A DNA stretch of 64,000 bases, taken from NCBI GenBank assembly GCA_963921795.1, contig OY997652.1, forward strand, positions 20,357,329-20,421,328, read 5' to 3'. Below, in pieces: positions 1 to 64,000 of this stretch. The notes under the pieces were generated by a model, which saw nothing but the letters and a program-made list of their open reading frames with translations, did not search any database and had not been told where the DNA came from. The position numbers and the translations under genes were made by a program. Source of the DNA: Nannobrachium achirus. Taxonomy: Eukaryota > Chordata > Actinopteri > Myctophiformes > Myctophidae. Numbering within the stretch: the stretch's first letter is position 1; each line of letters begins with the position of its first letter.

Positions 1-529
1 TGGGGGTCCTTCACATGAAAAAGTTTGAGCACCACCACTGACATAGAAACATAGGTTTTTCAAAAAACCTTAGAAGGATTTAGAACACACTCATAGAATC
101 GGGTGAAAATATTCAAAGAATTGCACAAATTGCTCAAGATTTTTCAAAAAGAGCAAATCTACAAGCTCACAGTGTGGCACTTGGTGCCACGCTGTGAGCT
201 TGTATATCTGCTATTTTTTAATAGTTTAAAGCATAAAATAATGCATAATAATGCGCTTCCAGTCTTAATGGGTTAATTGGCAGCCAGGTAGACCGTATGT
301 CAGTCAAAGACTTCTGTGTGGCCTCTCAGCGAGCAGGTAGTTACAGTATTCATTGTTTTACAGTATCGATTACACACCTTGTATTCTGTTTAATTTATGC
401 TTTTGTTGTGTCTCCATGTGCTCCTAATGACAAAATACTAAACGTGTTCTTTGCCCTTAAAAACACAAGGATAAAAAGGTTGTATAGAGACAATTACACC
501 ATTGGCTCACCTCCCCTTCACCTTAAAAC

Positions 530-532
<3 letters not shown>

Positions 533-602
<70 letters not shown>

Positions 603-648
603 CACAAAGACACAGACTACGTGTCTATGTGCATACATAGACACGTAT

Positions 649-719
<71 letters not shown>
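533..719. repeat. two (CA)n microsatellites
   Basis: Tracts at 533-600 and 649-719 separated by a short complex stretch with a TGTGTCTATG / CATAGACACG inverted pair. Confidence 0.95.
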
Positions 720-720
<1 letters not shown>

Positions 721-1108
721 CCTCAGACCTCACTGGGCAGGGAGGGAGGCAGTGATGTAAGACAGAGAGTTGGAGGAGGAAACAGCCTCATCTGAGGTTA
801 GCCAGATGGAGAGAACGAGAGAGATGGATAGATGGAGGGGGGAAGGGGGGTGGAGCGAGAGAGCGTTAAAGAAAGAAAGAAAGAATACATATTACGCTCA
901 CTTCTGTGAATGCATCTCTCTTTGCAGTGGAAGGATCGTAGATCATGGAAACTCTCACATAGCCTGACAGTGGTCCTCAATTACATACTTCTACCAAGTG
1001 TGGCTCACTGTGGCCCACCATAGATGGCTCTGATCATGACAATGTTATTTGATGGTATATCTATATATTTGTTTTTCAGTATTAGTTCCCCCTTGTTAGT
1101 CATCTTAG

Positions 1109-1285
1109 CCACTTGAACCCCAGCATCCCTATTCTGTGAGGAATCTTAGCCAAAAACAGACAATCCACAATGCATCATGACGCATTGTGAGCTTGTAGAT
1201 TGGCTATCTTTGGCAGACAGAAAACCTCGGTCCAAGTACAGAGTCAACTGGGGTCCAGTTTACCAAGTGTAGAGGGTTTAAGTGG
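1109..1285. mobile_element. TTAA-flanked MITE (CCACTTGAACCC family)
   Basis: Ends CCACTTGAACCCCAGC and GGGTTTAAGTGG, bordered by TTAG and TTAA. Interior is a decayed palindrome (1160-1225). Confidence 0.6.
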
Positions 1286-3403
1286 TTAACCATACAGTAT
1301 TAATGGGCACGATGAGTAAAGTAAACCTTGATTTCAGAATCATATTTATTGTCACGGGACAGGTTTTCAGGTGTTAAAGAAGTGGGGCAAGTGAGTGCCA
1401 TTATTTGTTGTATTTGTGAGAAGAGAGGATAGAGGTAGGGTAGAGCAGGAGAGGTAAGAGGAAAAAATGAAAAAGAACGCTCGGTTGTGCGCCAGTGTTC
1501 CAATGCAAAAACAAATAGCAGATTTACAAGCTCACAAGGCATATCTCTTAGCTATTTTCACATGTACCATAGGCACAGAGCTAAACATAAATAGGGCTGA
1601 ATGCTATCTACAAGCTGATGAGTAACTGCCTCGACTGATGGCATCGACTGAGGAGTGCTAGCAAGACTTGGTCGACTCGCTGAATTGTCCGCTCTGTAGA
1701 CATTTAAATTATTATGGCATATTTTGACAAATTATAATATGCTTTTGATATCACGCTGTGTAAACGGTGTCAGCAAAAGCTCGCCATGAAGTCAAGCTAG
1801 AACACAGTTAACAATTGTTATTCATTCCAGGATAAAACCTAAAAAAAACACGGTTGGCAGTTTTCATGGATGTTCTAGTAAATATTTGGATATTTTAATT
1901 GTGGCACTGTCTCTTTCTGCACGCTAGAAGCTTTGTAATGTGGTTGTCTGAGGTTTCCGAGAGTGATGTTTGCCCTGTCCGTGCTTTCTGATGGGTAACC
2001 AATCTCTGTGCCATCTGGGTGTAATAACTAGTGGGAAACGAGGGTCTGGTTATTTATTCATTTATTATTTTTATTTGTATTTATATCATTTACAGCCTCA
2101 GTCAGTCCCTGACAGACAACATTAAAACAACATACTACATAGTAAGTGATAGCTTAGTTTTTCATACCCCATATCTATCGGACAGTGAAATAATTATTGA
2201 CATCAATAAACGGAGGAAACATCTTATGTGTTATAATAGTATTTGGGTTTATTCCAGGAAAGGGATCTTACAAGCATCAGAACGACATGGTTCCAGATCA
2301 ATTCTTCTTATGTTAACACAGTGATACAAAGGTTTTATACACATTGTGGGTTACGTATGACGTCTTTACGTCAAGCCGTCAGTCGACATATTAATGTGCT
2401 CCGTTTCCTAGGGAACTAGGGTTGGCGTGACACCAGAACTTTAAACAACGGGGTTAACTTGATATTATGGCTTTCTGTGAGAGATTCTACCAAAACAATG
2501 TTGATAACAGCCTCAGAGGCGCAGACATTTTAACCAAAGCTCACTCACCCAAGGTCTGCTGGCTACCACATATGGAAGCACATACAAATGAAATAATATC
2601 TATATAAGAGTGATAAATACACTCCATCAGTAAGTGTAAACCATTTGGTAGGATTTGGGAAGATGACAAATACAGTATATTGCTAATTGTTTTTCATGGT
2701 TTTTGACCATTTAAACTATTTAAATGCTATGCCACATGGAATAATGTGTCCCTATATCCTTATTTAGCTGCTTCTGTATTGTCCTTGTTGAGATAACTGG
2801 CACTGGTCTCATGAGAGCTCATCCCATTTTAAGAACTAAAATAATGTATTTGAACATTGCATCAATTTTCGAGCTTTCAGATGATGTGAACTTCAACTTT
2901 CTAACTACAATTTGTCACATAACAATAAACCAGTTCAGTGTCCTTTTGGGTATCATTTATGTTTGAATCTGTCACAGTGTTAGACTCTTTTCACCACATA
3001 ACTCCTGTATACAACAGTACTTGCAAGTTTGACCGACTCCTTCCTCCATTTTCCCTCTACACCAAATCTCTTTGGCCGATATTCAAGCTCACAATTCATT
3101 GCAACGCTTTGTGAGATATTTTGGCTAAAGTGCCTATTTTTTTGAATGTTTGCCTGCTTTGCCATGCCCAGAATACTAGTGACAATAAGGTCCATCTGAT
3201 TAAGGAGAATGATGTAAGAACTCCCATTATGTCCTTCAACAGGTACTCATTCTAGTTTAGTTTAGGACCTAAACTAAAGTAAAATATCTACCTGCTGAAG
3301 GACATAGCGTGAATGCTGGAATCATTTTCCTTTAATGATGTTCACTCTTTCTGAAGTTGTGTTCTCATGTGGTGAGTGACTCACATCTATTTGCTGTGTT
3401 TTC

Positions 3404-3936
3404 TAGAGATGGGACGTTCGTGAACGAATCGAGTCTTTTGAACGGCTCTTTGAAATGAACGATGGGATCCGGTTCGCAGTAGGGAGCCGTTCCTTTCTAA
3501 TGAACAGTGGTTCATTCATACTGTAATCAATGTGGAAATACTCTGCCACAGTATAAGTTTGGAATGTTAATGTACTTGAAAAGTATTGGTATCAAAATGT
3601 ACTTAAAGTACCAATAGTAGAAAGTACTCATTATGCAGAATGTCCCATTTCACAAATTTTCCAATGAATGTAGATTTTTTTTTGTTGGAAATAGCAGATC
3701 TACAAGTTGCGACGCATTGTGAACTTGTGAGCTTGTAGATCTGCTATTTTCAAATGGCAGGAATATATCCTATGGACAAAATTTATAGGGTTTAAGTGAT
3801 TTGCAATCATAATCAAAATCTACAAAGTAACTAGTAAGTATAGTAACTAAAATGAGCCAGTCTTTTGAACGGCTCTTTGAAAGGAACGGATCTCAGAGAT
3901 CCGGCTCACTTCAAAGAGCCCTAAATCCCATCTCTA
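3404..3936. mobile_element. non-autonomous hAT-type element with 8-bp target duplication
   Basis: Termini TAGAGATGGG and CCCATCTCTA are perfect inverted repeats, flanked on both sides by GTGTTTTC (3396-3403 and 3937-3944). Subterminal GAACGGCTCTTTGAAA blocks occur at both ends. It carries a nested repeat with the AATAGCAGATCTACAAG palindrome at 3688-3750. It lies in an mrrf intron about 100 bp before an exon. Confidence 0.88.
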
Positions 3937-4039
3937 GTGTTTTCTACCTATACTGTACCTGTTTTGTAGACCATGTCCTCTGAACTGTAAATGGACCGCA
4001 GGCCTCGTTGCAATGGAACTCTGTTCCGCTGTGTTTCAG

Positions 4040-15943
<11,904 letters not shown>

Positions 15944-16254
15944 TATCTGAGAACCCCACACAGCTCTTGTTTTTAGTGTACCGCCAATCATTTTCACTGG
16001 AAATAGGTGTCCATCCACATGTTGCTGCAGATGCTGACTGTAAAATCCAGTGTGTTCAATAACGGTGCCGCGCTGCAAGCTTGTAGAAGTATAAAATAAT
16101 TCTAGGCCTGTTAACATTTTTAACTGGTTGTATTGCGTCTGCGATATGTCGTTGGACACCTATTTGCAGTGAAAATGTTTGCTGTTATGCTGGAGGTAGG
16201 AGAGTGTAGAGGGACAGGCTACCCTGGGCGGAGCCAGCGGTGAAACAAGATGGA

Positions 16255-16345
16255 CGTTGGATTAAAACTCTGTCCCTCGCAACTCACCAGGAGCATGTGG
16301 TCTGAGCACCAGCTGACTGAGCCACCAGGCAGGCACCCCTGTAGC
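16255..16345 (-). repeat. possible tRNA-derived SINE fragment
   Basis: On the minus strand GGTGGCTCAGTCAGCTGGTG is an A-box-like stretch, and AGTTTTAATCC lies where a B box would be. Degenerate. Confidence 0.33.
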
Positions 16346-16420
16346 CAATGAACATTCAGTTTATTGTGTTGTCAGGCCCACAATGGGGAGTGATTGGGGA
16401 ACGTTTGCTATGTGTGTTAA

Positions 16421-16572
16421 CTACTTAAGCCTTATTTAAAAGAATATATTAAATAACTGATCCACAAGCTCATTTCGCCACATTGTGAGCTTGTTAGGTC
16501 AGTTAACTTTTATCAGCAGATTTTAAAAGGCATTCTTAAAAGTCAGAATAGGGACACCAGGGTTAATGTGGT
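16421..16572. mobile_element. TTAA-flanked MITE with palindrome
   Basis: TTAA at 16417-16420 and 16573-16576; ends CTACTTAAGCCTT and AGGGTTAATGTGG. Palindrome at 16450-16506. Confidence 0.6.
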
Positions 16573-17174
16573 TTAACGGAGGTGGTTCTGGAATCCCATT
16601 GGAACCTAACATAACCAGAGGAAACGTAGGAGGCTGGAGCAGAGCCATGTATTGGAGAGTTGTGCCATTGCGGGGAAAGAAAACAGCTCCGGGCACGTTG
16701 TGGTTCATGTACCTCGAAATAGTGACAAACGCTCATAGACTCCAATGCATTCCGTAAACGTCCGGTTTAATAGTAAGCAGCACAAACAGCGGTTGGCATG
16801 GAAATAGCGGCGACCCGACTGCCAGTCACCTCCCGTCTCTGCCCTCCTCCCTTGTTACTCTTCCCGTCTTCAAACAAACACGGAGCGGGCGTTAAATGGA
16901 CTTTTAATGGGATTTGTGGGCCTCCTCCTAATCAAACCCGTTGCCACAAAGGACTGTCTGTTTATGTGAAACAAGCGCACCCGTCTGAATGTAAACTGGC
17001 TGTGGGTTTATCTTGGTAGTGAGAATGAGAGGGAGGCAAAGAGGGGTACGTTCCAGAAATGCAGGAGCCGCCTGAACAGATATCATTAGTGTGTAGCCAA
17101 ACATTTGTTTCACATTGATTCAAAGTCTGCAAGGGGGAAAAAAAAGGAGGGTGGGTAAAAATAAATCCGCTTTC

Positions 17175-17202
17175 GGGGGGGGGGGGGGGGGGGGGGGGGG
17201 GG
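17175..17202. repeat. 28-bp poly(G) tract
   Basis: 28 consecutive G, able to form a G-quadruplex. A shorter tract of 17 G is at 49584-49600. Confidence 0.95.
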
Positions 17203-17846
17203 AATTGTCTTTAATTTCTGCCCACATCTAGGATTGATAATATGGCTACTCTATGTAAACACAATAAAGTAGCAAAAGAAACATTATTGATGGACTCCAT
17301 TAAAGAAATAGTGCTTTGTACCTCATGGTGTGTCATATCTCTCTGTCTGTCTCTCTCTCTTCATTAGTTAGTGATAATGTTCTTTTCCTGTGTACAGACC
17401 TCTAGGTCCGGCTGCAGGCCACAGAGCAGTCCCATTAGGCAAAGAGGTTTTTAAAATGCCGCACACCCAGGTCCCTCCTCTTCTCTGAATAGCTGCGTAC
17501 TTTAAGCCATCTTCAAGAATCATCCAGTGAACTGTTCCACGTAGCACAAGACTAAAGTATTGGATCCAGAGACATCAATAGATAGAAATGACAAATGGAC
17601 TGCATTTCTAGTCTTTACAACGTAGTTCACATTCGAAGGGAGTCTTCAACAAAATGAACCGTCAACCCTATTTTATAATTGTTTTTTTTTAGCCCACAAC
17701 GCGTCTTATCGGGACACCTTGTGGGTTTTTTGATCAGCTATTTTCCAAACATTTTTGAAACACATCTTCTCTTATGGGGGTCCCCGGCACAACATCTTCT
17801 CAAGGTCCTTGACATGAAAATGTTTGAGAACCACTGAGCAAGGCCT

Positions 17847-17907
<61 letters not shown>

Positions 17908-19652
17908 TGCCGTGTTTAATGGCCTAAACAGACCCGAGTCGTTGGATAAACAAGAGTTTAGCAGAGGAGTGGCCGTGCCGGGACAGAGGAGGGGCAGGTT
18001 GGAAATGGCAGGTTTTTGTGGTGATTCTAGGTCCATATGTCAGCAATTTGGGGCATTGTGTACCTTGGCTTAAAACAGAGGCTTCATGATCGATGGAGGG
18101 GTGAAAATCTCCCAAGTCCCTGGCGCAGAACACAGGCGAGCACAAGGAAATTGCTTTCAGCTGATAGCTTCACTTCAGTTGACATCTATCAAGTGAATTA
18201 CCCCCGCTCCTTTCAAATGTTTAAGCCCCGTTTGTGCTTTGGCGTATGATGGTGTCTCATAAAATAAAAATAAAAAACATCTACGAGCTCTAAACTTCTG
18301 GGTTTTGGTGCGAGACGCCACCGTTTGGCAGAGTATTAACCTACCTAGGATTTAAGACCTTCGTGCTCTAGGAAATGCCACATTTGAGTATGTGTGAATA
18401 TTTTGTATCAAACTATTCTGGTAGTTCATACAGTTTGATTATTGCCGCCTTTTATGAGGAGGCTCATACAAAATAATCTTGTTCGATTAAATTAGGCTAT
18501 CTCACTTTACCGGAAAAATATATGCCCCTGGGTGTGTTTGGCCCTTCATGCCTAAGCACTGCCTGTGTGTGTGTGGGTGGGTGCGTGTGCACGCGCATTG
18601 CATTTCATATTATATTAGTTTGTGTGTGTGTGTTTGTGTGAGTGAGTTAGAGAGAGAGATAATGTTGTATGTGAGATAGAATAATAGAGTTGTAGTAATA
18701 CTATAGTTGACTACCGGTACGTAGTGTATGGTATCTTAATGAGATAATTATAGAACCTCTGCTGCGTATTTAACTCATGTCAGCTCATTTTACTCTGTTG
18801 GTATGTATGGTAGAATCAGTGGCTTGGTCTGAGGTCTCAGGGGATGGCCATTGCCACCCCCTAGCGTTCGCGTTTAACCTCAAATTCTGTTCTCTTAATT
18901 ATTTACCTCTGAAAATGTTTTGCAGATTGACCAGTGCGTCTCAATCTACAGCAGTGGTTCTCAACCAGTGGTCCGGGGGCCACCAGTGGTCTTGAGGGGA
19001 TTCCGGGGGGTCCCCAGCTATAACCTACAACCTCACAACACATCGCATTGTGACACATGATCTTGTACTAGATAGGCTATTTTTTCTACTTAGAGCCTAA
19101 GTAGAAGAAGAGCCCCCCACAGTCAAACACATTTAATTTATTTCCTGAAATACCGGCAAATATTAGTTGTTAAATATCCACTTAACTGTTCTTGAAATTC
19201 AAACTTTTGTGTTATTACTCAGTTACTAACAGATACTAAAACAACCATAACAATATGTACCCTAGTGTTTACATTTTCAGCAGTTCCACGTATGCAATTG
19301 TCTTTGTTGTATGAAACCCATAAAATACATGAAACATTAAAATAAATGGTCAGATGTAGCTTTTATAAAAATCCAATTAGGTTTTTATATTTTTAGACTG
19401 CATGAACATAGACCCCATCCCCACATAACTAAAATCTGAATATTCAATTTAATCTCTCTATCTTTCCTGAGCTCCTCTTCACCATCTCCTCCATGTCTCT
19501 GTACTTTCCATGCAGATCCTATTATTCTGTGTTGAATTATTCATAACCTTTCCCAGCATTTTGAGAGAGGCTTGTGACAATGGTCAGGCCATCGTATGAT
19601 AGTGTGGTGAGAACCTTACTGTGTGAGGAGGAGAGCAAGGTAGGTGTGTGTG

Positions 19653-19699
<47 letters not shown>

Positions 19700-19807
19700 C
19701 GCGTGTGCACATATATAGATACAGAGAATAGAAATGCATCTGTGTGTGTGTGAGAGAGGGGGGATGTTGTTGCATTGCATAGCATTGTGAGATTGTAAAA
19801 GCTATTT

Positions 19808-20084
19808 CATTAGACCTTTTAATTAACTATAAATAAATTAACCACTATTACCGATTACTAAAAACCTATATGATTACTTAGGTGATCAGTGTCGCCCTGG
19901 GCTCTATACCGGATCCTCTAGTATTTCTGTCTACACCAAATCTCTTAGCCAAAAATAGCTGATCTACAAGCTCACAACGTGTTGCAGTATGGTGCGTTGT
20001 GAGCTTGTAGATCGGCAATTAGGATGCTAGGTTTCATGTGGTAAAGCATGAGGTAGGGCAAGTGAGTGGACAGAATTGGATCAG
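19808..20084 (+). repeat. 277-bp dispersed duplicate (partner 12833-13109)
   Basis: Same direction, same length and high identity to its partner, including the palindrome at 19951-20019. Probably two copies of one repeat family. Confidence 0.8.
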
Positions 20085-20159
20085 TCGCCTGTACGCCTCT
20101 CAATCCTCGCCTCCCTCTCTCTCTCTCTCTCTCTCTCCCTCTCTCTCTCCCTCCATCGC

Positions 20160-20600
20160 CTGTGGAGAGTGTCAAAGCCACCCTGAAGCTCTCATCAAGG
20201 ATCTAATCAGCGTTTGAATGCAAAAAAAAAGAAAAAGAAAAAGGCTTTCTGCTCTTGTGGGGACGGTGTCGCATTGCAAATATTCTCTCTGCCACTGCAA
20301 AACGGCTGCATATAAATTGGATTTTAAAATTAACACAGATTTTGATACTGTGAAAGTGTGCGTCTGGCGGCCCTCCCTGTGATGCAATAATGGAGGGGAA
20401 AATAATGCACACAGATTAGTCCATTAATATGTATGTGAAGGTAGTCTGAGCTATATTTAACTGGGCCTAGCTGTGGCAAGCATAATGTGTAACATGTTTT
20501 TTTTCCCCCTTTTTTTGGCCTAATCCAGGTGGTGCTCTCGCATGCCTTCAAATGGGAAATAGTCGACCATTTTAGAAGGAAGTTGGACATCCTAATAATC
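20160..20600. promoter_or_regulatory. low-repeat island, candidate conserved non-coding element
   Basis: Unique sequence with TGCATATAAATTGGATTTTA, ATTGCAAAT and TGATGCAATAATGG. Other similar islands: 6600-6840, 16800-17000, 23110-23310. Judged by low repeat content only. Confidence 0.22.
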
Positions 20601-21531
20601 AGGTAAACTAATACCAGGCAGTGAGAGTGTTTCCTTCCGCTCCGGACCTCTTGGCATGTCAGTTATTCAGCAGAATTGCCCCTGTCTGGATCTGTGAGCC
20701 ATTTCAACTCAATCGAACGTGCGCTCACCCATTCAGAGAGGGCCACACCGGCCCCCTTTGGACAGCCTCTATATGCACAAGGAGGCTCGCCAGCCATCCA
20801 GGGGAGCCGCCCGCCACCAGACTCTCCAACGCGACTCTCTCTCTCTCGCGCGCCCACCTCCCACTTTTCAATCCGAACAAAGCGTTCCTCAGTCTAAAGT
20901 GGTTAAACTGTCATTTCAAATCGTCTGGACATCGTGATTACCGGCATGGGAGGAATTATATATTTAGCTTTATGTCCATCGCCATTTCCTCCCCCCGCCC
21001 TGATCTGAAGTGACTAAACCAGTAGTGCCCTCGATATTACTATCTCTGAGGAGTTGAAACCTTCCCTCAGGAGACAAGTGTAATCAAGGGCTGCCAGCAG
21101 GAGGGGTTGGAGGGGGGTAGAGGTTGGTCCTGCAGCATAGGCTGACTGCCACACTGCAGTGGAGAGAATGACAATGAGCCTAATTTATCAAATATCCCTT
21201 GTGGAAAAATCGCAAAAGGTTGCTGAAATGCCCAGCATCCGAATGATAGAAATGTCGACTGATTTGGCTATTTAAAAAAGAAGGCCTAACCTCTGTCCAA
21301 GGCAAATCAAGCATAGCTACAGTAGGCCTATTATTCAAAATCCCCTTCCATGCAAATTAGTAGTAATGTTGCTTGAAAAGTGATGTTACGCCAAACAACA
21401 CCCATAAGTTCAGATGGTTGATATTCCATTAACAATGGCTCTTCTGGACTCATAGGTGACTTACTGTAACACTCTGGAGTTTGCTGTGTACAGTAGGCTA
21501 CATGCATCACCAAGGGAATAACTGTACGATA

Positions 21532-21748
21532 TCATCGTTGTCGAGTGGAAACCGTTTATTTTGTATTTATCATTCAAAAAATGATTTAAGATAGTGAAAA
21601 TAGACGATCTACAAGCACACAATGCCTCGCGGTAGATCTGCTATTTTCACTAGTTTTGTGCGGCAGCCTTGCATGATGAAGAAGGGCTTTACTTTAGGAA
21701 AAAAATAAATAAACTTGGAGATACGAGGTTTCTGCCCGACATTGATGA
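21532..21748. mobile_element. TA-flanked MITE (copy 2)
   Basis: Same termini and interior as the 13320 copy but inverted, with TA on both sides; the palindrome is shortened (21594-21650). A TTAA-flanked fold-back element starts 12 bp away. Confidence 0.8.
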
Positions 21749-21760
21749 TATGTATGTTAA

Positions 21761-22074
21761 AGGAGTAGTTCACCCCCAAAATGACTTTTTTTCTATTGAT
21801 TAGTCATGCCATGGAGACTAGAGTTCAATAATGTTTTTTGGTTTTTGTCACATTCCTAAGACAAAAATGTGATAACAATAAATTTACCCCCATTCATTCC
21901 GGATGGTGACCCGTTTCGAAACGGGTCACCATCCGGAATCAATGGGGGTAAATTTACTCGAATCAAATTTTTGTCTTAGGAATGTGACAAAAACCAAAAA
22001 ATATTATTGAACTCTACTCTCCATGGCATGACTAATCAATAGAAAAAAAGTCATTTTGGGGGTGAACTACTCCT
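21761..22074. mobile_element. 314-bp fold-back element flanked by TTAA
   Basis: Almost the whole element is one inverted repeat: AGGAGTAGTTCACCCCCAAA reads the same from either end, and the centre is TTTCGAAA. TTAA lies immediately outside both ends (21757-21760, 22075-22078), the piggyBac-type target. Arms are about 157 bp with few mismatches. Confidence 0.85.
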
Positions 22075-22499
22075 TTAATGTACCTGTTGGGTGGTGGGGT
22101 TGGAACATTTTTGTAACAGCCTTTCTGTAGACGTCAAAATAGTGTGTATGTTTTGGTGTCTAAAGAAAGGACGGTTACATTTTCAATTTCATGGTGTCGT
22201 TTCAATTTCACTCTTGTGTGTCCCTGACGCCTGCACCGTGCCCTTGAACTGTAAGACTAAATAGTTGTTCATTAATGTAATACTCCTCCTAAATACAACT
22301 AATTAATTCCTTCCTTGGCATGAAAAGGTTGATAACCACTGGCTCAGTTACTAAAGGTGTTGTTTTGGAGAGCAGATGATGAGCGAGTGTGTCCGTCCAG
22401 GGGAGAGGACAGGATGCCTGTTAATCTGCAATGTGATCCTGTCAGGGTCTGCTGTAGTCCAGCATGGCTCAACTCAGCTCAGCCAGGCTGACTGACTGA

Positions 22500-22860
22500 C
22501 TAGGGATAATCGTTATTATCTATTATCGTGATAAAAAACACTCACAATTTCATATTGTGGAGATTTAATTTATCGTAGAATTGTCCTCCGTCATGGAATC
22601 AATTCACTTTTTATTTTCCAAGCTGCATATCCGGTATCATTTTAAACTCTCTATAATTGGTCAAACGGACCTGGAAATAACATACTTGATACTATCTTTT
22701 TTCTTTACTACCAAATACCAAATCTCTTTGCCAAATGATAGCCGATCTACAAGCTGTGGCGCGTTCTGAGCTTGTAGATCTGCTATTTTTTGTCAAATGT
22801 TCCGCCCCAGGATAATGGATCTTGGGGATATTTTAATTATCGCGATAATATCGCAGCCAG
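22500..22860. mobile_element. composite MITE (inverted copy of 56916-57328)
   Basis: Starts CTAGGGATAATCG, ends TTATCGCGATAATATCG; shares CCTCCGTCATGGAATCAATTC, CCGGTATCATTTTAAACTCT and CAAACGGACCTGGAAATAA with the partner. Palindrome 22735-22790. Confidence 0.7.
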
Positions 22861-23324
22861 TCAGTCAGCCTGGGCTGACTGGATCACTGGCTGGCTGGTT
22901 GACTGACTGGCGGTATGGCTGGCTGGCTGGCTGACTGGATCACTGGCTGGCTGACTGCATGGGGCCCGGCAGGAAGGAAGTGAAGAACTCAGGAAGTGCT
23001 GTTCAGAGCTTTCACCAATCATATCCATCACAGCACAGGTGTGTGTGTGCCACAACCGTGTGTATTTGTGTGCGTGCGTGTGGGTGTGCGTCTACACAGC
23101 CAAGCGTGTGTGAGCCTTATCCATCACGGGGCCGTGTCTCCGGGTCTGGGCAGGGGGAACTAGAGAGAGAGAGAGTCATTACAGCGCCGGGCTGCAGGCG
23201 GCCGCCATGCACTTTAACTAAACATCTTTTCCATAAAATAAATGCTTCCAGGTTACCGTGGGTCTGAGGCAGCGGCCTGGTCCACTTGCTGCCGCGCTGC
23301 TCGCAGCTCATCTGATCCCAATTA

Positions 23325-23362
<38 letters not shown>

Positions 23363-25656
23363 GTCTATTTATACACCGCAGGGTTGCAACTATCCATGAT
23401 CTCCTTTACGGAGAATTAAATTCTTTCCTTTTTCAATTAATCAAATAATCAATCAACAGTTGTTTTTATTTCAATGAACGGGGGAATATTTTTTTTTTAC
23501 CAGATTATATACTGTATATGGGCTGCCGTGTTAGGTGGTCAGATGTGTGGGCTATGTTCAGAGCATGTTATGATCAATCAATTGATTGTCGTCAGGCTTT
23601 GATCAATGGAACTACAAAGTATGAACTTAAAGTATGAAGCCTACTTTAAGTTCATATTTTGCAGTACACCAATAAAGACTAATCTTTCATTAAAAAATAC
23701 CATGGCATGTTTTGGGCTAATTATTTGGGGGCCCATTTACCGGTACAGCCGAGAAGGACTGTCCTAAAGCAGTGGTTCTCAACCTTTCATGTAAAGCCAC
23801 AGACACCCACCAGAAAATATTTAGTTGTAAAAGGTTTCCCAAAATATTAATATATATTTTTCTGATTTAAAATAAAATAGTCTATGTATATATTTTTCAA
23901 GTGGTTAAACTGTGTATTTGCTCATTTTGCTGGGTTTCCGGTCTCTTGCATGAGCGCGGTCAGGTCACCATGCCTACATGACTACAGAGTGTGTTGCTGA
24001 CACAAAGACGGACGGACGGTTGATTTTATCCTGATTTGTCTGCCTGAAAAAGATAATGTGGCTTGTGGAAAATGGGTCCAGTATTTACCGCTAATCCGTG
24101 CTTATCTTCACTTGGTGCCTAAAGGTGCGAGGCACAGATACAGGAAATGACTCAATGTGTCTCAGTTCAGTTTCTACTGTCTGTGGTGCACTGGTGGAAA
24201 AAGTACTACTACTAAAAGCAATGACAATTGGAAATACTCTAAAATTATACTTAAGTAGCCTACAGTGCCTTTTATAAATATACTTAGTTATTTTCCACCA
24301 CTACTGTGGTGTGACGTACAGTAAGAGCAAAATGTCCACCGTGTGAATTGTGAATATGGTCAACTCAGTGAGAAATACCCCTGAAATCCCAGACCACGTT
24401 TCTGCTGCATCACCTCAGTATAGTGTAACACAATAACACATCCTTATGTGTTTCTGAGGGGTGGAAACCATGTCCAAAACCATTAGCCTACTTTTTAGGA
24501 AATTGACAAAATAACCCTTATGTTCCAATGGATATAATGTAGTTATTTAGTAAAAAGCTATTGTTAATACTTGGTCATTGGTTCAGTATTTATTAAAACC
24601 CCACTGACAGACTTTTAACTTTCATTTCAACATATTTCATGTGTAGAAAAAAGGGTCACACTACTACTACATGTCGCGATGTGTTGTGCGCTTGTAGATC
24701 AGCAAATGTTGTAACTTATGCGTGACAATGTAGAAGTACGGCATTCATTAAAAAACTAAAACTAAATATGTATATATTAAAAGTTGAATTATGGAGATAT
24801 GAGCTCCTACCTGACAGCAACGAGGTGTGACCTGTTCTTTAGAAATTGGTTGATGTTCAACCTCATTTATGTTGGGGAAAATTATTTGAAAATATAATAT
24901 CCGCAAAACATTTTGTTGGTTTGGATTTCAATATAAAAACAACAACTCTGCTTTCACAACTTGTACATATTACTGACCATATAGGCTACTTTCAGAAAGT
25001 TTCAGAGCTTGTAAATGAATGTTAAAATGCAGTCTAACCTGATGGCTATTCAGAAGGCAACATGCTAATCAGTTTATCAACAGTACTTACTAAAGGATGC
25101 TTTGAGTGTTTTTTCTATGTTAGTGTTAGAAGGCGTGTTAATAACATTTTCAGCATGATGCTAACCAGCTGGTTTCAGTCAGAAGGAAACAGTGATCATG
25201 TTCAAAGTGAACTCTGTAAGCAAGCACATACAGTATGGGCCCCTAACTAATTGGCAAAACACTAAAATTTTAATTGTAATATGACATTGAAATGAAAAAG
25301 AAACCATTTCAATGTACTGTTTTCTTTAAAACTTGAAAAGAATGTGTTAAATAGGAGCTTAACTAACTACATAAGTTCCATTGATCCATGCCGGAACACA
25401 ATCGATTTGATATATCATTAAAATCAACATGCTCTCGGCTGCCATGTTGAGAGGTCAGATGGGTGAGCCGCGAACACTTGAGCTTTGCTGACCAATTTTG
25501 CTGGAGACCCCCTGTAATGACCCCTGGGGGTCCCCGGGCCCCACTTTGAGTACCAGTGGGTGGCCGGACTCTCCAAGACGTCACCCTTGCTTCATTCACT
25601 ACTTTCACTCTAGTTGTGTTGAATGTAGAGAGGGTAACCTGATCTTAGAGCAGGAG

Positions 25657-25868
<212 letters not shown>

Positions 25869-26242
25869 ATTTACATCCATACGTTATTGAATAATTGTTT
25901 CCTCATGCTCTCCTCTTCCTCAGAATATTAATTACCAAAGGGTGAAGCCCTCTCTTTGGTCTGGGAGGTGGAGGTTGAGAGCGGAAGTGGTGGCCGCGCA
26001 TGCAGGAGATCGTCCTGTTTGATGGGGTTAACTCTCATTTTGTGTGTGTGCATGTGTGCGTGCATGCGTGTGTGTGTGTGTGTGCAGGCAAGGGGGGTGC
26101 ATGCATATATACAAGCTTGGGCTGTGTTGTGGAGTTAAGTTTCAGGAGGAATCATTTTTCACCAATTGAATGGCGGATGAGGAGCTTTACCAGGGCTGTT
26201 GGATGCTGTGTGAGTAATCCAGGCCACTGCTTCAGGTATGAC

Positions 26243-26243
26243 A

Positions 26244-26324
<81 letters not shown>
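26243..26324. repeat. (ACGC)n-(AC)n microsatellite
   Basis: About 12 ACGC units then AC units, the mirror arrangement of the tract at 25658. Confidence 0.93.
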
Positions 26325-26327
<3 letters not shown>

Positions 26328-27656
26328 GGTATCAGTTCAGCAAAAGCTAAGGTATATGGCAACATTGCGCACGTGCAAGACATCAGTCATGTTGCCATAC
26401 CTTATAGCAACAGGCATGAGGAATTTATTTTAAGAAGTACATTTTATTGCCATACTGCAGCTGCCATACCTTGCCATACCCAATTGACGCCTCTGACACA
26501 CACTAAACATACAAGTATGAATTGAGAAAAAAGGGACCCCAATTTAAACAAACCCAAAAGGTTTCTTGTGGTCTTTCTTTATCCTTTTAGTTGACCTTGT
26601 ATCAGTGAACTGTCCTGTACCTTTTCCTATGCAAACTTCTAATTAGGTATTCAATCAATCACTCAGTCCCACACTCACACAAACACGCATGCACTGCACA
26701 CACACAGGAAGGCACACACACACCTATCTATTTATTCTAAATCATAACATCACACATTTTCTGCTTGCTGATTTGTGAATTATCGTCCTTGTCGTTTCAG
26801 AATAGGAGGGCACAGTTTCGTGGATAACACTGACCTGCATCAATGCAGTCATCTTTCATACTTTTTCCACTACAAGAGTCAAAATAAAAGGGAGTTGGCG
26901 CCATCTAGTGAGCCCAGCCAGGTACTGTATTTTACATTTCCATCATTGTCCAGGATCCCAAAATTGATATGTTATTCAGGAACAATCTTAACCCATTTAG
27001 ACCTGAACGCAAATCTGTGTCACTTTAGATTTGAACCACTTTAACCATTATTTTATGCAATTGTTATGCAATTATCACAGCTGCAAGCTTGTAGATCTGT
27101 TCTATTTTTGGAAAATCGTGAACATTTGTGCAAGTCTGAATATTTTTGACACGATTCTATAAATGTATTCTAAATCCTTCTTCTAAGTCAGTGGCTCTCA
27201 TACTTGTTCATGTCAAGGACCCCCAAAATAACATTAAGGCCTATTTGGCTGCGGACCCCCATCTCAAAAAATGTTGTTCCAGAGACCACCCAGAAGCAAA
27301 TATTTGAGTTACAAATGTTCGCTTTTAAAAAGACATATTCAAAGGAATCACTTTTTTCAAAAATAGCAGATCTACAAGTTCACTCTGTGATTATTATGAT
27401 ATTATGATTATTTGATTGACGTTTCGCAGAGGCCTTCTTCAGAATCAAGAAGTGTGTCATGGTCGGTGTCATGTCAGTATCATAATGTAATTGATTTTAT
27501 CTTTCTGTCTCTCAGTCTCATCCATGGAAAACTGCATTGAGACAAGGAGCATGTTGTCTCACAAGCCACTCTCTACATGTTCCCAGGGCCGGGGTTCAAA
27601 TCCCACCACGGGTGTCACAGTCTTTCCTGCCAAGCATGTTTTGAAGACTGACAACT

Positions 27657-27990
27657 AACAACCATAATAACTTAAGGCACAAGGAAAACTGATTTTGCCC
27701 TAAAATCACGCAAAGCGGTACGCAGTATGTCTACAGTCATGTCATCAACATGGATCTGTCCCATTTAGCGCCACCATCAGGCAGATCTTTTCAAACACAT
27801 TTTTGGACACTGCTCCTACAGATTTTGGCCTAAAATCATGCAAAGCGGTACACAGTATCTCTAAAGTCATGTCATCAACATGGATCTGTCCCATTTCCCA
27901 TATTCCCTCCTGATTGGCTACGACTGCCTTCTAAAGTTTGTGTATGCAACGTGACAGTCGATTATCTCCCGATTAGGGAGTCTTACTGCT
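27657..27990 (-). repeat. dispersed repeat related to 37965-38370 and 38605-38880
   Basis: GTCATGTCATCAACATGGAT, ATCTGTCCCATTTCCCATAT and CTCCTGATTGGCTACGA recur in inverted order at 37965-38130. The GTATGTCTACAGTCATG / GTATCTCTAAAGTCATG block is itself tandemly doubled here. Confidence 0.7.
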
Positions 27991-29628
27991 GACATAGTTC
28001 AATGTTGAAAATGGGTGGTTCTCCCCTTGAAGTGTTATTATATCACAATGTAGAAATACTCTGTTACAAGTACAAGTAAAGGCATCAAAACACACTTAAA
28101 GTACTAAAAGTAAAAGTTCTCTGAGGCATTTAAACCAGTTTTCTTTTTCTTTTTTCACTAGTTTAGTTGTTTTAGTTGTTTTTTGAGATGTAACATGTGA
28201 AAATGTGCCTAATGGTGGCCTTTAATCCCAAACCTAGTGCTCACTATAGTGACATAGCTCAGATAAATAAACTGCTGACAGGTTTGTAACACCATCTGGC
28301 ATTAGGTTCCACTATTTCCTGATCAGCAGGTTCTGTCATGTCATGTGATATTGACGTAGCAAAAACCACAAAACAGAAATAAACAAACCACCAAATCCAC
28401 ACGTAAAGTCTGGACGTCCAGACTTTACGTGTGGATTTGGTGGTTTGTCTTGTGATGTGGGTGATTATGTGGATGACTAAACTAATGGTTTGGCTATTAA
28501 TAATACTATATCTGTCACGTGGGGATGACTTTGGACCTCTAGCACGTGCTCTTCAGCAACACACAGGGAGGAGATTCAAGATTTCTTATTGTTATATCTT
28601 ATGTACATTTTACTGCACATAAGATATACGATATATCATCTTTGTAGCATAGTAGAATAATAATAAAGATTAGCAGCAATAAATTATGTCAAAGAATAGT
28701 AGCAATAGTAAGAAAGAACATATGTATATAGTGTGGTATTCCATGATCATAATAGAGCAGTGGTTCTCAAACATGTTCAAGTCAAGGACCCCTTGACTTG
28801 ATATGTTGAATTGATATGTATTTGGTCACAGAAACCCATCTAAAAATTATGTGTGCCAGAGACCCCAATAAAATAAGATTTGTGCTGTTATTTTGTCAAA
28901 AGATTCCATATTTTCCAAAATGTTTTGAAAGTAGAGACATGCATTGTGTGAGCTTGTGGTTCAGACAGCTACCGAGCTTGAGGAAACCCTTCAAAATAAT
29001 AAAGTGGGCGAATAGAACGGGGCAGCCGCATCCACTGAGTTCTATTTAGTTCCTCAAGCTATATAAAGTTCATTGACAACTCTGATTTCATGGTGTGAAG
29101 ACAACGAGAGGGAATTCACATATTCTAGTCTATAAAATACAAGATTGGGGACCATAATTAGTAATAATAATTTAACAGTTTTTCCCCCCTCAGGCTCTCC
29201 TGTCACCAAGTTTACCGAAAACCACACATACTGAAACAGACAAAACCGAGTCAGTCGTTTCTATTCCAGGATTTTGTAAGAGCATCTGTTTCACACTGTG
29301 ACGTAATATAAATATGCTGTAAATAGCTGAGCTTGCATTCTAGGGAATTACGCTATCGGTGACCAGAAATAATTACTCACGGCTATTACTCACAGCCTGC
29401 CTGCACAAAGTGAAAGTTGTGTTAAAAGTACAGGGAGGGCAGGAGACTGTCACATAATCGCCTGATCGCATGTTCATAACATTTCAAATTAAAAGAAAAT
29501 AGCAATCTTCAAGCACACAATGCATGCGACACTTAAGCTTGTAGATCGTCTATTCTCATAAAGTATGCTATTATTATGGTATTTCGCCTGTTTTGGCTTG
29601 AATACATTATTTATTTTGATTATTTGTA

Positions 29629-29872
29629 ACAGCTTTTTCTCAAAGTGACTAACACACCATTTCTCAAGTTTACCGTGACATACTGTGTATACAGGAATTA
29701 TCAATTGCCTAATCATTTCCCTTCACAAACTTGTAAAATCTTTTCCTGACAAATATTAAAAACAGCTCAAACTAATACTGAAACTGAAAAATATATATTT
29801 TCTTTTTACAATAACTTGAGCGAATCTGAAACCCTAAATCCATTCATGAGTCTAACTAAAACTATACAATGT
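29629..29872 (+). repeat. about 230-bp direct duplicate (partner 32059-32285)
   Basis: Shares CTCAAAGTGACTAACACACC, TTACCGTGACATACTGTGTA, TACAGGAATTATCAATTGCC and CTAAATCCATTCATGAGTCT with the partner, with only scattered differences. Confidence 0.85.
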
Positions 29873-30435
29873 TCAAACTAAAGCCAAAAACATGATTCAC
29901 AATTATTTGTATGAAAATTATTCATCGATGAATTGATACATTAATCTAAAATCTCTGTATCTGTTCTCAGAGTACCCACTAGCATACGACTGATCGACTA
30001 AATATTTTGGAGAAAGAAAGAAAAGCTTGTAGTCCAGCTGTTTTCACACTATGTATCTGTGGAACCGAGTCAAACTAAATGTAATGCCTCAATTCCTACA
30101 ATTCCAAGTGCTTGTCAGGTTGGGGGGGGTCCGCAGAATCACAGATGATTCTTTTTGGGGGTCACGGCTTGAAAGACCACTGCTATAATAAGACCTATCG
30201 TCAAATGTAAAGCTGTGATTCAAGTCAGCATTAAGTCAGCTGCGATTCAAGTCAGCGTTAACTTGATGTAGGCCTTCTGGGGTTGTCAATGTACCACAAG
30301 CCAAAGCCAAGTGAGAGACTGATGCCTAATAACAGTTTGAGGAAACTTTAATAATTATCCTTTGACTTTTCAGACAGAAAACAGTGCATATTATTGTCAA
30401 GAAGACATTTCAAATTCTAAATGTTATGAAAGGTT

Positions 30436-30960
30436 ATGTTAACAGTACAGGACTTCCATCCATCCATCCATCTTCAACCGCTTATCCGGAATCGGGTCGC
30501 GGGGGTAACAGTTCCAACTGAGACCTCCAGATTTCCTTATCCCAAGCAACTTCCTCCACTCCCTCAGGGAGTATACCGAGGCGTTCCCAAGCCAGTTTGG
30601 AGATATAATCCCTCCATCTGGTCTTTGGTCTGCCACGGGGTCTCCTCCCAGTGGGACGCGCATCGAGGACCTTCCTAGCAAGGCGCTCGGGAGGCATCCG
30701 TACTAGATGCCCGAACCACCTAAGCTGACTCCTTTCCAAGTGTAGGAGCAGCGGTTCTACTCCCAAGTCTCTCTCGGGTGACTGAACTTCTCACCCTATC
30801 TCTAAGGGAGATACCAGCCACCCGTCTGAGGAAACCCATTTCGGCCGCTTGCACCCGCGACCTTATACTTTCGGTCATGACCCACACTTCATGACCATAG
30901 GTGAGAGTAGTAACTCTTTTGCCGCGATGACGAACAATCGTTTTTTTTCCACTCCGCAGA
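30436..30960 (-). mobile_element. 3' end of a LINE-type (non-LTR) retrotransposon
   Basis: Reading on the minus strand, 30482-30930 gives two frame-shifted pieces of a LINE ORF2 C terminus: VWVMTESIRSRVQAAEMGFL and RRVAGISLRDRVR, then RWFGHLVRMPPERLARKVLD, RGRPKTRWRDY and ERLGI. It ends in a ...GATAAGCGGTTGAAG tail followed by ATGG repeats (30455-30472), typical of fish LINE 3' ends. It is a dead 5'-truncated copy. Confidence 0.8.
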
Positions 30961-31453
30961 GCGTTTGTCTTTTCCCCAGCAGAGCCTTACTGAGCCGATG
31001 GGGAGAGTGGCGGGTGACTTACTGAGCCCATGGGGAGAGTGGCGGGGGTCTTACTGAGCCCATGGGGAGAGTGGCGGGTGTCTCCAATTCTAACAGCAGC
31101 TACGCTGCGCTGAAATCTTGAGCAGATATAAACTGGATCACTTTTCTGTTCGTTTTTCAGCCCTGGATCTAGTTTCTCTATTTCTATGCTCTACAACTGG
31201 TGCAAACAAGGGACACATTTCAGCCTTGTGCATTGGAATGGCTGCCCCCGGGCTACAGTTTTTTTTTTTTTTCTCTCTGAGAGATACGCCTGTCTTTTAC
31301 AGAAAACTGCAGTTGGAAACAATGATGGATATTTTTCTATAAAATCGCAAAGGTAAGGTACTTTGATGGCAGTGTGACTATCAAAAATCCTTAATGAAGC
31401 AGTAAAAGAGTTAATAAAGTATTCATTCATTCATGCAATGCATTTCTTTGTCC

Positions 31454-31940
31454 TCAGGTCAGTGTAGCCTGTGATTGGAGAGTCAGCTGTCCTCTTGTCC
31501 CAACTCTCTCCTTCAGTTTAGGACAGTGTTCCGGGCAGGCTGTGACCAGCACCCTGCATCCCTGCTTCTCCTTTAGAAACCTCACTAGTGACTCGTCGAA
31601 CACCTGGTTTCCTTCTGTATAGCCGTCCAACAACAGAAGAGCCTCAGTCGGACCCGTCAACAGAGTCTTCAGAACATTTTCTGTGGCTATCGCCTTGAGA
31701 GAGAGTTGGGTCGTTATCTCCTGAAACAAGCTGCATTTGGCTTTGCTGCAGTCCAACAACAAGAGGAGATGAAGGCTACTGAACCCTGGGAGGCTGGAGG
31801 AGCCGTCGCCTGACCCCACGGCCCAGGACGACGCCAGGGTTTGGACTACTGTGGACTTACCACTCCCTGCTGCTCCTTCCAGCAGAAGTGTCTCTTTGGA
31901 TTCTTGGAGTAAAATGTGAAGATCCACAGGTTGGCCCACA
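31454..31940 (-). CDS. cd274: cd274 last coding exon: NACHT-like P-loop NTPase module
   Basis: The acceptor is TTTTAAG (a weak tract) in phase 2, joining the previous exon. The exon encodes residues 356-517. VDLHILLQ leads into a Walker A GAAGSGKST (378-386). A hydrophobic strand LLLLLD follows, then a Walker B-like LLLLDGYTE (Asp461, Glu465) and a third strand RVLVTACPE where NLRs have a sensor-1 TSRP. TGA is at 31454-31456. The module covers only the core nucleotide-binding fold; there is no winged-helix region or LRR. Loss of the usual sensor arginine may mean it binds but does not switch on nucleotide. Confidence 0.78.
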
Positions 31941-34900
31941 CTTAAAAGTATAAGAAAAGAAAAAAGAAGACATCATTTATTACTCTTTGTTCACCTTAAC
32001 TCCTTGCTTTCGGTGTGACTAGCAAAAAAAAAAAGCAGTCCTCTTTACATCAGTGTCAGCTTTTTCAAAGTGACTAACACACCATTTCTCAAGTTTACCG
32101 TGACATACTGTGTATACAGGAATTATCAATTGCCTAATCATTTCCCTTCAAAAACTTCTAAAATCTTTTCCTGACAAATATTAAAAACAGCTCAAACTAA
32201 TACTGAAAATATATATATATTTTTTAGAATAACATAAGTGAATCTGAAACCCTAAATCCATTCATGAGTCTAACTGAAACTATACAGCATTGACAAAAAT
32301 TTAAAAATACAAAACTACAATGGTGCACACACACATACAGTCATTCATTTACTCGCATTATTGTTTGAGCCATACTGTATACAGCAAGTAGGAAATGATG
32401 AGGGTTTTTCCAGAACATGTTATTGTCGTACTTGTCAACCCCCTCTATTTCCTTGTGTGACTCACATTTGCACACCATTCAAATCATGCTCTTTTCCTCC
32501 ACACACAACATACATATGTGTCTACCTGTTCTGTAGTCTGCCTGGTAACTCCTTCTGACAGAGGGAGTTCCAGCATTGTGTCTCCCTCCTGTTGGTAGAA
32601 AGCCCAGCATAGCTCGCTTTCAGAACCTCCCTCAGTGTTTCCACACAGTCTCTCGGAGCTGCAAACACAACACTATTAGAGTCTGACTTCAGTGATGTAA
32701 ATAGGACAAACATTTGAAATGCCACTGTGAATTGTGAAAGTCCTGTCAAATGAATAGAGATTTGCACCAGATAGGATTCTGAAGTTTCAGATCGTTTTCA
32801 GATTGTTGTTGCTGAAAGAAATGTGTTCTTCATAGGAAAGTACTGACTTTCCTATGAAGAACACATTTTGATCAGCAACAAGAAATCCAAAATATCAGTA
32901 AGCAGGTGAACTAGTATCTTCATATAATGGACAATAATGCTCATATTATAGATTTACAAAGTACATACCTTGAGTATAAGTACAAAGATTTTCCTCATTT
33001 CCATGATCACGTATTTGCAGGCCTGTAAAGAACAGATTTTCTTTTATTAAACTATATCTTTATAGTTATAGTTATCGTGCTTGGTGTGAACGGCCCTTTA
33101 CTGAGTATAATTAGTTGGACTATCTGGTCATTTAAATAAGGCTATAGAGCTACGGTGTACAGAACCGTTCCAAATGGACTCACAGGCAGTAGCGTCGTCA
33201 GTTGGATCTCTCTCGATATCCACCAGGATATTATTGGAACTCCGAACCCCATTGTCTCTGAGTGCTAAAAAAGAAACATAAGACTCATCAAAAAGGAAGG
33301 AAAGAATAAGATGTAGTCAGTTTTTTCCTTCTGGCATTTACGTGTTGTTTCCCACGTCGCATTGTTTAATAACAATTGTCTACTTGTAAAGTATTATAAC
33401 GGTACAGTAAAGTACTTGACCAACCATTTAAACATTATTATTGTGCAGTACGACACTGGTTCTCAACCTGTGGCTCTGGGCCCACTGGTGGGTCGTCAGG
33501 GTATTGCAAGTCGGGCCACAAAAGAATTGGCAAAACACTAAGATCTTCATAATATAACATTAATATTAAAAGGTGATAGGCTACCAATAAATAAGAACTT
33601 AAAGTATTCTATGTTAGTTACACTGATCCAAGCCGGGACACAATCCATAGATAATTAAACATACTCTGAAAATGCACGCCCCCTGAATGCTTTCAATATT
33701 TTCAAGTGCAACCTGATCTAGAATGTCAAGAACCACGTCACTGCAGTACAACACAGAATCACTGAAACCACGATGACTCATCATTGATGAGTCATCAACC
33801 ATTTATAGAAATAAAAGTATGAGCAGCATACATTTTCACACGCGAGTTAAATTAAAACTAGAATGATTATGCTGTGTGTGCTACTGAAATTATACCACTG
33901 TTTGCTGGGGGAATTATATAAATACCACTAGTAGCCTATATCCTATTCAGTGAAAACCACCCTCACATGTTTAAACCACAAATTCCCCTGCCACATCAAC
34001 TGAGACAAGCTGTGGGGGTTCCTCATGGTAGCACACCTGAAATACCTGTCCCAAAATAGTAAATCATGCTTAAAACCACGTGCCGAAGCAAAAAAGAAAC
34101 AAGCAAAAGTACAAAGATATCCCAAATCCCCATGGGTCATGGAATTGCAGCTCTACACAGTATAGTTGTAAACAAAACACCTTCTTCCATCTACTTCCTC
34201 TTTGTGACATGGCAAAATGCATGGGAAAGTACTCATAAAAGGTACAATCACGTGTCGATATACGATATGTGGAAGTCCATTGTTTGTACCCAAATTACTC
34301 AAAATTGTTGCAGTATGAACCAACGATACTTCGGAATCTTTATGAGACCAACACTTGGTGTGTAGTACATGTACAGTACATGAACTGATTACCTTTTTGT
34401 CGTCGATAAAGCATCCCCCCTACAACGGCAATGACAGCTAGTATGACACACACACATGACATGATGAGTGGATCACTTCCCTTCGCAGGCGATGGTGTTG
34501 GTATGACATCTGTAAAAGAGTGAAGATACCAAAAGGTTAGTGGCTGAAATGAAATGAACCACAATATAAGCTTTTTAGGTTCTGATAAAGATGACTTGAC
34601 AGCACCCTGGGGAATCAAGTCAAGAGGCATTCATTGAGTTAAAACGGATGCTGTTATTACTTTATTTAAAATAGCACTTTGGAAATAACCTAATAAACCT
34701 GAGGCAGACTGACACAGACTTCCCATGGTTTGTCCATAAAAGTCAGCACTTTGTAGCAAACTAAATCAACATGCTGCCCACACACTCTACTGTGTTATCA
34801 TCATGTTATATCAAGATCCTCATCAGAACACATGTTTTCAAACAACAAACATAAAAGGAATGATATGGTGTGGGTGTGGTGATGATAATATGATGCCATT

Positions 34901-35955
34901 TGCAAGCAATCCCAGACATCCTACTCTTGCTACACATCAGGACCTGGACCAATCAGTGACGTCTCGATTGGGGCCAGATCACAGCCCATAATATGGGGAT
35001 GATCTTGACGTCATTACCAGGACGTCATATGGACTTTTTTGTTTGACAGGATTATTGTTATTGTTTGTAATGTTAGTTGAAATATTAGCATATTATGTCT
35101 ATAATTTTGATTCACTCAAGTTATGGAAAAATAAAAATAATTGATAATAAAAAAAAAAGAAATATTAGCATATAAGGTTATATTCTGGGACATAATTCCT
35201 GTCAAACAAAAAAGTCCATATGACGTCCTGGTAATGACGTCAAGATCATCCCCACATATGGGCTGTGATCTGGCCCCAATCGAGACGTCACTGATTGGTC
35301 CAGGTCATGACCGTGCTTGCTGGGAATATTATATTGCATAATAACAAACGACAATTCTGCCTATTAAACTGACTTCTCTTTGTATGCAGGACTTTTCCTG
35401 GAAAAAATAAACTAAAAGGAAAGACAGAGACATGTATAGATGCAAACATCTAATTCCCTATAGCTCACAAGTTGGACTTTAAGATAAATGTCAACATGTT
35501 TTTTTAAGATTTTAAATTAAAAAAGAAAAGAAAAAGCCTGACATCAGGGTTTGTGTGGTTAGAACACATTGGCATTGTACCTGGAATGTTAAATGTGGCA
35601 GAGGGGCCTTCATCTGCAAAGGTGCACGTGTAATTGTTTCTGTCTGAAGAGCTGACAGTTATCTGGCTGATGACCCTGACCAGTTGGTCTGATGTTGTCT
35701 CTGTAGTTGGCCTAGAAGAAGTGACTTCTCTGTGCTCTCCGTCTCTCCAGGTGACCACAGCGAGTGGATATCCTTCAGACTGGCAGGTTAGCTCCACCTC
35801 ATGACCATCTGCTGATTCACGGATGCTTTTAACCACTTCTTTATAAGGTGCTGTGGGAAAATGTGATGGTAGAATTACAAACATATACAATTGATTATTT
35901 TATTGTATATCAGTATCTCCCTCTCTCTCTCAGTATCTCTCTCTCTCTCTCTCAG

Positions 35956-36004
<49 letters not shown>

Positions 36005-38903
36005 CACTCAGAATCTAATTCTCTGTCTCTTTCCCCCCGACATGGTCAAGGCAGGCAGCTTTGCCAAAGCCTGGTTAAGCTTAGGTTTCTTCCTGTTAAA
36101 GGGGAGTTTTTCCTGGCCACTCTTACCAAATGCTTGCTCAGGGGGAGAGAACATTGTGGGTCTCTCTTTTTTTTCCCATTATGATTTGGCAATATTTGAA
36201 TATTTGGAGGTATTGCCCAATAAAAAAAACATGTACACACTTGGGGGATTGAATTAGTCAACAGGAACCTTACTTGTATTTTCAATATGACAATGAGTGA
36301 ACCTTGCAGACACTTTCATAATCAGTATGTCCACACTCAATACAGAGTTCAATACGCACTGCACTTTCTGTTTGAAAAAGTCTTCGGCCCGGACCACTGG
36401 CCTTGCAGTCGATCTTTACTGCCTTTCTCTCCCCATTTATCTCTCCATGTTTCCTGTCCATCTCTACTATATCGTCATTGTCGGGCGGAAACCTCGTATC
36501 TCCAAGTTTCAAATTTGTAATTTCTTTCACAAAGTGAAGCACTGCTTCATCACACAAGGCCGTCGCACAAAAGTAGTGAAAACAGCTGATCTACAAGCAC
36601 ACAACGCCTCGCACAGATCGGCTGTTTTCACTAGTTTAAATCATTTTAAAGATGATAAATACAAAACAAACGGTTTTGGACATACAAGGTTTCCACCCGA
36701 CAACAACGATATGCTACAAATAAAGGCATAAAAGCTGACCTGTGCATCCCAGCAGTTATACTGACCTTTGACTGACAACGTGAACAGTTTATAATCAGCA
36801 CCGCCCATCTGCATCAAACAGCGGTAGGTTCCAGAGTCGTTTATCCTGAGACTGGTCACCTGTGATTTGGAAAGAGAAGCAACCATTCAGGGTGATAGGA
36901 GGTGCTGTGGCAGGGCTGGGCAGTTAACCAACACAAATGTCTCGAAACTGATATTTAGAACCAATAACCACTTTAATCTTCAAGAATTGAGAAGCAGGGT
37001 TTTTGGGGGGACAACATAGTTCCTCATATATTAACAAATCGAATGAAAAAGAAAGTTATAGATTTTTGAATGATTTCTTTAGAATGCGTTTCAGGATGTT
37101 TTCATCTCATGTCCTATACATTAATTCCATCAAATAATAACAGAAGTTCCATTCAGTAACGATGCAAATTGAACATGAGATTTGAACTCCTTATACAAGT
37201 AGAAAACACAATTCTTTTTCTTGATTGATTAACAAAATCTTAATTTGACCACATAAATACTGACAAACTAAATAAATAAAATATACAGCATGGACTACCC
37301 AACAGCCACTGCCAATCCATTACATTCAACACCATTTGACCATCTTAAATTTGAACACATTGCTTGCTGCCAACAAGTTGCAGAAAAAAGCCAAAAGTGA
37401 GTAAGTGACCTACCTGTAGCTTGGCCGACCCTTGGTCCAGTTCCTCAGACAGCATGCTCACGCGACCTCGGTACGCTGGGTCTTGAGAAGCCAGCTTCTC
37501 AACCCCATCGTCTAACTGGTACACCTCCACAGAAGGGCCAGGGATCACCCGGTGCCAGATCACCTTTGGGCCAGGGTTGCTCTTTGACGGCAGCGGACGG
37601 AAATGGCAGCCCATTATGACGGTTCCACCAAACTCCGCCTCGTATGAGCGGCGGTCCGCTTCCACAGTGAACAGCGCTGCAGAGAGTTTAGAGAAGGGTC
37701 TTATGTCATCATTACGTTTTTAAATTACCTCCAAAAAGAAAATTGAGTGCTACAGGAAGAGCATATAGTAGTCGTTGTCGGTTGGAAACCTTGTGTACGT
37801 GTGTCCAAAACCGTTAGGCATTCATTTTATATTTATTGTTTAAAAAATGTTTTTTACAAGCACAACGAGGCGTTGTGTGCTTGTAGATCTGCTATTTTCA
37901 CTAGTTTTGTGCAACAATCTTGTATGAAAAACATTTGGAGACTACTTGGAGATACAGTACCAGTAAGTCTCCCTAATCTGGAGATAAGCGACCGTCAGGT
38001 GGTCATGTACACAAACTTTAGAAGGCAATCGTAGCCAATCAGGAGGGAATATGGGAGATGGGACAGATCCATGTTGATGACATGACTTTAGAGATACCGT
38101 GTACCGCTTTGCGTGATTTTAGGCCAAAATCTGTAGGAGCAGTGTCCAAAAATGTGTTTTGCAAAAATCGGCCTCATGGTGGCGCAAGAAGAGGGCCAAG
38201 TGAGAAATCGGGCTGGAGGTTGTGAGTTGTGCAAAAGTTGTGCAATGTTTGGCATCGATAGGGGCAACAGTTCCGGAGTTAGGAGTAGGGCCAAAAGTGT
38301 GATGTGGCGAGACGTGGCGTGACGGACAGACGGTCCGTCCGCGGCCAAATACATATCAATTTGGTTGGGTTTGAGAACTACCACTGCTCTAGATGGTCCT
38401 GGGGCAGAGTGACACGGCCACTGAGTCGAACTGCAAGTGGGTGAGGGGGGAGAGAGAGAGAGCAGGAGGGAACAACAGAGAGAGGAAACGCAGAGGGGAG
38501 TTGGGGACAGTTCAGTGGAAGTCCATCCAGGGAACGACAAGACATGGCATTCTGTTTACTCACTCTTCCTTCCTACGCTGTGCTCATTCATTCCTAAGAA
38601 CACACACACACACCAGTAAGACTCTCTAATCGGGAGATTAGCGACCGTCAGGTTGCATGTATGTTGTCTGCAAAAAGCAACCTCATGGTGGCGCTAGAAG
38701 AGGGGCATGTGAGAAATCAGGGGCGGGGTTGTGGTTTGACAGCCAAGGAGTGTGTGTGCAAAGTTTGAGATGGATAGAGGCAAGGGTGGCGGAGATAAGA
38801 GTAGGGCCAAAAGTGTGAAGTGACGTGACGTGACGTGACGTGACGTGACGTGACGTGACGTGGCGGACAGAGGGACAGCCAGTGGAGCTTTTCATAGTAA
38901 CCT

Positions 38904-38941
<38 letters not shown>

Positions 38942-40126
38942 TTTTTTTTTGTGACCTGATGGGTGCAAATCATGTTTTACACCCAGGTGCCCAAAAGCTG
39001 CGGGCCTATGGCTAGTCGGCTACACAGGACTCTTGACCCTGATTGTGACATTCGATAGGTGGTTTCAAGACACCACTTATGGTGTAACGCCATACAATGG
39101 TCACAGTCACAGCTTTTAGAGTTACATGGTAGAATAAACATTTTCTCTTTCTTTATCCCATGAGGGGGGATTGTTGGAGATCACTGTCCAAAAATGTACT
39201 TAAGTAATGTAATTAAGTACAGTTTTGAGGTATTTGTACTTTACTTGAGTATTTCCTATACTTTTACTTCTACTCCACTACATCTCATATCCAAATATTG
39301 TACTTTTACTCCACTACATTTATTTGAAAGCTTTAGTTTACTTTGCAGGTATAAATTATAATTATTATTAATTATAAAACATACATGAACCACTTTAACC
39401 CTATTTTATACTTAGTCTATTTGAAAACAGCCGATCTACAAGCTGACAACGTGTCGCATGTTGTACTTTTACTTAGATAAAGTTGACCACCTATACAAAG
39501 TTTACCACATTCTGAGGCTCACTAATATCTTCACCGAAAATAGACCATCTAAAATCTCACAGCGCCCGGTGAGCTTGTAGACCTGGCATTTTCTGCAAAT
39601 ATGTATCCCCAGAATAGGGATGCTAGGTTTAAAATGTGCATTTGCACTCGCTGTACGACAAATAAGTGATCTAATATACCAGTGGTTCTCAACCAGTGGT
39701 CCTTGAGGGGGTTCAAGGTGGTCCCCAGCTAAATGATGGAGAGTTGGTAACCAAATGGACCCTTTAACTCTCGAGAGTGTTGAATGAAACCAAATGGACC
39801 CATAACTCATTTTACACTCTCAAGAGTTAGATTATTGTTAAACACCCGCATTACTTGATGTACAAGAAATCTACACAAATAGAGGATGTAGAAGAATTGT
39901 TATTTTGATTGACCGACCTGTTGTCTCTCCTATCGCACCACATCAATACAGCATGGAATTGTGGACAAAATCTTATCTAACCATACCGAATTCTAATATT
40001 CTATTCAAATGCTGAATAAATAATGGACCTTGACATGAAAAGGGTTGAAAACCACTGTAACACACACATACCTGAGAGAGATGGCCAAGACACAACTTGG
40101 ACAAGGAAAAGCAGGACCCAATCCAT
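31454..40126 (-). CDS. cd274: CD274/PD-L1-type checkpoint ligand with a cytoplasmic NACHT-like P-loop domain
   Basis: A type I membrane immune ligand. The minus-strand exons, in order, are 40072-40131 (coding from 40126), 37414-37676, 36766-36859, 35581-35850, 34393-34509, 33184-33264, 32969-33022, 32526-32658 and 31454-31940. All have AG/GT borders, and the coding lengths sum to 1554 nt, an open frame of 517 codons plus TGA. Domains: signal peptide 1-18; IgV about 19-137 with the YRC cysteine followed by GGADYK, the sequence found at this place in human PD-L1; IgC 138-227 (ELTCQSEGYP, NYTC); transmembrane about 242-261 followed by YRRQK; cytoplasmic tail 262-355; NACHT-like module 356-517. 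The known role of PD-L1 is to engage PD-1 and restrain T cells. The intracellular NTPase-like module is not part of mammalian PD-L1 (290 aa). The neighbours jak2 and relaxin match human 9p24. A predicted 5' UTR exon lies at about 41361. The Ig part is secure; function of the tail is unknown. Confidence 0.86.
32059..32285 (+). repeat. about 230-bp direct duplicate (partner 29629-29872), cd274 intron
   Basis: Lies between the pre-NACHT and NACHT exons; its partner is 1.6 kb beyond the stop codon, so the pair brackets the NACHT exon. Confidence 0.85.
32526..32658 (-). CDS. cd274: cd274 exon preceding the NACHT-like domain
   Basis: The phase 1-2 exon encodes CVETLREVLKASYAGLSTN and then RRETQCWNSLCQKELPGRL. 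It looks helical and resembles the region just before NACHT in NOD-type receptors, but that resemblance is weak and is my inference. Splice sites are TTTGCAG and AG|GTAGAC. Confidence 0.68.
32969..33022 (-). CDS. cd274: cd274 exon, cytoplasmic linker 2
   Basis: A 54-nt phase 1-1 exon encoding LQIRDHGNEENLCTYTQ. It holds a single tyrosine, without a consensus ITIM or ITAM. The acceptor is TTTACAG and the donor G|GTATGT. Confidence 0.7.
33184..33264 (-). CDS. cd274: cd274 exon, cytoplasmic linker 1
   Basis: A small phase 1-1 exon encoding LRDNGVRSSNNILVDIERD and then PTDDATA. The acceptor is TTTTTTAG and the donor T|GTGAGT. It is acidic and hydrophilic with no recognised motif. Confidence 0.72.
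34393..34509 (-). CDS. cd274: cd274 exon, stalk and transmembrane helix
   Basis: It encodes a short Pro/Ser stalk (DVIPTPSPAKGSDP), a hydrophobic span (LIMSCVCVILAVIAVVGGML) and a basic stop-transfer YRRQK. Phase is 1 to 1 with standard acceptor and donor. Confidence 0.85.
34941..35305. repeat. fold-back element with 109-bp arms, cd274 intron
   Basis: Arms 34941-35050 and 35198-35305 are near-perfect inverted copies (GACCTGGACCAATCAGTGAC; GGGGCCAGATCACAGCCC; GACGTCATATGGACTTTTTT), separated by an AT-rich loop. It sits in the intron between the IgC and transmembrane exons. Confidence 0.85.
35581..35850 (-). CDS. cd274: cd274 exon, IgC-type domain
   Basis: The exon runs from phase 1 to phase 1. 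It encodes APYKEVVKS, then VELTCQSEGYPLAVVTW with the first cysteine and Trp, and NNYTCTFADEG with the second cysteine and one N-glycosylation sequon (NYT). The order APY, HE(V)ELTC, EGYP follows human PD-L1. Confidence 0.9.
36472..36709. mobile_element. TA-flanked MITE (copy 3), cd274 intron
   Basis: Complete element with both terminal repeats and TA borders; palindrome at 36576-36631 has lost most of its right arm. Its end is 56 bp below the second IgV exon. Confidence 0.8.
36766..36859 (-). CDS. cd274: cd274 exon, second part of IgV domain (GGADYK)
   Basis: The 94-nt exon encodes LRINDSGTYRCLMQMGGADY and then KLFTLSVK. D-x-G-x-Y-x-C is the F-strand motif. GGADYK is shared with human PD-L1, whereas PD-L2 differs there, so PD-L1 is the better call. 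A TA-flanked MITE ends 56 bp below its donor. Confidence 0.9.
37414..37676 (-). CDS. cd274: cd274 exon, first part of IgV domain
   Basis: It starts after TCTGCAG in phase 1 and ends CAG|GTAGGT in phase 0. It encodes the B-strand cysteine (VIMGCHFRP), KVIWH (C-strand Trp) and the strands up to SAKLQ. Splitting the V domain over two exons differs from the one-exon IgV of mammalian CD274, as I recall that gene. Confidence 0.88.
37767..37930. mobile_element. TA-flanked MITE (copy 4, truncated), cd274 intron
   Basis: The left terminus GTCGTTGTCGGTTGGAAACC, AAAACCGTT and the palindrome core (37854-37906) are present. The right half breaks off at about 37930 and runs into a different repeat. Confidence 0.65.
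37965..38370 (+). repeat. dispersed repeat, cd274 intron
   Basis: Starts TCTCCCTAATCTGGAGATAA, continues ACCGTCAGGTGG and ACTTTAGAAGGCAATCGTAG, and ends in a CGAGACGTGGCGTGACGGA tail. A second incomplete copy is 38605-38880. Confidence 0.7.
38817..38862. repeat. (GACGT)n minisatellite
   Basis: About nine units of TGACG in the tail of a dispersed repeat. The homologous tail at 38310-38330 has only a few units, so it expanded within the element. Confidence 0.85.
39682..40058. mobile_element. hAT (Charlie-like) MITE in a cd274 intron
   Basis: It starts CAGTGGTTCTCAACC and ends GGGTTGAAAACCACTG. The flanking octamers TAATATAC and TAACACAC match at six of eight positions, a decayed target duplication. 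Its end is 14 bp from the signal-peptide exon. Confidence 0.7.
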
Positions 40127-40131
40127 CTGAC
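40072..40131 (-). CDS. cd274: cd274 exon with start codon and signal peptide
   Basis: The acceptor is TTCTTCAG, followed by GTCAG and the ATG at 40126-40124. It encodes MDWVLLFLVQVVSWPSLS, a typical hydrophobic leader, and stops at CAG|GTATGTG in phase 1. That phase fits the next exon exactly. A hAT-like repeat ends 14 bp beyond the donor. Confidence 0.85.
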
Positions 40132-40820
40132 CTGAAGAAGAAACCAAATGCTGTGATAATAAGTGGCATGCATGCTATTTAAGTCAATTTGCTGATGTAT
40201 AGTTGTGTGATACTGACATTTACACACATGCATGACCACCTGATGGTCATGACTCATAAGTATTGGGATATGACAGCATGATCTATGACTATACAGTATC
40301 TATGGTATAATTGTGCAGAGTAAGCATGAATCAGCATTCAGGCACTGCTTATAGCCTACAACTTCCTTATAACAACCTTTTGAATGCTGCCTGGTGACCT
40401 TTCTAATGAAAAGCATTTCTCAGCTGGTTATGCACGTGTTGACTTCTGCAGATCCAAACATTAATATTGATTGCTCATAACTGTTAGGCTAATGTAACAC
40501 ATCCAAAGTATGGTCCGGGGACCCCCAGTGAAAATAGTAAAAGTTTTTAACAATATTGGGAAAATACTAGAGATGTACCGGTAATGATTGCCCAATTATG
40601 AGCTTGTTTTTTCTTTTTCTTTTAATGGAACATTTTAACAACACAATCACAAATCTTTGGGGGTCCCTCCCTGGCACAGCTTTCAGATGGGGGTCCGCGG
40701 CCAAATTCATTTTTGCAGTCCAGGGAATGAAAAGGTTTGCATGAACCACTGTTTTAAGGATCAAATTCCAAGAGATTCATAATGAATAAATGTAAGTAAA
40801 ATAAATCATTATTGGATAAA

Positions 40821-41305
40821 CAGTGGTGTAAAGTAACTAAATATATTTACTTAAGTACTGTACTTGTACATTTTTTGTATTTGTACTTTACTTGAGTAGG
40901 CCTACTTCCAATTTCCAATACTTTTACTTCTACTCCACTACATCTCAGATCCAAATATTGTACCTACTTTTACTCCACTACATTTATTTGAACACTTTAG
41001 TTTCTTCTTACTTTGTAGATTTTGATTTTGATTACAAAATTCAGCTTCAGCCCTATACATTTTGGCCATTTCAAAATAGCCGATCTACAAGCTTGTAGAT
41101 CTGCTGTTGTTCAAAAGATTTGTATACATTTGAAAACTTGAAATGGGACATTCTGCACAATAAGTAGCCTCATTTTGTCCTACTTTTAGTCTGCTCAAGT
41201 ACATTTTGAATCACGGATTTATACTTGTAACAGAGTATCTCTACATAACAGTATTGATAATTTTACTTAAAGTAAAATATTTGAGTATTTTTTCCACCAC
41301 TGTAA
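40821..41305. mobile_element. CAGTGGTGTAAAGTAACT-type element with collapsed palindrome
   Basis: Ends CAGTGGTGTAAAG and TTCCACCACTG. Interior TACTTTACTTGAGTA and CTTTTACTTCTACTCCACTA are repeated in a second copy at 39176-39480. The palindrome (41073-41107) is reduced to AATAGCCGATCTACAAGCTT plus its complement. Confidence 0.72.
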
Positions 41306-41360
41306 ATTTATGTATGGGGTTAGCTAGGCTATAACTGCGTTGTACAGAGATGCCTCTTAC

Positions 41361-41450
41361 CTGAGTAGGTCCTAAACAGTCGCAGACTCGCAGATATGCT
41401 TTCAGTCAGGTCTTCTCTTCTGTGTCTGTTGGAGGATGCGCTTCACGGTA
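41361..41450 (-). other. cd274: probable non-coding first exon of cd274
   Basis: The minus-strand sequence AGGACCTACTCAG|GTAAGAG is a strong donor with no ATG-led frame before it. The upper edge and transcription start cannot be fixed; 41450 is nominal. It lies 1.2 kb upstream of the signal-peptide exon. Confidence 0.45.
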
Positions 41451-41604
41451 GATCATCAAAGTCAGGGGAAAAAGTCGACTTCTTGCAGTTGACTTGCAGT
41501 GACAGCTGGCAGACTTAGCTCAATTTGTTAAAACAGTTACTATGATGACTTCTACAGTACGTTTTTTACTTTTAATGCTCACCATGGTAAGGGAGGAGGA
41601 TCTT

Positions 41605-41613
41605 TTCCCCGAA
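41605..41613. promoter_or_regulatory. GAS-like STAT site near the predicted cd274 start
   Basis: TTCCCCGAA fits the TTC-N3-GAA STAT consensus. It lies about 150-250 bp upstream of the predicted first exon, and an interferon-factor-like GAAAGAAACT follows at about 41666. Such a motif is expected by chance about once per 4 kb, so position is the only argument. Confidence 0.25.
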
Positions 41614-41999
41614 GTCTGACTCCAGCGATGAGTGCTGCCACGCTTCCCATCCAAAGATCTCCGACGAAAGAAACTCCGCTCTGCTTTCTCTCTTCATCAA
41701 TCCGCGCCTCTCTGTTGTCCAACCCACAGAAACACAAACAACGGCTCGATTAGTGACATGACATAATTGGAAATACAGCATAGGCTACGGCTACCGTAAA
41801 TTATTATAGCCAGCAGTAGCTACCATTTACACAAGGAGTATGACTAACATTTTAACAACAGAGACTAGCTGACCACACACAGGTGTATTGATTGATATTG
41901 ATACAGAGAAGGAAGTAGCCTAATTTACAGTAAGGAAGCTCTGGATTTGACCTAGTTAAAAAGATCACGCTGAAAGTAGGACATAAAAGCTATTACAGT

Positions 42000-44900
42000 T
42001 TTTGCAGACATGCACTGTTGTGTTTATTTTTACCATATTTTTTTGTTTCACAATGAAACAAGCCATAGTGCTTTCTTCGGTAAATCATTTTCAGCTACTC
42101 TTTTTTCAGAACTGTAGCCTATACTTTCTTTCTTTTCTTTTTTTTTTCCTTTTTTTAATTTTTTTGCAAGCTGTTTAAATAATTAAGTAGGCCTATTCAA
42201 TCAATCAATCAAAGTCAATCCTTGACGCTGACACCTGACAAAGTAGTGGGATGAATCAGATTACAGCATATTAGCCTATCTATCACCATATCATAATGTA
42301 TTAATAAAAACAATATAGGCTTAATAGAAGTAGGCTGTAGTTGTACAGAATGATTCTGGTTGTCATATAGGCCTATAGAAGCCCACATCAGGTCTATCCA
42401 CTTATTTGTGTCTATTTGTCTCTCCCACAGTGTTGTCCCAGACAGACAGACAGTTTTGATTTAGTTTTAGTCTTATTTTTGTTTTTTCTATTATAGTATT
42501 ACAAGAGAATTTATAGAAGCTGAAAAGGTGGGATGAACAAATGACAGATCAGATGGAAAAAGTTAAACATGTGCATTTCACGTTATAGTCTATTTATTTA
42601 TTTAATATATCACCCAAATCCAAACAGGAAATGTCATCACTTTATTTTGGAGTTAGACTTTCCCAAAGATGTAACTGCCAGAAAGCACTTGCGAAATGTA
42701 ATAGAGTGGACAACATGTCACATCAGGATGTGAGTTAATTCACAGTTCTTTGAAATGTTAAGATTATAATCTTTTATAAGGAACTATTTGTGGAGTTTCC
42801 TTAGACCACAATTTGATTGTAATTTATAACTCGGGGTACCCTGGCCCTCAGCCAGGTCATTATGAGTGGTATACTGTATGTAATATCCTTTGTGTAAATC
42901 AGAATTCAGAAAACCCATGGCAAACTGTTTGCCAGTTTGTTTCACTTTTTACCTGATGCGGAGATGTCAATTAAAATGCCCTTCCACCTCCTTAACCTTG
43001 CTGCTACAAACACCTTTATTTGAGACAGGCAGCAAGGGTAAGTTCACTGCACTACATTTCTGGTGTGAAATGGCACGAGGGACCCCCACAAAAAGCCCAC
43101 CCAAAATCTAAAATAATAGGCTTACTATAATACACATATACACTGAAAGGGATAGTTCACCCAAACAACTCCATGGAGAGTTGAATTCATGGATATGTTT
43201 TGGTTTATGTTGCATTCATAATTTGATGTACCAACAGTGGTTCCCTATATATGGAGACACAAAGAGTCTCCTCAAATTATTGGCTTTAACGTGACAAAAA
43301 CAAAAAAATATCCATGAAGGGGTTAACCTTTAAGCCCTCAAGACTTAATAAACTGTACACACAGTGTGTGTGTGTGTGTGTGTGTCAGGTGCTTGGCAAC
43401 CCTATCTTCATAATATAGCCTATGGCCAGTAACTAAGTACATTTATGATTTTTTTGTACTTTTTACACCACTGCCAGCTTTGAATAACTGCCAGGGAAGA
43501 TGCCGATGGGCTGATTTGTTTACAGATTTCTGAAATACAATATGCTGTCTAAGCAGTATTTTAGCATCCCCTAAATGTGGAAGTACGGATCATCTTTCAT
43601 TGATGTGTCACGTTGTTGGGTAACCGTGTAGGCCTGGCCTACCCGCAACATGATGCATCTATGAAAGAATATCGCTTCATTTGATATGCCTCACACAGAA
43701 AATGAAATGAATTCAAGTTTTATTCTTGAAAGCACTTATTTATTGCCATGTATGAGGTTCATACAAGGAAGATGTTTTAGCGCTTATGCAGCACATTGAA
43801 AATGAAAACAAGACTGTCATCAACTTACGTGGACATACATTACCTACAGCTATTTAATATTGTAACATACACTGCATAACAGTAACAGACAATGCAAGCA
43901 CACTGCCACGCAGGCCTATTGAGCTCACAGGCTGACAACGAGAGAGACTGTTTGTGTGGTAGCTATGCTTGAACAAGTTGTCAATCACATTCAAGAAAAG
44001 ATCCAATTGCCTGCTGTTCTATTAAAAAAACTGAAGGCCAACATTAGCCATGCACAGTTATTAGGCTACAGTTCTCAACATTTCTAACCCACAAGTTGAT
44101 ACCTGGAAAGCTACTTAATAAATGCACTAGAGGGAGCTATTTTTCAGATATACTGCAGGCATACAATAAAATGTATGGGAGTCAGTTTTTGTACTGAATT
44201 CCCTCACAATATGCCTGCTGATTTCACCATGTTCCCCTTTGCTTCTTTTCTGTCAACTGTGTGTCGAGATTCTGAAATAATTAAAAGCTTTATTTGTTTA
44301 TTTAGCTGCTAGTTATACGGTGCATTTAAACATTTAAAGGTCAAAGTACACTGTCAAAGTTACAAACTTGTAAGGGTCAATTTAGACCCCATAAAGGAAC
44401 CTAGAGAGTCCCTGAAATCCACTTTGAGAACCACTGACATAGGACATTCACAGAAATGCATTTTGTGTCCTATTAAATGTCATAACTAGCTTGATCAACT
44501 ATTCTGCACAAGTAGAATTTTGAATTAGATTATTATACTTTAGGAAGTTAGTCCTTGCATTGTGCACTTTAGTTTCATATACTGTAAATGGCCTACATTT
44601 GATGAATTCTTGTGCACTATAAGCTTTGGATGCTTATTTTGCCATCATTTTTATTCAAGTGATATGGTCTGCCGACCTCTCTAACGGTGAGGAAATCAAT
44701 CTCCATTAAAGCAGTGAGATGTTTTGCAAAAAAATGTTTTGATGTTGACGACGGCCCAGGATGGACTGACGAGCATATAATATTGTTTATATACTCTGCA
44801 TCCTAGCATGTATCCAATCCATCAATTTCAATTCAAAGCAGCTTTATTGGCATGAGAAAACATACATTTACATTGCCAGAGCAAGTGTCATTGCGACCGT

Positions 44901-46000
44901 AGGTCGCAGTTTAGTATGTGAACCGTCACAGCTTGACCGTATCTCTGTCTGTAACGCCTGACACTGTGGTTCCCCTGATACTCAGAGCAGGGATCTCTAT
45001 ATGGGCATATAAGGCTGACATGTCATCACAGGTGACATCACAGTGATGTCAGATACTCAGAGCAGGGATCTCCATATATGGGCATAAAAGGGATTGTATG
45101 TATGATGGCAGACGACAGATTTTTTTCTTTTTTTTACCTTTTTGCCATCTGTTATATGGCCATATTATCACTACATAATATGCTCTATTTTTGATTTCAC
45201 TACGTCTTTAACTAGCAAAGAGTATGTGTTTTCACGTGCATAGGTAAACCATCTGTGAAGTGGGAGGTGAGTAATGCTCACTTCACACAGGTGTGATTTT
45301 TTGTATTGCATTTATAGGTGTACTTAAAACAAAAGTGATGAGTGATGACCAAGATTAGCAGCTCACAGACAAATGGACAAGGGCGAGTGACACTTGCAAA
45401 CGTCTTACCATTAGAATTTTCCCCATTCAAGTCAATGGGGAAAATGTATTCACTAATAAACTAATGGCCATATATGGAGATCTCTGTGTCAGTCCTTTTC
45501 CTTATCCCTTTCATTCCCATATATTGAGATCCCTGATGTCATCAATATCTTGGAATGTCCTTATATGGACATACTGTGTCAGTCTCATGTGATCTATGAT
45601 GTCAGTCATCTCCATATTTTGCAAAAGTTTAATGTTTGCAATTTCCCATTCAAGTCAATAGAGAAATGTATTCCCAAATACATTAATATAAATTAAACTA
45701 TATACAACCTATCTCTTAAAATGCAAGCACACGGTTACATTTGTGCATTTGTGGCGCCCCCTATGGATCAAAGTGGAAATGCTTTTGGGGATTCAAATGC
45801 CAGACAGCCAAAGTAACTGATGGATGAATCACAACTGTCTGTGTAAATCGGTGTTGTTAGGAATTATGTCGACGGTTTGTGTTTTGTGATATCAGACCAG
45901 AGCTCTGGTCAGCCTGAATAAGATGTGATGCGGTTGTTAAACATCACATCTAGTTTGAGTACGACCAAGAGAGTATTTGTAGGCAGAGCGTACTGCAAGA
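42000..46000. other. gene-free stretch between cd274 and the zinc-finger gene
   Basis: No exon or long open frame is convincing. It holds a half-copy of a GGGATAGTTCACCC repeat (43150-43330), a hAT terminus (44385-44435), and diverged CATATATGGGCATA repeats with GTCA-rich spacers (44990-45620). 42000-43100 and 43650-44800 show nothing recognisable. Confidence 0.6.
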
Positions 46001-46016
46001 GTCAGTGAGGTAGGTG

Positions 46017-46024
46017 TATATAGA
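46017..46024 (+). promoter_or_regulatory. possible TATA box of the zinc-finger gene
   Basis: TATATAGA lies about 185 bp before the ATG. Only the motif and its position support it; if the gene has upstream exons this is intronic. Confidence 0.25.
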
Positions 46025-46202
46025 GACTAGAGGGGGAGACAGAGATTGACAAAATATCAAAACCAATCTTTCCAGCCCACAATAGACAAAGAAACGCCTT
46101 CCAATTAACAGTCCAAGAACCGGCAGCGGTGTCCATGAACCAATCGCACGTCGGTCACCTGTTCTGAGTGTCCATACACCTCCACATCTCAGGTCCTCCT
46201 CC

Positions 46203-47156
46203 ATGAAGAGGAGCCACAACAACCTCTACTGTCAAATGATGAGCAATGGACAGCTCCCATTATCCTCCTTTGTAACCAGCCAGGAACAAGGAGACACAGA
46301 CCAACCAAGATCATATGAGGACTTCAACTCAGCCAGGAGAAGTACAGAAACATCTGATGACTTACACAGGAACGAAGACCTCCCCACCAAAGAAAAACCT
46401 TTCCACTGTAAACAATGTGGCAAGGGTTTCAGTCGACTAGGTAACCTGGTGAGACACCAGCGTATTCACACTGGAGAAAAACCCTTTGTGTGTAAACAGT
46501 GTGACAAGAGTTTCAGTGTGTTAAGTAACCTGAAGACACACGAGCGTGTCCATACTGGAGAAAAACCCTTTGTGTGTAAACAGTGTGACAAGGGTTTCAG
46601 TGAGTTATGTTCTCTGAAGACACACCAGCGTCTCCACAGTGGAGAAAAACCCTTTGTGTGCAAACAGTGTGACAAGAGTTTCAGTGTGTTAGGTTCTCTG
46701 AAGATACACCAGCGTCTGCACAGTGGAGAAAAACCCTTTGTGTGCAAACAGTGTGACAAGAGTTTCAGTATGTTAAGTAGCCTAAAGATACACCAGCGTA
46801 TCCACACTGGAGAAAAACCCTTTGTGTGTAAACAATGTGACAAGAGTTTCAGTCAGTTAGGTACCCTCAAGACACACCAGCGAGTCCATACTGGAGAAAA
46901 ACCCTTTGTGTGCAAACAGTGCGACAAGAGTTTCCATCAGCAAGGTCACCTGAAGATACACCAGCGTCTCCACAGTGGAGAAAAACCCTTTGTCTGTAAA
47001 CAGTGCGACAAGGGTTTCAGTGAGTTGAGTAAACTGAAGATACACCAGCGTATCCACACTGGAGAAAAACCCTTTGTGTGTAAACAGTGTGACAAGAGTT
47101 TCAGTGTGTTAAGTAACCTGAAGACACACCAGCGTGTCCATACTGGAGAAAAATGA
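46203..47156 (+). CDS. C2H2 zinc-finger protein with nine tandem fingers
   Basis: The protein is 317 aa. A non-conserved N-terminal region (1-66) is followed by nine contiguous C2H2 fingers joined by TGEKP or SGEKP linkers. It stops immediately after the final TGEK linker. Fingers 2-9 share the core FVCKQCDK.F and differ mainly at the -1 to 6 helix positions (for example VLSNLKT, ELCSLKT, QLGTLKT, QQGHLKI), the pattern expected for DNA-binding specificity. It is a probable nuclear transcription factor. No KRAB, SCAN or BTB domain is visible. The frame is open upstream to 46086 (TAG at 46083), so an upstream exon splicing into this one cannot be excluded, but 46203 is the first in-frame ATG. 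A TATATAGA at 46017-46024 and a 10-codon upstream ORF (46135-46167) are consistent with a start here. Confidence 0.88.
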   Translation: MKRSHNNLYCQMMSNGQLPLSSFVTSQEQGDTDQPRSYEDFNSARRSTETSDDLHRNEDLPTKEKPFHCKQCGKGFSRLGNLVRHQRIHTGEKPFVCKQCDKSFSVLSNLKTHERVHTGEKPFVCKQCDKGFSELCSLKTHQRLHSGEKPFVCKQCDKSFSVLGSLKIHQRLHSGEKPFVCKQCDKSFSMLSSLKIHQRIHTGEKPFVCKQCDKSFSQLGTLKTHQRVHTGEKPFVCKQCDKSFHQQGHLKIHQRLHSGEKPFVCKQCDKGFSELSKLKIHQRIHTGEKPFVCKQCDKSFSVLSNLKTHQRVHTGEK

Positions 47157-50100
47157 GTCCTTTCATACCAGCTTGCGCCTTGTGGACTAGCCTTGCTGAG
47201 GTGGTGATGTCACCGAGAACGCTGAGGAGAAAGTAGCGCGAAATACATTCACACTGGTTTTCTTGAATTATTAACAAATACGGTAACAGAAATCTGGAGA
47301 TTTTGGCATATTGTGGCTGCTAGGTGGCTGACCATGTAGACCAGCTTTGCAAGCGTGAAGTTGACTTGCAAGCGTGAAGTTGATCACTTCAAATGAAGTG
47401 TTTTCTTTTTTTCTTTTTTTTTCTATTGGACTGGGGAAAAACGGGAGCACTGAAAATCTGCTTGTTACACCCAGGTGTTCTATGAGATAGAAGGTTATTA
47501 AGGCAAACTTGCACCTAATGATTACTGATGATGGCTTATGATAATATCATGCAATGTCTTGTTCGAGTGTGCTCCCGTATCCGTGTGGTCACCTGGACCG
47601 ACAGTTTGGAGGGTGGTGCATGCATGGGGTCAGCTACCGGTATATCTGTTGTTAGGAACCTCACCATCCAAGCAGTGATAAAAGAGAAATAACACCAAAA
47701 TACAATTTCACGAATAGAAAACACTTTACTGTACTTACCACTATGGCCAGTTGACACACCAATGATTTGCGATGCAACTCCATGCAACTACTTGCAACCA
47801 TTATCCCAAAAGGCAGTTGCAAGGAGTTGCATTGGTGTGGACTGGCCTTAAGGCTGTGTTGTTGTGACTAGTTGCATTGGTGCGGTCTAGTGTTAACTCT
47901 TTAAAGACGGACTGCAACGGAAGTTCTCCACTTGCTCCACTTCCTTATGGTGACGCAGTTCAGTCCAGGAAGGCAGGAATAGCGCTGGGAGGGAATGTGA
48001 TTTGATGGTCAAAAAGTAAATGGCCAAGACATGGTGGGACCTCGCACTTTAGGGCGAGGTTGCTTTTCGCCCTTAGGCGTCTTACTGGTAATATAATAAA
48101 AACTGTTGAAAATGGGGAACATATATACAGTTGGAGGGGGTACAGCATCGTGTAAACAGAGCTACCGGTATGCCACATTTTGTCGTACATCAACTGTATC
48201 TATAAACTGTATTAGAATTGAGAGACCATATCAATAACCATATAAATAACAAATTTCAATCCATCATTTATCCATCTTTTTGAAAGTCTTTCTACAGTAC
48301 TGTATTCTTCTTTTCAATTAAATGTTTTTGTTGGTGCCATCTGTCTTAGTTTTTTGGGTTTTATCAATATTCATCACCAAAAATAATTGAATCTGTGTCT
48401 TACACGTGTAGACCAGAAAACAAGTAATTATTGCAATCTTCTTCCCTTTTTTGGATTATTTTTGAGCGGTGCAAACCGCTCCTATAAGTGGCTGTGCGTG
48501 TGTCTGTAGCCTTTTCCCTCAGCGTTTTGCCATAGTAAAATGTGTGTACGTAGCATCATGTTTGTCTAGTGATGTCATATGTCGTATGTCTGTAGCCTTT
48601 TTCCTCAGCGTTTTGCCATAGCAAAACGTGTGTGTGTACTGTGTAGCATACCCTGTACATCCTAGACTCAAATCCTAGTCTGAAGACGTTATGCAAGCAC
48701 GACCACCGCTCACTTCACATTGGGTGTGATTTTTTAATTTAAACAAACATTTTTGTTTCCATCGTCTCTCCATTTTGTGGCCAATACATTGTGATATAAC
48801 AGTGCCACTGAGGTGCAAGGCATCAGGTGGGAATATGTTACTGTTATTACAACAATATCATTATCAGATCCCCCATCAAAAGCTGGATCGTCTGATTCCC
48901 TCCTTGATGATTCACTCATGGTCAGAACTTTGCAATAGAACTTTTGGGTCATGAAGATGGAAGATGACTCACAGATGATTGCTGTGGTTGGTGGCTTTAT
49001 ACCCCAGTAGGATTGGGGAGATTCAATATGATATTTAATGTCATTGCTTTTAGCCCGTTTGTTGAAAAATGTATCAAAACAGTAAAAGAAAGTGTACATA
49101 TTGGCTAAACAAAACACTAATATGTTTATTATCATTTATCCAGCTACTCTGCTTCAAGTTTTCTTGAGGACAGAAACGATAAAAAAAGAAGTCATGTCTG
49201 CAATTGTTCCTTTTTTACGACTAATTTGCCATTTCCTGCTGTTGATGTTAATTAGTTTGATTGAACCTGACCATTTTAAGATATCTGTGCTGTCCCTCCC
49301 CCTACATTAAAATGTCAGAGACAATCACATAAAATGGGGGTTCTTTTCAAGTCCCATCCCTCATGGCAAATTACTCCTTGCCACTGTCTCATGAATTGGT
49401 CCCTAAGCCGACGTGACGTCACTGTGACGTCATCGAGCATTGTGCTTGAACTGTCTGGATCATTATGTTTCCATGAAGGGGTGATTTGGCGGAGATAGAC
49501 ATGCAATAATTGTAAGTTGTGTCAATGTGATTCACTCCTTCATTTTTATGCGTTGTCTACTAATAACAGAGTCATTGGACTGAGGGGGGGGGGGGGGGGG
49601 AGTAAAGTTTAAAATGTATGAAGGTGCACTGCAATATCTTGAGTGTTGATCTAGGAGGCTATTCTACATTCTATCTAGAGAGTACAAATAGACCCTCGTA
49701 GTAGGGTGATTCTTATGCTCTTAGAGTTAAACTGACACTCAGGATGTTGCAGTGTGGTCAGCAATAACAATGGTAATGCAAGAGGTATTATACATTTACA
49801 CACCTTGGATTTCGGTGTCCATAAACCAATCAGATCATCAGGCCCAGATCTCCTTACTTAGTCCAGTAATTTTAGGCCAAAATTAGGCTAAACCTAAAAC
49901 AAATTGCAATAGCAAACTCAACTGATTCTGTATCCTCATTATGTCCTTAGTGAGGGAAAAAAAGTCCCAAGGAATCCCATCGGGGCAAAGTTTTGAACGA
50001 CCTACCTACCTTCACTTACTATACACTACACTATAAAGGAAAAATGACTCCCAAAAAAATCTGCTTTAAGTGGGATGTGAGGGGTCAAACTAGGGGGTTT

Positions 50101-50260
50101 TAATTACACACATGGTAACTTGTAGTTAAAGAATCCATGAACATTAGGCCACACCATAATCATTAGTTTTTCTTTGACACAGTGCCATACAGTGATGTAC
50201 AAACTGTAAACTGGATAGTTGTCATTTAAGGACTGCATGTAAGAACTCTGACAAATCCTA
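47157..50260. other. gene-free stretch between the zinc-finger and rln loci
   Basis: Contains a tandem GTCTGTAGCCTTTTTCCTCA / GCGTTTTGCCATAG doublet (48500-48640) and a 17-bp poly(G). A minus-strand open frame (48734-49135) lacks any recognisable domain. Nothing else is assignable. Confidence 0.6.
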
Positions 50261-50269
50261 GTGAATTAC

Positions 50270-51155
50270 TATCTATATACTGTAGTTCCCTTATTTAGCC
50301 TTGTCTATTGTAGGCTACTTCTTGATCTAAAACTTGATCTAAAGATTTATTTAGAACTTGCACGCATTTCTTAATACTGTTGCAATTAATTGCACCAACC
50401 TCACAGAGACAACTTCCTTGTATGTCTAAATATACCAGAGTGACATTTATTAAAGAATTCTGGTACATAAAATCACAGTATTATTGCGAGGTCCCCATAT
50501 TCTTAAAGAGATGTTTTACTCAGTTAAGCAAAGTGCTGCTCACTTTTTTCACCAGAACCAGTGTAGCAGATGAGAGCCATCCTGCTTTTAAAAGTGCAGT
50601 GGGTAAGGGTTCGTTTACTTTCATAGGAGCCACACAGTGGAACAGCCTTGAAACCAGTGTCAAACTGAAAATCAATCTGAGGTCTTTTAAGCAGCTGACA
50701 AAAGCATGTTCTTTTAGAAAATGTTTTCCTATAGAGGGCCATGGGTCTAGGGAAAGATAAGGGATCACTTGCTGTTACGTATATGTACTGTGTGTCATGT
50801 GTTTTGTATTGTAAGGTATTAGTCTTTTTTTTTTTTTTTTACTTATTAACTGTTAGGACCTCAATGGAAATTAGTCTCAGGACTTTCTTGTGTTATCCTC
50901 AAATTGCTGTAACCGTGTGTGTATTTTTTAAATAAATCTTATCAAAATCTAATCAAATTTCTCTTGAGGCTATATAGTTCCCTTACTTAACCCTATCTAT
51001 ATTGTAGGCTACTTCTTGCCTTTATCTATCTGGTTATCTATCTATTTAGAACTTACATGTATATTTCTTAATACTACTGTTGCAATAAACTGCACCAACC
51101 TCACAGAGACAACTTCCTAAATGTCTAAATATACCAGTGAAAATGAATAAAGAAT
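50270..51155 (+). repeat. direct duplication (about 190 bp) flanking a LINE fragment
   Basis: 50270-50450 and 50965-51155 share ACTTCTTG, ATTTAGAACTT, TTTCTTAATACT, TTGCACCAACCTCACAGAG and ACAACTTCCT...CTAAATATACCAG in the same order. The two arms surround the LINE piece, which is far longer than a normal target-site duplication. Confidence 0.7.
50450..50950 (+). mobile_element. 5'-truncated LINE, ORF2 C terminus and 3' tail
   Basis: The translation of 50500-50757 contains TRTSVADESHPAFKSAVGKG, SFTFIGATQWNSLETSVKL and SFKQLT, the layout seen at the end of many fish and arthropod LINE ORF2 proteins (VGK.SF.F.GA..WNSL...L...SFK). The tail ends in AAATAAATC. It is flanked by about 190-bp direct repeats (see 50270). 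Confidence 0.65.
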
Positions 51156-51345
51156 TACATTAAAGAATTAAAGCTTTGTGTGTGATTTGTTCTTGTCTGG
51201 ACTATACTCTACATACAGTAACATTTTCAATATAGTAACAATAGTAATAATAGTAGATTAAGGCTATATAGACAATACATTGGCACACTGTGTGGTACCT
51301 TTATTAGTTGGTGTGTGCTTAATACTTCTAAATATGATATAGCCT

Positions 51346-51346
<1 letters not shown>

Positions 51347-51426
<80 letters not shown>

Positions 51427-51460
51427 TGCGTGCGTGCGCGCGCGTGCGTGCGTGCGTGCG
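51347..51460. repeat. (GT)n-(GCGT)n tract in the rln promoter region
   Basis: A 75-bp GT run and GC/GT mix ending about 50 bp before the rln TATA box. Confidence 0.93.
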
Positions 51461-51476
51461 TGTCTCTGACTCTCTG

Positions 51477-51483
51477 TGACTCA
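51477..51483 (+). promoter_or_regulatory. AP-1-type motif upstream of rln
   Basis: TGACTCA, an exact AP-1 consensus, lies 26 bp before the TATA box and just after a (GT)n/(GCGT)n microsatellite. Motif evidence only. Confidence 0.35.
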
Positions 51484-51508
51484 TACGATGGAGAGGTGTG
51501 GTCTTGAC

Positions 51509-51516
51509 TATATAAG
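51509..51516 (+). promoter_or_regulatory. rln: TATA box of rln
   Basis: TATATAAG stands about 230 bp before the start codon, implying transcription from about 51540 and a 5' UTR of about 200 nt. A clear TATA box suits a hormone gene expressed in restricted tissues. Confidence 0.55.
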
Positions 51517-51745
51517 GTTTAGGTCCGTGCATGCGTGAACAGAGGAGCATAAGAACTAACTCGGCTACAATAAACTTTGAGGAGACTCAAACATCATCTT
51601 CTTGACCATTGCCTGCAACAGAGTGCAGCTAGTTGCAGGAGAACACCCTAGAGTTGGAAATAAGAAACCTGCAGATCTGAAGTATTCTAAAATAATCCGA
51701 ACGAAAGTTGCATTGATTAAGCTACTCTGAGACGTATAAGTAAAC

Positions 51746-51944
51746 ATGCTTTTTAGACTGACCTTTGTCGTGCTTGCAGTAGGTGTGGGCAGCATGTTCA
51801 GATCCGTGGATGCCGGTGTAGGTGTAGGCAGTGAAGTAGTGATTGGCAGCTATGGAGTGAAATTGTGCGGGAGAGAGTTCATCAGAGCCGTCATTTACAC
51901 CTGTGGTGGTTCCCGGTGGAAGCGTTCCTTAGGAGAAGAGTTTG
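51746..51944 (+). CDS. rln: rln exon 1: signal peptide and B chain
   Basis: The ATG at 51746 is followed by MLFRLTFVVLAVGVGSM, a hydrophobic leader, and then the B chain. The donor is G|GTAAGT. Confidence 0.93.
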
Positions 51945-53386
51945 GTAAGTTCAACATCACCATCTACCTTTTTCCTTCACGTTTATAGCCTAGTCTAGAG
52001 TAGACTTTTAGTTAACTGAGGAGAGGAGACGTGAAATGTACTACTTCTTGAGATATTAATTACTAAACGAGTAGGAGCCAGCTGAAACTAACCTAAGGCT
52101 ACCTAACTATCGCCCCACTCCCCTGATCATTGAGGTAGCCTTTATAATCAAGTGCCTTGATTTCAGCACCACGGACAGCGCATTCTAGGGTGGGCTTTTC
52201 TCCTTACAACTAGAATTAAGGGTAGGGCAAGTGATCTTCTTTGGTTGAAATAAGTGTTGAATGGGTCCATGTGTGATGTTTGTCTTTATTGTCTTTATTA
52301 AGCGGAAAATGCATTTTCAGGTCAGGATACCAATTTGATTTGAGGATAGAGAATTCAGTCAGGATAAAGATTAAACAAGTGAAATTGGAAGTGGAACACT
52401 GTAAGAATTAATAATTGATTTGTCTCCTGATTGGCTGAATATGTTCTGTTTATTAAAGAGCTGGAGAGTATGAGGAGACGCCTGTGACTGAACTAACTCA
52501 CTGTAGCAATGATTGATCTAACCTTTTAACAAAGAACCCAAATATAGTGTAGGTGTTAGGTCCTACTACTTTATCAACCAGTGATGAGAAACATTCAAAT
52601 TATGTTGTAGGCTACCAAAAGTCTGTCAGGTCTCAGGGCCAGAACATACGGCCGAGAGATGGGTACATTTTAGCCAATCTTTCATTGGAGTTGTGCAGTC
52701 TGTGGAATATTTTAAATTGTGTAAAATGTTGCCTTACACCAAATGATGTAGATTTAATTGTATTTATAATTTAAAAAAAGATTTAAACAAATGAAAATAG
52801 CCAATCTACAAGCACACATCGCAATGCACTGTGCGTTGTGTGCTTGTCTGCCATTTTCACTCGTTTTGTGAGACAGTCTTGTATGATGAAGCAGGGCTTT
52901 ACTTTATGAAAAGCGTACCATTTTGAAGATTGGAGATACAAGGTTTCTGCCCGACAGTGACGATACATTTGGGTGATGATGGTGAATGTGTGATAATTGG
53001 TTGTATGCCTCTCTCTTTCCCTCCCAGACCCTTTCCAGGTGAGCTCCTACATTGACGTCAATAAGGAGGATAACCGGCACACCAGCAGGCAACATGACTT
53101 AGAAACTGATGCCCTCTCTGCTCTCCCAGTCTCCCCCTCGTCTCACTCACTGGCAGACCTCTTGTCCCTCTTCGGTGCAATAGGAGACCCTGTGGATCCA
53201 GCAGACGACCAGGACCAACGCCAGGGGTTTCAGCAGGACTCCCCAGGTGTATCAGAGCAAGAGGTGAACTCCCACACTGACTCCACGTCCATTCCCGACA
53301 AGAGGAAGAGGAACTTTAACCTAGGCATGGCGGGGATGTGTTGTAGCCAGGGCTGTACTAAGCAAGACATCGGACACTTGTGCTGA
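51746..53386 (+). CDS. rln: relaxin-family peptide hormone precursor
   Basis: A secreted two-chain hormone of the insulin/relaxin superfamily that signals through RXFP G-protein-coupled receptors. The two exons are 51746-51944 and 53028-53386 (GT-AG, phase 1), giving 185 aa plus TGA. Order: signal peptide of about 23 aa ending SVDA; B chain with GVKLCGREFIRAVIYTCGG, which contains the relaxin receptor motif RxxxRxxI (REFIRAVI); a dibasic SRWKR site; a C peptide of about 97 aa; a basic KRKR site; and an A chain with CC-x3-C-x8-C (CCSQGCTKQDIGHLC). Six cysteines are in the canonical places. The single phase-1 intron in the C peptide is the family pattern. It resembles relaxin-3, but the position beside jak2 identifies the teleost rln locus. 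Confidence 0.93.
52740..52963. mobile_element. TA-flanked MITE (copy 5), rln intron
   Basis: The right terminus GGTTTCTGCCCGACAGTGAC, the GATGAAGCAGGGCTTTACTT landmark and the palindrome (52792-52860) are clear; the left terminus is eroded. It ends 65 bp before rln exon 2. Confidence 0.7.
53028..53386 (+). CDS. rln: rln exon 2: C peptide and A chain
   Basis: The acceptor is CCCTCCCAG. The C peptide is rich in Asp, Ser and Gln; DKRKR precedes the A chain and TGA is at 53384. A MITE ends 65 bp before the acceptor. Confidence 0.93.
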
Positions 53387-53450
53387 GAAGGGGTGAAATG
53401 GGAGGGGAGGATGCACGCGTGTGTCTGTTGGGTAGGGCAGGGAAGAGATG

Positions 53451-53710
53451 GGGAGAGTGTTTTCTGCTGGTGTTTCAGTCCGAGTGTATCAAAGGGTGCG
53501 TTCGGAAATTCGCACCGGGTGTGGTTAGGGTTAGGTTTAGGCATAGTTTTACTGAGGTTAAGGTTAGGGTTAGGGTTGAGTTTAGGCATAGTTTTACTGA
53601 GGTTAGGGTTAGGTTTAGGCACTCACTACACTGAGCACACACCCGGTGCGCATTTCCGAACGCACCCTTTGATACACTTGGACTGAAACACCAGCAGAAA
53701 ACACTCTCCC
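53451..53710. mobile_element. 260-bp Mutator-like fold-back element with telomere-like core
   Basis: Inverted arms of about 75 bp (GGGAGAGTGTTTTCTGCTGG at each end, two mismatches seen) are flanked by a perfect 10-bp direct repeat GGAAGAGATG (53441-53450, 53711-53720). The loop (53520-53632) is TTAGGG/TTTAGG-rich with a repeated GCATAGTTTTACTGAGGTTA block. It lies 65 bp after the rln stop codon. Confidence 0.82.
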
Positions 53711-54116
53711 GGAAGAGATGGGGACAGGGAAGGGTGATTGACACAGTAAAATGCCGATTGTTAATGTAACCACTTGTAATCCAACGCGCAATGCATCACA
53801 TCATGGCACGTTGTGAGCTTGTACTGTAGATCTATTTTGGGAACTAAATTGATAGGATATTGAAAGGTTTCACCCATAATGACTCTGATCGTGTACAAAC
53901 TGAGCATTTTGAATTTCTCCAGAGCACCTGTGTGATAAAACCATTCATCTGTTTCTTACTGTGAGACATCACCTCTGACCAGGACCCATTGGTTTAAACA
54001 AGACACCAAATATGCTTTTGATCTGCTTTCTGTGTTGCAGAAGAATGAAAGCATGCTGTAAAATGTGTTACTACTAAGGAGGACGATGTAAATATTAAAT
54101 ATTGAGCTCTGATGCA

Positions 54117-54122
54117 AATAAA
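54117..54122 (+). terminator. rln: rln polyadenylation signal
   Basis: AATAAA lies 730 bp after the rln stop. The 3' UTR it implies contains a 260-bp fold-back element. Motif and position only. Confidence 0.5.
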
Positions 54123-54240
54123 GTGTACTGTATGTCTAAAAACAATTAAATATCAAAAATATGATTATCAAGTTCATAATACTTTGTCCAAGTATTATCC
54201 AATATTGGTTCATATTTATTTCTCGTCTAATTTGCTTTAA

Positions 54241-54486
54241 AGGAGCTATAGTCAACTTTTTCATTGTAGGGCCGACACTTTGTTTACATCCTAGTCTATA
54301 GACTACAATGTAAACAAAGTGTCATTCTGATAATGGCCAAAATTATTATTTATCATTATTTTACGCTTTTTGTGGTCATTTTTGAATAGAAACACATATA
54401 TGAAGCTTATTTCTTTATAAAATATTTTCAAAACATTATTTTCATTTTAGCATCCGTTTTTCAAGAAAAAGTTGACTATAGCTCCT
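54241..54486. mobile_element. TTAA-flanked MITE between rln and jak2
   Basis: TTAA at 54237-54240 and 54487-54490; 22-bp terminal inverted repeat AGGAGCTATAGTCAACTTTT. An inner palindrome CACTTTGTTTACAT ... ATGTAAACAAAGTG lies at 54279-54321. Confidence 0.8.
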
Positions 54487-54828
54487 TTAATGTCTGAATT
54501 TACAACCATTCAAAAAAAGAAAATGCTCACTACACAAGGAAATATTTTCACCCACATGAATACATTAAAGAGCACACAGTCATGCCTGCAGACTATAGTC
54601 CTGCCTGTGAAAATGTACACAAACCTTCATGTCTGTATTTCTGTGTTTCTCCATAAGACAAGTGTGTGAGTGTGAGTATGTGCATGTGTTTGTGCGTACG
54701 TGCGTGTGAACAGTTAACACAACAATCAGCCGAGGACGTTGCTCTATTTGAGTTTCCTCTTGCCGACTTCTACTCACATAGCAAATATGACAATGACTAA
54801 GCACCTGACTTCAGTCATCTACATTTCT

Positions 54829-54834
54829 TTTATT
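54829..54834 (-). terminator. jak2: possible jak2 polyadenylation signal
   Basis: AATAAA on the minus strand, 1.35 kb after the jak2 stop. Other AT-rich hexamers are nearby. It would place the jak2 3' end about 700 bp from the rln 3' end, tail to tail. Confidence 0.35.
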
Positions 54835-55747
54835 GAAATGGTTGCACTCTCATGAATATTAATCTTGCATGGCAGCTGAGCCACAAGAAATAACACAATT
54901 TCAACATTCATCAATATTTTCACATTTCAAGGTGAACACCACAGTAACGGCTCAAAACAAAAGGTAAAAAAGAAGAAGAAAGAAAAAAGCCTACAGCAAC
55001 AAGCTTTTCCCTTTTTCAATATGAGATATGCAGCGTAAGGTTCACAAAGCGTACCGTACAAATTAGATATTTCTGGCCAGATAATATAGCCTTATAGTCA
55101 ATGTTATATTGCCCGTAATAAACACACTTTAATACTCAATAAGATATAAAATATAACATATTTTGAGTATTTGTTCCCTTTAAGAAAAAAATAATCCAGA
55201 AGTACATTCAGTTCTACAAGAGGGTGAGGGTTACGGTGTGTTGATTCTACTGTACAAAGGAAAAACAATATTAAGCATATGAGAACATTGAACAATATCT
55301 TCCAACCATTAAGCTTGGGATATTGTAAAAACAGAGGACAATGTTGCCAAAGCAAGTAAACATGCAACACTTTACTACAATGCAATTGTCTCACAGATCA
55401 TACAGTAGGAGTGGTCCCCATCATGTCTCTTTGGTCCATTCATACAACACCAGTTAGGTGTATTACACCACTTATGTGTGTGTAAATATGTACATTTCGT
55501 TTTTTTTTATCAACATTATTGAAATGGTATAAAATAAAAAGATATTTTCTTGAGAAAGCGATTTGAATCTAGAGCAGAAACCAAATGCCTGTACTGTATA
55601 ATTTACGCAGATTATTTACTTTATCATTACATTATAAAACACCTTTTATAAAGTACCTTTCCTTTTTTTCCAAAGAAAAAGTATCCTTTTAGAACAGCAA
55701 AAAAAATGTTTTGCTATCAAAGAACTTCCAGTACGTAGCACTACATA

Positions 55748-56005
55748 TCGTCGTTGTCGGGTGGAAACCTTGTAAGTCCAAAACCATTTGTTTTTTTTAT
55801 AATTTAAAAAAATTAACTAAACTAGTGAAAACAGCCAATCTACAAGCACACAACGCCTCGCACAGCCAGGCGTTGTGTGCTGGTAGAACTGCTGTTTTCA
55901 CTACCTTTGTGCAACGGCCTTGTCTGATGAAGCAGGGCTTTACTTTGCGAAAAAACGTACAAATTTGAAACTTGGAGATGCGAGGTTTCTGCCCGACAGT
56001 GACGA
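55748..56005. mobile_element. TA-flanked MITE (copy 6), jak2 3' UTR
   Basis: Complete copy, 258 bp, with TA at both ends, 28-bp terminal inverted repeats and a 79-bp hairpin (55826-55904). It lies 180 bp beyond the jak2 stop codon, so it should be transcribed as part of the mRNA. Confidence 0.8.
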
Positions 56006-56184
56006 TATAAGGGCTTCCCAACTGATTCCAGGCGAGCTGTGCTGTGGTGAGATGAACAGACAGAAGTCCGGTGGTGTAGAGGCGATTATGGACACAGCAT
56101 CCTGCAGATGAGTGGCAGTGGGCACACGACTGTGTGAATGTGGGAATACAGGGTTATCGGTTCAGGGCCAAAAGGCCAGTGTCC

Positions 56185-62225
<6,041 letters not shown>

Positions 62226-62568
62226 CTAACAGGGCATCATTAATATTGACGACATCAGGGAACTCCATATATGGGCATAAAAGGGATTCTGTTAGTGTGA
62301 CATCACAGTGAAGCCAGAGCGTGATGTCAGAGCGGCAAACCCATTCTGTTAGAGTGGTTCCCCTGACATCACAGTGACATCAGAGCATGATGTCAGAGCG
62401 GCAAGCCCATAGACCGTGAAAATGTGTAATTAATCAGTGAACAACATCTATCGAAGTGCCAAATTGTGCCTTGTGCACTCATAGCCAAATATGTCTGGTC
62501 ATTTGCGTCACTTTCCGAAGAAAACATGTGACCAGCAGAGCGTGCAAGTAGGGTGATGATAGCTGTCT

Positions 62569-62795
62569 GTGGGTTACATTGGCACTCTGTCTGTGTCTGT
62601 CTGTGGGTATGTACCGGTATGTGGTTACATTGGCACTCTGTCTGTGGGTATGTACCGGTATGTGGTTACATTGGCACTCTGTCTGTGGGTATGTACCGGT
62701 ATGTGGTTACATTGGAACTCTGTCTGTGGGTATGTATGTGGTTACATTGGCACTCTGTCTGTGGGTATGTATGTGGTTACATTGGCACTCTGTCG
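62569..62795. repeat. 41-bp minisatellite, jak2 intron
   Basis: Unit GGTTACATTGGCACTCTGTC + TGTGGGTATGTACCGGTATGT; three full units, then shorter units of about 35 bp lacking ACCGGTAT. Confidence 0.88.
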
Positions 62796-62889
62796 AGGTG
62801 CCAATTTGCGCCTTGTTATTTATACTAGAAGCTGGGCCAGCATCTAGTCGGCGACCTGGCCAACTCGGGAACGATGTAAATAGGGAATG

Positions 62890-63999
62890 AATGCCCCGCC
62901 CTTTAATGCAAACCCCATTACTGTATACTGTTGTCATAGGACCCATTTTGACCATCTGTTTGCCTGTGTCCATTTATGCCCATATATGGAGATATCTGTA
63001 TCTGTCTGTCTGTCGGCGTCCATTTTATGTCCATATATCTTATGTTTGTCTTTGTCTCTTTTATTTTCTTTTTCTTTTTTGGAGCGGGAGAGTGAATTCA
63101 GCTTGAGTTTTTTTGGAGAACTTGTTTTTTTTTCAGTCTTATGCTGTTGATTTAGCTTGTCTTATGTTTGTCTCCTCCGTCTGCACCTCAGCCAACCCAG
63201 ATCTCCACTACTGATCCTTGTTCTCTTCAGCAAAAGCTGTAAAGTAATTTAAATCTGCATCATCGATGTCCTCCCAGTCACACTCTTTGTTGCTTGTCTT
63301 ATGGTTGTCTCCTCCTCCATCTGTTTGTCTGTGTCCCTTTATGCCCATTATGGAGATCTCTGTATCTGTCTGTGCCTCCGACTGTGTTGCAGACACAGTG
63401 CTGGTTCCCCCTTTAATGCAAACCCCATTATACCTGTTGTCATAGGACCCGTTTTGACCATCTGTTTGCCTGTGTCCATTTATGCCCATATATGGAGTAT
63501 CTGTCTGTGCCTCCGACTGTGTTGCAGACACAGTGCCGGTTCCCCCTTTAATGCAAACCCCATTATACCTGTTGTCATAGGACCCGTTTTGACCATCTGT
63601 TTGCCTGTGTCCATTTATGCCCATATATGGAGATATCTGTATCTGTCTGTCTGCGTCCACTTTATGCCCATATATGGAGATCTTTGACCATCTGTTTGCC
63701 TGTGTCCATTTATGTCCATATATGGAGATATCTGTATCTGTCTGTCTGCATCCATTTTATACCCATATATGGAGATCTATGCAGACACAGTGCCAGTTCC
63801 GGAAAATCCTGATGTCAGACATCAGAATCCGAACCTTTCGTGCTGGTTCCAGAAAATCGTGTATCGGGTCGGGTCGAGGCCAAGCACTGCACTACCTGCT
63901 GCAGTGGGGAACGCGCGTGCCGAATTTGAAATAGGGAATGAATGCCCCACCCTTTAATGCAAACTCCATGAATGCCCCACCCTTTAATGCAAACCCCAA
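62890..63999. repeat. array of CATATATGGAGAT / AATGCAAACCCCATTA repeats
   Basis: Repeated blocks of CCCTTTAATGCAAACCCCAT, GTTGTCATAGGACCCGTTTT, TGACCATCTGTTTGCCTGTG and TTTATGCCCATATATGGAGA. A 135-bp unit is tandemly doubled at 63400-63669. The array runs off the right edge. Confidence 0.8.
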
Positions 64000-64000
64000 T

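Follow-up and report, generated by a model that had tools for sequence, protein, structure and literature searches.

The window analysed here is a stretch of 64,000 nt from Nannobrachium achirus (GCA_963921795.1, contig OY997652.1, 20,357,329-20,421,328), and all coordinates given below are positions within it. On its minus strand lies a cd274 gene, for which an earlier note on this DNA had proposed nine minus-strand exons with GT-AG borders and agreeing phases, 518 codons in all. Rebuilding the gene from the minus-strand sequence bears this out: the eight introns are all GT-AG, the cumulative exon phases (1,0,1,1,1,1,1,2) are compatible throughout, and the CDS of 1554 nt amounts to 517 codons plus a TGA stop, which the 518 of the note includes. 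In the encoded protein GGADYK is found at aa 125, GAAGSGKST at aa 378 and LLLLDGYTE at aa 457. The features, with the evidence on which each is placed, are as follows.

60176..60376, minus strand: ORF with a jak2 kinase-domain exon (not exact exon borders), upstream of cd274; linkage marker
40072..40126, minus strand: exon 1, signal peptide MDWVLLFLVQVVSWPSLS; gene-model rebuild
37414..37676, minus strand: exon 2, first part of the IgV domain (LFTV; F at the PD-L1 F19 position); gene model, Pfam, PDB sequence match
36766..36859, minus strand: exon 3, remainder of the IgV domain, YRCLMQMGGADYK (D at the D122 position); gene model, Pfam, PDB sequence match
35581..35850, minus strand: exon 4, IgC domain; gene model, Pfam, PDB sequence match
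34393..34509, minus strand: exon 5, stalk and predicted transmembrane helix (~aa 242-261), then RRQK; gene model
33184..33264, minus strand: exon 6, predicted cytoplasmic linker, symmetric, 81 nt; gene model, no Pfam match
32969..33022, minus strand: exon 7, predicted cytoplasmic linker, symmetric, 54 nt; gene model, no codon-usage signal
32526..32658, minus strand: exon 8, 44-residue linker ahead of the NACHT part, which fixes the phase of exon 9; gene model
32019..32020, minus strand: alternative acceptor AG (exon start 32018), predicted to give a 364-aa form without the NACHT part; splice scoring
31454..31940, minus strand: exon 9, predicted NACHT-type nucleotide-binding domain with Walker A GAAGSGKST, Walker B LLLLDGYTE and the stop TGA; gene model, Pfam, PDB, controls

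The ectodomain is, as judged by its sequence, that of a PD-L1. Among the best 60 of 225 PDB sequence matches of aa 1-311 PD-L1 stands first (E 2.3e-33), followed by CD276 (4.6e-29), PD-L2 (2.7e-20) and BTN2A1 (3.9e-16); an identity as PD-L2 or as a butyrophilin was dropped, PD-L1 being the better match within these same 60. Pfam places V-set and Ig_3 domains in the protein. The ORF with the jak2 exon matches JAK2 at E 4e-31, ahead of JAK1 (1.3e-24) and JAK3 (1.3e-23), with one match labelled EGFR at 1.3e-27, and jak2 is the neighbour that we would expect cd274 to have. The earlier assignment of the Ig part to PD-L1 is therefore borne out both by the best PDB match and by linkage to jak2. There is one strongly hydrophobic segment in the protein, at about aa 242-261, and it is because this precedes RRQK that the tail beyond it is predicted to be cytoplasmic. 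A phase-0 intron (37413-36860) splits the IgV domain, the junction being without a gap in the alignment to PD-L1; human PD-L1 has a single IgV exon. Both the F19 and the D122 positions are kept, FTV being aligned to FTV and GGADYK to GGADYK of PD-L1, and these are described as conserved PD-1-contacting residues by Kondo et al. 2025 (PMC12151841). Binding of zebrafish PD-L1 to BTLA has also been reported, according to a review.

Elsewhere in the window two plus-strand ORFs match the ribosome recycling factor family of Pfam, one at 4027-4146 just below the cut-off (29.1 bits against 29.7, E 1.1e-6) and the other at 14406-14567 above it (E 1.4e-10), and these are probably exons of the mitochondrial mrrf gene, lying on the other strand and downstream of cd274. 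A 356-codon ORF at 46086-47156 on the plus strand carries many tandem repeats, which we take to be C2H2 zinc-finger-like. Directly after the cd274 stop codon is a GAATGAATGAATACTTTATT stretch (31413-31432) that to us looks like a retroelement 3' tail running the other way, and the ORFs at 30482-30986 resemble a LINE remnant; these ORFs have no Pfam match above cut-off, only HTH_91 at E 0.054. With a PLGRKT query nothing in the window matched at E values up to 1, and the Rfam and tRNA scans had no hits.

Beneath the membrane, to judge from profile and pairwise matches, the tail of this PD-L1 is an NBD-only NACHT fragment that is NLRC4-like. The comparison of the tail with Pfam NACHT (PF05729, curated cut-off 26.7 bits) that had been suggested earlier gives, for the whole protein, a match at residues 373-505 of 48.9 bits (E 8.6e-13) that spans profile columns 2-143 of 167, rising to 51.6 bits when exons 8 and 9 are searched alone. 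By sequence the nearest solved proteins in the PDB are NLRC4 (E 1.3e-8), followed by NLRP14 (0.0022), 5irl (0.0026; labelled uncharacterized, and which we take to be rabbit NOD2) and NLRP1 (0.011). Aligned pairwise to mouse NLRC4, the tail is identical at 47 of 145 aligned residues with a local score of 132 (z 22), the best of 1000 shuffles reaching 52. Walker A and Walker B are intact, with the lysine and serine/threonine of the former and the acidic residues of the latter all kept. An arginine at sensor 1, after beta-4, is a criterion for the NACHT and STAND NTPases; it is absent from the tail (VLVTACP), and NLRC4 is equally without it (VIVTTTT at the same place). A search of NCBIfam gave P-loop-level matches only, the best at E 0.011 and none near cut-off.

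That a P-loop motif has arisen here by chance is ruled out by the peptide controls and by the open frame. None of four control peptides, the reversed exon 9 and three shuffled versions of it, matches NACHT up to E 1, one of the shuffled peptides matching DUF6044 at 0.21. Exon 9 is open to its stop, and not one of 4768 windows of 486 nt drawn from three mostly non-coding stretches of the 64,000 nt (with simple repeats masked and the mrrf exons left in) is stop-free; ten of the 4768 score as high as exon 9 on codon usage. The ranks obtained with the codon table, and with the splice weights used below, are rough.

The protein ends 12 residues past the end of the NACHT profile match, and in its 517 aa Pfam finds no HD1, winged helix, LRR or death-fold domain, which rules out an NLR in its own right and leaves the tail as an NBD-only piece. 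The earlier claim of a NACHT core in the last exon thus survives for a NACHT-type P-loop module, which the matches to both the Pfam profile and NLRC4 support, and fails for a complete NLR-type core. Lacking HD1 and winged helix, such an NBD is without some of the parts that hold the nucleotide in known NLRs. The last 29 residues do not match the last NBD part of NLRC4 significantly, 111 of 2000 shuffles being equally good; the stop therefore cannot be put precisely on the edge of the NBD, and the profile match places it only at or just before that edge. For exon 8 there is no Pfam match, and its own residues have no match in the PDB up to E 10 save for short overlaps at the end of the exon. 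An AlphaFold2 model of exon 9 alone, made without an alignment, is poor, with a mean pLDDT of 37.9. Relatives of exon 9 number zero both in a viral contig collection (three pattern stretches) and in a prokaryote genome-contig collection (101 stretches), as do relatives of the IgC exon in the viral collection (16 stretches); these collections being of viruses and prokaryotes, absence from them is uninformative on fish.

We are confident that the gene model is real at the level of the DNA and that a NACHT-type exon is an in-frame part of PD-L1. The interval from the preceding in-frame stop to the P-loop holds four AGs, of which 31940 alone is in the phase of the NACHT part; as an acceptor (AAG) 31940 is weak, with a score of -0.3 and a rank of 1123 among the 7880 AGs of the window. 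With a score of 6.2, the acceptor at 32018 surpasses every other of the 44 AGs in its stretch; it is in the same phase, its use leading to a stop after nine codons (junction codon included) and hence to a protein of 364 aa without NACHT. Retention of intron 8 would give 356 aa, and skipping of exon 8 would give 342 aa without NACHT. The frame is kept when exons 6 and 7 are skipped and lost when exon 8 is skipped. In codon usage exon 7 has no signal (3526 of 5133 null windows being equally high) and exon 8 does not stand out (304 of 5051), with a greater score in another of its open frames (0.25 against 0.08); the signal is weak, too, for two exons of undoubted placement, exon 3 (685 of 5101) and exon 5 (2031 of 5070). 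Beyond the stop there is no AATAAA within 1600 nt, the poly(A)-type signals being one ATTAAA at 1101 nt and, near the stop, weak variants only (at 5, 22 and 26 nt). The gene may produce both long and short forms.

Set beside known proteins, the fish cd274 product is like mammalian PD-L1 in having a signal peptide, IgV and IgC domains, one transmembrane helix, GGADYK and linkage to JAK2. The mammalian tail is about 30 residues long with no folded domain and, to our knowledge, mammalian PD-L1 has no NACHT. The fish tail is like the NACHT of NLRC4 (PDB 4kxf, 5aj2) in its Walker A GxxGxGKST, its Walker B LLDGYxE and the residue identity already given, whereas NLRC4 is a cytosolic protein with CARD, HD1, winged helix, HD2 and LRR, none of which was found in the fish protein.

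The earlier note knew of no description of this architecture; that PD-L1 of fish has a long tail is nevertheless established in the literature. Kondo et al. 2025 (PMC12151841) describe a conserved C-terminal extension of PD-L1 encoded by a single exon in nine of 13 ray-finned fish, of unknown function, with conserved negative residues and hydrophobic patches; they did not find it in salmonids, they suggest that the hydrophobic patches interact with the membrane, and they credit the first mention of the long tail to Hu et al. 2023 (J Immunol). The words NACHT, NLR, NTPase and ATPase have no occurrence in the main text of PMC12151841. Nor does any of the papers listed in searches of the open-licence PMC literature describe a PD-L1 with a NACHT tail, to judge by title and abstract opening, and within the reach of those searches the NACHT identity seems not to have been published. 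The published tail and exon 9 are alike in C-terminal position, in being a single exon, and in their hydrophobic patches and negative residues, to which LLLLLDC and LLLLDGYTE of exon 9 would correspond, and exon 9 is a closer fit to the description given by Kondo et al. than is exon 8 with its 44 residues. Their main text gives the tail no domain identity, however, and it is from exon position and description that we infer the two to be the same. The exon is numbered 8 by Kondo et al. and is coding exon 9 here, perhaps since the IgV domain is split in two in this gene; their exon 8 would be our exon 9 if their IgV exon is unsplit. Were exon 9 the conserved tail of Kondo et al., it would be ancient in ray-finned fish and absent from some lineages such as salmonids.

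We tentatively put forward the reading that the last exon of fish cd274 encodes an NLRC4-like NACHT NBD which is the tail of Kondo et al. and which serves nucleotide-dependent clustering or reverse signalling, a reading that we regard as possible and somewhat short of probable. The NBD of the tail would bind ADP or ATP, would self-associate or dock on NACHT proteins once a receptor clusters PD-L1, and would in this way control clustering of PD-L1, its stability at the surface or reverse signalling, directed inward, in the cell that bears the ligand. Reverse signalling through the tail is plausible. Reviews relate that crosslinking of mammalian PD-L1 suppresses STAT3 and activates NLRP3 through PKR, and this pathway makes a connection from PD-L1 to NLRs plausible. 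A bolder version, in which a two-way PD-L1 is found throughout ray-finned fish and engagement of PD-1 or BTLA throws an ATP/ADP switch in its NACHT that directly drives or blocks an NLR-type assembly, seems to us unlikely.

The fusion may instead be real and conserved and the NBD be a structural relic, without nucleotide cycling, that serves as a module for folding, trafficking, membrane contact or degradation; such a non-cycling relic serving trafficking is a serious rival, and one to which we would give a minor share of belief. It would agree with the missing HD1 and winged helix, with a sensor-1 position that is not arginine, with the membrane interaction suggested by Kondo et al. (PMC12151841) and with the influence of human PD-L1 tail residues on stability that is noted in a review, but a relic would not need to keep the lysine and serine/threonine of Walker A or the acidic residues of Walker B, as this tail does, and NLRC4 too is without the sensor-1 arginine. 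It would seem decidedly unlikely that the tail acts instead on the inflammasome, binding NLRC4/NAIP-like or NLRP proteins NACHT to NACHT and so restraining or localising their assembly in PD-L1-positive cells. NLRC4 does provide its closest solved relatives and a pathway from PD-L1 to NLRP3 has been reported in mammals (Theivanthiran et al. 2020, as cited in reviews), yet that link, as the reviews give it, runs via STAT3 and PKR; mammalian PD-L1 is not known to contain a NACHT. We think it very unlikely that exon 9 is a stray NLR pseudogene exon lying 3' of cd274, its join an artefact of splice sites picked by eye and the transcript ending earlier. The strength of the 32018 acceptor over that at 31940, the 356-aa product of a retained intron 8 and the failure of Kondo et al. 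to find the extension in salmonids would all be in keeping with this, but exon 9 has an uninterrupted frame as far as its stop, in the sole fitting phase, a conserved single-exon tail has been published for PD-L1 of nine of 13 ray-finned fish (PMC12151841), and no further NLR pieces are recognised by Pfam on the minus strand at 28259-31430, where seven of the eight ORFs of at least 60 aa were scanned (30439-30702 left out).

Returning to the reading that we prefer, in which an NLRC4-like NBD in the tail governs clustering or reverse signalling, inward signalling by PD-L1 is still debated in mammals, whose PD-L1 has a short tail. If the bolder two-way version held, fish PD-L1 would be a covalent form of the mammalian link from PD-L1 to NLRP3. 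If true, the NACHT identity would tell us which domain makes up a conserved tail whose published description assigns it no function, and a NACHT-bearing PD-L1 in fish would make inward signalling directly testable in laboratory fish.
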